From an uncultured Prevotella sp. (GTDB lineage: Bacteria > Bacteroidota > Bacteroidia > Bacteroidales > Bacteroidaceae): 54,250 bases of DNA. The notes below the pieces were generated by a model that searched no databases, was not told the DNA's origin, and saw only the letters and a list, made by a program, of their open reading frames with translations. A program made the translations under genes and the position numbers. Location: the NCBI GenBank assembly GCA_900315635.1, contig OMZV01000016.1:1-54250 (forward strand), read 5' to 3'. The number at the start of each line of letters is the position of its first letter. The first letter of the stretch is position 1. This document shows positions 1 to 54,250 of the stretch, piece after piece.

Positions 1-135
1 GCACTACAAAGATACAAAAACTTTTGGACATTCCTTCTCTTTTCTCTTGATTTTTAAGACTTTAAGGGCGAGCTATTTGCAAGTGGGAAACTTTAGTTAA
101 CATTACTTACTAAAGGCTTTGCCGGGGCGGCATTA

Positions 136-3100
136 ATGCTTGCCGTTCCTTCAACAGCCCTGGCGCAAGGACACGTTATTACACAGATGTTCGGCAAGAA
201 GTCGACAGCTGTGAGCGCAACGCCTGTCAAAGCGCATCAAAACGTCCCCGGAAAATTCCTTGGCATAGTACAGAAGCCATCGGCTTTCCCAAGTTCACAC
301 AAGGTGTTCGTTCCCTACTCTGCCAAAAAACAGAGCATCAAGGGCAACCTGACAACGAACAACGATGTTGAACTGTGGGGCTCTATCTGCTATCAGGACA
401 CGTGGACACAGGATTACCGCCCGTACGGACTGTACACATTCAATGCCTCATCGCCAATTCAGGTCGATTCCATCGGACTTGATCCGATGTTGCAGGCTAA
501 TGGCGGTGCAGCATACTATGACGGGAAATACCACTATGTAAACTATCTGGCAATGCTTGCCAACGACCACCGCTACTATGAATATGATGTCGAGTCGAAG
601 CAGATAACACGCCGCGAGGACTTGCCCGACTATTCTCTTGTAGCCGAAGAGACCGCTTACGACGGTATTAACCACCGTGTTTACGGTATTTTCTGGGCTG
701 CCGACATGTCAGCACTACAGTTGGGTATTGCCGATTACAGCAATCTGACACGTACCACTATCGGCAATGTCCAGCACAACTATGTAGCATTAGGCGTTAC
801 CAGCAAGGACTCCATTTACGGAATCACCAACGATGGCGACCTCTACCGCATCAGTTCTGTCGACGCAACAGAGACCCTTATTAAGAATCTCGGCATAAAC
901 CTTCAGCCTTACGGCAATGGACAATACTATCTGCAGGGCGGTGAGATAGACCAGCGCACTGACTTTTTCTATTGGCTCTGTGTCGACAAGGACGGTCGTC
1001 ATACATTATATAAGGTAAATGTTGAGAACGGCGATCTGACCAAGATTGACGATATGCCTAACGGTTCCCAGCTTCAGGGTATCGTTATTCCTGACGCTGT
1101 TGACGGCAATGTTCCTGCAAGAGTTGAAGACGCACAGTTGATTTTCACTGACTCTACAACAAACGGAACACTTATGTTCACCGCTCCTGACAAGACTTAC
1201 AACGGCAACGACCTTACAGGAAATGTTAACTATACCGTTTCTAACAACGAAGGACAGACCATCGCTTCTGGTTCAGCACAGGCTGGCGCCGCTGTAAGCA
1301 TTAACGTTACACTTCCTGAAGGTGCTCAGCGTTTAGGTATAGTTGTAAGCAACGATAAGGGAAACTCACGTGAGGCTTTTGCAAACGCATGGGTAGGATT
1401 CGACACGCCGTCGCACCCTGAGAATGCAAAGCTCAACAAGGACAGCCTTACTGCTAAGGTTACATGGGACGCACCGTCATATACTCTGCATGACGGATAT
1501 ATGGGTGACCTCTCATACGATGTCTTCCGCTATTCAGAGAACGACTCACTGCAAGTTGCCAAAGGACTTAAGGCTACCCACTTCGAGGAGAACCTCCCTG
1601 AAGAGATCAACAACTACAACTATGTAATCTACGCGAAGAACAGTAAATACACAAGTTCTGGAATCAGCACTGATACTGCTTCTATCGGCAATTACATTAT
1701 TCCGCCTTATTCACAGGACTTCTCGACAGCAGCATCGGCAAACGGTTATCTCGTTCTTGACAAGGATAGCGACAACAAGACTTGGAATTATTCAGATGAA
1801 TGGAACGCATTCGAATGCCGTCCGGGAAATGATTCGTCAGACGACTGGCTGCTGACTCCATTCTTCAAGCTCGAGGGTTCACGCTCTTATCAGTTGTCTT
1901 TCCGCGCATGGAGCCCATTGTCTTACTATAAGGAGAAGTTCCATCTTGCTTACGGTACCGGTGACGATCCAACGTCATACACGCTTCTCGGCGACACAAT
2001 AAACCTGAATTCAACTGACGGAGACGACAGGAACATCTCATTAGAGATAAAGACTACTGCCGACGGACTCTACCGCATTGGCTTCCATAACATCAGCGAT
2101 GCCGGCTGGGAGGCTTATACAACAGTCATAGACAATATCAAGGTTGAGCCGCTTGCTTACTATGAGGCACCTGACTCTGCTACATCGTTCAAGATTACTC
2201 CTGACCCTCAGGGTGCTGCACAGTCTGTGCTCGCATTCAATGCTCCTACAGCAACTGTCAGCGGCAATCCTATCACTTCACTCGACAGCATAAGCATCGA
2301 GCGCAATGACTCGGTTGTTGCTATCCTCAAAGACGTTACTCCGGGTAAGGCTTTGACCTACACTGACACTAATGTCACACCAAACGGACTAAACACTTAT
2401 AAGGTATACGCCTTCAACGATAAAGGATTCGGACGTCCTGCAACAAAGACTGCATTCGTAGGACAGGATACTCCGGAGCCACCTGATGTTGACCTCATCG
2501 ACAACGCAACGGCTATTCATGCACAGTGGCAGAAGGTTTCAAACGTTGGCGAGAATGGATATTATGTCAACCCTGACCAAGTACACTACTGGATGTACGA
2601 TTGGTATTCAACTTACTATGGACCTTTCCCAGACCCAGACAAGCCTATATTCGAGGATATTGCTGAGACTTCATACGATATTCCGATGAATACCGACGCT
2701 GAAGTCAGCGATGAGGACGGCGGGCTCTATGGTCAGAAGATGATCTATTATATGGTTTCTGCATCGTCAGTTGGCGGTCATGGCAGCTTTATGTCTACAC
2801 AGCCTATCATCGTTGGTGCTCCTTATTCACTCCCGTTCAACGAGAGTTTCGCTAATGGAAACACCAGCCACTATATGTGGGATATGTACATGTATCAGTC
2901 AGACCTCAGCTTCGATAATGAGAAAGTACAGGACAACGACGGTGCTTCGCTTGCATGGAAGTCGTACACTGCAGGAGAAAAGGAGATTTACTACACCGGA
3001 AAGATTTCTCTCGAGGGTACAGTCAATCCACATGCTCTGTTCCAGGCTTACGGCACAAGTCGTGGCGGAGAGCTCATTGCCTTCGCTCAGACTCCTGACG

Positions 3101-4677
3101 GCAACCAGTACATTCTCAAGACCATTGATTACGACGCTAACAGTAATGGCGAATGGCAGGAAGCTAACCTTGACCTCAGCCAGTTCACTGACCAGCGGTA
3201 CATCATGCTCGGCTTCTTCTTCAACAACAACACAACTGATGGAGAAAGCTATGAGCCTGTAACCATTGGCATAGATAATATTCAGGTATTCGATGTTCTC
3301 GACTATAACCTCACGGCTGTGAGCGTCAAGCCTCCATATAAGTTGCATGCCGGAAAGTCAGACGATGTCAGCTTCATCTACAAGAACTATGGTTCTCACG
3401 AGGCAAAGAACTACACTGTAAACCTGTTTGTCGATGGTGAGAAGACTGATTCTGTTACATTCGACACTCCATTGGCTTCAATGGCACAGGATACTGTTGC
3501 TCTGAAAGCTAAAGTCCGTCCTGACGCTGGCGAAACAGTCAATGTTTATGCAACTATTGATTATGACCTCGACCTTGACCAGGATGACAATACCAGCAGC
3601 AGTGTAGAAGTCAATGTCGTTCCGACAACGCTGACAGCAGTCAACGACCTTGCTGCTTCTACAGCCGACAAGAACGTCAATCTGACTTGGACTACTCCTA
3701 TTCTGCCTACCGAGCAGTCGGTAACAGAGGACTTCGAAAGTTACACTCCATGGACCACGACTGACTTTGGCGACTGGAAGGTCGTAGATGGCTCCGGCGA
3801 CAATACTAACACGACATGGGGACTTGACTTCCCACACAAGGGCGAACCGTACGCATGGATTATCAGCAATCCTGGCAGCCAGAACTTAACTGACGAATGG
3901 CTTACACCTCACAGTGGCAGTCAGGCTGCAATGAGTTTCACTACATACGAAGAAGGAGAGAACTGGTGGGAGCAGAACCGTACCGTTGCCGACCACTGGC
4001 TTATCACTCCAAAGCTCTCAGGCAAGCAACAGACTATTTCATTCTACGCTACAGCTTATACTTCGTATTATGATGCCGATTCAGTAGAAGTTCTATACTC
4101 GCTGACTGACAACGACACTGCAAGCTTCATTCCTCTCGACTCATTCGCTTTGAGCACATCAGCAACAGCCGACGGTGATTGGGGCAATGCTTACAGCTTT
4201 ACAGTTCCTGAAGGAGCAAAGTACTTCGCTATTCGCCATATTTCAAATTCTACCGGATTTGTGGTACTCATCGATGATGTTTCATTCATCGCTGCTCCTG
4301 CTGAGGGCGCAATACTGGGCTACAATGTTTACAGAGACGCGAAGTTGGTAGGATACGTCAAGGCTAATGCTGACAAGTCCGACAACTACAGCTATGACGA
4401 TAGCTTCGATAATGCCGGTAACGGCTCTCACAGCTACAATGTAACTGTCGTCTATGAAAACGGCGAGTCTCCTTTCTCTAACACCGCTACTACTATTGTA
4501 GACGCTATAGCAAGCATCAACGCTTCATCGTCAATAGCTGGTCATGACGTTACAGTCTATGCACAGAACGGAGCGTTAGTAGCTAAAGGACGCGCAGAGA
4601 ACATTAATATTGCTTCGGGTGCTTACATCATCCGTGATAATGTAACCGGAAAGGTTTACCACATCACAAAGAAGTAA
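136..4677 (+). CDS. Large secreted multidomain protein (Fn3 / cleaved-adhesin type, T9SS-like C-terminus), start codon lost or displaced
   Basis: A 1513-residue extracellular protein with at least three choice-of-anchor-J/cleaved-adhesin-like modules (around residues 530-680, 905-1055 and 1195-1395), each with paired DDWLLTP- or DHWLITP-type strands, separated by fibronectin-III-like segments. The C-terminus (VTVYAQNGALVAKGRA, then YIIRDNVTGKVYHITKK) resembles a T9SS sorting domain, so surface export by T9SS is inferred. The start is abnormal. The hydrophobic signal-peptide core continues upstream of this ATG in frame (LLTKGFAGAALM) to a TAG at 94-96, with no ATG, GTG or TTG between them. Starting at 136 leaves only about 10 residues before the AQ cleavage-like site, too short for a signal peptide. 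Either the 5' end was altered by mutation or rearrangement, there is a sequence error, or a rare start is used. The exact ligand or function is not recognisable. Confidence 0.8.
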   Translation: MLAVPSTALAQGHVITQMFGKKSTAVSATPVKAHQNVPGKFLGIVQKPSAFPSSHKVFVPYSAKKQSIKGNLTTNNDVELWGSICYQDTWTQDYRPYGLYTFNASSPIQVDSIGLDPMLQANGGAAYYDGKYHYVNYLAMLANDHRYYEYDVESKQITRREDLPDYSLVAEETAYDGINHRVYGIFWAADMSALQLGIADYSNLTRTTIGNVQHNYVALGVTSKDSIYGITNDGDLYRISSVDATETLIKNLGINLQPYGNGQYYLQGGEIDQRTDFFYWLCVDKDGRHTLYKVNVENGDLTKIDDMPNGSQLQGIVIPDAVDGNVPARVEDAQLIFTDSTTNGTLMFTAPDKTYNGNDLTGNVNYTVSNNEGQTIASGSAQAGAAVSINVTLPEGAQRLGIVVSNDKGNSREAFANAWVGFDTPSHPENAKLNKDSLTAKVTWDAPSYTLHDGYMGDLSYDVFRYSENDSLQVAKGLKATHFEENLPEEINNYNYVIYAKNSKYTSSGISTDTASIGNYIIPPYSQDFSTAASANGYLVLDKDSDNKTWNYSDEWNAFECRPGNDSSDDWLLTPFFKLEGSRSYQLSFRAWSPLSYYKEKFHLAYGTGDDPTSYTLLGDTINLNSTDGDDRNISLEIKTTADGLYRIGFHNISDAGWEAYTTVIDNIKVEPLAYYEAPDSATSFKITPDPQGAAQSVLAFNAPTATVSGNPITSLDSISIERNDSVVAILKDVTPGKALTYTDTNVTPNGLNTYKVYAFNDKGFGRPATKTAFVGQDTPEPPDVDLIDNATAIHAQWQKVSNVGENGYYVNPDQVHYWMYDWYSTYYGPFPDPDKPIFEDIAETSYDIPMNTDAEVSDEDGGLYGQKMIYYMVSASSVGGHGSFMSTQPIIVGAPYSLPFNESFANGNTSHYMWDMYMYQSDLSFDNEKVQDNDGASLAWKSYTAGEKEIYYTGKISLEGTVNPHALFQAYGTSRGGELIAFAQTPDGNQYILKTIDYDANSNGEWQEANLDLSQFTDQRYIMLGFFFNNNTTDGESYEPVTIGIDNIQVFDVLDYNLTAVSVKPPYKLHAGKSDDVSFIYKNYGSHEAKNYTVNLFVDGEKTDSVTFDTPLASMAQDTVALKAKVRPDAGETVNVYATIDYDLDLDQDDNTSSSVEVNVVPTTLTAVNDLAASTADKNVNLTWTTPILPTEQSVTEDFESYTPWTTTDFGDWKVVDGSGDNTNTTWGLDFPHKGEPYAWIISNPGSQNLTDEWLTPHSGSQAAMSFTTYEEGENWWEQNRTVADHWLITPKLSGKQQTISFYATAYTSYYDADSVEVLYSLTDNDTASFIPLDSFALSTSATADGDWGNAYSFTVPEGAKYFAIRHISNSTGFVVLIDDVSFIAAPAEGAILGYNVYRDAKLVGYVKANADKSDNYSYDDSFDNAGNGSHSYNVTVVYENGESPFSNTATTIVDAIASINASSSIAGHDVTVYAQNGALVAKGRAENINIASGAYIIRDNVTGKVYHITKK

Positions 4678-4697
4678 AAGTCTTTTTCTTATATACA

Positions 4698-4735
4698 GGG
4701 GACGGTTCCCTTATTAAAGGAATCGTCCCCTTTTT
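4698..4735 (+). terminator. Rho-independent terminator after the large secreted protein
   Basis: Near-perfect stem GGGGACGGTTCC / GGAATCGTCCCC with a short loop, followed by TTTTT. It lies 20 bases after the stop codon at 4677 and separates this gene from the protease gene. Confidence 0.85.
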
Positions 4736-4780
4736 AGTTTATTGTCAATAAGATAAAACCAAGAACAAACCTACAACATA

Positions 4781-7318
4781 ATGAGTAAACTGAGAATATT
4801 CATAATAGCCTTGCTTCTCCTGACTATTAACTTTGTTGTTACCGCTGCACCTCGTTCATTGGCTCAAATGCGCCAAGCTGCACTGAGAGTTCTGTCTGCT
4901 CAACAACTGGGGGTGAAGCATGCTCCGAATGTAAAAGGACAAATAAAGCTATTGCGTCAAGAAAAAGGAACATGTATTTTAGGCTATGAAAACGGTGGAT
5001 TCGTTGTCGTAACGACTGACGACTTGTTGCCGGAAGTTATCGGCTATTCCGAAACAGCATACAAAGCTAACAGCGGCAATGAAGGATTTAAATGGTGGCT
5101 CAATGCCACAGAGAAAGCTGCAAGGGAAGTTATAAAGTCTGGAACGAAGCACATATCCATCGCTCCAGCAGACAATGGATTTCCGTCTGCTATCCCGGAA
5201 CTGCTTACTTCAAGGTGGGGACAAGAGACGCCGTATAACAATCTTTGTCCTATAGGTACTAGTACGAGCGGCAATGGTAGAGGAAGATGCATGACAGGAT
5301 GTGTTGCCACTGCTATGGCTCAAGTACTGAACTACTTCAAAAGCCCTTTAAAGGGAATCGGAACTTACACAATCGGCGTTAAACAAAACGGTGGTGGCAC
5401 TGACAGTACTACCATAGACTATGGAAGCACGGCATTCGATTGGGCTAACATTCTGGATGAATATCACGACGGAAGCTATACAACCGAAGAGGCGAATGCC
5501 GTGGCAACGCTGATGGTATGCTGTGGAGTAGCAGCCGATATGCAATACTATACTGATGGTTCAGGCACCCTTACACAGAACGCCGTTGACGGATTAAGAC
5601 GAAACTTCGGGTTCGCAAACGCAAGAATGCTCAAGCGTGCCGACAATGTATACCAGAACTGGATGGACACAATATATACCGAACTGAGCCACCTACGCCC
5701 GATTTACTATTCAGGAATGGACTCATACTATGGAGGCGGACATGCTTTCGTATTCGATGGATACGACAATCAGGGTAATGTACATGTCAATTGGGGATGG
5801 GAAGGCGACGCCAATGGATACTATGACGTACAATTGCTCAACGTGATGAATTATGACTTCACTGCCGATCAGGACATGATTATTGGTTTGCAAGGCGACT
5901 CTGCCATCATGGACACAGTCACAATTGAGAATAACAAAGCCGGAGGATTATCTACTGCCATACCGGAAGAAAACAGAACGTCTATAGCCTATCTAACTGT
6001 TACAGGCGAAATAAACTCTTCCGACCTTAAAATTATAAGAGAAATAGCCGGACGAGACTCTGAAGGTAAAGGTACTCGAGGACAATTAATGGACCTAGAT
6101 ATAAGCAATGCAAAGATTGTTTCCGGCGGAGAACCATACCTGGCAGAAGATGGCGAAGCGTTTACTACAAGCGACAACGAGATTCCTTACAAGGCATTCT
6201 ACGCTACAAGACTCAGAACTATCGCCCTGCCAACCTCCACCGAATATATCAAGCCTGGTGCTTTCACCGCCTGCAATCGTCTTGATACTGTAGCATTAGC
6301 AAAGGATTATGGCAAAGGTTTCACCATAGACGGCAAGTTAATTTATTCGGAAGACACTACAGAACTTATTGGCTCGCTGCCAAATGTCGAAGGAGACATA
6401 ACCTTACCACAAACTGTCACTACTATAGATGATTATGCCCTCTACAATTCTCATGGAGTAACAAGCATTACAATTCCATCATCGGTAACAAACATTGGAG
6501 TTGCAGCCTTGTCCAGCAATGGTCTGACAACAATAAAGATTTACGCAAAGAAGATTCCTGCTACAGGTGACAAATGCTTTTCAAACGTCGATAAAACAGC
6601 TTGTACGTTGCTTGTTCCTGCCGGATGCAAGAAAGCTTACTCTGAGGCAAAGCAATGGAAAGAGTTCGTCGGAACGAGAAAGGATGGCATAAAGGAATTC
6701 GGTACCATACTTAAAGCACGCAATGCAATACGTGAATATGGTGATGACAATCCTAAATTTGGATGGGAAAAGGTTGGTGAAAACGTAACAGGACGACCGA
6801 CTGTTACATGCATAGCCGACAAGAATTCACCAGTTGGGGAGTATACAATAGTCATTGGCTATGGTACTATAGACTCTACTGACGTAAAACTTCAAAACGG
6901 AACACTCAGAGTGACTGCAGCTCCGCTTACCGTTAAAGCAGACGACCAGACCCGTTCTATTGGTGAAACAAACCCGGATTTAACATATACATGTTCCGGA
7001 TTTAAGAACAACGAAAATGACACCGTGTTCACTATAAAGCCATTATTAACAACGACAGCTGTTACAGGCAGCCCAATAGGTGATTATCCTATCTATGTAA
7101 GCGGAGGCGAAGCAGCAAATTATGAGCTCAACTATGTTGAAGGAGTTCTACATATAACCGATACTACAACAGGAATTTCTTCGATAGAAGCCTCATCCTA
7201 CAATGGCGGAGGCTTCGTCTACTCCATTAGTGGTCAACGGGTTTCAAATCCAAAGAATGGTCTCTATATCATTCAAAAGGACGGAAAAACCTATAAGAAG
7301 GTCGTAAAACAACCTTAA
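4781..7318 (+). CDS. Secreted C10 (streptopain-like) cysteine protease with BspA-type repeats and MBG domain
   Basis: An 845-residue protease precursor. A signal peptide (residues 1-22) is followed by a Spi-type propeptide (about 25-115) and a C10 peptidase domain (about 130-375). The catalytic pair is visible: Cys174 in TGCVATAMAQ and His321 in GGGHAFVFDGYD, with a following NWGWEGDANGYY strand. After the catalytic domain come BspA-like leucine-rich repeats (about 480-620, for example LRTIALPTSTEYIKPGAF), an MBG-type immunoglobulin-like module (about 705-790) and a T9SS-like tail (GLYIIQKDGKTYKKVVKQP). C10 enzymes such as streptopain and interpain A are secreted broad-specificity proteases. 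Combining one with BspA repeats suggests a surface-tethered protease acting on host or neighbouring proteins (inference). The start ATG follows an A-rich leader and begins a standard signal sequence. Confidence 0.92.
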   Translation: MSKLRIFIIALLLLTINFVVTAAPRSLAQMRQAALRVLSAQQLGVKHAPNVKGQIKLLRQEKGTCILGYENGGFVVVTTDDLLPEVIGYSETAYKANSGNEGFKWWLNATEKAAREVIKSGTKHISIAPADNGFPSAIPELLTSRWGQETPYNNLCPIGTSTSGNGRGRCMTGCVATAMAQVLNYFKSPLKGIGTYTIGVKQNGGGTDSTTIDYGSTAFDWANILDEYHDGSYTTEEANAVATLMVCCGVAADMQYYTDGSGTLTQNAVDGLRRNFGFANARMLKRADNVYQNWMDTIYTELSHLRPIYYSGMDSYYGGGHAFVFDGYDNQGNVHVNWGWEGDANGYYDVQLLNVMNYDFTADQDMIIGLQGDSAIMDTVTIENNKAGGLSTAIPEENRTSIAYLTVTGEINSSDLKIIREIAGRDSEGKGTRGQLMDLDISNAKIVSGGEPYLAEDGEAFTTSDNEIPYKAFYATRLRTIALPTSTEYIKPGAFTACNRLDTVALAKDYGKGFTIDGKLIYSEDTTELIGSLPNVEGDITLPQTVTTIDDYALYNSHGVTSITIPSSVTNIGVAALSSNGLTTIKIYAKKIPATGDKCFSNVDKTACTLLVPAGCKKAYSEAKQWKEFVGTRKDGIKEFGTILKARNAIREYGDDNPKFGWEKVGENVTGRPTVTCIADKNSPVGEYTIVIGYGTIDSTDVKLQNGTLRVTAAPLTVKADDQTRSIGETNPDLTYTCSGFKNNENDTVFTIKPLLTTTAVTGSPIGDYPIYVSGGEAANYELNYVEGVLHITDTTTGISSIEASSYNGGGFVYSISGQRVSNPKNGLYIIQKDGKTYKKVVKQP

Positions 7319-7349
7319 GACTTCCTATATATCTTATACTTTATAATCA

Positions 7350-7391
7350 AAAATCCCTCAGTAAAGCACTGATTCTTTATTGAGGGATTTT
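7350..7391. terminator. Bidirectional terminator between converging genes
   Basis: Inverted repeat AAAATCCCTCA...TGAGGGATTTT with an extended stem (GTAAAG/CTTTAT) in the 94-base gap between the protease gene (plus) and the RND gene (minus). The A/T tracts on both sides suit termination in both directions. Confidence 0.75.
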
Positions 7392-7412
7392 CTTTATTGT
7401 AATCGTCTTCCT

Positions 7413-10400
7413 CTACCTGCTCATCATTCTGACTTCCTTGCCGAGGCGCTTGGCAGGGTCTTCCATGAAACGCCAGTAGGCGACAGGCATGACGGCGAGG
7501 ATGAAGAACATAGTGATGAGGGTACCCCAGAAGATGACGGCAGCCATAGGCATCCAGAGACTACTGCCGCCGAGGAGCATCGGGACGACACCCATAGACG
7601 CACAAGCCGACGTGAGGAAGATAGGACGCATACGTTCCTTTGCAGCCTCAAGGATAGAGTCACGCATAGACAAGCCCTTGGTGTTGTAGAGCTCATGGGC
7701 ATAGTCGAAGAGGATTATACCATTGCGCACGAGGACTCCCATCAGCGAGACGAAGCCGAGGACACACGTCAGGCTCAGGTCGATGCCGGACATGAGGATA
7801 CCCGCGGCAGCTCCGAAGACACAGAGCGAAAGGGAACAGAGCATGATGAGCGACTCGCGGACATCACGGAAGTGCCATATCAGGACAACGAAGATGATGG
7901 CTATAGCGATGATGAGGGCACTGATGATGTTAGGCATCTGTTCCTGGTCGACCTCATACTGACCGCCGTAGGAAACACTGACATTCGATGGAAGGTTCAT
8001 TCCCGATACCATCTTCATTATCTGTCCGGTGAGTTTCTCGACGTTCTTGTTCTGGTCGACCTCGGCAATAACCGATATGGTGCGCAGACCGTTGCGGTGG
8101 ACAATCTGTCCGTACTCCATCTTGTTCTCGACGGTGGCAATCTCACGCAGCGGAACGCTCTTCAGTCCGCCGACAACCGGTATCTGCTCGTTGAGCAGGT
8201 CGTTGACCGACGCGCTGTCGGAATGCTTCGACTTGATGACACACTTAGGTCCGTAATCGCCGTCCCACATCTGCGCCACAGGCAATCCGGTGGAATATCG
8301 CATGGCAAGGGTCATCTGCACGGCGGCATTAGTAAGTCCGAGGCGTGAGGCGGAATTATCGTTGAGTTTAACACGGGTGGTGGCTAGCGGCTCACGGAAG
8401 TCGGTGCGGACGAGCTCCAGACCGTCGACATGGCGGAGATGGGCTACAACAGTGTCGGCAGCCTTGTTAATGCTGGCAAGGTCGTCGCCGGTGATACGCA
8501 CCTCGATAGGGTTCTCTTCCTTACTGTACGACAGGTGCTTTATCTTGACAATGCCCTCGGAGAAGTAGTTGGTGTACTTCTTCTTAGCCTCACGGACGAT
8601 GTCCTCGGTATCGTCGATACCGGTTGTATTGACGATGAACTGGGCGAAGTTGTCGCTAGGAATCTGCGGAGCGTAGGTCGTCTGGAATCGGGGCGACGAC
8701 ATTCCGTGGAAGTTTGCCACGGAGACAACCCTCGGATCTTTCCTCAGCATGTGCTCCAGCGAGTCGGAGAGCTCAGTTGTTCGAGCCACGGTAGTACCCG
8801 TAGGCATGAATATCTCGACGGCGAACTGGTCGCGCTGGGCTATTGGCATGAGCTTCTGAGGCAGGCTGATGAACAGCAACGAACCAAAGACGATGGTCAC
8901 CACGGCAACAGTCAGCACGGCTCGATGGTGGGCAAAGCACTTCTCGATAGCCCAGTTGTAGAACCGCTGCATGTAGTCGAGCAGGTTGAACGCCTTCTTG
9001 CCGTTCTTGGTTACGCCGGTCTCAATAGGCTTGCGGATGCAATAGTACATCAGGATAGGCAGGAGGGTCTGCGCTATAATCATGCTGACGAAGAGGACAA
9101 TGGTGATAGCCCACGGGAACATCTTCAGGAAGTCGTGCATGACACCCGTCATCGTGACGAGGAACGGGAAGAAGGTTATACTGATGCAGAGCGTTGCCGA
9201 GAAGATACTCTTCAGGAAGTGGCGTGTCGCCTCGACAGCACTCTTCCATCGGGTCATGCCCGCGGCAAGGTTGTTGACATAGCCGTCGATGATGACTATG
9301 GAGTCGTCGACAATCATTCCGAGGGTCATGATGAGGGCGGCAAGGGTCACGGTGTTGAGCTCAAGGTCGAAGATGTAGAACAGTCCGAGAGAGATGAATA
9401 TCGTCACCGGCATTGTCGCGGCGGCAACGGCTGCCACCTGACGCGGCATGATGAGCACGACGACAAGGAGTACGGTGGCAATGGCTATGAGCAACTCACG
9501 AAGGAAGTCGAAAATGGAGTTGTCGACAACCTGCTTCTGGTCGGTTATCTTGCTGACCTTGACGTCATGAGGGAGCTCAGCCTCAACGTTGGCTAACTTC
9601 TTGTTGACCTCAGTTCCCATGCTCGATATGTCCTTGCCCTTCTTGTTGGTGACGGAGAGGAGCAACGCCTTCGTGCCGTTGACGGTGACGTAAGAGTCGA
9701 GGTCTGGGTATTCGTACTTCACCGTGGCGACATCCTTCAGGCGGACAATGTTACCGCGAATGTCGCTGTAGACAATGGCGTTCTCTACATCATATATTTT
9801 GTTAAGGCTCGGGTCGACATAAACAGGACTTTTATAGTCTTTGTCGCCGATGCGCCCGCCCGTCGAAGTGAATCCCTTTCCGGCGAGAGCCTGAGCCACG
9901 GAAATGGTGTTGACAGCAAAGTGGGACAGCTTGTCGTTGTCGAGATATATGGCTATCTGCGGCATTTGCATTCCGACAACGCTCATCTTTCCGACACTCG
10001 GTATGAGTCGGAGCGAGTCCTCAATGGTCTTCATATAGTCGTTGAGCTCACGGTAGGTCTTGTCCTTGCTCTCAAGGGAGATAAGCTCGGAGCTTACATC
10101 ACCGAAATCGTCCTGCACCTGAACGGTAAGGACGCCGACCGGCAGATGGGCTGTCTTGAAAGCCTGAACGCCATGCTTGAACTTCGACCAGAACTCGTCG
10201 TTGTCCTCAAGGTCCTCATTGAGCTCGACGACAATGATGCTCATTCCGTCACGCGAGTAGGAATAGGTCTTTTCCTTGAGTACTTCCTTGTAGGTGAATA
10301 TATAGTTCTCGAGAGGTTTCGTTACTTCCTGCTCGACTTCCTCTGACGTGGCGCCGGGATAGACGGCGGCAACAATGCCCTCGCGGACGGTATAGTCAGG

Positions 10401-10526
10401 GAATTCGTTCTTATTGATCTTTGCCAGTCCGTAGACTCCGAGAGCCACAAGGCACGTCACCAGCATGATGACTATCTGGCGGTAGTAGAGGCATATCTCC
10501 TGAAATGGTCTTCTCTTCTTTCTCAT
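7413..10526 (-). CDS. RND-family efflux transporter inner-membrane permease
   Basis: A 1037-residue RND pump of usual length. It has an N-terminal transmembrane helix, a large periplasmic porter domain, then helices 2-6 (ATVLLVVVLIMPRQVA onward), a second porter domain and helices 7-12. The proton-relay aspartates of transmembrane helix 4 are present as a pair in GMIVDDSIVIIDGYV. Where AcrB has its helix-10 lysine there is Arg/Asn (GVLVRNGIILFDYAHEL). It starts 9 bases after the adaptor gene stops, so the two form an operon. It should use the proton gradient to export small molecules with the adaptor and an outer-membrane channel. No TolC/OprM gene is in this window. The substrate cannot be told from sequence. 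The divergent HAE/HME character makes a drug versus metal assignment unsafe. Confidence 0.92.
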   Translation of the reverse strand: MRKKRRPFQEICLYYRQIVIMLVTCLVALGVYGLAKINKNEFPDYTVREGIVAAVYPGATSEEVEQEVTKPLENYIFTYKEVLKEKTYSYSRDGMSIIVVELNEDLEDNDEFWSKFKHGVQAFKTAHLPVGVLTVQVQDDFGDVSSELISLESKDKTYRELNDYMKTIEDSLRLIPSVGKMSVVGMQMPQIAIYLDNDKLSHFAVNTISVAQALAGKGFTSTGGRIGDKDYKSPVYVDPSLNKIYDVENAIVYSDIRGNIVRLKDVATVKYEYPDLDSYVTVNGTKALLLSVTNKKGKDISSMGTEVNKKLANVEAELPHDVKVSKITDQKQVVDNSIFDFLRELLIAIATVLLVVVLIMPRQVAAVAAATMPVTIFISLGLFYIFDLELNTVTLAALIMTLGMIVDDSIVIIDGYVNNLAAGMTRWKSAVEATRHFLKSIFSATLCISITFFPFLVTMTGVMHDFLKMFPWAITIVLFVSMIIAQTLLPILMYYCIRKPIETGVTKNGKKAFNLLDYMQRFYNWAIEKCFAHHRAVLTVAVVTIVFGSLLFISLPQKLMPIAQRDQFAVEIFMPTGTTVARTTELSDSLEHMLRKDPRVVSVANFHGMSSPRFQTTYAPQIPSDNFAQFIVNTTGIDDTEDIVREAKKKYTNYFSEGIVKIKHLSYSKEENPIEVRITGDDLASINKAADTVVAHLRHVDGLELVRTDFREPLATTRVKLNDNSASRLGLTNAAVQMTLAMRYSTGLPVAQMWDGDYGPKCVIKSKHSDSASVNDLLNEQIPVVGGLKSVPLREIATVENKMEYGQIVHRNGLRTISVIAEVDQNKNVEKLTGQIMKMVSGMNLPSNVSVSYGGQYEVDQEQMPNIISALIIAIAIIFVVLIWHFRDVRESLIMLCSLSLCVFGAAAGILMSGIDLSLTCVLGFVSLMGVLVRNGIILFDYAHELYNTKGLSMRDSILEAAKERMRPIFLTSACASMGVVPMLLGGSSLWMPMAAVIFWGTLITMFFILAVMPVAYWRFMEDPAKRLGKEVRMMSR

Positions 10527-10535
10527 GGCTCTCCT

Positions 10536-11606
10536 TTACTTGATAATCTCACACGGGGTTCCCTCACTGACTTTCTGTTGTCCGGAGACGATAAGCTGGT
10601 CGCCCGCCTCCAGTCCGCCGTTGACACGCACGCCCTGAGACGTATCGGCAACATAGTTGATGACTCGCTTGGTAGCCTTTCCGTTCTTCACAACCCATAC
10701 GAACATCCGGTTGTCAGGGTTGAGCTGAATGACATTGGCAGGAACGAAGACGCTCATCTGTCCACGGGTGAAACTGGTGTAGACGTCGCAAATCATTCCC
10801 GGCAGGAGCTTGTTGCCCGTGTTGTCGACGAGAAGCTTCACATCGTAAGTGCGGCTCAGCGGGTCGGCAGAGACGCCCTTCTCAACCACCTTGCCATAGA
10901 GGTCGGCGGAACCGGCAGCTGAACAACGGACAAGCATCTCCTCGCCCTTGTGTATCTTGTCGATCTCTTCCTCCGGCACGCTTATCTTTATCTTCACACG
11001 GTCGATATGGACAAGCTCCACTACCATCTGACCGGGTATGACATTCTGACCGACTTCTACATTCTTCCTAGCCACATAGCCGCTGAACGGAGCCACAAGG
11101 CGGGTGTCGCGCGAGCTCTTGTCGGATATTGTCTCCAGAGCTGCGGCAGAGTTCACTGCCTGTCGTGCCGCATCCAGGGCTGTCTTAGCCGAGACATAGC
11201 GTGAGTCGGATATTACTCCCTCGTCATGCAAGCGCTTGGCACGGTTGTAGTCGTCCTGAGCCTTCTGAAGAGCGGCACGAGCCTGACCGGTAACGGCATG
11301 GGCGCTAGCCTGCGCTCCCGCCTGGTCGATTCCATCGACGGTGGCAACGAGCTGACCGGCATTGACTATCTGTCCTTCTTCGACACTGACGGAGCGGAGT
11401 GTTCCGGCAACGGAGAAACTGAGACTTACCCCACTCTCTTCCTCGACGGTTCCTGAGTAGGCATGCTCACCGTTGACCTGAACGGAACCTATCTGCATGA
11501 CTTTCACTCTCACAGGCTTGTTTGCCTTCGACGGCTCACTGTCGCCACAAGAGCCCAAGACTAATACGGCGGCAATGGCTATTAAAAAAGAATGTAATGT
11601 CTTCAT
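10536..11606 (-). CDS. RND efflux periplasmic adaptor (membrane fusion lipoprotein)
   Basis: A 356-residue lipoprotein beginning MKTLHSFLIAIAAVLVLGSC, with a lipobox cysteine, chosen over an ATG ten codons upstream that would put hydrophilic residues before the signal peptide. Order: biotinyl-lipoyl half (VSVEEGQIVNAGQLVATVDG), alpha-helical hairpin rich in Ala/Gln (about 85-150), second lipoyl half (VAPFSGYVARKNVEVGQNV), beta-barrel and membrane-proximal domain ending VSGQQKVSEGTPCEIIK. It bridges the RND pump to an outer-membrane channel. It is the first gene of the operon and is transcribed away from the LOG-family gene. A -7 box, TACCTTTG, lies on the minus strand at 11671-11678. Confidence 0.9.
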   Translation of the reverse strand: MKTLHSFLIAIAAVLVLGSCGDSEPSKANKPVRVKVMQIGSVQVNGEHAYSGTVEEESGVSLSFSVAGTLRSVSVEEGQIVNAGQLVATVDGIDQAGAQASAHAVTGQARAALQKAQDDYNRAKRLHDEGVISDSRYVSAKTALDAARQAVNSAAALETISDKSSRDTRLVAPFSGYVARKNVEVGQNVIPGQMVVELVHIDRVKIKISVPEEEIDKIHKGEEMLVRCSAAGSADLYGKVVEKGVSADPLSRTYDVKLLVDNTGNKLLPGMICDVYTSFTRGQMSVFVPANVIQLNPDNRMFVWVVKNGKATKRVINYVADTSQGVRVNGGLEAGDQLIVSGQQKVSEGTPCEIIK

Positions 11607-11670
11607 AAAATCTATTTGACAATTGGCTGTTGGCATACCAACAGTGTTTTATATTTCACAGAAATTTCTG

Positions 11671-11678
11671 CAAAGGTA
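11671..11678 (-). promoter_or_regulatory. -7 promoter box for the RND efflux operon
   Basis: TACCTTTG on the minus strand, 65 bases upstream of the adaptor ATG, fits the Bacteroidetes -7 consensus TAnnTTTG. No convincing -33 TTTG is placed 19-21 bases upstream. Confidence 0.5.
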
Positions 11679-11713
11679 TACATTTTAAGCCAATTAGTAT
11701 TCTTTTTTTTTAT

Positions 11714-11721
11714 TATCTTTG
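11714..11721 (+). promoter_or_regulatory. -7 promoter box for the LOG-family gene
   Basis: TATCTTTG, followed by GCACGC, 31 bases before the ATG at 11753. It matches TAnnTTTG and is divergent from the efflux operon promoter. Confidence 0.55.
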
Positions 11722-11752
11722 CACGCACAACAAAAAGTAAGAGGAAAGAGAA

Positions 11753-12292
11753 ATGAAGATAGCAGTATTTTGCTCGGCAAACAACAGCATTGTCGATAAA
11801 TATGCCAAGGAAGTAGAGGAACTGGGGCGCTGGATGGGCTACGAAGGTCACACGCTGGTTTACGGCGGTGCCAACACGGGGCTAATGGAATGCCTTGCCA
11901 AGAGTGCCCATGAGGCTGGCTCGATGGTTATCGGGGTTGTTCCGCAGATATTGGAGAAAGGCGGAAGGGCGTCCGACTATATCGATGTCGACATTCCGTG
12001 TGACAATCTCTCCGACCGTAAGGACCTCATGCTGGCACAGTCGGACGTTACGGTGGCGCTTCCCGGTGGAATCGGGACTCTCGACGAGCTGTTCACCGTT
12101 GCCGCAAGCCGCACCATCGGCTATCATCAGAAGCGGGTCGTCCTGTATAATATCGGCGGGTTCTGGAACAGCCTAATCGCTCTTCTCGATGACCTGCAGG
12201 CCAAAGGGATGATTCGCGGACAGTATTCCGACGGTATTGCCGTGGCAAACAATATCGAGGAGCTCAAGAAGGAATTGGGATTTCAAATCTAA
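11753..12292 (+). CDS. LOG family / TIGR00730 nucleoside 5'-monophosphate phosphoribohydrolase
   Basis: A 179-residue Rossmann-fold protein covering the whole family length. The signature PGGIGTLDELFTV (about residues 103-115) carries the conserved PGGxGTxxE nucleotide-binding and catalytic motif. The N-terminal strand IAVFCSANNS and YGGANTGLMECLA are also typical. Plant and bacterial LOG proteins hydrolyse cytokinin or purine nucleoside monophosphates to base plus ribose 5-phosphate. In a gut or rumen bacterium a nucleotide-salvage or housekeeping role is more likely than hormone production (inference). It stands alone on the plus strand with its own promoter, and an intergenic repeat lies downstream. 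Confidence 0.88.
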   Translation: MKIAVFCSANNSIVDKYAKEVEELGRWMGYEGHTLVYGGANTGLMECLAKSAHEAGSMVIGVVPQILEKGGRASDYIDVDIPCDNLSDRKDLMLAQSDVTVALPGGIGTLDELFTVAASRTIGYHQKRVVLYNIGGFWNSLIALLDDLQAKGMIRGQYSDGIAVANNIEELKKELGFQI

Positions 12293-12602
12293 TCAAATCT
12301 TTCAACTTTATTATTTAATCAACAAATCCAACAAATAAAAAATCTTCGATTTTTTCGTGAAAGATTTGTTGTTTAATAGTTTGACAGAAGTGCTGATAAA
12401 CGGTAAAGCGCATAAGTATAAAACTTTTTTACCCGGAAAGCCATTTCTGTAAATAGCTGATAATCAAATGGGTTGTAAAAGATGCCCTTTTACATTCTAA
12501 TTGGGTATCTTTTAGAGTCTAATTGGGTATCTTTTACAAACTGAAAGATACCCAATTAGAATGCGTTTAGCCGTTACTTAGGAAGCGGTCGATATTCTGT
12601 CA
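12293..12602. other. 310-base intergenic region with repeat element
   Basis: No gene is visible between the LOG-family gene and dprA (converging). Apart from the repeat at 12464-12566 it holds A+T-rich sequence with a short AATCTTTC/GAAAGATT inverted repeat around 12294-12366 that could serve as a weak terminator. Confidence 0.5.
12464..12566. repeat. GGTATCTTTT-type tandem/inverted repeat, copy A
   Basis: Three head-to-tail units of about 22-23 bases (core TCTAATTGGGTATCTTTTA) followed by one inverted unit (AAAGATACCCAATTAGAATG), so the end folds into a long hairpin. The same plan occurs at 23042-23147, and diverged relatives lie at 34069-34200 and 51612-51744. Confidence 0.85.
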
Positions 12603-13739
12603 TTATTTTATCAGGTGGAAAATGCCACCGGCAAGGGGCTTGACGATACCCTTAAGCTCAAGTTCGAAGAGCAATGCCGACAGCTTGCTGACGGGCAGCG
12701 ATGTGCTTTCAGTGAGCATGTTGAGCTGCTGGTCGTTGGCGGTGGTAAGGGCGTTGACGAGCGTTTTCTCGTCGGGCGAAAGGTCGGGGAAGAGGTCACG
12801 CTGTATGCCCGCCTTCTGAGCTTTGCGCAGTATGACTTCGTTGTCCCACTGCATGGCATGCACGAAGTCGTAAGCCGACGTTATCAGTGCGGCACCATTG
12901 TCACGGATGAGCTTGTTGCAGCCCTCGCTGTATTGTGAGCCGACATTGCCGGGGAAGGCGAAGACCTCACGGTTGTAGCTCCGTGCCATACTGCACGTGA
13001 TTAGTCCGCCTCCCTTTGCCGCGCTCTCGACGAGTATCGTGGCATCGGAACAACCGGCTACTATGCGGTTGCGGCGCACGAAGTTCTTGGCGAACGGCTC
13101 GGTGTGAGTCATGTATTCGGTGAGGAGTCCGCCCTGCTTGAGCATGTAGATGGCTGTCTCCCGGTGGGCACGGGGGTAGATGTCGTCGAGTCCGTGGGCT
13201 AGAACTCCTACGGTGTCCTGTCCGTTGACGAGTGCTTCACAATGGGCTGTGATGTCGACTCCGTAAGCCAAACCACTGAAAATAAGCACGTTGGGGCAGA
13301 GTTTCTGCAGGTCACGGACAAAACTCCGGATGATGTCCTTGCCATAGTTGGTGCACCGGCGGGTTCCAACGATGTTTATCGTGTGGAGCTGGTTAAGGTC
13401 GGCATTGCCAAGGAAATACAGCACCAGCGGGGCATCGGAGCATTCCTTCATTCGTTGCGGATAGCGTGGGTCGTCGAAAGTCAGGACCGAGATGTTGTGC
13501 TTTTGGTCGTATTCGAGTTCCGCCTCGGCACGGCGCTGAGCCTCATCGATATGCTTCAGCCCGTCGATGAGATAGCGTGAGGCGTCGGGTATGACGTCCC
13601 GGATGTTGTCCTTGTGCTCCAGGACTGCCGTGGCTGAGCCCAGCCGGTGGTAGAGCTCAAGGAGTCCGGCGGGATGGAAGCGGTCGATGCGGGTGAGCAC
13701 CATCGCTGAAAGCTTTTCCTTTTCGGTTATTTCGACCAT
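12603..13739 (-). CDS. dprA: DNA-processing protein DprA
   Basis: A 378-residue DprA/Smf protein of normal length. An N-terminal HhH/SAM-like region is followed by a Rossmann-like DNA-binding core with IVGTRRCTNYGKDIIRSF, FSGLAYGVDITAH, VGVLAHGLDDIYPRAHRE, and PGNVGSQYSEGCNKLIRDNG, then a C-terminal winged-helix (DRA/DprA C-domain) from about residue 315. DprA loads RecA onto incoming single-stranded DNA in natural transformation, and in species without competence it is retained for general recombination. It converges with the LOG-family gene and lies downstream of the thioesterase and DUF2851 genes on the same strand, separated by about 70 bases. Confidence 0.95.
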   Translation of the reverse strand: MVEITEKEKLSAMVLTRIDRFHPAGLLELYHRLGSATAVLEHKDNIRDVIPDASRYLIDGLKHIDEAQRRAEAELEYDQKHNISVLTFDDPRYPQRMKECSDAPLVLYFLGNADLNQLHTINIVGTRRCTNYGKDIIRSFVRDLQKLCPNVLIFSGLAYGVDITAHCEALVNGQDTVGVLAHGLDDIYPRAHRETAIYMLKQGGLLTEYMTHTEPFAKNFVRRNRIVAGCSDATILVESAAKGGGLITCSMARSYNREVFAFPGNVGSQYSEGCNKLIRDNGAALITSAYDFVHAMQWDNEVILRKAQKAGIQRDLFPDLSPDEKTLVNALTTANDQQLNMLTESTSLPVSKLSALLFELELKGIVKPLAGGIFHLIK

Positions 13740-13809
13740 AATTGTTATTTTAGATTGCTATTACCTGCGGAACGGCAACATGCGTTTTTACTTGAAGTTC
13801 TGTTGCCTT

Positions 13810-14310
13810 CTACTTGATGTACGGGGCGAAGGCGGCATCATACTCGGGGCTTACACCCAGCCGTCCGTTGATAAGCGTCACGAGTTCAGCAGTGCAGTGG
13901 AAGCTGAGCCGTTCGTCGGATGCACGGAAGAGGTCGTGGGTGAAGACATAGCGGATGCCTTCCTTACGGAGTTTCATGCGTGAGATTATCTCATCGTCAC
14001 AACGCAGTGGAGCCTTGAACTGCAGGTTCATTCGTGCCACAACGGCATCGATGCCTTTCTCGTGCAGCTGTGAAAAACTTACACCAATGCTCTTCAGGAA
14101 GCGGTGGCGCGTGTGTTCGGTATAGTGCAGGTAGTTGGCGTTGTTGACGATTCCCTCTATATCGCACTCATAGTCACGCACCTCCATACGGGTTTCGAAG
14201 ATGTAAGGAGAGGAGGAAGTCCCCGCCAAACCTCCCCCAAGGGGAGGCTTTTGATTACCTAAAAGTTTATTTGTTTCGCTGTCCATATTATTTTCTATAT
14301 TGTTGTCCAT
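13810..14310 (-). CDS. Hotdog-fold acyl-CoA thioesterase (4HBT/YbgC-like), N-terminus remodelled by a repeat element
   Basis: From Met14187 onward this is a standard 4HBT domain: VRDYECDIEGIVNNANYLHY carries the Asp-x-x-G-I-V-N-N-x-x-Y motif, followed by the long central helix HTRHRFLKSIGV. It should hydrolyse acyl-CoA or acyl-ACP thioesters in the cytoplasm; the substrate is unknown. The start is unresolved. Candidates are ATGs at 14466, 14310, 14286 and 14187. The last would drop the first strand (YIFETR). The 14310 and 14286 starts place a repeat arm (14219-14264) inside the coding sequence, encoding LLGNQKPPLGGGLAG. I chose 14310, and 14286 is equally possible. The 14466 start would overlap the DUF2851 gene. 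Homologues are expected to start only a few residues before YIFETR. Confidence 0.8.
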   Translation of the reverse strand: MDNNIENNMDSETNKLLGNQKPPLGGGLAGTSSSPYIFETRMEVRDYECDIEGIVNNANYLHYTEHTRHRFLKSIGVSFSQLHEKGIDAVVARMNLQFKAPLRCDDEIISRMKLRKEGIRYVFTHDLFRASDERLSFHCTAELVTLINGRLGVSPEYDAAFAPYIK

Positions 14311-14404
14311 TGTTATAACGTTAAGTTTTTCCTTGGTGATTAAACATCCTCCCCTTGGGGGAGGCTCGGTGGGGATATTAACCTTGGGGGAGACTTGGTG
14401 GGGA
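14219..14404. repeat. REPIN-like inverted pair of G+C-rich arms (copy 1) plus a half-arm
   Basis: Left arm 14219-14264 (CCCCGCC...CCTCCCCCAAGGGGAGG...GATTACCTAAAAG) and right arm 14331-14375 are inverted copies; each contains its own small palindrome CCTCCCC(C)AAGGGGAGG. A further half-arm at 14382-14404 encodes the last residues of the DUF2851 protein and the adjoining TTA provides its stop codon. The sequence between the arms holds the candidate start codons of the thioesterase. Confidence 0.85.
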
Positions 14405-15694
14405 TTTTCGCAAATATTCATACCCAAACCTGCACCTGAGGCAGTCCTTTCTGTCACAATACTCATTCTTCAGCTGTATCAGAGCCTGCGAGTCGCCGGC
14501 ATTATCCACCGGCAAACCGACCTCACGCCATAGCCTTGTTATGTGGTTGTCCTCAGCCCGAAGCTCTTCAAGGAAGTCAAACGAGCGGTCGCACAACCGG
14601 TCGTCGCCCTTATGGCGTCCGTAGGCAAAGAGCATTGGCACGACGGTGTTTATCAGAAGCAGGTTCAGCGATGAAGCAGAAAGGTTCTTTTCATTCCTCG
14701 GTCCGGCATTGCCGAAGGTGTAATGGGTCTCCCAGTATTGCGTCACATGGGTTTTCATAAGCTCTCGCGCCTTCTTCAACGTGTCACATTCAGTCAAAGC
14801 GGCAAGGCTTGTCTTGTGGTTATAATAGAGATTCACAAGCTGACTGATTCTTATATGTGGGAAATTCTGCGGTCGAAGACGGAGAAACCGCCATAGTCCG
14901 GAGTCGATTGGATGAAGTGAGAATTTATGGGAAAGATAATGGTATTCGTTTTGCAGACGGGTGAAATACCCTTCTGACAGTGCATCTTTCCGGTAACGCT
15001 CAGGCACGGTATTGATGTCCAAGAGTCCTGCCTGACCCAGAAAGAAAGCCTCAACTTGGAAGATGTCATCACGATGGTGGGCTACATCATTCAATGGGAT
15101 GTTCTCTGCCCATGTCTCAAAAGCCTGACCGTTGATCCCGAAACCGTAATTGCGGGCAAGGGTTATGAAGTAAGCCTGCTCCCAAGAGCCGTTGAACCGC
15201 TTCGCACGCTCGGCTATTGCCTCGGTTTTCTGCTCAAGGCGCTCGGTCTGCAAAGCACTCATCCATGAGTGGACGGTCAGTCGTGAAAGGTTGGGAATAA
15301 TCTTATAACATGGCGGATAGCTGTCGGTCGTGAGAAGTTCCTTATAATGGTCGGCAACTTCCTTGGGAACAGCGAGCTGCATTTGTGGCGGTACAGACCC
15401 GTCGGCGGTATGTACCTCGGTGTCAATGACTCCTGCCACGTGGAGTATTACGTTGTCATAGTGATGGTCTTTGTCGTGACCATGAAGAAACCAGTCGCTC
15501 GACTTGTCGTGAATCTCGACATTGCCGACCCACAGCGTGCCCCCAATCTTCACCTTTGCGTTGAAGAAGTCGGGACCGGCATTGCGGTTGTGGAGACCCG
15601 GGTCGATGACTTCAACGGTCTGGTTGTCGGTGGTACGTAATTCAGTGAGCGGAAACATCTTGTGTTTCCAAACATAGTGCAACAGTTGTTCCAT
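14378..15694 (-). CDS. DUF2851 family protein
   Basis: A 438-residue DUF2851 protein. The N-terminal half has the family pattern LLHYVWKHKMFP and DPGLHNRNAGPDFFNAKVKI, with VGNVEIHDKSSDW. The function is unknown, but the HNxGPDFxxAxI and EIHxxxSDW blocks look like a metal- or nucleic-acid-handling active site (inference only). The C-terminal CDRKDCLRCRFGYEYL contains a cysteine cluster (CxxxxCxxC). The last nine residues (KSPPSLPQG) are coded by a partial repeat arm that also gives the stop, so the native end was probably replaced. It has a -7 box TAGTTTTG at 15709-15716 and is divergent from dapB. It is probably co-transcribed with the thioesterase. Confidence 0.85.
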   Translation of the reverse strand: MEQLLHYVWKHKMFPLTELRTTDNQTVEVIDPGLHNRNAGPDFFNAKVKIGGTLWVGNVEIHDKSSDWFLHGHDKDHHYDNVILHVAGVIDTEVHTADGSVPPQMQLAVPKEVADHYKELLTTDSYPPCYKIIPNLSRLTVHSWMSALQTERLEQKTEAIAERAKRFNGSWEQAYFITLARNYGFGINGQAFETWAENIPLNDVAHHRDDIFQVEAFFLGQAGLLDINTVPERYRKDALSEGYFTRLQNEYHYLSHKFSLHPIDSGLWRFLRLRPQNFPHIRISQLVNLYYNHKTSLAALTECDTLKKARELMKTHVTQYWETHYTFGNAGPRNEKNLSASSLNLLLINTVVPMLFAYGRHKGDDRLCDRSFDFLEELRAEDNHITRLWREVGLPVDNAGDSQALIQLKNEYCDRKDCLRCRFGYEYLRKSPPSLPQG

Positions 15695-15708
15695 AATAGA
15701 TTAATGTG

Positions 15709-15716
15709 CAAAACTA
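15709..15716 (-). promoter_or_regulatory. -7 promoter box for the DUF2851 gene
   Basis: TAGTTTTG on the minus strand, 15 bases before the ATG at 15694, matching TAnnTTTG. No clear -33 box. Confidence 0.45.
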
Positions 15717-15760
15717 CATAAAATTTCTGTAATACTTAAGTAAAACCGAGAAAAAAAAGT

Positions 15761-15768
15761 TACCTTTG
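15761..15768 (+). promoter_or_regulatory. -7 promoter box for dapB
   Basis: TACCTTTG followed by CATCG, 33 bases before the dapB ATG. Matches TAnnTTTG and is divergent from the DUF2851 promoter. Confidence 0.5.
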
Positions 15769-15801
15769 CATCGTTTTAATTCGAATTAAAAGACTTTTGA
15801 T

Positions 15802-16557
15802 ATGAAGATTGCTCTTATCGGCTACGGTAAGATGGGGCACATGATTGAGCAGATTGCCCTTAGCCGCGGCCACCAAATCGTTTGTAAAATTGATGTAAAC
15901 AACCAGCAAGACTTCGATTCTCCGGAGTTCGCCAGTGCTGATGTTGCAATAGAGTTTACCAATCCAACAGCTGCCTACGACAACTATCTCAAGGCTTTCA
16001 AGCACAATGTAAAGGTCGTCAGCGGCTCAACAGGATGGATGAAAGACCACAAGGCTGATGTCGAGGCTCTCACAAAGGACGGAAAGCAGACTCTCTTCTG
16101 GGCTAGCAACTTCTCCATCGGTGTCGCCATCTTCTCAGCTGTCAACCGCTATCTGGCTAAGATCATGAACCAGTTTCCACAGTATGACGTCGAACTTGAG
16201 GAGACTCACCACATACATAAGCTCGATGCTCCGTCTGGAACAGCCATTACTCTTGCCGAAGAGATTGTCAACGACATCGACCGCAAGACTTCCTGGAAGA
16301 AGGGAACAACCCGTTGGGACGACGGACATGTTGATGGAAGTGACGACCACAAGCCTGACGAGTTGCTCGTCAAGAGCATCCGCCACGAGGAAGTTCCTGG
16401 TATTCACACCATCCGCTATGACAGTGAAGCCGACGAGATAACCATTACTCACAATGCTCACTCTCGTAAGGGATTCGCCCTCGGTGCAGTTCTTGCCGCT
16501 GAATACACTCTTAATCATACCGGCTTGCTGACAACCAGCGATTTGTTTAAGTTCTAA
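15802..16557 (+). CDS. dapB: 4-hydroxy-tetrahydrodipicolinate reductase
   Basis: A 251-residue DapB of usual length. The N-terminal dinucleotide-binding GYGKMGHMIEQIAL is followed by the substrate domain with the conserved ETHHIHKLDAPSGTA motif, in which the His pair and Lys act in catalysis. The C-terminal half ends with ITITHNAHSRKGFALGA. It reduces the dihydrodipicolinate precursor with NAD(P)H in lysine and diaminopimelate synthesis, and so feeds cell-wall crosslinking. The ATG follows a short A-rich leader. It is first in a plus-strand run with lepB and a WbqC-family gene, an order seen in other Bacteroidetes as I recall. Confidence 0.96.
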   Translation: MKIALIGYGKMGHMIEQIALSRGHQIVCKIDVNNQQDFDSPEFASADVAIEFTNPTAAYDNYLKAFKHNVKVVSGSTGWMKDHKADVEALTKDGKQTLFWASNFSIGVAIFSAVNRYLAKIMNQFPQYDVELEETHHIHKLDAPSGTAITLAEEIVNDIDRKTSWKKGTTRWDDGHVDGSDDHKPDELLVKSIRHEEVPGIHTIRYDSEADEITITHNAHSRKGFALGAVLAAEYTLNHTGLLTTSDLFKF

Positions 16558-16561
16558 CATA

Positions 16562-16629
16562 AATTCAAAATGCAAAATTCTAATTTGAAGTAATCATAAT
16601 TTTGCATTTTGAATTTTGCATTTTGAATT
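16562..16629. repeat. A+T-rich perfect inverted repeat between dapB and lepB
   Basis: An 18-base arm AATTCAAAATGCAAAATT (16562-16579) is matched exactly by its inverse at 16598-16615, and a further TTTTGCATTTTGAATT follows at 16614-16629. This is a mini inverted-repeat element that also looks able to form a transcript hairpin. Confidence 0.8.
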
Positions 16630-16636
16630 AATAGAT

Positions 16637-18190
16637 ATGATCGACAAGGAAAAAGCTAAGCTGAACCCACGCAAGCAATGGCTGAAGTTCGGCATCGTTA
16701 TAATTATCTACGCCCTGTTCATTGCATGGGTTGCGCCACAGAGCATAACCGGATGGATACTCACCATCATTGGCGCACTATTCTTCTTTGATGTCTACAT
16801 AACGAAGAAAGTCCACTGGAACTGGTGGAAGGAAGGCTCACCCGTAACACGGACAGTGATGAGTTGGGTCGACGCCATCGTCTTCGCATTGGTGGCTGTA
16901 TACTTCATCAACCTGTTCTTGTTCCAGAACTTCGTCATTCCGTCGAGCTCTCTTGAGAAGAGTTTGCTCACCGGCGATTATCTTGCTGTCAGCAAGGTGA
17001 GCTACGGACCACGCATTCCGGAGACTCCGCTGACAATGCCCCTTACTCAGCACACGCTGCCAATCGTCAACTGCAAGAGCTATATCTCATGGCCGCACTG
17101 GGACTATCGCCGCATGAAAGGTCTCGGAAACGTTGAGCTCAATGACATCGTGGTGTTCAATTTCCCTACCGGCGACACCATCATGACTGCCGACGAGTAT
17201 CAGGCTCAGGATTACTATTCCATCGTTTACAACAATGGTACAGGGCTGATGGCTCAGCAGAACCCGAACATTGACCTGTCGAAGATGAACGCTCAGCAAC
17301 TGCGTGACTTCTACACCAAGGCATACGCTCTCGGACGCCAGTATGTCCTCGACCATCCTCAGGTATTCGGAACACTGGACACTCGCCCAGTTGACCGTGA
17401 GGAGAACTACGTTAAGCGTTGCGTCGGACTGCCGGGACAGACTCTACAAATCAAGGATCACATCATTTACCTTAACGGAAAGGCAAACAAAGAGCCTGAC
17501 AACGTCCAGTATACTTACTTCGTGAAGTTCGCAAACGGAATAAGCGCTACCGACCTTATAGGCAATAAGTATGACGCTCTGCGCAAGGAACTGGGAATAA
17601 GTGAGGAAGACGTTCAGTCGCTCGGACTGCTCCACGGCTACAATGTTGAGAACGGAAGCGTGCTCAATCAGTCGGTTCTAGACAAATATGACGGCTATAT
17701 GCCAATGACAAAGAACACTGCCGCCCAAATGCTTAAGCGCCATATATTCACATCCGAGAAGATAGTAACAGATAAAGACTTGTTTACCGGACCTGTCTAT
17801 CCACTGAACGGATATTACGGATGGACCCGCGACAACTACGGTCCTATCTGGATTCCAAAGCACGGGCAGTCGATTAAACTGACGCTGGAGAACCTGCCGG
17901 TATATGAACGTTGCATAACCGCATACGAAGGCAATACTCTTCAGGTCAAGGGCAACCACATATACATCAATGGCAAGCTCACCGACAAGTACACATTCAA
18001 GATGGACTATTACTGGATGATGGGTGACAACCGCCACAACTCGCTCGATTCCCGTTACTGGGGCTTCGTTCCTGAGGACCACATCGTCGGCAAGCCACTG
18101 TTCATCTGGTGGAGTTCCGACCCTGACCGCCATGGATTCAGCGGCATCAGATGGAATCGCCTGTTCAAGTGGGTAGGCGACATTAAATGA
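16637..18190 (+). CDS. lepB: Signal peptidase I (Bacteroidetes-type, extended)
   Basis: A 517-residue S26 protease. An N-terminal hydrophobic region (two or three helices by about residue 110) is followed by the nucleophile motif FVIPSSSLEKSLLTGDYL. The general-base lysine motif is YVKRCVGLPGQ, and the C-terminal box MMGDNRHNSLDSRYWGFVP closes the active site. It is about twice the length of Escherichia coli-type catalytic domains because of a long insertion between the lysine motif and the GDN box, as usual in this phylum. It cleaves signal peptides of exported proteins. I prefer the ATG at 16637 over 16616, because the upstream codons lie in the A+T-rich inverted repeat. A repeat element begins six bases after the stop. 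Confidence 0.94.
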   Translation: MIDKEKAKLNPRKQWLKFGIVIIIYALFIAWVAPQSITGWILTIIGALFFFDVYITKKVHWNWWKEGSPVTRTVMSWVDAIVFALVAVYFINLFLFQNFVIPSSSLEKSLLTGDYLAVSKVSYGPRIPETPLTMPLTQHTLPIVNCKSYISWPHWDYRRMKGLGNVELNDIVVFNFPTGDTIMTADEYQAQDYYSIVYNNGTGLMAQQNPNIDLSKMNAQQLRDFYTKAYALGRQYVLDHPQVFGTLDTRPVDREENYVKRCVGLPGQTLQIKDHIIYLNGKANKEPDNVQYTYFVKFANGISATDLIGNKYDALRKELGISEEDVQSLGLLHGYNVENGSVLNQSVLDKYDGYMPMTKNTAAQMLKRHIFTSEKIVTDKDLFTGPVYPLNGYYGWTRDNYGPIWIPKHGQSIKLTLENLPVYERCITAYEGNTLQVKGNHIYINGKLTDKYTFKMDYYWMMGDNRHNSLDSRYWGFVPEDHIVGKPLFIWWSSDPDRHGFSGIRWNRLFKWVGDIK

Positions 18191-18195
18191 TTTTT

Positions 18196-18334
18196 CCCAC
18201 CAAGCCTCCCCCAAGGGGAGGATATTTAATTACCTAATTGAATATTAAAGCAAAGCAAAGTAAATATGAATGAGCAGGAAACTCATACTGGCTTAGGTAA
18301 TCAAACGCCCTCCCCTTGTGGGAGGCTTGATGAG
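18196..18334. repeat. REPIN-like inverted pair of G+C-rich arms (copy 2)
   Basis: Left arm 18196-18236 (CCCACCAAGCCTCCCCCAAG...TACCTAA) and inverted right arm 18292-18334 (TTAGGTAATCAAACGCCC...). It starts six bases after the lepB stop. The wbqC start codon lies between the arms and the right arm is translated. Confidence 0.87.
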
Positions 18335-18994
18335 AATATAGCTTTAGTTACCACCACATACTTCGGTCCAATCCAGTGGTATCAGAAGCTGAACCGGTAC
18401 AAGACATGCTATATTGAGCGCTATGACAACTTTGTCAAGCAGACCTACCGCAACCGCTGTGTCATAGCAACAGCCAACGGAACACAGAAGCTTACCATTC
18501 CGGTAGAGGGCACCGATGAAAAGGGAGGGAAGATCCTAGACCGTGATATTCGCATCAGTGACCACGGAAACTGGCGCCACCTTCACTGGAACGCCCTCTC
18601 GTCAGCCTACGGCGAAAGCCCATTCTTCGAATTCTATGCCGACGACCTTCGACCATTCTTCGAACGCCGTTGGACTTATCTATATGACTTCAACTGGGAA
18701 ATAACGCTGAAGATTTGTGAACTTCTCGACATTCAGCCCGACATTCATCCCACAACCAACTATCTTCCGGAGGAAAAGTCCGATGAATCCGGCAATCTTT
18801 CCTTCCTCAGAAGCGATGGAACCGCCGATTTCCGCTCCGCCATTCGTCCGAAGCGCCCTCTCCCCGACCCTTCCTTCGAGCCTCAACCCTACTATCAAGT
18901 ATTCCGCCAAAAGAAAGAGCAAGCCTTTCTGCCGAACCTCAGCATACTCGACCTGCTCTTCAATGAGGGCAACGAGGCAGTATTGTACCTATAA
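18266..18994 (+). CDS. WbqC-like family protein with repeat-encoded N-terminus
   Basis: A 242-residue WbqC-family protein (DUF). The core begins at ALVTTTYFGPIQWYQKL and continues with VKQTYRNRCVIATANGTQKL, GNWRHLHWNALSSAYGESPF and the C-terminal NLSILDLLFNEG, all typical. Family members are often annotated as having a glycan-biosynthesis role, but no activity is firmly known to me. There is no possible start codon within or after the core's first strand. The only available ATG is 18266, so translation must pass through the repeat arm, adding the peptide GLGNQTPSPCGRLDE before the family domain. It is third in the dapB-lepB-wbqC run. Confidence 0.85.
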   Translation: MNEQETHTGLGNQTPSPCGRLDENIALVTTTYFGPIQWYQKLNRYKTCYIERYDNFVKQTYRNRCVIATANGTQKLTIPVEGTDEKGGKILDRDIRISDHGNWRHLHWNALSSAYGESPFFEFYADDLRPFFERRWTYLYDFNWEITLKICELLDIQPDIHPTTNYLPEEKSDESGNLSFLRSDGTADFRSAIRPKRPLPDPSFEPQPYYQVFRQKKEQAFLPNLSILDLLFNEGNEAVLYL

Positions 18995-19009
18995 TACTGC
19001 CCCATTCTA

Positions 19010-20884
19010 TTATTTGTTTATCACCTTAACTTTCTCTTGTCTGCCATTGGCAAAGGTTCTGACGATAATATTCAGCCCCTTATATGGCACCGCAGACTCC
19101 TGTCCGGCTACATTATAATAACGCTCACTAATCACTTGTGAGGCATTCTCTGCCGACACAGAAGCTATTCCATCAGTAACCGAAGGGATAACCTTTGCCA
19201 CGCCACTGTTGAAGACTCTGCATCCAGAACGCTTCTCTGGATTATATGCATTAACGAAAGCAACGACCTCAAGATGCCTTACTATGCACGAATCTTTAAG
19301 TTCAGCACCTGTAGACGGATTCTTCTCCACTTTCTCATGATTAGTCCAATACTCAGGAACTATAACAGAATAATCGGCAGAAGCATTATTCCCATTCCAT
19401 GTTATAGCGTCGCCCCATGTAGAACTTATTGTCTCACGATAGACATGACCGTGCCTGAAAGGTGAATCCGACGAATAGCCAGCCTGATGGTGCTGCGGCA
19501 CACTGTCCTCAATGAGCACTACCGACAATCGAGGTTCACTGCAAAGAACATCGAGAATACCATTCTTATTCACGTCTACATGAATGGCGATTCCATGGGT
19601 CGACGGGTCGTAAGACACACTCGGTTCAACCGAAACGAAAGCAGGCTTAGCCAACGCATACTGCAATATAGGGCGGAAATCATTGGCATAACCGACGCTC
19701 ATGACAGGGACAAGCATACCGACCTGCCGTGGATAATTTTCATCAGCGTCACGGTCGAGCATTGCCGCCGGGGCGTAAGTACCATCATTCCCATATAGCC
19801 ACTCATACTCCTTGTCGGCAGGAACAGTCAGGAAGTCGCTCTTATAACCACAATGATGCGTTATCTGGTTGAACTCAAAGCCCTCGTTCCTCATGGCATC
19901 AAGAGTCTTGATGGCACGCTCACAGTTAGGACACTCCTCTGTACTGAACTCCTCAAGCAACAGATGATGGTCGAAAGTATCACCTTCGCCATAGACAGCA
20001 AAGCCCAGTTCAGCATTAGCCGTATTATCGCCTGACTGGGCTGTGAATGTCACATTGCTCGAGAGATCGCGGCTAAGCTGTGATGCAGGAACAACAACAT
20101 TAATGGTGTCATGAGCCTGCTGAGTCAACAATGCCGTCGAAGACGCAGTTACAGGCGTCCCGCCATTGATACTGTAGGTATACTGATAGCCATTAGCAGC
20201 CTGCTCACCTAGATTTGTTACTACTGCAGTGAAAGCAAATGCAGAGTCCTTATTTACAGCCAGTTGTTTGGAAGACAATGCTACCGACAGGTTCGTTGCC
20301 GGAAGACGGTCGTCCTCAATGACCAGCTCTACACAGACACTGCCGTCATAGCCGCTAGTCTCAGAGCGGTTTTCCCACGTCCCATTCTTTCCAATCCAGC
20401 AACCGTTGAAGGCAGGAGTATAATCATTATCCTCGTCAGGACCGCCAAGCAGAATGGTCTTGCACGACTTCTGCTGATTGAAACTGTAGCCAATGGCAAG
20501 GTCTTGCCCCTCGGGTACAACAACAGGCGACGAAAGACTAACCTCATTCCACCCTGCTGACGGCGACGATACCGAAGCCGAGCCGAGGTCAACGCCCTGA
20601 ACGCTGTCACGAACCCATGCCTGCAAATCGGTGAGACCGTCGGTTTTGGCGATGGCAAACCGAATCTTGGTGATATTCATACCGGCATAATCGCTTAGCA
20701 TACCGGCAGGAATGACGCAGGCAGCCGATATTGTTCCACTGCCCGGCTTGCTCTTAGCCTGTGACGCATCAGACATCTGTCCGTCACAAAGCCCTACTAT
20801 AACAGAACCGGCAAATGCCGTTGAGCTCATAGCAATGAGCGCAACGGCACTAACCATAGTCTTGAAGAAACTATGCTTTATCAT
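19010..20884 (-). CDS. Secreted Omp28-related protein with thioredoxin-like CxxC and T9SS-like tail
   Basis: A 624-residue exported protein. The signal peptide is MIKHSFFKTMVSAVALIAMSS(TAFAG). Residues about 30-190 look like a beta-sandwich module (a ligand- or carbohydrate-binding-like fold), about 195-300 like an immunoglobulin-like module, and about 305-540 match the Omp28-related domain with LLEEFSTEECPNCERAIKTL, a thioredoxin-type CPNC site. The C-terminus (YYNVAGQESAVPYKGLNIIV...KVKVINK) is a T9SS-type signal. Omp28 of Porphyromonas is a surface adhesin or receptor candidate; a redox role for the CxxC is inferred. It starts 23 bases after the preceding secreted-protein gene, so the two are probably co-transcribed. 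Confidence 0.85.
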   Translation of the reverse strand: MIKHSFFKTMVSAVALIAMSSTAFAGSVIVGLCDGQMSDASQAKSKPGSGTISAACVIPAGMLSDYAGMNITKIRFAIAKTDGLTDLQAWVRDSVQGVDLGSASVSSPSAGWNEVSLSSPVVVPEGQDLAIGYSFNQQKSCKTILLGGPDEDNDYTPAFNGCWIGKNGTWENRSETSGYDGSVCVELVIEDDRLPATNLSVALSSKQLAVNKDSAFAFTAVVTNLGEQAANGYQYTYSINGGTPVTASSTALLTQQAHDTINVVVPASQLSRDLSSNVTFTAQSGDNTANAELGFAVYGEGDTFDHHLLLEEFSTEECPNCERAIKTLDAMRNEGFEFNQITHHCGYKSDFLTVPADKEYEWLYGNDGTYAPAAMLDRDADENYPRQVGMLVPVMSVGYANDFRPILQYALAKPAFVSVEPSVSYDPSTHGIAIHVDVNKNGILDVLCSEPRLSVVLIEDSVPQHHQAGYSSDSPFRHGHVYRETISSTWGDAITWNGNNASADYSVIVPEYWTNHEKVEKNPSTGAELKDSCIVRHLEVVAFVNAYNPEKRSGCRVFNSGVAKVIPSVTDGIASVSAENASQVISERYYNVAGQESAVPYKGLNIIVRTFANGRQEKVKVINK

Positions 20885-20907
20885 ATATTCCGAATCAATA
20901 ATCCTTA

Positions 20908-22863
20908 TTACTTCACAACCTTATAGGTCTTATTGCCGTCGCGGACAATGAACAATCCGTGGAGATTGGCAGCATTCCGAACCTTCATTCCGTCTATGGT
21001 ATAGTATTCCTTAGCACCGTTAGACTTAGCAGCCTCAACCGAAGAAATTCCATTATATGTCGGAGCATAGACTGTTATGACATTCGACGGGTTGCTGACC
21101 TGAGTACCGAACTCACCGGTTACACTGTAAGTGAAGACATCATTTCCAGTGAACGGAACCTCAACATTATATGATGTAGCGTTGTAAGGCAGTGTGACAG
21201 TAGCGTAAGGAAGTGTGTAAGTATCGCCCTTCTGTGCTATTCCAGTGATTGACAGCGAGTCGAACAGAGCCACGTCACCACCTTCGGCAGCATCAGTTAT
21301 CTTAAAGATGAGTCGTGAGTTGGCTGTACCGCCGCTTATCTCCTCATTGAACTCACTACCGGTTGTACTGAGGGTGAATTCCTTAGCTCCATCATTGAAT
21401 GTTACCTCCTTGGTATTCTCGTCGATAGTACCAAATCCTACCTTGACAACAACGTCGTCAGAAGCACTCATTCCGGTACCACTGACCGTTGCCTTGCCGC
21501 CACAGATAGAGTAATCAGCCTCAGGACCATAGAGGACATCCATTCCGGTCAGTCCGTAAGAGTCATAAATATTTGTGATACCGAGATAACCGGTGAAACA
21601 TGTAGCAAGGTAAACCGACCAGCCTGCATTGTCGATTAAGTCGTCGAGCGAGAACGGAGAACCGATTGGATTGCCAAAGACTGTGCTCTGAGGATCGTCA
21701 TTAGAGTAAGGAATCTCACCGAATCCATCGTTGAAATAGCTTACTTGCTCAGTGCCGTCAGTTACGGTATGAGTGCGGACAAGGCTCAAAGTATAAGTAT
21801 GGGCATTGTCTGACTTCTCCCAGTTTGCCGTGAAACCATTCTCTGTGACGTCGGTAGCCTCATCGGCAACAGGCGCAGCAACCTCATCGACCTCAAGATC
21901 ATCACTATAGCCGGAGCCCGGATAAGACTCTCCGTCGGCATTCTTTGCAACAACTGAAACCAACACACCATCGGTTACGACGAAATCACCGGTAAGGTCG
22001 GCGGAATTGGTTGTCACCTCGGCAGATGTTATAGAATCACCTGTCTCATGGTTATACAATGTGGCTACATAGCTTGTCGCTCCATCAACAGCATCCCAAC
22101 TGGCTGTAATTGTAGAGCCGTTCTTGACATTGGCTTTAACATTTTGTGGAGTGTTCAACGGATAGACAAGCCGCTCAACACTGACACTGTCGACCAGCAC
22201 CTTGCCTCCCCAGCCAAATAACATGACGGCAGTCTGCTTTACACCGCCGCTAGTGGTGAATGAGCACTCGGTGAATTTGTCGGACGACATCGGCAGACCG
22301 GCTGCCTGGATGATTCCGCGAGAGGTGGAATCGTTGTTCATCACGAAATACTGGAGTACCTGGTCGCTTCTGTCCGGATTGGCATTCTTAACCCACATCT
22401 TTACTCGGAACACGCCCTGATCGCCCGAAAGGTCAATATTCGGGGTCATAAGGTAACCCGGGTCGCCTTCCTTTGTGTCAACATAACTTTCGTAAGCATT
22501 GCCACCAGCCTGATAGATGTGCCATGCGCCCCATCCCGGAATCAGTATGTTAGCAAGAGAATCCGTGAGTTCTACAGTGTCAGGAACTTCAGCAGAACCC
22601 TTCGTCAGACTGCTGAAGCCCTCCGAAAGAGCAACAACCGGAGTAACGCCTGCAGGGGTGGCGTCGGCTTTCTTCACACCTTTACTATAAGCCTTCATCA
22701 CGTCGGCAGCCTTGAAGTTCTTTCCGACAGGCGTCTGGAGGAATGCCTTCACACCGGCAGGTATATTTTCGTTAGCTCCTTTCAGTGAAATGTTTGTCTG
22801 TGCTGATGCAGTTGCCGACAACATGCAAACTGCTACAGCCGATAGAAGTAGAGATTTTACCAT
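20908..22863 (-). CDS. Secreted fibronectin-III / choice-of-anchor protein with T9SS-like tail
   Basis: A 651-residue exported protein. Its signal peptide MVKSLLLSAVAVCMLSATASA is followed by a cleaved-adhesin-like module (about residues 75-225), two Fn3 domains (about 232-325 and 335-380, the second split) and a second beta-sandwich module (about 380-560). The end, YYTIDGMKVRNAANLHGLFI followed by VRDGNKTYKVVK, is a T9SS C-terminal domain. Probably a surface or secreted binding protein. The ligand is unknown. It is first of a two-gene operon with the Omp28-related protein. A minus-strand -7 box TAACTTTG (22907-22914) lies 43 bases before the ATG. Confidence 0.84.
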   Translation of the reverse strand: MVKSLLLSAVAVCMLSATASAQTNISLKGANENIPAGVKAFLQTPVGKNFKAADVMKAYSKGVKKADATPAGVTPVVALSEGFSSLTKGSAEVPDTVELTDSLANILIPGWGAWHIYQAGGNAYESYVDTKEGDPGYLMTPNIDLSGDQGVFRVKMWVKNANPDRSDQVLQYFVMNNDSTSRGIIQAAGLPMSSDKFTECSFTTSGGVKQTAVMLFGWGGKVLVDSVSVERLVYPLNTPQNVKANVKNGSTITASWDAVDGATSYVATLYNHETGDSITSAEVTTNSADLTGDFVVTDGVLVSVVAKNADGESYPGSGYSDDLEVDEVAAPVADEATDVTENGFTANWEKSDNAHTYTLSLVRTHTVTDGTEQVSYFNDGFGEIPYSNDDPQSTVFGNPIGSPFSLDDLIDNAGWSVYLATCFTGYLGITNIYDSYGLTGMDVLYGPEADYSICGGKATVSGTGMSASDDVVVKVGFGTIDENTKEVTFNDGAKEFTLSTTGSEFNEEISGGTANSRLIFKITDAAEGGDVALFDSLSITGIAQKGDTYTLPYATVTLPYNATSYNVEVPFTGNDVFTYSVTGEFGTQVSNPSNVITVYAPTYNGISSVEAAKSNGAKEYYTIDGMKVRNAANLHGLFIVRDGNKTYKVVK

Positions 22864-22906
22864 AAAATTTATTTTAGCAGTTATAATTATTTATTATTTT
22901 CGACCA

Positions 22907-22914
22907 CAAAGTTA
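22907..22914 (-). promoter_or_regulatory. -7 promoter box for the two secreted-protein genes
   Basis: TAACTTTG on the minus strand, 43 bases from the ATG at 22863. Exact TAnnTTTG match; the -33 region is weak. Confidence 0.5.
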
Positions 22915-23041
22915 CTAATTTTAAGTAAAATCAAGAAATAAGTCACGAAATTAACATTCACTTTTATAAAAGAGAAACTATTTGAATGAATATACTTTAC
23001 AAATAGTACTAAACAAGCCCGTTTAAAGAACAATTAATGCC

Positions 23042-23147
23042 CAACTGAGTTGTAAAACGGTATCTTTTGGCTTCTAATTCGGTATCTTTTGGCTCGTAAT
23101 CGGGTATCTTTTACGAGCCAAAAGATATCCAATTAAAAACGCATTGA
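23042..23147. repeat. GGTATCTTTT-type tandem/inverted repeat, copy B
   Basis: Two exact-length 22-base units (23059-23080 and 23081-23102, each opening GGTATCTTTTGGC) and a third partial unit, followed by an inverted copy (CCAAAAGATATCCAATTA, 23118-23135). Same architecture as 12464-12566. Confidence 0.88.
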
Positions 23148-23279
23148 TTATCAACAAGTTACAAAGAGCGTTTCCAATAAAGCGAAAGCGGTGTAAAAAT
23201 ATTGACTCATTGATTATATCCAGAATTTAATTAACACAGAAAAAAAATGCCTGGACGATGGCATAACGATTATTTTTTA

Positions 23280-23287
23280 TACCTTTG
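23280..23287 (+). promoter_or_regulatory. -7 promoter box, five bases before the AraC-type regulator ATG
   Basis: TACCTTTG at 23280-23287 with the ATG at 23293. If used, transcription would begin at or within a few bases of the start codon. No -33 TTTG at the expected spacing. Confidence 0.45.
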
Positions 23288-23292
23288 TAAAC

Positions 23293-24804
23293 ATGAAGAA
23301 AAACCTGGCACATCATATATTTCTGTTGGTCATTTGCCTGTTTTCGTCCATTCCATCGGTCGGAAAGCCTGTCGCCAATGCCGACTCGCTATTGAAATGG
23401 GGCGAGAAAGACTACTACAATGAACTGTATTCTGACGCTGTCGACAAATACCTGAAATGCATAGAAAAGGCAAGAAACGACGGCGACGACTACCATGAGG
23501 CATACGCTCTGTGTGAAATAGGCATGGTGTATACCCGACTGAACGATTACCAAAGGTCGGTTTTCTACCTGCAGAAAGGTTTTGAGCTGGCTCGGAAAAG
23601 CGGTTGCCGTGAGGTCGAAGGCAAAGCTGCAGCCCATCTTGCTGCAGTATATGCGTTCAACGACAAGTTGGCGGAAGCAAAGAAGTACTACGCCATAGAA
23701 CAGAAACTGCCTCATGTCAGCGAGGGATTGCGTCAGTATTTCCTGCTTTACAACAAGGCACTTATAACCCAGCTGAGCGGACAATCCGACAAGGCACTGC
23801 AGCTTCACAGGCAAACACTGCGCTGTGTTGACAGATTCCATCTGAACAAACATTATTCATCGTCGGTCTATGGATTGATAGTCTATCTCTACTTGGACAA
23901 AGGAAATATTGCTATGGCAAAGGATTACTGTGAAAAATACAGGGCGTTTATAGGCAAGGACGGGCGTGTCTTCATGGAAGCTTACTATGAGATGTTGCGC
24001 GATGTCTGCAATTATTCAGGCGACAAGGCAATGACTGCCAACTATGAGCGTAAGGCCGACTCCATTTCCATGGCGATAATAACCCAGCAGCAGATTAACG
24101 CCGTCGACAACAAGGTGGTACAGTTTGAAGATGAGCAGTCGCAGAACACTATCCTTGAGCTCAGCGATAAGGTGACTCACCGTGACGTAGTTATTGCCCT
24201 GACAGTGGTTGTTATTGTCATGCTGGTTCTTTTGACCATTATTATCGTCCGCAGCAACAGGAAGCTAAAGGACGCCCAACGGATTCTCATAAGGAAAAAT
24301 CAGGAGATAAGGCTTGAGGCACAGAACTACAGAAGCCTGCTCAACAACAATACAGAGACAAAAGTGAAAGCCTCAAGGGAGGATGAAGGGAGCAAGGATG
24401 ACACCCCGACGAGCGGCAATAAGCCCGCGGCTCAACCTCTGATGTCAGAGGAGCAGACTCGCCGGTTGGCAGCCGAAATAACCAAGGTGATGAATGATAC
24501 AGAGGCTATTTGCAGCCCTTCGTTCAGCCTTGCAGTACTTGCACAGATGGTAGGATCGAACACAACGTATGTTTCATATACCATAAACAAGGTCTACAAC
24601 TTCAATTTCAAGACTTTACTGAACGAATACCGAATCCGGGAGGCTTGCCAGAGACTTGAAGACCAGAAGCATTATGGGCATTTGACGATTAAGGCAATAT
24701 TCCAGGGACTGGGCTACAACAGCTACAGTAATTTCGTGGCGGCATTCAAGAAAGTCAACGGAATGACGCCATCAGAATACATGAGGCTGGCAAGCAGTAA
24801 ATAA
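23293..24804 (+). CDS. Membrane-bound TPR / AraC-type transcriptional regulator
   Basis: A 503-residue one-protein sensor-regulator. An N-terminal signal sequence is followed by TPR repeats (about residues 30-265, for example YHEAYALCEIGMVYTRLNDY), then a transmembrane helix (ALTVVVIVMLVLLTIIIV, about 301-318), a short coiled coil and a C-terminal AraC/XylS helix-turn-helix pair (about 400-503: SLAVLAQMVGSNTTYVSYTI and LTIKAIFQGLGYNSYSNFVA). The TPR part would be periplasmic and the DNA-binding part cytoplasmic, giving direct signalling without phosphorelay. This architecture is common in Bacteroidales. The targets are not shown by sequence; the divergently placed secreted-protein operon is a candidate (inference). 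Confidence 0.85.
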   Translation: MKKNLAHHIFLLVICLFSSIPSVGKPVANADSLLKWGEKDYYNELYSDAVDKYLKCIEKARNDGDDYHEAYALCEIGMVYTRLNDYQRSVFYLQKGFELARKSGCREVEGKAAAHLAAVYAFNDKLAEAKKYYAIEQKLPHVSEGLRQYFLLYNKALITQLSGQSDKALQLHRQTLRCVDRFHLNKHYSSSVYGLIVYLYLDKGNIAMAKDYCEKYRAFIGKDGRVFMEAYYEMLRDVCNYSGDKAMTANYERKADSISMAIITQQQINAVDNKVVQFEDEQSQNTILELSDKVTHRDVVIALTVVVIVMLVLLTIIIVRSNRKLKDAQRILIRKNQEIRLEAQNYRSLLNNNTETKVKASREDEGSKDDTPTSGNKPAAQPLMSEEQTRRLAAEITKVMNDTEAICSPSFSLAVLAQMVGSNTTYVSYTINKVYNFNFKTLLNEYRIREACQRLEDQKHYGHLTIKAIFQGLGYNSYSNFVAAFKKVNGMTPSEYMRLASSK

Positions 24805-24910
24805 GCCGAAAAGACAATGAATATGGTTACTGACAGTTATGGTTGTAATTTTGTAACCTAAAAAAATATAAAAGTAGTGTCGGTTGGGGCTTATTGTCTG
24901 TAGATTCTGT

Positions 24911-24918
24911 TAACTTTG
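24911..24918 (+). promoter_or_regulatory. -7 promoter box for ribF
   Basis: TAACTTTG followed by CACCC, 18 bases before the chosen ribF ATG. An ATG at 24916 would lie inside the box, which supports the start at 24937. Confidence 0.6.
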
Positions 24919-24936
24919 CACCCTAAATATCATTGT

Positions 24937-25887
24937 ATGAATAAGATATACTTGGACGAGAAGACTACTCCGGGCAAGCCACTGGTGGCTACAATCGGGT
25001 TTTTCGACGGTGTTCACCGTGGTCATCAGTTCCTCATAAAACAGGTTTGCGACGAGGCTAAAGCCAGCGGAATGGAGTCGGCGGTAATAACTTTCGACGA
25101 GCATCCACGGAAAGTTCTGCATCAGGACTATCAGCCACGGCTATTGTCGACTCTTGAGGAGAAGCTCATTCTGCTCTCGAGGACAGGCATCGACAATGCT
25201 GTCGTGCTGCACTTCGACCGTGAGATGGCGGGACTCTCAGCCCATGACTTCATGGAGAAGGTACTGCGTGACCGTCTGAACGTCAAGAAACTCATCATTG
25301 GCTATGACAACCGTTTCGGTCATAACCGTGCCGAAGGGTTCGACGATTACGTCCGTATGGGCCATGAAATGGGCATAGAGGTCATTCAGAGTCAGGCTTT
25401 CAGCCTCAACGGGGTAAACGTCAGTTCGTCTTACATACGCAAGCTTATAGAGAAAGGTGAACTGGAACTTGCCAATAAGTGCCTGGGCTATCCTTATGCT
25501 ATATACGGGAAAGTGGTTTCCGGCTATCAGGAAGGGCGCAAGCTGGGCTTCCCTACTGCCAACCTAGACCTGTCGGGATCAGGGCAACTGGTGCCCGCAA
25601 ATGGCGTCTATGGCGTTAAAGTGAGGTTGCAGGACTCCATGCAATACCGCCGTGGAATGATGAATATCGGCACGCGTCCTACTTTCAATGGCAAGAATCT
25701 GTCCATTGAAGCATATATTTTCGACTTCTCCGGCGATATTTACGGGCAGACTCTAGTGGCAGCGTTTATCCATAGGATTCGTGACGAGCATAAGTTCGAC
25801 AGTGCTGAGGAACTGGCTGAGCAAATGAGAAATGACGCAAAAATAATAGAAGAACAATTTGATAAAGAATCAGAAGATGAAGAATAG
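24937..25887 (+). CDS. ribF: Bifunctional riboflavin kinase / FAD synthetase
   Basis: A 316-residue RibF of normal length. The FAD synthetase (nucleotidyltransferase) half has IGFFDGVHRGHQFLI, with the HxGH-type motif, and VSSSYIRKLIEKGELELA. The flavokinase half has GKVVSGYQEGRKLGFPTANL, GVYGVKV and NIGTRPTF. It phosphorylates riboflavin to FMN and adenylylates FMN to FAD. Start 24937 is chosen because the -7 box at 24911-24918 would exclude the ATG at 24916. The gene end overlaps the start of the CPBP protease gene (ATGAAGAATAG), indicating coupling. Confidence 0.95.
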   Translation: MNKIYLDEKTTPGKPLVATIGFFDGVHRGHQFLIKQVCDEAKASGMESAVITFDEHPRKVLHQDYQPRLLSTLEEKLILLSRTGIDNAVVLHFDREMAGLSAHDFMEKVLRDRLNVKKLIIGYDNRFGHNRAEGFDDYVRMGHEMGIEVIQSQAFSLNGVNVSSSYIRKLIEKGELELANKCLGYPYAIYGKVVSGYQEGRKLGFPTANLDLSGSGQLVPANGVYGVKVRLQDSMQYRRGMMNIGTRPTFNGKNLSIEAYIFDFSGDIYGQTLVAAFIHRIRDEHKFDSAEELAEQMRNDAKIIEEQFDKESEDEE

Positions 25888-26707
25888 GATAACAAGAGAC
25901 ATACTGTACATCATACTGTTTGCCGCAGTATTTTTCCTTATTCAGTTTATCATTGAGGCAGGAGGTGCCTTTGTTTACGGATTGGCTAGGGGGCTGAGCT
26001 TCCGGACAGTCCTCACAGGCATGGCGGCAGGCAAATACAGCGAGTTGCTGACAGCTACTGTTGTACTCAGCAGCCTGATAACCATTGCTCTTTACGGGAC
26101 ACTTAAATGGTCGCCAATATCCCGCACATACATTAAGACAAAGCCTTGGGGTGTGCTGTTCTGGGTCGTTTTCCTGGCTTTTGGTACCATTCTGCCGACA
26201 GAATGGATATATGAGAAGATTCAACTGACTATGCCGGAGCAGACGGAACAGCTCTTCGAGGGTATAATGAAACAGCCGTGGGGCTATGCCGCAATAGGTC
26301 TGCTTGTGCCAATAGCCGAAGAAATGGTGTTCCGTGGTGGTATTCTAAGAAAGCTTTTGGACATCTTCGGACAGCGTTGGCACTGGGCTGCAATTGCCGT
26401 TTCAGCCATTCTCTTCGGTGCTCTGCACGGTAATCTGGCCCAGGGCATACATGCGTTCATCATCGGATTGCTGCTTGGATGGATGTACTACCGCACAAAG
26501 AGCATCATTCCGACCGTTGCGCTCCATTGGGTTAATAATACTGTGGCTTATGTTATGTACAATATTATGCCTCAGATGAACGATGGAAAGCTCATTGACT
26601 TATTCCACGGAAGTGATAAGATGATGTACTTGGGACTGGGATTCTCGCTCTGTATTCTCATTCCTTCCATCATCCAGCTTGCCGTAAGAATGAAGCCTGC
26701 TAAATAA
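25877..26707 (+). CDS. CPBP family intramembrane metalloprotease
   Basis: A 276-residue polytopic membrane protein with about 7-8 hydrophobic segments. The CPBP (Abi/CAAX-protease) motifs are all present: EEMVFRGGILRKLL (Glu-Glu and Arg), FGALHGNLAQGIHAF (second motif His) and HWVNNT (third motif). Family members cleave within membranes, and some act in bacteriocin immunity or prenyl-protein processing; the substrate here is unknown. The start at 25877 (MKNRITRDILY) overlaps the ribF stop. An ATG at 25859 would extend it six residues into ribF. Confidence 0.88.
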   Translation: MKNRITRDILYIILFAAVFFLIQFIIEAGGAFVYGLARGLSFRTVLTGMAAGKYSELLTATVVLSSLITIALYGTLKWSPISRTYIKTKPWGVLFWVVFLAFGTILPTEWIYEKIQLTMPEQTEQLFEGIMKQPWGYAAIGLLVPIAEEMVFRGGILRKLLDIFGQRWHWAAIAVSAILFGALHGNLAQGIHAFIIGLLLGWMYYRTKSIIPTVALHWVNNTVAYVMYNIMPQMNDGKLIDLFHGSDKMMYLGLGFSLCILIPSIIQLAVRMKPAK

Positions 26708-26737
26708 ACGGGAGGCCCCCACTAAATAAAATTGTAA

Positions 26738-26855
26738 GTCCCCACCAAGCCTCCCCCAAGGGGAGGATGTCTGATTACCTAAGATTTGCTGAAAGCTACA
26801 TTATAGTCTTTTAGGTAACTGAACATCCTCCCCTTGGGGAAGGCTTGGTGGGGAC
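26738..26855. repeat. REPIN-like inverted pair of G+C-rich arms (copy 3)
   Basis: The best-preserved copy. Left arm 26738-26783 and right arm 26807-26855 begin and end with GTCCCCACCAAGCC and its inverse, with a 23-base spacer. It lies between converging genes, just after the CPBP protease stop, and could also act as a terminator. Confidence 0.9.
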
Positions 26856-26880
26856 TTCCCGTTTGTTTGGACTTCCGTCT

Positions 26881-27303
26881 CTATTTCATACCGACGAGCA
26901 GGGCAAGAGCCTTGTTTTCATTGGCTTCCATTATCTCACGCTCGCCCGGTCCTTTGTCATTTATTCCACAAAGATGAAGTATGCCATGGATAAGGACACG
27001 ACGGAACTCATCGTCGAACGACTTGGCATACTTCTCTGAATTGGTGCGGACGGTGTCAAGAGATATGACTATATCGCCATTGATGGTGTCACCTTCGTCA
27101 TAGTCGAATGTTATTACATCGGTGTAATAGTCATGCCCAAGGTACTGGCGGTTGGTCTCCAGTATCTTCTCATCATCTACAAACATGTAGCCGACCTCAC
27201 CAACCTTGCGACCGTATGTGGCAGCCACGGCACGAATCCATTTGTTCGCCTTGCGCTTGTGGAACTTAGGCATCCTTACTCCGTCAACATTGTATGTAAT
27301 CAT
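26881..27303 (-). CDS. ybeY: Endoribonuclease YbeY (rRNA maturation factor)
   Basis: A 140-residue YbeY. The motif HGILHLCGINDKGPGER contains the first two zinc-ligand His (HGxxHxxG), but the third His of the usual HGxxHLxGxxH is replaced, so the metal site differs from that of Escherichia coli; as I recall, this is usual in Bacteroidetes. Upstream blocks VGEVGYMFVDDEKILETNRQ and YYTDVITFDYDEG are typical. It acts in 16S rRNA 3'-end processing and ribosome quality control. It lies 69 bases after the S41 protease gene on the same strand. Confidence 0.93.
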   Translation of the reverse strand: MITYNVDGVRMPKFHKRKANKWIRAVAATYGRKVGEVGYMFVDDEKILETNRQYLGHDYYTDVITFDYDEGDTINGDIVISLDTVRTNSEKYAKSFDDEFRRVLIHGILHLCGINDKGPGEREIMEANENKALALLVGMK

Positions 27304-27372
27304 TACTACTGGTTTTTACAGATTTACATATAATTTTCTATCACAATATACATTCTATCCGGCTCTAACGGC

Positions 27373-29196
27373 TTACTTGGCTCCAGCGGCTTTAAGGGCA
27401 GCCCGGAGCACATCATTCTCGTCATTCCATATCTGATAGTACTCATTGAGCGACCAGAGGTCACGGGCTATGAGGGCCTTCAGCTGAGTCCGGAGCAACG
27501 GGAGAGTCGCGTCGAGTTCTGCTTTGTCCTTCGGCTCAACCTTCTTCGACTTGGCGTCGGCAATAATCGAGTCTGTAAGAACTGCAGGAACGGTATAGTT
27601 GCGCTTGAAGTCAGCAAATGACTTATACCTTTTCAGCAATGGCTTGCGCTCGTGGTCGACGTAAGTAAGCAGATGGTTGATGATGATATTCTTCGCAGCT
27701 AACTGCCGATGGAAGTGTGTTATATTCGTACTATCGAACGGAACGAATATGTCCGGCATGATACCACCGCCTCCATAGACCACACGATGAAGCCGACGGG
27801 TGTAGTACTTCTGGTTCTTGTCGAGGTGGATGGAATCGATTGACGTGAGCTCGCCGTGCTTCAGACGGTTCTCTATGTCACGGGCATAGTCGTCAGGATC
27901 ACCCTTCTTGTATGGCTTCTGTATGCAACGACCGGACGGAGTATAGTAGTGGGCAATGGTAATGCGCATCATACTGCCGTCAGGAAGGTCTACAGGACGC
28001 TGTACAAGTCCTTTGGCAAACGTCCGACGACCGACTATTGTAGCACGGTCGTAGTCCTGCAAAGCACCGGAAACTATCTCCGCAGCCGATGCCGTATACT
28101 CATTGACGAGAACATAGACCTTGATGTTGCGCAAGCGACCGTTTCCACGGGCTGTATAAACCTTCATAGGAGTGGCTCGCCCGTACATGTAAACGATGGT
28201 ATCGCCGGGTTCCAGGAACTCGTTTGCTATCTCCACAGCTGCTCCCATCAGTCCACCGCCATTGTCCTCAAGGTCGAGAACAAGCGTATTCATACCGTGA
28301 TGAAGCAGTGAGTCGACACCATCCATAAGCTCCTTATGGGTCTTTTCGCCGAAGCTTGAGACATGAACATAGCCTATTCCGGGCTTAATCATGTAAGCAG
28401 ACTCTACCGAATGAACTGGAATAACATCACGTTTTATGGTGAAATTCAGCCTCTCGGAAACTCCGGGACGGATTACTCCAAGGCGAACCTTCGAGCCTTT
28501 CTTGCCGCGAAGGAGCTTCACAATGTTGGCACGTGGCATCTTCACACCGGCAATAAGTGAGTCATCGACCCACACGATACGGTCGCCGGGACGGATTCCA
28601 GCCTTCTCCGACGGTCCGTTAAGTGTCGGCTGAATGACTACAAGGGTATCGCTAAGTATGTTGAACTGCACGCCAATGCCCTCAAAATCGCCTTCTAAGC
28701 TCTCGTGCATGGCTTTCGCTTCCTCCGGAGTGGAGTATGAAGAATGCGGATCAAGCCCCTTCAGCATGCCTCTAATGCCGTCCTCAACGAGTTTATTCTC
28801 ATCAACACTATCGACATAAGCACTGTTGATCATCATTTCGGCAAGCTGCAATTTCCTCAAAGGAGAGGTCCTGCCGGTATGAAAGGTGAGCTGTGCAGAA
28901 GCAGTTAAAGGTAAAAAGGTAAAAAGGTAAAAGAGTAAAATGAAAGGAACAAGCCTTCCAAACACCCTTTTAGGATCCACCCCGACCCTCCTTAAAAAGG
29001 AGGGAGATATAGTAGGATTCACCCCGACCCTCCTTAAAAAGGAGGGGGATATAGTAGGATCCACCCCATCCCTCCCTAAAAAGGAGGGGGATATAGTAGG
29101 ATCCACCCCGACCCTCCTTAAAAAGGAGGGGGATATAGTCACAATATTAAATATTGATGTTATAGAGAAGCCTTTGTGAGTGTTGCCAATAGCCAT
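27373..29196 (-). CDS. S41 family C-terminal processing peptidase with repeat-encoded N-terminus
   Basis: A Tsp/CtpA-type protease. The signal-peptide-like segment VFGRLVPFILLFYLFTFLPL (ending TASAQ) is followed by a linker with GIRGMLKGLDPHSSY, a PDZ domain (IQPTLNGPSEKAGIRPGDRI), the catalytic S41 domain (VLDLEDNGGGLMGAAVEIAN; catalytic Ser in NEYTASAAEIVSGAL and Lys in FAKGLVQ) and a C-terminal extension. It degrades or trims periplasmic proteins. The first 76 residues are odd. The ATG at 29196 places four in-frame copies of a 42-bp repeat before the signal peptide, each giving roughly TISPSFLRRVGVDP, so the signal peptide would be internal. A GTG at 28965 would start right at it (530 residues). 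The start is unresolved; the body of the gene is certain. Confidence 0.88.
   Translation of the reverse strand: MAIGNTHKGFSITSIFNIVTISPSFLRRVGVDPTISPSFLGRDGVDPTISPSFLRRVGVNPTISPSFLRRVGVDPKRVFGRLVPFILLFYLFTFLPLTASAQLTFHTGRTSPLRKLQLAEMMINSAYVDSVDENKLVEDGIRGMLKGLDPHSSYSTPEEAKAMHESLEGDFEGIGVQFNILSDTLVVIQPTLNGPSEKAGIRPGDRIVWVDDSLIAGVKMPRANIVKLLRGKKGSKVRLGVIRPGVSERLNFTIKRDVIPVHSVESAYMIKPGIGYVHVSSFGEKTHKELMDGVDSLLHHGMNTLVLDLEDNGGGLMGAAVEIANEFLEPGDTIVYMYGRATPMKVYTARGNGRLRNIKVYVLVNEYTASAAEIVSGALQDYDRATIVGRRTFAKGLVQRPVDLPDGSMMRITIAHYYTPSGRCIQKPYKKGDPDDYARDIENRLKHGELTSIDSIHLDKNQKYYTRRLHRVVYGGGGIMPDIFVPFDSTNITHFHRQLAAKNIIINHLLTYVDHERKPLLKRYKSFADFKRNYTVPAVLTDSIIADAKSKKVEPKDKAELDATLPLLRTQLKALIARDLWSLNEYYQIWNDENDVLRAALKAAGAK
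28972..29139. repeat. Four tandem 42-bp repeats at the 5' end of the S41 protease gene
   Basis: Units 28972-29013, 29014-29055, 29056-29097 and 29098-29139, nearly identical, each with the palindrome CCTCCTTAAAAAGGAGG (or near). The length is a multiple of three and no stop occurs in the S41 frame. Confidence 0.92.
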
Positions 29197-29234
29197 AATA
29201 ATTACTTATAAAATATACAGTTCTGCCAATTCCG

Positions 29235-29340
29235 GTTATCTAACCGTCGTTGTTCTTTATTGTATAACCATCATTCAGAATTCAGATTCAGATTCAGAGA
29301 GTTATCTAACCGTCGTTGTTCTTTATTGTATAACCATCAT
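29235..29340. repeat. Two identical 40-bp direct repeats between parE and the S41 protease
   Basis: 29235-29274 and 29301-29340 are identical over 40 bases (both open GTTATCTAACCGTCG and end TATAACCATCAT), separated by 26 bases containing a TTCAGA-type triplication. The duplication looks recent. Confidence 0.9.
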
Positions 29341-29426
29341 CTATACCCTAATCCACGAAACATTCTGCTCTTCTTCCTTTTAAAGGAGGGCTGGGGAGGA
29401 TCTTTAAGGAGGGCCGGGGAGAATCC

Positions 29427-31385
29427 CTAAGCAGGCTGTTCCTCGTCTTCAGGCAAGTCCTCTTCGATAACAAGGTTGTCAATGATGAAGTTCTGACGCT
29501 CCATAGTATTCTTGCCCATATAGTATTCGAGGAGCTTCTGGACCTGGTCGTTCTTGTGGAGAGTGACCTGTTCGAGACGCATGTCGGGACCGATGAAATG
29601 GACGAACTCGTCAGGGCTGATCTCACCGAGACCCTTGAATCGGGTTATCTCAGGGTCAGGACCGAGGTCACGGATAGCGTTCAATCGCTCCTCCTCAGTG
29701 TAACAATAACGCGTTATGAAGTCATTTTTCTTCTCCTTAGCGCCAAGACGGGCATCGGCATCCTTGATAACCTGCTTGTTCTTAATCTTAGTTCGCTTGT
29801 TGCGGACACGGAACAGAGGCGTCTGAAGTACATAGACGTGCCCCTTCTTAATCAATTCAGGATAGAACTGAAGGAAGAACGTGATGAGAAGCAGGCGGAT
29901 ATGCATTCCATCGACATCGGCATCGGTAGCCACAATGACCTTGTTGTAACGGAGATTATCGAGTCCGTCCTCAATATTCAGGGCAGCCTGAAGGAGATTG
30001 AACTCCTCATTCTCATAGCAGACCTTCTTCGTCAGACCATAGCAGTTCAATGGTTTTCCACGTAGAGAGAACACAGCCTGCGTGTTGACATCACGGCTTT
30101 TCGTTATGCTTCCGCTTGCAGAGTCACCCTCGGTGATGAAGATTGAAGATTCCTCTTTACGGTCGTTCTTAGCGTCATTATAGTGGATTCGGCAGTCACG
30201 GAGCTTACGGTTGTGCAGACTGACCTTCTTTGCCCTCTCACGGGCAAGCTTAGCCACTCCAGCCATAGCCTTGCGCTCACGCTCAGCCTCCTTGATATGC
30301 TCTTCCATGATGTCGGCACAATCCTCTTTGTGGATATGAAGATAGTTGTCGACATTCTGCTTGACGAAGTCACCTACGTACTTGTTGATGGTCTCGCCAT
30401 CAGGAGCCATGATGGTAGAGCCCAGCTTAATCTTCGTCTGCGACTCAAAGACAGGCTCCTCGACATTGACGGCAATAGCAGCAACAAGTCCGTTACGGAT
30501 GTCACTGTACTCATACTTGCCGAAGAACTCCTTCACGGTGCGGGCGAAATGCTCCTTGAAAGCCGTCTGATGCGTACCGCCCTGAGTTGTGTGCTGACCG
30601 TTGACAAACGAATGATACTCCTCGCCATACTGCTTAGTATGGGTGAAAGCAATCTCGATGTCGTCGCCGGTAAGGTGGACAATAGGATACAACGGCTCCT
30701 CTGTCATGGTATCGACGAGCAAATCCTTAAGTCCGTGGCGGCTCAGGATGCGGCGTCCGTTGTACATTATCGTGAGACCGGTGTTCAGATAAGTATAGTT
30801 ACGGAGCATGGTCTCGACAATATCGTCGTGGAACGAATAGTTCTTGAAGAGCGAATCGCAGTCGTCCGGCTGGAAGAATATGTAGGTTCCGGTCTCATCG
30901 TCCGACTTACTTGTCTTGTCGCTCTTAAGTACTCCCTTCTCGAAGACAAGGTCACGAACCTTTCCTTCACGGTAACTCTTAACCTCAAAGCGGGAGCTGA
31001 GGGCATTTACAGCTTTTACACCGACACCATTCAGTCCAACGCTCTTCTTGAAAGCCTTGGAGTCGTACTTACCACCTGTATTGAGGACAGACACAGCCTC
31101 AACGAGCTTTCCCTGCGGAATACCACGCCCATAGTCACGGACGGATACCCGGAGGTTGTCCTCTATATCGACTTCAATCCTGTCGCCTGCGTGCATCTTG
31201 AACTCATCGATGGAGTTGTCGATGACCTCCTTGAGCAGGACGTAAATGCCGTCCTCGGGCAGAGAGCCGTCGCCGAGTCGTCCAATGTACATTCCCGGAC
31301 GGGTGCGGACATGCTCCATGTCGGATAGATGGCGGATGTTGTCGTCGTTATAAACTACTTGTTCTGTATTGTTGGTTTCTGGCAT
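29427..31385 (-). CDS. parE: DNA topoisomerase IV subunit B (ParE)
   Basis: A 652-residue type IIA topoisomerase B subunit. The GHKL ATPase motifs are [20 protein letters not shown] and [14 protein letters not shown]. The transducer domain is at about 230-390, and the TOPRIM domain (EGDSASGS and [12 protein letters not shown]) is followed by a short C-terminal end [15 protein letters not shown]. The N-terminal [18 protein letters not shown] fits the Bacteroidetes ParE type rather than GyrB. With ParC it decatenates daughter chromosomes; parC is not in this window. A short 24-base tandem of the AAGGAGGG type (29381-29425) abuts its stop. The 18-bp minisatellite precedes its start. Confidence 0.93.
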
Positions 31386-31428
31386 GTTGTGTTAGAAAAT
31401 TTATTGGAGGGGTGAGGAAGGGGGTGAT

Positions 31429-31586
31429 AGGCAGAGTGGGCTTATTAGGCATAATAGGCTCATTAGGCAGAGTGGGCTTATTAGGCATAGTAGGCTTATT
31501 AGGCATAATAGGCTCATTAGGCATAGTAGGCTTATTAGGCATAATAGGCATAATAGGCATAATGGGCATAGTAGGCTTAATAGGCA
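31429..31586. repeat. 18-bp / 9-bp minisatellite upstream of parE
   Basis: About six head-to-tail 18-base units of the form TAGGCATAATAGGCTCAT or TAGGCAGAGTGGGCTTAT, then several 9-base units ATAATAGGC. It fills almost the whole 218-base gap between the GNAT-like gene and parE. Both strands stay open in frame because the unit has no stop codon. Confidence 0.9.
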
Positions 31587-31603
31587 AAGCTAAAAAGCTG
31601 GAC

Positions 31604-32755
31604 CTACAGCTTAATAGCCTTCTTGTAGCAGCGGCGGCGCTTGTGGTTCACCGGGTTGAGAGCCCCCCACTGGCGCTGAACACCCTCGTTGCTTTCCATC
31701 TCGACCTGGCTTTCACCCCATTTGAAGCCATAGTCGATGTAGCGGGGAATGAGGTCGGCGAAGAGAAGAGCGTTGGCACCCTTGGAGCGATACTCCGGGA
31801 GAATGCCAAGGAGCAGCAAGTCGACGCCCTCAGACTTATGGAACTTACCCGCACGGAGAATATGCCACCAGCCGAAAGGCAACAGCCGACCACGGTGGCA
31901 CTTCTGTGCCGCACGGCTCATCGACGGCATGGTGATGCCTATTCCAACGAGCTTGTTGTCGGCGCTGGCATCCTCGACACACGTCACGAGATTGAGGTCG
32001 AGAAGCGGAAGGTACTCCTTGGTGTACTGGTCGATCTGCTTAGGACTCAACTCCGAGAACCCGTAAAGATCCTTGTAAGTATCGTTGATAAGCTTGAAGA
32101 CCTTGTGACCATAGCCCTCACGGATATCCTTCGTCGTTATCTTGCGGATGTGGAGGTTGTAGCGCTTCTCTATCATTGCCGCAATCTTCGAGTACTTCTC
32201 AGGCACTTTCTCCGGCACCTGCATGTAATACTCAACATAGTCGGCGTCCTTCTCCCATCCACCTAGCTGTTCGATGTGGCGCGGATAATAGTCATAGTTG
32301 TATATCGTCGGCATAGTTCCGAGCTTGTCGAAGCCCCAGATGAGCATTCCCTCCGGGTCCATATCGGTGAAACCGAGCGGTCCGACAACCTCAGTCATAC
32401 CCTTCCTGCGGCCATAATCCTCGACGGCATTGAGCAGCGCACGGCTGACCTCAATATCATCGATGAAGTCAATCCAGCCGAAACGGACACTCTTACGGTT
32501 CCACTTGTTGTTAGCCTTATGGTTGATGATAGCCGCAACACGTCCTACCACCTTGCCATTCTCGTCGAGGGCGAGGTAATACTCAGCCTCACAGAACTCA
32601 AAGGCAGCATTCTTCTTCGGCGAGAGGGTGTTCTTCTCGTCCATGTAGAGATTCGGGACATCGTAAGGGTTACCCTTGTAAAGGTCGTAGTGGAAATCGA
32701 TGAACGCTCGAAGCTGTTTCTTCGTCTCCACCTTCTGTATCGTAATTGATGACAT
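31604..32755 (-). CDS. GNAT-like N-acetyltransferase family protein
   Basis: A 383-residue cytoplasmic protein. The N-terminal GNAT-like fold has YLALDENGKVVGRVAAIINH, FGWIDFIDDIEVSRALLNAV and VVGPLGFTDMDPEGMLIWGF, which look like an acyl-CoA-binding core. A second region (about 200-383) includes LLLLGILPEYRSKGANALLF, a motif-A-like R/Q-x-x-G-x-A segment. The substrate is unknown. I start at 32755 (MSSITIQKV) because the promoter box TAAATTTG (32790-32797, minus strand) sits directly upstream of the other ATG at 32788, leaving it in the untranscribed or boundary region. It is upstream of parE on the same strand. Confidence 0.72.
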   Translation of the reverse strand: MSSITIQKVETKKQLRAFIDFHYDLYKGNPYDVPNLYMDEKNTLSPKKNAAFEFCEAEYYLALDENGKVVGRVAAIINHKANNKWNRKSVRFGWIDFIDDIEVSRALLNAVEDYGRRKGMTEVVGPLGFTDMDPEGMLIWGFDKLGTMPTIYNYDYYPRHIEQLGGWEKDADYVEYYMQVPEKVPEKYSKIAAMIEKRYNLHIRKITTKDIREGYGHKVFKLINDTYKDLYGFSELSPKQIDQYTKEYLPLLDLNLVTCVEDASADNKLVGIGITMPSMSRAAQKCHRGRLLPFGWWHILRAGKFHKSEGVDLLLLGILPEYRSKGANALLFADLIPRYIDYGFKWGESQVEMESNEGVQRQWGALNPVNHKRRRCYKKAIKL

Positions 32756-32789
32756 GCTTCTAAGTAAATATTGTCTACTATTAAACATG

Positions 32790-32821
32790 CAAATTTAGAA
32801 AAAAAATATTACCTAACCAAA
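32790..32821 (-). promoter_or_regulatory. Strong Bacteroidetes-type promoter for the GNAT-like gene
   Basis: On the minus strand, -33 TTTG (32818-32821), a 20-base spacer and -7 TAAATTTG (32790-32797). Spacing and boxes match the sigma-ABfr consensus. It lies partly within the 3' end of the preceding gene's flank. Confidence 0.75.
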
Positions 32822-32822
32822 A

Positions 32823-34025
32823 TTAGAGGATTTTTTTGCTTATTATTAAGACATGGGAACCGTCGGCAACAGTCGTAGCGAATATGTAGACATCGCCTCC
32901 GTCGGCAATTTTCAGCCTCTTCCGCAGTGCCGGAACCGTCATGGGGAAGTTGCGGACGGCGATATTCGCCCGGTCGATGCCCTGCAAATTCCGCCTGAGT
33001 TCCTTCTTGTTCATCGATGAAACCGCCATAATTTCGAACCGCCTGCCGGGGAAAGGCATAATATCGGCATTGCTGACAAACAGATGGCTGTCCCTGCCTA
33101 TCGGACTTAGGCAATACGAATTGGCGACATAGCCGAAGCAGCCTGCCTTCATCACCGACGCGTTAGGCACGAAGAGGGTCATGTCCGGGCGTGGCATTTC
33201 CTCAGAAATCGCAGGAACAGAGAGCGGATCGGCGACCCCTTCGGTGAACCGGAACTTATAATCGAACCCGTCATTGACGCAATGGACTTCTATACTCGCA
33301 TCCTCCTTTTGCCTGGAGAGCACCACGAGGAGCTCCTTGCACTCATTATCGACCGACACGATATGTACCTCACTGACGCACGGAAGCTCACGGACAGCCT
33401 CGTGCCAGTCGAACATCGGCGAGAGCTTAATTATGACCTTCTGCGCCTTCTCGAGCAGTTTGGGAGCCAACTCAACGGCATTGGGCTGGCAGTCGGCAAT
33501 ATTGTATACCCTGTTGCCATGGCTGTCACGGCGGGCGGGGTCGAGGTAAACAACGGCGTCAGCCACTCCGTCGGGCAAAGCGTAGGACGTGGCATTGACT
33601 ATCTCCGTGTTGTCCATTCCAAGCAATTCGAAGTTATGGGCTGCAATGGTGCATAGCTTAGGATTCTGCTCGACATAAACAGCATGGCGGGCACATTGCG
33701 ACATAAAACTGAAATCGACTCCGAAGCCACCTGTCAGGTCGACAAGCAGACCGCATGCGCCCATCTTCTGCAATAATGCAGCCTTGTAGCGTGCTGTAGC
33801 CTCACTGGAACACTGCTCCATATTGAGGTGAGGCGGATAGACGATACCATCGGTTGCAGCCCAAGAGGGCAGCTTATGGCGTGCCGTCTGCCAGCCCTGT
33901 ATCTGGTCGAGAGCCAGCGGCATGTCGACCGACGGGTATTTATCGGCTGCAAAGGCTAGCTTGCGGACATCGTCGGTGCGGTGCTCGTGGATGAATTCGG
34001 ATGTTGGTTTGTCTATCAGTTCCAT
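32823..34025 (-). CDS. Class I SAM-dependent methyltransferase with THUMP-like C-terminal domain
   Basis: A 400-residue protein. A Rossmann methyltransferase core (about 95-240) has motif I LLVDLTGGFGVDFSFM, then the acidic motif II (YVEQNPKLC) and LDPARRD at motif IV. The C-terminal region (about 300-400) matches the THUMP-like domain of this family (ANIAVRNFPMTVPALRKRLK, FATTVADGSHVLIISKKIL). The family is predicted to modify RNA, but the target is unknown. It is the most upstream gene of the minus-strand group. Its stop is only 2 bases from the -33 box of the next gene. Confidence 0.82.
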   Translation of the reverse strand: MELIDKPTSEFIHEHRTDDVRKLAFAADKYPSVDMPLALDQIQGWQTARHKLPSWAATDGIVYPPHLNMEQCSSEATARYKAALLQKMGACGLLVDLTGGFGVDFSFMSQCARHAVYVEQNPKLCTIAAHNFELLGMDNTEIVNATSYALPDGVADAVVYLDPARRDSHGNRVYNIADCQPNAVELAPKLLEKAQKVIIKLSPMFDWHEAVRELPCVSEVHIVSVDNECKELLVVLSRQKEDASIEVHCVNDGFDYKFRFTEGVADPLSVPAISEEMPRPDMTLFVPNASVMKAGCFGYVANSYCLSPIGRDSHLFVSNADIMPFPGRRFEIMAVSSMNKKELRRNLQGIDRANIAVRNFPMTVPALRKRLKIADGGDVYIFATTVADGSHVLIISKKIL

Positions 34026-34068
34026 GCTTATTGTCTTCCCAAATATGCCGTCTTACGTTCTGTCGGGG

Positions 34069-34200
34069 CGTTAATTGCATTGTAAAACGGTATTTCTTAG
34101 AAATGTTTTTAATTTATTTTTAATTTAAAAACAATTTATTTTTATATGCTTTTTAATTTATTTTCTTTCGTAAAAGACCCCCAATTGCAACGCAATGAAA
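34069..34200. repeat. Repeat related to the GGTATCTTTT element, A+T-rich version (copy C)
   Basis: Ends resemble those of copies A and B: GCGTTAATTGCATTGTAAAACGG (split here into GCGTTAATTG and TGTAAAACGG) and, inverted, GTAAAAGACCCCCAATTGCAA with ACGC. The interior is A/T-rich, with TTTTTAATTTATTTT-like stretches, which copy D at 51612-51744 shares. It fills most of the 247-base gap before the DUF3943 gene. Confidence 0.65.
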
Positions 34201-34272
34201 GCCTAACGAAAACGTAAAGAATGTCCAATGACATTGCAAGGAGATCCTGACGACAACGTAACCAGCCGATAA

Positions 34273-36975
34273 CTAGAAGTGGAAGGAGCCACCGATAGTG
34301 AACTCGTAGGTGTGGCTGCGCATGCTGTCGTGGTAGTGGTAGTGGGTTATGCGGTTGTAGAAAGCTCCACGAAGGATGAGGTTCCAGCCACCGCCGATGC
34401 GGATCTCAGCCATCGGAGCAAAGACGAAGAGCTGGGCATTGCTCTTGTCGCCCTGCGCATTGAGGTACCGGGGGTCGAAGTCGGGAGCCTCATAGTCCTT
34501 CTTCTCGAAGCCCTTCCACGTCCAGAGACGGTAGTACTCGACATTGAGGGCAAAGGAACCGAACTTCCTGAAAATCATCCGTGTGTTCGACTTCCAGCCG
34601 AATCCGCTGCCGATATTGTAGTCACGGTCGATGAAATGATAGTAATCGCTCTTGCTTCCGCCGAGCAGAATGCCATTGAGAAACATGCGCTGCTCAAGCA
34701 GGGAGAGGCTTCCCGTGGCAGGAATCTGCAAGATGATACCCGGTCCGAATGCCGCCGTCTCACTTATCTCGAACGGATTCTTCATGTCGGAGCCCTTTAT
34801 ACTGTCGGAGGCATAGTAGTCGAAGTGCTGGAAAATGCCCCACTGAGCCCTGATATTCTGCCCCTCATAGAGGTCGTGACCATAGAGACGGCCGATGATG
34901 TGGATGTCGGAGAGGAACGGTTGAGAGCCTATCTCGAATCCGAAATCGGCAGAGAAATAGTCGTAAGGCTTGGTCGGCTCGTCGGCAAAGGCATCGCCAT
35001 ACTCGAGATGGAAGCCCAGACGGAGGTTGTGGCTGCCGCGTGCGAAGTGGCTCTCGTCGGCAACATATCGCCCGCCGATGATGAAGGAAGCGTCCACCGG
35101 AATGCGGTTGAAGTCGTGGTAGAGGTTATGGTTCGTGCGCACCCGCCATGCATCGCCGTGGATTATGCGGTTGAAAGCCCGCACAGGATTGAGGATTCCG
35201 GCGGCAAGCTCATGCCAGAAGCGCGGCCATCCGACCTTGCTGTCGTCGAGGGCAAAGGCTGACGTGCGGAAGAGAACCTCGCCGAGAGCCATTCCGCCAC
35301 AGGTCGTCGAGATGACATCGTTGATAGCCGGTGGGTCGGTTTCGCCCCAAAGTTCCCACATAAGGCTGCCGCCGAGGGTATAGGGAATGCTCTGCCAGTA
35401 GTTCAGTCCGTTGGTTCGGGCGGTATTGAAGTAGAGGTTGCCGTGGTAAGGATGAGCGAACTGGTTGGTCGAGAACTGGTCGTTGTCCCACACGAAACCC
35501 TTGCGGAAGTTCCTGGCGAGTGACGACGGGTTGGTTTTGGCATAGTCGGCATTGAGGACGAACCGGTCGAAATAGTGGACAAAGAGGTTTATGCCCACCA
35601 GTTCAGATGCCGCCCACCACGGGTGTTTCTGCTTGTAATATGGCAGATTGTAGGCGAAGATGCTGTCACGTGCCGACTCGGCGTAAGGTCCGAACTCACT
35701 GTCGAAGTGCTCGGCATACTTCATTACGCGTTGCGTCCGGGTGAGATAATTGTCAGACTTGAACGGCCGGAGGTCGACGGTCAGTCCTGCCTCGATTATC
35801 GGTTTGTCACGGAACTTGCGATGGTGGTTGTACCAACGGGTCTGTCCGTAGCCCGTCGAGATGTAAGCACCAAGGTAGCGGTTGAGCTGCCAGTCGGCAT
35901 TGATGCGCCATTGGAGCGAATAAAGGCGCTCAGGACGCTCGGAGGCTTTCTCTCGGAAAGTCTCTATGTGGGAGTAGCCGATGTCGCCACTGATGGAAAG
36001 TTTTGGTGAAATATTGAGATACTGGCCTATCCTGTAGCCGATAGAACCGGAATAGCGTGACGTGCCGAGCCCCGAATGGAATGAGCCGATGCCGAGGATA
36101 TAGTATGTGCTTCGGTTGCGGAAACGCACGGCAGTGGTTAGTTTGTCATAATTGCCGACCGAAGCCATGAACTGGATTCGGGTCCGTGGATTGATGTTGA
36201 TAAGCCCGAGGTGGCGGCTGTCACGCTCATTGGTCATGTTGACAATGCCTATCTGATAGCCTTTGGTCACCCGGTCGGCAACATTGATTAGTCCGAGCTG
36301 GAAGCCGTGGAGGGTGTCGGTGAAGTTATATTCGCCGAACTGGAAGCCCCGCTGCACTCCTGCGTTGATGTTCAGAAGACCTGCCTGAACACCGCCGTCG
36401 ATGCCACGCGAGACATTGGAGATGATTCCGAGCTGGACGCCTTCGAGCGGCTGGGAGGTTATGTTGCTCAGAACTCCTATCTGAACACCGTCCTGCTTGC
36501 CCGCGAAGTTGATGGCGCCAATCTGAAGTCCACGCATCCGCTTGACAACAAGGTTGGCAACACCGGCTATCTGAACACCCGAGGAGTTGCCGAAATTGCC
36601 ATTAAGGATACCGCCGATACTCAGTCCACGCATCGACCGTCCGGCTCCGCTCTTGAACAGTCCCAGCTGGAAACCGCTCATGGAGTCGACATAATTCCAC
36701 AGTCCGATGTTCAGTTTTGCCACACGGAGTGAGTCGGACTGACGACGGTGACCGCCGAAAGCAATGTTTCTGTAGAATCTTTTGGGAATGGAATATTTGG
36801 GAGTTTTTGCCGTTTCAGCCACCGTTGGAGAATTGCCAACGGCAACAGATTGACTATCGGCTGAGGCAGTCCGACCATCAACTGGCATGGTCCGGCTGTC
36901 GGCATTGGTAGTCTGGCTGAAGCAAAGCAGTATTGCCGAAAATAACAAGCATAGAGTAAGCAGTCGTCTCTTCAT
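34273..36975 (-). CDS. DUF3943 outer-surface protein with G-x-Q-x-G repeats
   Basis: A 900-residue exported protein. The signal peptide is MKRRLLTLCLLFSAILLCFS. Residues about 105-285 contain at least seven near-repeats of about 20-22 residues with the pattern G-(L/V/F/Y)-Q-(I/L/F)-G-x-(I/L)-N (for example GLQIGAINFAG, GVQIGVLSN, GFQLGLIN, GYQIGIVN), suggesting a regular beta-solenoid. The C-terminal two-thirds contain the DUF3943 domain (LFVHYFDRFVLNADYAKTNP, YHGNLYFNTARTNGLNYWQS) and end in short beta-barrel-like strands with a terminal aromatic residue (GGSFHF), as outer-membrane proteins do. The function is unknown. The ATG at 36975 is chosen over 36987 because it starts the signal peptide. 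A strong promoter precedes it. Confidence 0.8.
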   Translation of the reverse strand: MKRRLLTLCLLFSAILLCFSQTTNADSRTMPVDGRTASADSQSVAVGNSPTVAETAKTPKYSIPKRFYRNIAFGGHRRQSDSLRVAKLNIGLWNYVDSMSGFQLGLFKSGAGRSMRGLSIGGILNGNFGNSSGVQIAGVANLVVKRMRGLQIGAINFAGKQDGVQIGVLSNITSQPLEGVQLGIISNVSRGIDGGVQAGLLNINAGVQRGFQFGEYNFTDTLHGFQLGLINVADRVTKGYQIGIVNMTNERDSRHLGLININPRTRIQFMASVGNYDKLTTAVRFRNRSTYYILGIGSFHSGLGTSRYSGSIGYRIGQYLNISPKLSISGDIGYSHIETFREKASERPERLYSLQWRINADWQLNRYLGAYISTGYGQTRWYNHHRKFRDKPIIEAGLTVDLRPFKSDNYLTRTQRVMKYAEHFDSEFGPYAESARDSIFAYNLPYYKQKHPWWAASELVGINLFVHYFDRFVLNADYAKTNPSSLARNFRKGFVWDNDQFSTNQFAHPYHGNLYFNTARTNGLNYWQSIPYTLGGSLMWELWGETDPPAINDVISTTCGGMALGEVLFRTSAFALDDSKVGWPRFWHELAAGILNPVRAFNRIIHGDAWRVRTNHNLYHDFNRIPVDASFIIGGRYVADESHFARGSHNLRLGFHLEYGDAFADEPTKPYDYFSADFGFEIGSQPFLSDIHIIGRLYGHDLYEGQNIRAQWGIFQHFDYYASDSIKGSDMKNPFEISETAAFGPGIILQIPATGSLSLLEQRMFLNGILLGGSKSDYYHFIDRDYNIGSGFGWKSNTRMIFRKFGSFALNVEYYRLWTWKGFEKKDYEAPDFDPRYLNAQGDKSNAQLFVFAPMAEIRIGGGWNLILRGAFYNRITHYHYHDSMRSHTYEFTIGGSFHF

Positions 36976-37011
36976 CGGGTTGACCATTTGATAATTAGCT
37001 GATTAACCCCA

Positions 37012-37042
37012 CAAAGTTACGAATATTTCTTCCTTCGGCAAA
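37012..37042 (-). promoter_or_regulatory. Promoter for the DUF3943 gene
   Basis: Minus-strand -33 TTTG (37039-37042), a 19-base spacer, -7 TAACTTTG (37012-37019). 36 bases before the chosen ATG. Confidence 0.7.
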
Positions 37043-37120
37043 CACCTTGTGTCCTTTTCTTCGCTTTCAAGCCATAGAAAGGGACATTTTGAACAATGGA
37101 AGACGATTATTTTATGCCGA

Positions 37121-37864
37121 TTAAACCAGTTTGAACCTGTTGAGCATTGGCTTGAAGAATGTCCGTCCCATAGGAATGGAATAGAGATGGAACGGCTTAC
37201 GGAGGCGCACCTGGGTGTTGCCGATGAGACGGACGTGGGAGAGATTGACGATGAAGGACTGGTGGCACTGCTGGAAGAGTGGGTTGAGCTGCATGATGTC
37301 GCGAGCCGTTGTGCCCTTGCGGAGGGTCAGGGCAGTGGAATCTTCGAGGATAGCCGTCCACAGCTTGCGCTCGCTGTTGTAGCGGAAGAAGCCTATCTCA
37401 CTGCATTTCGTCGGGCGAAGCTCATTCTTCATAGTCAGCATGGCGATGGTGTCATAGAGCTTTCCCTTGCGCAAATCGGGTGTCTGGGTATCTGTATTGC
37501 CGTCGAGTGCCTGATAGCGGCGGATGACCTTGTCGAGCTCGTTGGGTATGATAGGCTTCAGGAGATAGTCGTTCTCGCCACGCTTGTAGGCTTCGCCATT
37601 GACTCCCTCATAGAAAGCAGTAAACACGATGACGTACATGCCGGGATGATACTCGTGGACAAAGTCGAGAAGGTCCATACCGTTGCCGTCAGGGAGCTCA
37701 AGGTCGAGGAAGAGGATGTCGGGCGACTCGCTGCTGAGTATATGCTTGGCTTCCTCTATCGTGCCAGCGACAAGGATTACTTTGATGTCACTATAGGCTG
37801 CCAGCATATCGTGCAGCTTGTCCTGTGCCGACTTGTCATCATCGACTATCATTACTGTTTTCAT
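37121..37864 (-). CDS. LytTR-family response regulator
   Basis: A 247-residue two-domain regulator. The receiver domain (residues 1-120) has the acidic pocket (IVDDDKSAQ), phospho-acceptor Asp in LFLDLELPDGNG, and Lys in LLKPI. The LytTR DNA-binding domain (about 140-245) has HQSFIVNLSHVRLIGNTQVR and ends LYSIPMGRTFFKPML. It should be phosphorylated by the histidine kinase that starts 18 bases upstream, and then act on promoter DNA. The targets are unknown, and the neighbouring DUF3943 and rpn genes are only candidates. Confidence 0.92.
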   Translation of the reverse strand: MKTVMIVDDDKSAQDKLHDMLAAYSDIKVILVAGTIEEAKHILSSESPDILFLDLELPDGNGMDLLDFVHEYHPGMYVIVFTAFYEGVNGEAYKRGENDYLLKPIIPNELDKVIRRYQALDGNTDTQTPDLRKGKLYDTIAMLTMKNELRPTKCSEIGFFRYNSERKLWTAILEDSTALTLRKGTTARDIMQLNPLFQQCHQSFIVNLSHVRLIGNTQVRLRKPFHLYSIPMGRTFFKPMLNRFKLV

Positions 37865-37882
37865 AATCGTTTATTGAGTTGT

Positions 37883-39868
37883 TTATTCGTTAAGTGGCTT
37901 ATAATTGTACCCGGAAGGGATGGATATGGCTACATGCCAGACTCCGCCTGCCTGCGGACCATAGACGAGTTGGATAGGATTGGAGTTGTACTTGTTGAGC
38001 AACTCGACGGTCTGGAGGACTACCTGAAGTCCTGTGTGGGTACCGTCGGTGGAATGCTGGCGATCGGAACCGTTGTTGTCGATGGTTATCGTGATGCCTT
38101 TGGAGGCGTTCGCGGCGACACCGATGTGGAGGTATATCTGTCCGTTCTGACCACGGAGACCGTGCTTGACGGCATTCTCGACAAAGACCTGTATCATCAT
38201 TGCCGGTATGTCGATGGACTGGGTGTCGACGGACGGATCGACATTCATCGTGTACTCGAATTCTGTGGAGAGTGCCTTGCGCTCCAACTCGACGTAGGTG
38301 TCGACGAAATCGAGCTCCTCAGATAGCGGAATTATTGAGCGGCGGACTAGCAGGAGGTTCTGGCGGATGAACTTGATGAGCCGCTGGACGCCTTCGTTGT
38401 TGAGTGAGAGCTCGCGGCCGAGGACGTTCATTATGAAGTGAGGCGATATTCTGTTGCGGATGTTCTCAAGTGAGAGCTCCGTCAGCTGGTTCTGGAACTT
38501 CATACGGAGTATCTGCCGTTTGCGGCGCTGCGACCATAGGACAAGGGCTATGACGGCGAGGGCAAAGACAATGACGATAATGGTTATCAGGCGAAGATTG
38601 CTGACGTGCTCTTTCTGTTGCTTTATCTCTGCCTGCTGACCGAGCATCTTCTTGTCGTGTTGGTAGCGTTGCTGGGCGTCTGCCATCTGCTCGCCGAAGA
38701 GCTTGTTGCGGAACTCGGACTCATAGAGGCGGGCTTGCTCGAGGTCATTGTATGCACTGGCATTGTCGCCGGTGAGGTGGTGGAAGTCGGCAAGTCGCTC
38801 ATAGTGGGTCATCATGTAGCGTGGCTCCTTGGCTATGGCAGAGGTGTCGGTCGAGCGGAAACGGGCTCTGGCGCCTGACATGTCGCCGTTGTGTGCCATG
38901 ACGGAGGCTATCAGGTCGTTGAGATAAGCGGTAGAGCGGGGATCGCCTCCACCTGATTTCGCTATGGTTTGCTCGGCATTGAGAAGCAGAGGCATGGCCT
39001 GGCTGTTCTTGCCCTGGTTATGGAGTATTTCGCCCTGGTTGGACTCGGCTATGGCTACAAAGGCTGGATTGTTAAGCTGTTGGGCTATCTTCTTCGACTC
39101 GCTGAAGTCATTCCACGCCTGAGTGTACTTCTTGTCGAAGAAGTAGCGGTTGCCCCGGGCGTTATAGAACATGTACTGGTCGTTGAGGTTGGCGTCGCCA
39201 ATGTTTTGTGCTGCCTGCTTGAAGTAGGTGTCGGCGATATTGAAGCTGTACATGTCGGAATAGACGGCGCCGAGCATGTAAAGGACTGCGAAACGGATAG
39301 TTGCCGGCCGATTGCTCTTGCCTTGCAGCAAGACGAGCGCTTGCTGCAGTACACGTGCCGCCCAAGCCATGTCGCCACGCTCACGGAGGAGTCCCGCAAG
39401 GTTGATGCTTACATCGCCTGCACGGGCTGTGTCCTTGGCTAGGACGAAGTCGTGGTTTGCCGACTCGAAGCATGTTATGGCTGAGTCACGGTTGCCGGAA
39501 AGCATGTTGGCTATGCCGCAATCGTTCCAGTAGAGTCCTGAGAGGGACTTATCATCGGGGTGGGACTGGCAGTACTGGCGGACGTCGTCGATGTTCTTTT
39601 GGAATCCTTTGGTATCGCCCTGGAACATTCGCTCCATTCCTATGAAGAGCTGCAGGCGTTTCCGGGCACTTGTATCCGACAGTTGCTTGAGCACACGGGT
39701 AAGGTGCTGTTCGGCTTCCTGTGGGTTGGTATAGAATGAGTCTTGGTGGTTGTAGATGAGTGTCTCTGCTATTTGAATGTCGGTAGGTTTTGTACCCGTG
39801 CTCTGGCGGGAGCATGAGGCAAGTGAAAGCATGAGAACGATTACTATTGGCAGTAATAGGTATCGCAT
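37883..39868 (-). CDS. TPR-containing LytS-type sensor histidine kinase
   Basis: A 661-residue membrane kinase. A lipoprotein-like signal (LSLASCSRQ) is followed by TPR repeats to about residue 400 (WNDCGIANMLSGNRDSAITC, ARGNRYFFDKKYTQAWNDFS), a transmembrane helix (LITIIVIVFALAVIALVLWS, about 428-447) and the His_kinase domain with the phospho-His in ISPHFIMNVLGREL, N-box VENAVKHGL and glycine box HTGLQVVLQTVELL. The periplasmic TPR part would sense a ligand or partner protein and pass the signal to the adjacent LytTR regulator. A promoter with -7 TATCTTTG sits 26 bases upstream. Confidence 0.9.
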   Translation of the reverse strand: MRYLLLPIVIVLMLSLASCSRQSTGTKPTDIQIAETLIYNHQDSFYTNPQEAEQHLTRVLKQLSDTSARKRLQLFIGMERMFQGDTKGFQKNIDDVRQYCQSHPDDKSLSGLYWNDCGIANMLSGNRDSAITCFESANHDFVLAKDTARAGDVSINLAGLLRERGDMAWAARVLQQALVLLQGKSNRPATIRFAVLYMLGAVYSDMYSFNIADTYFKQAAQNIGDANLNDQYMFYNARGNRYFFDKKYTQAWNDFSESKKIAQQLNNPAFVAIAESNQGEILHNQGKNSQAMPLLLNAEQTIAKSGGGDPRSTAYLNDLIASVMAHNGDMSGARARFRSTDTSAIAKEPRYMMTHYERLADFHHLTGDNASAYNDLEQARLYESEFRNKLFGEQMADAQQRYQHDKKMLGQQAEIKQQKEHVSNLRLITIIVIVFALAVIALVLWSQRRKRQILRMKFQNQLTELSLENIRNRISPHFIMNVLGRELSLNNEGVQRLIKFIRQNLLLVRRSIIPLSEELDFVDTYVELERKALSTEFEYTMNVDPSVDTQSIDIPAMMIQVFVENAVKHGLRGQNGQIYLHIGVAANASKGITITIDNNGSDRQHSTDGTHTGLQVVLQTVELLNKYNSNPIQLVYGPQAGGVWHVAISIPSGYNYKPLNE

Positions 39869-39893
39869 ACAGTTGGGTTTTAATTATTGTTTG

Positions 39894-39926
39894 CAAAGAT
39901 ACAACTTTTTGTTGAATATAGCCAAA
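39894..39926 (-). promoter_or_regulatory. Promoter for the two-component operon
   Basis: Minus-strand -33 TTTG (39923-39926), 21-base spacer, -7 TATCTTTG (39894-39901). Confidence 0.65.
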
Positions 39927-40028
39927 TATTGTTACTATTTGGCTAAAATTAGCAACTATTCTGCTTTACAAGGATTTTCTCTTTTACGTAAAGGGAGGTT
40001 ACATGACCTAACACCTAATACCCGTTTC

Positions 40029-40240
40029 TTACACATCTTACACCTTACAGACCTTACATTAAGGTGCTTTCAGTGTGCTAATGGTTAAAAGATAAACTTA
40101 TTTATTATTATACTACTTACATAATATAATTATAATTAATATATTATATATAATATATGTAATATATTTTCAACCTATTAGTAGGGCTAGTGAAAATGGA
40201 ATGTGCTTAATGTAAGGTTTGTAAGATGTAAGGTCTGTAA
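40029..40240. repeat. Imperfect inverted repeats flanking an A+T-rich core
   Basis: CTTACAGACCTTACATTAAG (40045-40064) reappears inverted around 40203-40240 as TTAATGTAAGGTTTGTAAG and ATGTAAGGTCTGTAAG. The core between is almost pure A/T. It resembles a mini-element with terminal inverted repeats. Confidence 0.65.
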
Positions 40241-40248
40241 GAATCAGA

Positions 40249-40317
40249 GGGCTAAATGCAGTGTAAAACAATGTATATTATCCTGTAAGACAGGCTGTTT
40301 TACACTACATTTAGCCC
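40249..40317. repeat. Long hairpin immediately 3' of the rpn gene
   Basis: Arms 40249-40270 and 40296-40317 are inverse copies over 22 bases with one mismatch (start GGGCTAAATG, end AGTGTAAAACA). The loop is 25 bases. It lies 19 bases beyond the rpn stop, so it may be a terminator, an element end, or both. Confidence 0.8.
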
Positions 40318-40336
40318 TTAAATATGACCTTTATAA

Positions 40337-41305
40337 TCAGTCGAGATTATCTATTGGTATTCCAGTGATTTTGGATATTTGCTCCGGCGACATGCCACTG
40401 GCTTTCAAGGCTGCCACCATCGAGCGAATCTGGTTCTTCTGCTGAGAGATTGTGTTGTTCTGCTCGGACAAAGTTTTCTTCTGTTCGGAGATTGTGTTGT
40501 TCTGCTCTGAAATCTTATTGTTCTGTTCCCTGATTTTCTTGTCACGATTCATTATAGCCGTGTCACGATTCTCAAGAGCTGAATAGTACTCGTCCTCTAC
40601 ATTCATATCCTGACGCATATCAGCATCGGCGGCTGCCTCAGTAAGACGATGGACGATATACTCCATATTGTCGTCACCTTCATACGTCTTTTCGTCAAGA
40701 GTAAGGACATGCGGGTCATACTCGTCAGCCTTGGTCTGGTCGAAGACACTCAGAACCTTGTCCAACCGATTGTTTATCTGCCCGTGAAGCAGAGGTATCT
40801 GAACTATTATGCTATTGTGAACAAGACTCTCGATGAATGGATCGGGCATACCCTTGGTAACCACATTGCCATCATAGTCGTAGGACTTATGATTAACATA
40901 AACCACTGGCTCTTCAATATCGCCAACACGATGACCCAAGAGATAGATGGTAACCATCGGGATTGCATACCCTTCTTTGCTATCCTTGCGGATGTTCCTC
41001 TTATTGCTATACTGAGCTCCCAGATACTGGCGGAAGCGCAGAGTCTCGGTTTCCAGCCATGTCTTTTGAAGTTCAACAAGGATAAGGTGTTCCTTGCCGT
41101 CAGTCTCACGGACAGTAGCAGCAAAGTCAATCCGGAACATTGAGATCTTATCACGGGTCTGATTGGAATACTCATGAGGACGTGCCTCAATGCTGACGAC
41201 ATCTTTCTTAAGAAGTGCCGACAGAATTGTCTTTGCTATACGCTCATCTTCCATGAGGTATTTGAACACGGAATCGTAGATAGGGTTGGCAATGTGAATT
41301 ATCAT
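40337..41305 (-). CDS. Rpn family PD-(D/E)XK nuclease/putative transposase
   Basis: A 322-residue Rpn/PDDEXK protein. The N-terminus NPIYDSVFKYLMEDERIAKT is the family hallmark. A nuclease-like core follows with FRIDFAATV, VELQKTW (the acidic-then-E-x-Q-K catalytic pattern) and RQYLGAQYSNK. The C-terminal 60 residues form a short heptad-like coiled coil of repeated ISEQNN and LSEQNN segments, ending in a putative helical tail (GMSPEQISKITGIPIDNLD). Rpn proteins promote RecA-independent recombination and cleave DNA. It is transcribed toward the 22-base hairpin and the CTTACA inverted repeats, and its promoter (41337-41367) is well formed, so it is likely active. Confidence 0.85.
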   Translation of the reverse strand: MIIHIANPIYDSVFKYLMEDERIAKTILSALLKKDVVSIEARPHEYSNQTRDKISMFRIDFAATVRETDGKEHLILVELQKTWLETETLRFRQYLGAQYSNKRNIRKDSKEGYAIPMVTIYLLGHRVGDIEEPVVYVNHKSYDYDGNVVTKGMPDPFIESLVHNSIIVQIPLLHGQINNRLDKVLSVFDQTKADEYDPHVLTLDEKTYEGDDNMEYIVHRLTEAAADADMRQDMNVEDEYYSALENRDTAIMNRDKKIREQNNKISEQNNTISEQKKTLSEQNNTISQQKNQIRSMVAALKASGMSPEQISKITGIPIDNLD

Positions 41306-41336
41306 ATCCGAATAACTTTAACGACTTTGAATGCTG

Positions 41337-41367
41337 CAAATATACGATTTATTTTCCGTTTTCCAAA
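41337..41367 (-). promoter_or_regulatory. Promoter for the rpn gene
   Basis: Minus-strand -33 TTTG (41364-41367), 19-base spacer, -7 TATATTTG (41337-41344), 31 bases before the ATG. Confidence 0.7.
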
Positions 41368-41506
41368 TATTATGCGCAAATATTTATTGCTCAATAACTT
41401 AAAATATAACGACCTCATGACTAAGGTGGCAAACAATTACTCGTCATTTAGTAGCTGATTTTCGACAGATAGTAACCAGGGGGTTGTTTTGCTTTATTCT
41501 TATTAA

Positions 41507-41514
41507 TATATTTG
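41507..41514 (+). promoter_or_regulatory. -7 promoter box for the lipoprotein gene
   Basis: TATATTTG followed by CGGGC, 50 bases before the ATG at 41565. A TTG lies 20 bases upstream (41484-41486) as a possible weak -33. Confidence 0.5.
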
Positions 41515-41564
41515 CGGGCAGAACACGTAACGACATAATTTACTAACTTATAATTCAACACGAG

Positions 41565-42695
41565 ATGAAAAAGAACAAATTCCTAAGCATTTTAAGCCTC
41601 ATAGCGCTGATAACTGCAGCCATGCTGACAGTTTCATGCGGAGGAAGTGACGATGACGACAGCGGCGGCGATTATGGCTCTGGTGGAAACATCGAGGTGC
41701 CATCGCAACTAATCGGAACATGGAGCATCACCGGACAGCAGCAAAACGGAAATATCATAAAGCTGGTATTCCAGTTTGCATCTGGCGGTACGGGTAAAGT
41801 TGCGACCTACAACTATTCATTTTCGAGCAACAGCTTTGAAGAAGAAGGTAGTGCCAGCTTTAACTACACATTCGATGCTTCGACATCAAGCCTGGTCATT
41901 ACCGACAACACCGGAAGTGTGACTTATCATGTGGATGAACTGACTTCTGAGAATCTTACATTGAGTGATACAAGCGGAAACGTCTATAAATTCATATCCG
42001 GATGGGGAATATCGACTGTAAGCAGTGACACCGGATATGCTCCTTCGGACGCTACTAACCTGCATATAAAAGTCGGAATGGGTAAGACGGGCGGTTCATT
42101 TGACGGGTATTTCCTGTCCAACATTTCGATAAACACGTCTTACAGTAGATGGATTTTCCTTGAAAGACATTTTATAACTTCGGCAAGCTACACCAAGACG
42201 GGTGCCAACACGGCAAAGATTGATTTCAGTTATGCTAAATCAGGCTATTATAACGGTGGTTCAAAAACCATAGAACTAACCTTTACGTCGTCAACTGGTG
42301 GAACAGCAACAAGCGGTAATCTGGCCAGCGGAGTATTCACTGTCGAAAAGTTCGAAAAAGCGGAGAACATTCAGGCTCCTTACAACCTGTCGGGCAAGCG
42401 GCTTTCCGTTCCTTATGGCAAAGATACTTATTTTGTATTTGGTGATGGCATTAGCAATTACTATCCAATTAAAAAATATGACGGCATAACTGTTTTTGGA
42501 TCTATATCTGCCATCTATAACCGAATAAGTGATACACGTGCTGTAATTACTATTCGCGACAAGACTGATTACAGCACACGGGAGTCAACTTACACACTTG
42601 ATTTCTATACTTCGACCAGCGGAAAATTCAGTTACTATAAGGATAACGGAAGTTTTGGAACTTCATCATGGACTGGTGATTTTACATTGGAATAA
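41565..42695 (+). CDS. Lipoprotein of unknown function
   Basis: A 376-residue exported lipoprotein. The signal peptide MKKNKFLSILSLIALITAAM is followed by LTVSCGG, a lipobox Cys, and then an acidic Gly/Asp/Ser tether (SDDDDSGGDYGSGG), the sign used for surface exposure in Bacteroidetes. The first domain (about residues 45-145) has the LIGTWSITGQQQNG beginning common to lipocalin-like beta-barrel lipoproteins. The rest is beta-rich with many Ser/Thr/Tyr, possibly two further sandwiches. I recognise no catalytic motif. It has its own -7 box and ends before a bidirectional terminator. Confidence 0.75.
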   Translation: MKKNKFLSILSLIALITAAMLTVSCGGSDDDDSGGDYGSGGNIEVPSQLIGTWSITGQQQNGNIIKLVFQFASGGTGKVATYNYSFSSNSFEEEGSASFNYTFDASTSSLVITDNTGSVTYHVDELTSENLTLSDTSGNVYKFISGWGISTVSSDTGYAPSDATNLHIKVGMGKTGGSFDGYFLSNISINTSYSRWIFLERHFITSASYTKTGANTAKIDFSYAKSGYYNGGSKTIELTFTSSTGGTATSGNLASGVFTVEKFEKAENIQAPYNLSGKRLSVPYGKDTYFVFGDGISNYYPIKKYDGITVFGSISAIYNRISDTRAVITIRDKTDYSTRESTYTLDFYTSTSGKFSYYKDNGSFGTSSWTGDFTLE

Positions 42696-42814
42696 CATCA
42701 ATACACCTTCATGCTGGATACTGACTCACACAGAGTCAATGGAAAGACACACAAGGATTCATACATTCTCGAGATAAATATTTGACAAAAGAAAATCGTG
42801 TATTACCTATAGAC

Positions 42815-42849
42815 AAAAAGCCCGTCAAGCAAATTGCCTGACGGGCTTT
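42815..42849. terminator. Bidirectional terminator between the lipoprotein gene and frdB
   Basis: Stem AAAGCCCGTCAAGC / GCCTGACGGGCTTT with one mismatch and a 5-base loop, A tract on one side and T on the other. It lies 23 bases from the frdB stop (minus) and serves both converging genes. Confidence 0.85.
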
Positions 42850-42872
42850 GGAATTATGTGATTAACGTGTGA

Positions 42873-43628
42873 TTAATCAGCAAGTTTTGCCTTGATGAAC
42901 TCGCGGTTCAGACGGGCGATGTTGGCGATTGACTCGTTCTTCGGGCACTCAGCCTCACAAGCGCGGGTGTTGGTGCAGTTACCAAATCCGAGCTCTTCCA
43001 TCTTCATAACCATAGCCTTGGCGCGTTTTGCAGCCTCTGGACGGCCTTGTGGAAGGAGGGCGAACTGACTTACCTTTGAAGAGACAAAGAGCATTGCAGA
43101 GCCGTTCTTACAAGCTGCTACGCATGCTCCACAGCCAATACATGTAGCACAGTCCATAGCCTCGTCGGCATCATCCTTAGGAATAAGGATTGCGTTGGCA
43201 TCCTGAGCCTGGCCTGTGCGGACTGATGTGTAACCACCGGCAGCAATAATCTTATCAAATGCTGAGCGGTCGACCATACAGTCGCGGATTACAGGGAAGG
43301 CAGCTGAACGCCATGGCTCAACGGTGATGACATCGCCATCGTGGAAGCGACGCATGTAGAGCTGGCAGGTTGTAGCACCCTGAGCTGGTCCGTGTGGATG
43401 ACCATTGATATAGAGCGAGCACATGCCGCAGATTCCCTCACGGCAGTCGTGGTCGAAGACGAAAGGCTCCTTGCCTGCCTCGATGAGCTGCTCGTTGAGG
43501 ATGTCCAACATTTCGAGGAATGAGGTATCGCCTGGAATGTCCTGCATCTCGAAGGTATCAAAATGACCCTTCTCATTTGGGCCCTTCTGACGCCAGACTT
43601 TAAGTGTGAAACTTATGTTTGTATCCAT
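42873..43628 (-). CDS. frdB: Fumarate reductase/succinate dehydrogenase iron-sulfur subunit
   Basis: A 251-residue subunit. The plant-type [2Fe-2S] domain has [19 protein letters not shown] plus the later Cys in GATTCQLY. The C-terminal ferredoxin domain has [19 protein letters not shown] and [17 protein letters not shown] for the [4Fe-4S] and [3Fe-4S] clusters. It carries electrons between the cytochrome b subunit and the flavoprotein. In Prevotella the complex most often works as a menaquinol:fumarate reductase producing succinate, though direction is not seen in sequence. Last gene of frdCAB. A lone repeat arm occupies the 97-base gap before it. Confidence 0.94.
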
Positions 43629-43681
43629 TTGTTTTTGTAGTCTAAAATGTTATTGAAACTATACCACTATCTGAACCTTTT

Positions 43682-43724
43682 CGGTAATCAGACATCCCCT
43701 CCATTCGGAGGGGCTTGGGGAGGC
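43682..43724. repeat. Lone G+C-rich arm of the REPIN-like family, diverged
   Basis: GGTAATCAGACATCCCCTCC followed by ATTCGGAGGGGCTTGGGGAGG: the same GGTAATCA...CCTCC...GGAGG layout as the paired arms, in the frdA-frdB gap. Less conserved than the others. Confidence 0.7.
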
Positions 43725-43725
43725 T

Positions 43726-45675
43726 TTACTTCTTATAGTTACGAACCTGAACCTTGATGTACTGATAGTTCAGAGGCTCCTTGAGCAGTGTTGGAGCAAC
43801 ATCGTCAGAGCCCTGGTACTGCCAGCAAGCAACGTACATGTAGTGCTCGTCGTCACGCTTAGCCTCACCTTCCTCGGTCTGGCTCTCCTCACGGAAGTGA
43901 CCACCGCAACTCTCATTACGCTCAAGAGCATCGTAAGCGATAAGCTCGCCCATGGTGATGAAGTCGCGGAGATGGATAGCCTTGTCGAGCTCAGTGTTGA
44001 GTCCTTCCTTGTCGCCAGGGATGCGGACGTGCTCGTTGAACTCCTTGCGGATGTCCTTAAGCATAGCGAGAGCCTTCTTCAAGCCCTTCTCGTTACGTGC
44101 CATGCCTACATAGTCCCACATGATGTGGTAGAGTTTCTTATGGATATGGTCGACACTCTCGTCACCCTTGATGTTGTAGATGCGGTCGATCTCTGCCTGT
44201 ACACCCTTCTCAGCCTCCTCGAACTCAGGAGCATTGGTATCGATGTGTGGTACCTGAATCTGGTCGGAGAGATAGTTCTGCATTGTGTAAGGGATAACGA
44301 AGTAACCGTCGGACAGACCCTGCATCAGAGCAGAAGCGCCAAGGCGGTTAGCACCGTGGTCAGAGAAGTTGCACTCACCAAGTGCGAACAGACCCTTGAT
44401 AGAAGTCTGAAGCTCGTAGTCAACCCAAAGACCACCCATTGTGTAGTGGATAGCCGGGAAGATCATCATCGGGTTCTCGTGTGGGTCGACATCGGTAATC
44501 TCCTGATACATATCGAAGAGGTTTCCGTAACGCTCGTCAACACGCTTGCGGCCGAGGCGCTGGAATGCCTCAGAGAAGTCGAGGAACACAGCCAGACCGG
44601 TGTTGTTGACACCATAGCCGGCATCGGTGCGCTCCTTGGCAGCACGTGATGCAACGTCACGAGGAACAAGGTTACCGAATGCAGGATAACGGCGCTCCAG
44701 ATAGTAGTCACGATCCTCCTCAGGAATATCACGTCCCTGGATCTCACCACGCTGAAGTTTTTTAGCATCCTCGAGGTTCTTCGGTACCCAAATGCGGCCA
44801 TCATTACGGAGAGACTCTGACATAAGGGTCAACTTCGACTGCTTGTCGCCATGGACAGGAATACAGGTCGGGTGAATCTGGACGAAACATGGATTAGCAA
44901 AATAAGCTCCCTTACGGTAAGCCTGGACAGCTGCTGTGCAGTTACAGCCCATAGCGTTGGTTGAAAGGAAGTATGTGTTGCCATAGCCACCGGTAGCAAG
45001 GCAGACAGCATGAGCACCATAGCGCTCGAGCTTTCCGGTGATAAGGTTCTTGGCGATGACACCACGGCAACGACCGTCGATGATGACGATGTCCTCAATC
45101 TCGGTACGTGTGTGGAGCTCAACAGTTCCGTTGTGGACCTCCTTCATCAGTGAAGAGTAGGCACCGAGCAGAAGCTGCTGACCGGTCTGGCCCTTTGCAT
45201 AGAATGTACGGCAAACCTGCACACCACCGAATGAACGGTTGGCAAGCATACCACCATACTCACGGGCGAAAGGAACACCCTGGGCAACGCACTGGTCGAT
45301 GATGTTTGCACTCACCTCAGCCAGACGATAGACGTTAGCCTCACGAGCACGATAGTCACCACCTTTAATAGTATCATAGAACAGACGATAGACAGAGTCG
45401 CCATCGTTCTGGTAATTCTTTGCTGCATTGATACCGCCCTGTGCAGCGATAGAGTGAGCACGGCGCGGAGAGTCCTGAATACAGAAGTTGATAACATGGA
45501 AACCCATCTCGCCAAGTGATGCGGCAGCTGATGCACCGGCAAGACCAGTACCGACGACGATGATGTCGAGCTTACGCTTATTGGCAGGGTTTACAAGTTT
45601 CTGATGAGCCTTGTAGTTGGTCCATTTCTCGGCCAGCGGGCCCTCAGGTATTCTTGAATCTATTTGATTAGCCAT
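43726..45675 (-). CDS. frdA: Fumarate reductase/succinate dehydrogenase flavoprotein subunit
   Basis: A 649-residue flavoprotein. FAD-binding begins at [20 protein letters not shown]. The covalent-FAD region is [18 protein letters not shown] (His, then AAQGG). Catalytic blocks include [40 protein letters not shown] and [13 protein letters not shown]. It interconverts fumarate and succinate using electrons from FrdB. Length and layout match the Bacteroides-type enzyme. It is second in the frdCAB operon, 48 bases after frdC. Confidence 0.96.
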
Positions 45676-45722
45676 AATCTTATTCTAAAGTTTATGAGTT
45701 TTTGAGTTTATGAGTTTTTTAG

Positions 45723-46403
45723 TTAAGCACAGTAGCTAGGTGCGAAACCGAGCCAGAATGACAGAACCAGGAAAGCGAAGACACCCATGAGGATTGTTAC
45801 ATAAACAATACCGATAGTCTGCCAGCGCTTGAGCCAGATCTTACCGCTCCAGCCGAATGTCTGCATAGCACTCCAGAATCCATGAGAGAGATGGAACCAG
45901 ATGGCGCAAATCCAAACGAGATACAGGATAGAGAACACCGGATTAGAGAATGTCTGCTGAATCCAGGCGAATCCGTCAGCAGGGTCGTGAGCTACATCGA
46001 GGTTTGCCAGCTCAGCAAGCATCATGTTGCTCCAGAAGTTTACCAAGTGAAGGATTAAACCGAGCAGAATGATGATACCCAGAACGAGCATGTTCTGCGA
46101 AGCCCAAGAAACCTCAGGACGACGGTCGGTCACTGCATAACGCTCACTACCACGGGCGCGGCGGTTCTGCGCTGTGAGGATGAAGGCATACACGATATGG
46201 CAGACAGCGAGGAAAGCCAGGCCGAGAGTGCCAACAACTGCATACCAATTAGAACCCAGGAACTCGCACACTTCGTTGTAAGCGTCGGCCGAGAAAAAGG
46301 CAGCGACATTCATGCAACAGTGGAAGGTCAGGAATAGAATAAGGCAGACGCCAGTAACAGACATCACTACCTTTCTACCTATAGGTGAATTGATTAACCA
46401 CAT
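45723..46403 (-). CDS. frdC: Fumarate reductase/succinate dehydrogenase cytochrome b subunit
   Basis: A 226-residue membrane anchor with five transmembrane segments, typical of single-subunit (B-type, di-heme) complexes such as those of Bacillus and Wolinella. Histidines expected to ligate heme lie in FLTFHCCMNVAAFF, CHIVYAFIL, LILHLVNFWSN and IWFHLSHGFWSAMQTFG. It exchanges electrons with menaquinone. It is the first operon gene. A full promoter precedes it (46544-46574), giving a leader of roughly 130 bases. Confidence 0.92.
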   Translation of the reverse strand: MWLINSPIGRKVVMSVTGVCLILFLTFHCCMNVAAFFSADAYNEVCEFLGSNWYAVVGTLGLAFLAVCHIVYAFILTAQNRRARGSERYAVTDRRPEVSWASQNMLVLGIIILLGLILHLVNFWSNMMLAELANLDVAHDPADGFAWIQQTFSNPVFSILYLVWICAIWFHLSHGFWSAMQTFGWSGKIWLKRWQTIGIVYVTILMGVFAFLVLSFWLGFAPSYCA

Positions 46404-46543
46404 AAATTGTTGATTTTATTAATAATAATTTGTTAGAAATTTCCTGATAATTTGTTCGAACTTGAAACTTTTCCCTTGAATCCTCGCGGACTTTCTAATG
46501 AATAGTGGGTATTCGGAATACTTACTTTTAGGTATTCTGACCG

Positions 46544-46574
46544 CAAAAGTAATACTTTAAAATGATAAATCAAA
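46544..46574 (-). promoter_or_regulatory. Promoter for frdCAB
   Basis: Minus-strand -33 TTTG (46571-46574), 19-base spacer, -7 TACTTTTG (46544-46551), about 140 bases upstream of frdC. Confidence 0.68.
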
Positions 46575-46616
46575 GTCTTTCCCTTTAAATTTTCCAAAAT
46601 AATTGGTACGTCTTAT

Positions 46617-46731
46617 TTTGCTTTTCCACTCGTTTGCACTAACTATATATAAGAAAGATATAAGTTAGGCGGCACTCGGGAAAGAAAGAAAAAGCGACTT
46701 TTCTTTGCTTTTCCACTCGTTTGCACTAACT
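46617..46731 (+). repeat. 28-base direct duplication of promoter DNA upstream of mnmG
   Basis: 46617-46644 and 46704-46731 are identical over 28 bases (start TTTGCTTTTCC, end TTTGCACTAACT), 87 bases apart. In the first copy the next bases are ATAT, breaking the -7 box. In the second they are TTGC, giving TAACTTTG. Confidence 0.88.
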
Positions 46732-46734
46732 TTG
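46704..46734 (+). promoter_or_regulatory. Promoter for mnmG
   Basis: -33 TTTG (46704-46707), 19-base spacer, -7 TAACTTTG (46727-46734), 24 bases before the ATG at 46759. Confidence 0.75.
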
Positions 46735-46758
46735 CGGACAAATTAAAGGAGAAACAAC

Positions 46759-48636
46759 ATGAATTTTAATTATGACGTTCTGGTCATCGGAGGCGGCCAT
46801 GCAGGTTGCGAAGCTGCCACAGCGGCAGCAAACATGGGAGCCAAGACATGCCTCATAACGATGGACATGAACAAGATTGGACAGATGAGCTGCAACCCAG
46901 CCGTCGGCGGAATAGCCAAGGGGCAGATTGTCCGTGAGATTGACGCGCTGGGCGGACAGATGGGTCTTATCACTGATGCCACCGCTATTCAGTTCCGAAT
47001 GCTCAACCGCTCGAAGGGTCCGGCAGTTTGGAGCCCGCGTGCGCAGTGTGACCGCGGAAAGTTTATTTGGCAGTGGCGGACAGTACTCGACCACACCCCG
47101 AATCTTGACATATTCCAAGACCAAGCCAACGAACTGCTTGTCGATGAAAAGACAAAAAGCGTGATAGGTGTACGCACTATATGGGATATAGAGTTCCATG
47201 CAAAGGCAGTCATTGTAACCGCCGGTACATTCCTCAATGGACTAATGCACATCGGACACAAGAAGGTAGAAGGCGGACGATGCGCTGAGCCTGCCGTTCA
47301 TCATTTCTCAGAAAGCATCGAACGATGGGGAGTACACAAGAGTAGAATGAAGACAGGCACTCCTGTCAGGATCGATAAGCGCTCCGTCCATTTCGAGGAT
47401 ATGGAAGAGCAGCCCGGTGAGAACGACTATCATCAGTTCTCTTTCATCGGACCGCACCGCACCCTACCCCAACTCCCGTGCTGGACATGCAACACAAATG
47501 AAGAGGTACACGAGATTCTCCGTGCCGACTTGGCAAATTCTCCCCTTTTCAACGGACAAATCCAAAGTACCGGTCCACGTTATTGTCCGTCAATAGAGAC
47601 CAAGCTTGTAACATTCCCCGACCGCTCCAGCCATCCTCTGTTCCTTGAACCAGAGGGAACAGATACCAACGAGATGTATCTTAATGGCTTTTCATCGAGC
47701 ATGCCTTGGGAAACTCAGTTGAAAGCAATCCACCACATCCCAGCTCTCCGAGACGCCAAAATATACCGTCCTGGCTATGCAATAGAATACGATTATTTCG
47801 ACCCGACACAGCTGAAGCATTCGTTGGAATCGAAAGTGATAAGCGGACTCTTCCTTGCCGGACAGGTTAACGGAACAACCGGATATGAGGAAGCAGGAGG
47901 ACAAGGCACGGCAGCTGGTATCAACGCAGCACTGTTTTGCGGTGGAAGCGAACCTTTTGTCATGCATCGTGACGAAAGTTATATAGGTGTACTTATAGAT
48001 GATTTGACAACGAAAGGTGTCGATGAACCTTACCGCATGTTCACTTCAAGAGCTGAATACAGAATCCTGCTCCGTCAGGATGATGCCGATGCAAGATTGA
48101 CAGAGATGTCCTACAAGCTAGGACTTGCTACTCGTGAGCGTTATGACTTATGGCTGGAGAAAAAGGCGTACATCGATAGAATCGTAACATTCTGCAAAGA
48201 GACTCCGGTGAAGCCGAAGGCAATAAATGGTTTCTTGGAGAGTCTTGGCACTTCCCCTCTCAAGGGAACAGTCAAGATTGCCGACCTGGTTGCTCGTCCA
48301 CAAGTCAACTTCAAGAATCTTTCTGAGCAGATTCCAGAATTAAAAGAGGTATTGAATTCTCCGAAGAATCGTGTTGATGAAATCGATGAAGCCGCCGAGA
48401 TAAGAATGAAGTACAAAGGTTACATCGACCGCGAGCGTGTTTTCGCCGATAAGATGCACCGCCTAGAGAACATCAAGATAAAAGGACGCTTCAATTATTC
48501 AGAACTTCATGACCTCTCGACAGAGTGCCGTCAGAAGCTCGAACGCATCCAACCGGAGACCATTGCACAGGCTTCGAGAATTCCGGGAGTATCGCCAAGT
48601 GATATAAATGTATTGCTGGTGCTCCTAGGAAGATAG
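46759..48636 (+). CDS. mnmG: tRNA uridine-5-carboxymethylaminomethyl modification enzyme MnmG
   Basis: A 625-residue MnmG/GidA of normal length. The N-terminal FAD-binding motif is VLVIGGGHAGCEAATAAANM, followed by CNPAVGGIAKGQIVREID, CWTCNTNEEVHEILR and GQVNGTTGYEEAGGQGTAAG. The C-terminal helical domain ends LERIQPETIAQASRIPGVSP. With MnmE and folate it adds the aminomethyl group to wobble U34 of several tRNAs. It has its own promoter and is often near the replication origin in bacteria, which fits the two parS-type sites just downstream. Confidence 0.97.
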   Translation: MNFNYDVLVIGGGHAGCEAATAAANMGAKTCLITMDMNKIGQMSCNPAVGGIAKGQIVREIDALGGQMGLITDATAIQFRMLNRSKGPAVWSPRAQCDRGKFIWQWRTVLDHTPNLDIFQDQANELLVDEKTKSVIGVRTIWDIEFHAKAVIVTAGTFLNGLMHIGHKKVEGGRCAEPAVHHFSESIERWGVHKSRMKTGTPVRIDKRSVHFEDMEEQPGENDYHQFSFIGPHRTLPQLPCWTCNTNEEVHEILRADLANSPLFNGQIQSTGPRYCPSIETKLVTFPDRSSHPLFLEPEGTDTNEMYLNGFSSSMPWETQLKAIHHIPALRDAKIYRPGYAIEYDYFDPTQLKHSLESKVISGLFLAGQVNGTTGYEEAGGQGTAAGINAALFCGGSEPFVMHRDESYIGVLIDDLTTKGVDEPYRMFTSRAEYRILLRQDDADARLTEMSYKLGLATRERYDLWLEKKAYIDRIVTFCKETPVKPKAINGFLESLGTSPLKGTVKIADLVARPQVNFKNLSEQIPELKEVLNSPKNRVDEIDEAAEIRMKYKGYIDRERVFADKMHRLENIKIKGRFNYSELHDLSTECRQKLERIQPETIAQASRIPGVSPSDINVLLVLLGR

Positions 48637-48648
48637 GACTATAGAATT

Positions 48649-48692
48649 CCCACCAAGCCTCCCCCAAGGGGAGGATGTTTAATCACCTAAGA
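48649..48692. repeat. Lone G+C-rich REPIN-like arm after mnmG
   Basis: CCCACCAAGCCTCCCCCAAG then GGGAGGATGTTTAATCACCT: nearly the same as the left arms at 18196 and 26738, starting 12 bases after the mnmG stop and with no opposing arm nearby. Confidence 0.88.
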
Positions 48693-48701
48693 CGAATTAG
48701 A

Positions 48702-48715
48702 GTTTCACGTGAAAC
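48702..48715. promoter_or_regulatory. parS-type centromere site 1
   Basis: Perfect 14-base palindrome GTTTCACGTGAAAC, the core of the conserved bacterial ParB-binding site (TGTTTCACGTGAAACA). A second identical copy is at 49628-49641. ParB and SMC loading are the known roles; binding here is inferred. Confidence 0.82.
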
Positions 48716-48838
48716 AAAAAGATTATAAATGCATGATTCTGAAAGGTTTAGGGAAATGATTAAAGTGGAACTTAAAGCCATAATTGGTGGTGAAACAAAA
48801 TGAAACAACAGACGAATAAACTCATAAACTTACACGAT

Positions 48839-49372
48839 ATGAACAAACAACTATTACTGGACAATCTGCGTTGCATACCTGATTGGCCAATCAAGGGAGT
48901 CAACTTCAGAGACGTTACTACCCTATTCAAGAATGCGGAGTGCCTGAAAGAAATTACAGACACAATGGTTGACCTATATAAAGATAAAGGTATAACCAAG
49001 ATAGTAGGAATAGAAAGCCGTGGCTTCGTCATGTCTTCGGCAGTAGCAACGCGCCTTAATGCGGGTGTAGTTCTTTGCCGCAAGCCTGGCAAACTGCCAT
49101 GCACTACAGTTCAACAGAGCTATGCCAAGGAGTATGGTATCGACACTATAGAGATACATGCTGACGCCATAGACGAGAAGGATGTTATCCTCCTCCACGA
49201 CGACCTGCTTGCAACAGGTGGAACAATGAGCGCTGCCTGCAAACTGGTTAAAAAGTTCCACCCAAAGAAGATCTACTGCAACTTCATCATTGAGCTCGAC
49301 TCTGAGTTCCCGAACGCAAGAAAGATATTCGAGGATCAGGGAATAGAAGTTACATCACTGTTGCAGTTCTAG
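48839..49372 (+). CDS. apt: Adenine phosphoribosyltransferase
   Basis: A 177-residue Apt. The N-terminal LLLDNLRCIPDWPIKGVNFR is followed by GIESRGFVMSSAVA, then GVVLCRKPGKLPCTT and the PRPP-binding loop VILLHDDLLATGGTMSAA. It makes AMP from adenine and PRPP in purine salvage. I use the ATG at 48839 (MNKQLLLDNL), which fits the family N-terminus. An ATG at 48800 would add 13 residues. Confidence 0.95.
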   Translation: MNKQLLLDNLRCIPDWPIKGVNFRDVTTLFKNAECLKEITDTMVDLYKDKGITKIVGIESRGFVMSSAVATRLNAGVVLCRKPGKLPCTTVQQSYAKEYGIDTIEIHADAIDEKDVILLHDDLLATGGTMSAACKLVKKFHPKKIYCNFIIELDSEFPNARKIFEDQGIEVTSLLQF

Positions 49373-49387
49373 AGACAAAACCGAAGA

Positions 49388-49624
49388 AAAAGCCTTGAAG
49401 AGGCTTAACTAATCAGTAACCCCGGACCAGCGAAGCGCAGTCTGGGGAAACTAGAATAAATATCAAGAAAAGTGCCTCGAAGAGGTACAACTTAAATATA
49501 CACACAAGTGCTGTTGTGAGTCTTCGACTCACTAAGCAATAATAAACCTGATACTTATCCCCACACTTCGGTCGTTACACTCCCTTGTGTGGGGTTATTG
49601 TTCAATTAAGCCTCTTCGAGGCTT
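49388..49624. repeat. Nested-hairpin block between apt and uvrC
   Basis: Outer ends AAGCCTTGAAGAGGCTTAA and the inverted TTAAGCCTCTTCGAGGCTT enclose further palindromes: CCCCGGACCAGCG...CAGTCTGGGG, GTGAGTCTTCGACTCAC and CCCCACACTTCGG...TTGTGTGGGG. Several could act as terminators for apt. The overall plan resembles a composite mini-element. It fills the 310-base gap between apt and uvrC, ending 4 bases before the second parS site. Confidence 0.78.
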
Positions 49625-49627
49625 TGC

Positions 49628-49641
49628 GTTTCACGTGAAAC
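49628..49641. promoter_or_regulatory. parS-type centromere site 2
   Basis: A second perfect GTTTCACGTGAAAC, 926 bases from the first and 42 bases before the uvrC start. Confidence 0.82.
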
Positions 49642-49682
49642 TATTTATATCTTAAATGCTTTAAACAAAGGAGTTAGGAGAA

Positions 49683-51563
49683 ATGACACGAGAAGAAAAT
49701 GAAGCACGATTAGCCTACTTGAAGAACATAGTATTGAACCTTCCACACAAGCCGGGGACTTACCAATACTATGACGAGAAGCGGAAGCCAGGAGCAGAGG
49801 CGCCCGATCAAGACCATATTATATATGTAGGTAAAGCCAAAGACTTGAAGAACCGTGTATCATCATACTTCCACAAAGAGGTCGACAGGTACAAGACAAA
49901 GGTTCTCGTGTCGAAGATACAGGACATATCCTACTCTGTAGTAAACTCTGAAGAGGACGCTCTGCTCATAGAAAACCAATTAATCAAGCAGTACAAACCG
50001 AAATATAATGTTCTTCTGAAGGACGGAAAGACTTATCCTAGTATCTGCATAACCAAGGAATATTATCCACGAATATTCAAGACAAGGAAGATAAACAAGA
50101 AGTATGGCTCTTTTTACGGACCTTATAGCCATATAAGTTCCATGTATGCCATACTCGAGATTATCAAAAAGGTATTCAAGCCGAGAACTTGCCGTTTGCC
50201 ATTGACACCAGAAAGGATAGAAAAAGGAGAGTTCAAACCATGTCTGGAATACCATATTCATAACTGTGGAGGACCATGCATCGACAAGCAAAGCTATGAC
50301 GATTACCAGGAAAACATTCGTCAGGCACGCGAAGTTTTGAAGGGAAACACCCGAGATTTGGAGAATTATCTGCGCGAAAAGATGCAGGATTATGCATCAA
50401 AATTGGAGTTTGAACGTGCCGAAGAATACAAACAAAGGATAATAGCACTGGATAATTTTGCCGCAAGGAGCGAAATTGTGAGCCATACAATTACCGATGT
50501 CGATGTGTTTACTATCATTGACGATGACCAGAAAAAGAACGCATACATCAACTATATACACGTTACAAATGGTGCAATAAATCAGAGTTTCACATACGAA
50601 TACAAGCGTAAACTTGACGAGACCGACGAGGAACTTCTTAACGATGCAATACCGGAGATTCGTGAACGATTTGGCAGTACTGCGAAGGAGATTATCGTTC
50701 CGTTTGAACTCGATTTCAAGATAAAGGACGCTGATTTTTTCATCCCTCAGAGAGGCGACAAACACCACCTGTTAGAGCTGTCTGAGATGAATGCCAAACA
50801 GTATAAATTCGACCGTCTGAAGCAGACTGAGAAGCTGAATCCGGAGCAAAAACAGACCCGTCTGATGAAGGAATTACAGGACAAATTGAAGCTGCCTAAG
50901 CTCCCTTACCAGATAGAATGTTTCGATAACTCTAACATTTCAGGCACTGATGCCGTGGCAGGATGTATCGTCTACAAGGGCATGAAACCATCAAGAAAAG
51001 ACTACCGAAAGTACAACATAAAGACGGTAGTTGGTCCCGACGATTATGCTTCCATGCAGGAGGTCGTCCGCCGCAGGTATTCGAGGATGATGGAAGAGCA
51101 TACTCCCCTGCCCGACCTCATCATTACAGATGGTGGCAAGGGACAAATGGACGTTGTCCGAGAGGTTGTCGAGGACGAATTACACCTTCAGATACCTATC
51201 GCCGGACTGGCTAAGAACGACCGTCACCGCACCAATGAGCTGCTTTATGGATTTCCTCCGCAGGTCATCGGACTGAAAACGGACAGCGAATTATTCAAGG
51301 TTTTAACCCAAATACAGGACGAAGTCCACCGCTTTGCCATCACCTTCCACCGTGACAAACGGTCGAAGCACCAGCTACACAGTGAACTTGACGACATCAA
51401 GGGTATAGGACCAAAGACCAAGGACTTACTTCTAAGAGAATTTCGAAGTGTAAAGCGAATTAAAGAGACTGACTATCAACAACTTAAAGACACTCTAGGA
51501 GAGTCCAAGGCAACCATCGTCTGGAACCATTTCCACCCGGATGAAACCCCATCAGAGCATTAA
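49683..51563 (+). CDS. uvrC: Excinuclease ABC subunit C
   Basis: A 626-residue UvrC. The GIY-YIG endonuclease domain at the N-terminus has KPGTYQYYDEK and IIYVGKAKDLKNRVSSYFHK. The UVR motif (KLEFERAEEYKQRIIALDNF) is at about 235-255. The RNase H-like second nuclease has ECFDNSNISGTDAVAGCIV and LIITDGGKGQMDVVREVV, and a C-terminal helix-hairpin-helix is IKGIGPKTKDLLLREFRSVK. It makes the two incisions in nucleotide excision repair with UvrA and UvrB. Small insert in the YIG region (EAPDQDH). Confidence 0.97.
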   Translation: MTREENEARLAYLKNIVLNLPHKPGTYQYYDEKRKPGAEAPDQDHIIYVGKAKDLKNRVSSYFHKEVDRYKTKVLVSKIQDISYSVVNSEEDALLIENQLIKQYKPKYNVLLKDGKTYPSICITKEYYPRIFKTRKINKKYGSFYGPYSHISSMYAILEIIKKVFKPRTCRLPLTPERIEKGEFKPCLEYHIHNCGGPCIDKQSYDDYQENIRQAREVLKGNTRDLENYLREKMQDYASKLEFERAEEYKQRIIALDNFAARSEIVSHTITDVDVFTIIDDDQKKNAYINYIHVTNGAINQSFTYEYKRKLDETDEELLNDAIPEIRERFGSTAKEIIVPFELDFKIKDADFFIPQRGDKHHLLELSEMNAKQYKFDRLKQTEKLNPEQKQTRLMKELQDKLKLPKLPYQIECFDNSNISGTDAVAGCIVYKGMKPSRKDYRKYNIKTVVGPDDYASMQEVVRRRYSRMMEEHTPLPDLIITDGGKGQMDVVREVVEDELHLQIPIAGLAKNDRHRTNELLYGFPPQVIGLKTDSELFKVLTQIQDEVHRFAITFHRDKRSKHQLHSELDDIKGIGPKTKDLLLREFRSVKRIKETDYQQLKDTLGESKATIVWNHFHPDETPSEH

Positions 51564-51575
51564 TAATAATGTAAG

Positions 51576-51609
51576 AGGACATCTATTGAAATACAGTAGA
51601 TGTCCTTTT
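51576..51609 (+). terminator. Terminator after uvrC
   Basis: AGGACATCTA / TAGATGTCCT stem with 11-base loop followed by TTTTG, 12 bases past the uvrC stop. Confidence 0.8.
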
Positions 51610-51611
51610 GC

Positions 51612-51744
51612 TTTGTAAAACATAATCTTTTAGAGAGAAAAATAAATTATTTTTCTTTCATTTTAAATTTATTTTTTTTAGTTTTTAATTTATTTTTTAT
51701 CGTCAAAGATGCCCAATTACAAGACCAAAGGGTATCTATTGGCT
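51612..51744. repeat. Repeat related to the GGTATCTTTT element, A+T-rich version (copy D)
   Basis: Begins TTTGTAAAACATAATCTTTT, has the same A/T-rich interior as copy C, and ends with CAAAGATGCCCAATTAC and GGGTATCTATTGGCTTTT. The most diverged of the four. Confidence 0.55.
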
Positions 51745-51824
51745 TTTAAACGATTGTCTTTAATCATTTAAACATCTGTTTCCTAACCTATAAATAGTAT
51801 CGAAACAAAAAAGGAAAAGAAATA

Positions 51825-51856
51825 TTTGCAATACTGAAAAAGAAGAGTTAAATTTG
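51825..51856 (+). promoter_or_regulatory. Promoter for dtd, almost touching the start codon
   Basis: -33 TTTG (51825-51828), 20-base spacer, -7 TAAATTTG (51849-51856), then four bases and the ATG at 51861. Transcription would start at or within a base or two of the ATG. Confidence 0.7.
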
Positions 51857-51860
51857 CAGC

Positions 51861-52313
51861 ATGAGAATTGTTATTCAACGAGTAAGCCATGCTAGCGTCA
51901 CCATCAACGGTGAGGTAAAAAGCAAGATAGAAAACGGTTTCCTTATCCTATTGGGCATTGGCGAGGACGACAGCACCGACGACATCGATTGGCTGGTAAA
52001 GAAGGTCGTGAACCTTCGTGTTTTCAACGATGAAAATGGGGTAATGAACCGCAGTATTCTTGACACCGGTGGCGACATAATAGTCGTCAGCCAGTTCACA
52101 CTGATGGCAAGCTACAAGAAAGGCAACCGCCCCAGCTGGATCCACGCGGCTAAACACGAGATCTCTATCCCACTCTACAACGAGTTTGTCAGCCGCCTGA
52201 CAACCGCCTTAGGGAAGCCAGTCGGAACCGGTGAATTCGGGGCAGATATGAAGGTTGAACTACTTAATGACGGACCGGTAACAATCTGTATGGACACCAA
52301 AAGCAAAGAATAA
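51861..52313 (+). CDS. dtd: D-aminoacyl-tRNA deacylase
   Basis: A 150-residue Dtd of normal length. It begins MRIVIQRVSHASVTINGEV, has the cross-subunit motif VVSQFTLMASYKKGNRPSW (Ser-Gln-Phe-Thr) and the GP-dipeptide motif NDGPVTICMDT. It removes D-amino acids (and Gly) wrongly attached to tRNA. The ATG at 51861 gives the exact family N-terminus, and the promoter lies immediately upstream, so the message may be leaderless. Confidence 0.96.
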   Translation: MRIVIQRVSHASVTINGEVKSKIENGFLILLGIGEDDSTDDIDWLVKKVVNLRVFNDENGVMNRSILDTGGDIIVVSQFTLMASYKKGNRPSWIHAAKHEISIPLYNEFVSRLTTALGKPVGTGEFGADMKVELLNDGPVTICMDTKSKE

Positions 52314-52398
52314 AAAACTACAAAACTATAATGCAAAGCAATAAAGAACCTATTAAGAAATACAATTATAAGCTACCATCAACCTGAAAATCGACCGG

Positions 52399-52620
52399 AT
52401 GATAATAGTTGGAATCATAATGATTATATTAGGATTCAACTTTGATGAAGGTGAGATCGGTACTATCGGGTATATAGGTTTAACTGCATGCCTACTTTGG
52501 ACAATATGTTCATTCAAAAGACTCGTTAGAATACGTATCGTTGGCATCCGGATTGCAGTTCTTTGGATAGGTGCATGGCAAATAATAACAATTGAAGCAA
52601 TAAGACAATACATACAATGA
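52399..52620 (+). CDS. Small membrane protein of unknown function
   Basis: 73 residues with two hydrophobic helices (MIIVGIIMIILGF and IGYIGLTACLLWTICSF) and a third weaker one (IAVLWIGAWQIITIEAI). No family is recognised. The stop overlaps the start of the following gene by four bases (ATGA), and it sits between dtd and the pyrophosphohydrolase gene, so it may be a translationally coupled gene. It could also be a chance open frame. Confidence 0.5.
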   Translation: MIIVGIIMIILGFNFDEGEIGTIGYIGLTACLLWTICSFKRLVRIRIVGIRIAVLWIGAWQIITIEAIRQYIQ

Positions 52621-52973
52621 CAATAGCAGAGGCACAAAAGGCTGTAGACGAATGGATTAAAACATACGGCGTCAGATACTTCTCAGAGCTGACCAACATG
52701 GCATGTCTGACCGAGGAAGTCGGCGAACTCGCACGAGTTATAGCACGCAAGTATGGCGACCAAAGCTTCAAACCAGGCGAAAAACCGAACCTCGGAGAGG
52801 AGATGGCTGATGTTCTTTGGGTACTTATCTGCCTGGCTAACGAGACCGGAATTGACCTGACTGAGGAACTGAAAAAGAGCTTCGAAAAGAAGACAAAAAG
52901 GGATAAGAATAGGCATAAGAATAATCCGAAACTATATTCCTCACCAAGCCTACTCAAAGAGATTCATAAGTAA
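52617..52973 (+). CDS. MazG-like nucleotide pyrophosphohydrolase
   Basis: A 118-residue single-domain MazG-type protein. The metal-binding signature is EEVGELARVIARKYG followed by EEMADVLWVLICLAN (ExxE...ExxD), matching the four-helix pyrophosphatase fold. It should hydrolyse (d)NTPs to monophosphates, for housecleaning of non-canonical nucleotides. The Lys/Asn-rich tail (KKTKRDKNRHKNNPK) is unusual and probably disordered. Confidence 0.88.
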   Translation: MTIAEAQKAVDEWIKTYGVRYFSELTNMACLTEEVGELARVIARKYGDQSFKPGEKPNLGEEMADVLWVLICLANETGIDLTEELKKSFEKKTKRDKNRHKNNPKLYSSPSLLKEIHK

Positions 52974-53017
52974 ACATAAGACAAACAAATAATAAACAAA
53001 AACATAGAACAATTACC

Positions 53018-53131
53018 CACTGTAGTGGCGCACCTTGTGTGCGACCCAATCGGTTTTTAAAAACCGAATGAAATACAAATTTGTCGCCGCTGACGGCGAT
53101 GGGGACGCACACAAGGTGCGCCCCTACAGTG
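53018..53131. repeat. 114-base palindromic element upstream of deoC
   Basis: Outer arms CACTGTAGTGGCGCACCTTG and the inverse ending GGTGCGCCCCTACAGTG (about 28 bases each), enclosing a 16-base palindrome CGGTTTTTAAAAACCG and a CGCCG...CGGCG stem. As I recall, similar GGGGCGCACCTTGTG elements occur in other Bacteroidales. Confidence 0.85.
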
Positions 53132-53148
53132 TATAAAAAGATGAAGAA

Positions 53149-54111
53149 ATGGGAATAATAAAGAATGCTGTTTCTGAAGACATAAAGAAACAAAAAGACG
53201 AATTACAGATGGAGAAAGAGCAGTACGGCGACAGCAAGTACGAGCAGGCTTTCAAGAAGTATAACCTCAACGTCAATGAAGACGAAGTCCGTGAGGCAGT
53301 GAAGAAGATTATAGCTGAGAAAGTACCGGAGAACGATACCATCGATGTTAAGAAATTCCTGCTTGGCAGCGTCGAGCTGACATCTCTTCATACCACAGAT
53401 ACAGACGAAAGCATACTTGCCTTGACAGAGAAGGTGAACAAGTTCGATGCCACCTACCCTGACCTGCCACACGTAGCAGCAATCTGTGTTTACCCTAGAT
53501 TCACAGAACTGGTTGCTAAGAGCCTTGAAGTCGACGGTGTGGAGATAACCAATGTATCGGGGAATTTCCCATCATCACAGAGCCGTATGGAGGTGAAAAT
53601 AGCCGAAACACAGCTTTGTATTGCCGATGGTGCAACCAACATCGATATAGTTCTGCCGGTAGGAAAATTCCTTAGCGAGGATTATGAAGGTGTTGCTGAC
53701 GACATCAATGAGCTTAAGGAAGTTTGTGGCGACGTGCCAATGAAAGTTATACTCGAGACTTGTGATCTCGGAAGTCTTTCAAACGTCAAGAAAGCCGCAA
53801 TTTTATCTATGTATGCCGGAGCCGATTACATCAAGACAAGTACCGGTAAGGAGAAGGCAGGAGCAACTCCTGAAGGCGTCTATGTAATGTGTCAGGCTAT
53901 CAAGGAGTACTATGACGAGACCGGAATTCAGATTGGTATCAAGCCTGCAGGTGGCATCAATACTGTAATGGATGCCGTCATCCTTTATACAATTGTAAAG
54001 GAAGTCCTCGGCGAAAAGTGGCTCACAAACTACTGGTTCCGCCTGGGTACAAGCCGACTCACCAACCTTCTGCTCAGTGAGATAGTAGGAAAAGAGACAA
54101 AGTGGTTCTAA
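53149..54111 (+). CDS. deoC: Deoxyribose-phosphate aldolase
   Basis: A 320-residue DeoC of the longer Bacteroidetes type. The N-terminal 70 residues are helical and Lys/Glu-rich (KDELQMEKEQYGDSKYEQAF). The TIM barrel follows, with AAICVYPRF, the Schiff-base lysine in GADYIKTSTGKEKAGATPEG and a second Lys in IGIKPAGGI. It splits 2-deoxyribose 5-phosphate into acetaldehyde and glyceraldehyde 3-phosphate in deoxynucleoside breakdown. Confidence 0.94.
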   Translation: MGIIKNAVSEDIKKQKDELQMEKEQYGDSKYEQAFKKYNLNVNEDEVREAVKKIIAEKVPENDTIDVKKFLLGSVELTSLHTTDTDESILALTEKVNKFDATYPDLPHVAAICVYPRFTELVAKSLEVDGVEITNVSGNFPSSQSRMEVKIAETQLCIADGATNIDIVLPVGKFLSEDYEGVADDINELKEVCGDVPMKVILETCDLGSLSNVKKAAILSMYAGADYIKTSTGKEKAGATPEGVYVMCQAIKEYYDETGIQIGIKPAGGINTVMDAVILYTIVKEVLGEKWLTNYWFRLGTSRLTNLLLSEIVGKETKWF

Positions 54112-54250
54112 AAAAGATTGATTCACCACAAGGCAAATCACCAAAAAGTGAAATCCGGCCCAAGGGGGATTGTCCGTGGCAGGCGGATGCCGCTGCCTAA
54201 CCAAAGAACTTGATATGATAGCGTGCTAAAACTATTTTTTTTGCTTACCT
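54112..54250. other. End of window, no recognised feature
   Basis: 139 bases past the deoC stop. A short GGCAGGCGGATGCCGCTGCC inverted stretch (54179-54198) could be a terminator. Nothing else is seen. Confidence 0.3.

Follow-up and report, generated by a model that had tools for sequence, protein, structure and literature searches.

The window, which comprises the whole 54,250-nt stretch of Prevotella DNA analysed here, contains a thioesterase gene, a DUF2851 gene and a wbqC gene that each overlap a copy or half-copy of a palindromic repeat (Table 1). A search for the 17-nt hairpin of the repeat, allowing at most three mismatches, gave 12 strand-matches at seven places of the window, where 0.06 were expected.

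Table 1. Repeat copies and the genes that they overlap in the window
Feature	Position	Strand	Remarks
4HBT thioesterase gene from proposed start	13810..14286	-	PF03061/PF13279
Element A	14220..14375		Two inverted arms, 100 nt between the 27-nt arm cores; 5' end of thioesterase gene
Element A hairpins	14231-14247 and 14348-14364		
Thioesterase likely start codon	14284..14286	-	In loop, MDSETNKLLGNQKPPLGGGLAG
Extra half-arm adjoining element A	14377..14403	+	Minus-strand reading encodes most of DUF2851 end
DUF2851 gene	14378..15694	-	PF11013
Element B	18194..18335		Between lepB and wbqC; right arm within wbqC
Element B hairpins	18205-18221 and 18309-18325		
wbqC start codon	18266..18268	+	In loop, MNEQETHTGLGNQTPSPCGRLDENI
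wbqC gene	18266..18994	+	PF08889; predicted repeat-coded N-terminus (residues 1-25)
Third element copy	26740..26853		Between ORFs; 87-nt spacing, the commonest
Fourth copy, single arm	48648..48690		Between ORFs

Repeat arms at the ends of three genes

In the thioesterase and wbqC genes, both elements were found where the sequence-only reading had placed them, with an arm between the usable start codons and the conserved domain. The same reading held that both arms are translated in the same frame. The two peptides, LLGNQKPPLGGG and GLGNQTPSPCGR, are correct and their inner LGNQ parts are identical, but the arms differ by one nucleotide between GGT and the hairpin (12 versus 13 nt), so that the hairpins are read in differing frames. 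The shared frame of the inner part is forced and provides no evidence of its own, because the inner arm, TTAGGTAATCAAA, has a single open frame in the outward reading, while the remaining two hit TAG and TAA.

WbqC was said to lack a start codon between the arm and the domain, and no ATG, GTG or TTG, the three codons considered, is present from the ATG at position 18266 to the domain. The PF08889 match begins at residue 32 and the first predicted strand is at residue 25; the alignment of WbqC took in 20 sequences. One predicted tag peptide is MNEQETHTGLGNQTPSPCGR. For the thioesterase, the likeliest start is the ATG at position 14286 (MDSETNKLLGNQ), and not that of the longest ORF at position 14466. 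From this ATG it is 9 codons to GGT and 39 nt to the hairpin, a geometry shared with 10 other genes. The gene also keeps a TTG within the arm and an ATG (MEVRDYECD) within the conserved domain, and an ATG is placed 9-14 codons ahead of VRDYECD in 17 of the 18 relatives examined.

The sequence agrees with the claim that a half-arm encodes the last nine residues of the DUF2851 protein, KSPPSLPQG, and its stop codon. Arms read in this opposite direction give short C-terminal tails and a stop, and the orthologue in the syntenic sister species G422 ends with YEYLKGRKGAG, without an arm.

Structure and affinities of the repeat

A full copy of about 110-195 nt consists of an AT-rich loop between two arms in inverted orientation, both of which form a strong hairpin, and the copy ends read CCCCACC-hairpin...hairpin-GGTGGGG. 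The arms, of 44 nt, form terminal inverted repeats, a feature of MITEs. The base flanking the core is a T at the left arm in all 32 pairs and an A at the right arm in 31 of 32. This Prevotella genome gave 85 arm matches, as compared to none in the control, and 101 arms were read in it, comprising 32 facing pairs and 37 singles. An autonomous element between two arms separated by about 800 nt (C21:174295 and 175093) was considered and rejected, since the intervening stretch is the aguB ORF itself. A second arm pair of similar spacing is present at C15:62266/63062. The search in Rfam gave four matches, all to microRNA families at the hairpins and with scores under the family gathering scores, which we take to be due to chance.

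The repeat is similar to REPINs in that short hairpin repeats occur as inverted doublets, in tens of copies, but the label failed on two tested features. No match to the Y1 transposase domain (PF01797, E 0.001) was found in five genomes with at least 15 arms each, G000 (95.9% complete), G003, G026, G030 and G422 (completeness not given), and 5 of 14 control genomes had such a match. Moreover, when the hairpin is read outward, the GTGG tag is placed 3' of it, away from the loop, with ends that read CCAC...GTGG; in REPs, a GTRG tetranucleotide is expected 5' of the hairpin. On these grounds we consider it very unlikely that the copies are true REPINs, that is, REP doublets that a RAYT transposase mobilizes and of which the coding copies are by-products, even though hairpin-bearing inverted doublets are present in many copies, with variants in other Prevotella genomes, and G037 combines 7 arms with six Y1_Tnp matches. 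The coding use at gene starts also differs from REPs and REPINs, for which stop codons supplied by REP termini and intragenic REPs have been described (PMC3733652). Y1 families, including Bacteroidetes subclasses, are treated in PMC6006769.

Rickettsia palindromic elements (RPEs) are lineage-specific palindromic repeats of about 150 bp that are found in frame in unrelated genes, in some cases at the N-termini of expressed proteins (PMC10969869; PMC3733652). The Prevotella repeat resembles them in its in-frame insertion in unrelated genes (20 ORFs, with AguB and RsgA supported by alignments), a likeness by description. It differs from the RPEs in its occurrence in another phylum, in the many half-elements and in that the start codon appears to be supplied by the loop, with a fixed spacing to the arm. 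The minisatellite-bearing MITE of P. gingivalis (PMC4596501), also likened by description, is a short inverted-repeat element from the same phylum.

In-frame arms and the position of the start codon

Altogether, 20 of the 101 arms were judged to be in frame inside credible ORFs, 11 of them at plain N-termini, 4 at exported N-termini and 5 at internal sites. The observation of repeat arms in two genes was thus real but too narrow in scope, as the phenomenon is genome-wide. The exported cases were separated from the plain ones by eye, and further ORFs were dropped by eye if they were antisense, unsupported or had a native ATG downstream of the arm; a degenerate arm in a likely lipoprotein of G000 (C29:31196, 7 mismatches) is not counted among the 20. 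The Pfam cut-off was exceeded by 18 of the 20 proteins, including AroK, SufS, ProA, RsgA and AguB. Judging from the reading frames, the arms inside genes appear to be translated, often giving the start codon and the first two dozen or so amino acids, with predicted tag peptides such as MNEQETHTGLGNQ and, in SufS, MEDNNKQNNLSNQTSSTWGR. Alignments placed the AguB and RsgA inserts inside the proteins and in frame, using the structure 6mg6 for AguB and 1u0l together with five relatives for RsgA. The structure model of RsgA (mean pLDDT 53.7, insert of low confidence) was too weak for further use.

The claim that start codons are located in the loop of the element holds in all 11 plain N-terminal genes, where the distance to the arm is fixed. 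An in-frame ATG is placed 9 or 10 codons before the inner anchor in 11 of 11 plain cases, as compared to 1 of 86 other arms, and 39-43 nt ahead of the hairpin; this position is not seen in the 4 exported cases. Among shuffled loops with any open ATG, 11.5% have one at that position. At three Bacteroidota MAG loci, hemW likewise has an ATG 39 nt ahead of the hairpin. The linkers of the plain cases are A-rich and polar, with an NDESTQ fraction of 0.73 versus 0.29 in 77 other arms, and none of 20000 permutations drawn against the 44 stop-free other arms was as high. The right-anchored identity of the 11 loops is 0.405 versus 0.363 in codon shuffles (p 0.002), and since the loops may share descent they are not fully independent.

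Could the arms instead be hairpins in untranslated 5' leaders of genes whose translation begins further downstream, at TTG/GTG or non-standard codons, and could the open frame be accidental? The same was argued for many REPs at ORF N-termini in Pseudomonas and Stenotrophomonas, and PMC3733652 takes this view of most REPs at the 5' ends of ORFs in P. putida, C. koseri and S. maltophilia. Several arms lie just ahead of seemingly intact native ATGs (groEL, purC, proC and efp, named by eye), and a further start codon precedes the domain in 6 of the 11 plain genes. Of these six, four have a TTG or GTG within the arm only, AroK has an ATG at residue 8, still ahead of the arm, in addition to TTG/GTG, and in the ABC permease TTG/GTG are accompanied by an ATG at residue 52, after the arm. 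The TTG/GTG codons within the arms of six KPPLGGG-type genes could in principle initiate translation. However, the loop ATG is the sole ATG, GTG or TTG before the domain in the other five genes, including WbqC, and the fixed ATG position, the lack of stops and the polar linker are unexpected in leader DNA. As the inserts in AguB and RsgA are internal, they cannot be leaders, and we regard untranslated leaders as a distinctly unlikely explanation.

Lineage-specific insertion and the origin of the tags

A comparison of orthologue N-termini, proposed in the sequence-only reading, did not reveal a peptide shared by all orthologues. The arm is missing from wbqC at all 28 loci where the gene motif was found (29 loci examined) and from the thioesterase gene at all 18 loci (29 fetched). 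The insertions in WbqC, 4HBT and RsgA are recent and lineage-specific, the relatives examined being without the arm. In G422, the thioesterase has a native start and element A is missing at the corresponding place, while the N-terminus of WbqC is encoded by a different repeat family. Two repeat families thus occupy the same gene position in the sister species, both in wbqC and in a glycosyltransferase gene. G422 shows the same plan of in-frame arms in other genes, and one lipoprotein insert is common to the two genomes. Against generality, none of the 35 P. veroralis arms and none of the 8 P. vespertina arms examined, which represent about half of the arms in each genome, was in frame. A rumen Prevotella MAG gave three in-frame matches (L126, L141 and L167), sense or antisense. 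No report of coding palindromes in Prevotella or Bacteroidota was identified by title or abstract start, in a literature coverage that lies outside preprints and most subscription papers.

We consider it probable that these are selfish palindromic repeats, similar to the Rickettsia palindromic elements, with a loop that supplies start codons, and that the tags are tolerated, most likely as disordered tails. Copies and half-copies would have settled at the 5' ends of genes, in some cases within proteins or at gene ends. Comparisons with relatives or with solved structures show this for wbqC, 4HBT, rsgA and aguB. If the old start was covered by a copy, translation would begin at the loop ATG, 39-43 nt before the right hairpin, and run out through the arm in its sole open frame. 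The predicted tag of about 22-23 residues to the arm end (M-x7/8-L[GS]NQ-arm peptide) would then be followed by the conserved domain. Ribosomes probably require unstructured, A-rich sequence ahead of the hairpin, which would explain why the spacing is maintained.

The tag might also be a selected functional module, either a portable translation-initiation cassette or a protein tag, that was recruited repeatedly. The geometry fixed in 11 of 11 plain genes, the convergent polar linkers and the two repeat families at the same gene position are consistent with such a role, but the tag sequences vary between genes, no common pathway is apparent and the relatives examined manage without the tag. Tolerance together with a steric limit accounts for the geometry, and we find selection for a function unlikely. 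A further reading, unlikely and put forward as a speculation, makes the repeat a portable start-codon module. The 5' ends of the same genes would be taken over by different palindromic families independently of one another, and in place of the native starts a cassette of fixed geometry, made up of a start codon, 13-14 A-rich polar codons and an RNA hairpin, would set the translation of housekeeping enzymes.

The earlier interpretation that mobile repeats reshape protein ends is supported, and the reading frames suggest that working proteins are incorporating junk-like repeats. Gene callers that choose the longest ORF may place starts wrongly in such genomes. Coding palindromes are best known from Rickettsia; here, they are found in a lineage of Bacteroidota, one genome of which would encode about 20 proteins of this kind. 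Because of this number, the fixed start geometry and the two repeat families at one gene in sister species, the system lets the passage of selfish DNA into protein sequence be dated and tested.

Arms of the repeat in the window and its genome

The genome that contains the window (G000; 2.75 Mb, 95.9% complete) holds 85 matches to the 27-nt arm at up to three mismatches, and none to the reversed control. Reading around these matches with a tolerance of up to seven mismatches gave 101 arms, arranged as 32 facing pairs and 37 singles. The spacing of the pairs ranges from 84 to 167 nt and is most commonly 87 nt (7 of 32 pairs). Copies in the window are listed below together with other repeats observed there.

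Repeat features of the window
Feature	Position	Context
Facing-arm element	14220-14375	Within 5' end of 4HBT thioesterase gene (Pfam)
Facing-arm element	18194-18335	Between lepB and wbqC (Pfam)
Further element copy	26740-26853	
Further element copy	48648	
Second-repeat copy CATCCCCTCCATTCGGAGGGGCTTGGGG	43693-43720	Between two minus-strand ORFs
AT-rich palindrome of AATTCAAAATGCAAAATT units	16563-16624	Immediately upstream of lepB
Palindrome CCCTCCTTAAAAAGGAGGG	28971-29138	Four 42-nt copies, head-to-tail
9-nt units, TTAGGCATA and variants	31391-31604	In tandem
Repeat family with GGGTATCTTTT motifs	12465-12561	
Repeat family with GGGTATCTTTT motifs	23042-23138	Hairpin fold in sub-threshold Rfam matches
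Repeat family with GGGTATCTTTT motifs	51598-51744	

Twenty of the 101 arms were judged to be in frame through a credible ORF continuing for at least 60 codons, the remaining candidate ORFs being excluded by eye. The Pfam cut-off was exceeded by 18 of these proteins; of the remaining two, one matched no family and the other gave only a sub-threshold match. Eleven are plain N-terminal cases (DUF4954, 4HBT, WbqC, a HAD phosphatase classified as an inorganic diphosphatase by NCBIfam, SDR, AroK, a NUDIX hydrolase, ProA, SufS, the unnamed C55:5061 and an ABC-2 permease). In four apparently exported proteins the arm lies before, within or after an apparent signal peptide (Omp28, GH106, a GH2 beta-galactosidase and a Big_5 lipoprotein, the last with the arm read in another frame), and in five it is internal (AguB, RsgA, a GT2/DUF4922 protein, a glycosyltransferase and an LPG_synthase_TM protein).

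Probable start codons of the N-terminal arms

The peptides that the sequence-only reading assigned to the thioesterase arm, the wbqC arm and the half-arm that forms the end of the DUF2851 gene were all correct on re-reading. Its observation that the two N-terminal arms share a frame was also accurate, but carries no weight as evidence, because TTAGGTAATCAAA is open in only one frame outward from the loop. The arm was absent from the orthologues compared. WbqC was matched in 56 of 60 genomes, own genome included, and none of the 28 motif-bearing loci among 29 fetched from relatives has the arm; 21 of the 29 have an ATG 5-8 codons upstream of TTYFGP, six have no in-frame upstream ATG and one has another extension. 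Likewise, none of 18 thioesterase loci read from 29 fetched contains the arm, 17 having an ATG 9-14 codons upstream of VRDYECD and one being extended.

The proposal that start codons lie in the loop holds for all 11 plain cases, in which an ATG is placed exactly 9 or 10 codons upstream of the [GA]GTAATC anchor, and 39-43 nt upstream of the hairpin. Additional in-frame ATGs occur at scattered positions in four of the 11. Among other arms, 86 have the anchor and extend far enough upstream to be scored; one of them has an open ATG at the fixed position. Dropping the open-frame rule gives 3 of 77 non-coding arms, and the position is occupied in 11.5% of shuffled loops holding any open ATG. In the plain cases, N, D, E, S, T and Q make up 73% of the seven residues that precede the L, versus 29% in 77 other arms and 33% in the 44 of these that are free of stops. 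The 11 loops may in part have a common origin. The fixed position was not seen in the four exported cases; the Big_5 lipoprotein has its ATG in a different frame, at a distance of 32 nt upstream of the anchor.

PMC3733652 argues that N-terminal REPs are often non-coding. Here, the N-terminal arms are argued to be coding because alternative starts are missing and the position of the ATG is fixed. As the sequence-only reading had stated for WbqC, there is no ATG, GTG or TTG from the loop ATG to the domain, and the same is true of HAD, SDR, NUDIX and SufS. In DUF4954, 4HBT, ProA and C55:5061, the alternatives are TTG or GTG codons inside the arm only. Besides TTG/GTG, AroK offers a second ATG at residue 8, ahead of the arm, and the ABC permease one at residue 52. 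The tags are probably translated, and the spacing between ATG and hairpin may have a steric cause.

Internal inserts and C-terminal tails

The alignment of AguB with 6mg6 breaks off at residue 250 and resumes at 290, where the 6mg6 chain runs from 229 to 239. Residues 161-198 of RsgA represent a complete element read through, at a site occupied by one residue in 1u0l (156 to 158) and by a short loop in five relatives. AlphaFold models this insert as coil with low confidence (about 25-36) in a model that is itself weak, and the WbqC tag also as low-confidence coil (pLDDT 51 for the first block of ten residues and 44 for the second), with the first strand at residue 25. The tags are probably tolerated. 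Read inward, the arm has a single frame ending in SPPSLPQGEDV and a stop, and tails of this type end six long ORFs (178-680 residues ahead of the arm), including DUF2851. A separate unit, CAAAATTCAAAATTATGATTAC, related to AATTCAAAATGCAAAATT, has 17 matches at up to two mismatches in own-genome sequence sampled around arms; it is read as IQNSKFKIQNYDY-like peptides within four internal-arm proteins and in a shorter form in SufS.

Related genomes and the nature of the repeat

In the sister-species genome (G422, uncultured Prevotella hRUG905), which is 71-81% identical over the stretch compared, the thioesterase N-terminus MEKYIFETRMEV and the DUF2851 C-terminus YEYLKGRKGAG lack the arm. Its wbqC bears a second, different repeat, CATCCCCTCCATTCGGAGGGGCTTGGRG, read as METEVNNETSNNTNPHPLHSEGLGAA, with 30 matches in this genome, 10 in G000 and none in the control. 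The second repeat also encodes the N-termini of apparent CoaD and TrxB genes there (loci L273 and L281, named by eye), and, in a comparison of these two genomes, it lies at a glycosyltransferase site at which G000 carries the first repeat. The 45 first-repeat arms read in the sister genome (from 30 of 82 matches and five further loci) include five that were accepted as credible in-frame N-termini. In two of these the ATG is placed exactly 27 nt upstream of GGT, one being a PatB-like gene that keeps a further ATG after the arm; two in-frame cases are apparently exported, and the Big_5 lipoprotein arm is common to both genomes.

The N-terminus of hemW is arm-encoded in two Flavobacterium MAGs and one Bacteroidetes MAG (loci L101, L121 and L129) on the same plan, with 39 nt from the ATG to the hairpin, a TTG inside the arm as a possible alternative start, and linkers that have diverged without indels. 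At least one arm at up to two mismatches occurs in 50 of 398 genomes of the Prevotella genus sample, mostly few per genome. No in-frame arms were seen among 35 in P. veroralis and 8 in P. vespertina, about half of each genome's arms, which speaks against their generality.

A Y1 transposase had no match in G000, G003, G026, G030 or G422. Of 60 genomes searched, 39 do have matches, among them G037 with its seven arms. The first repeat is best read as a selfish palindromic repeat, of which the loop and one arm have probably been captured as gene starts, a pattern that most closely resembles Rickettsia palindromic elements and intragenic REPs (PMC10969869, PMC3733652).
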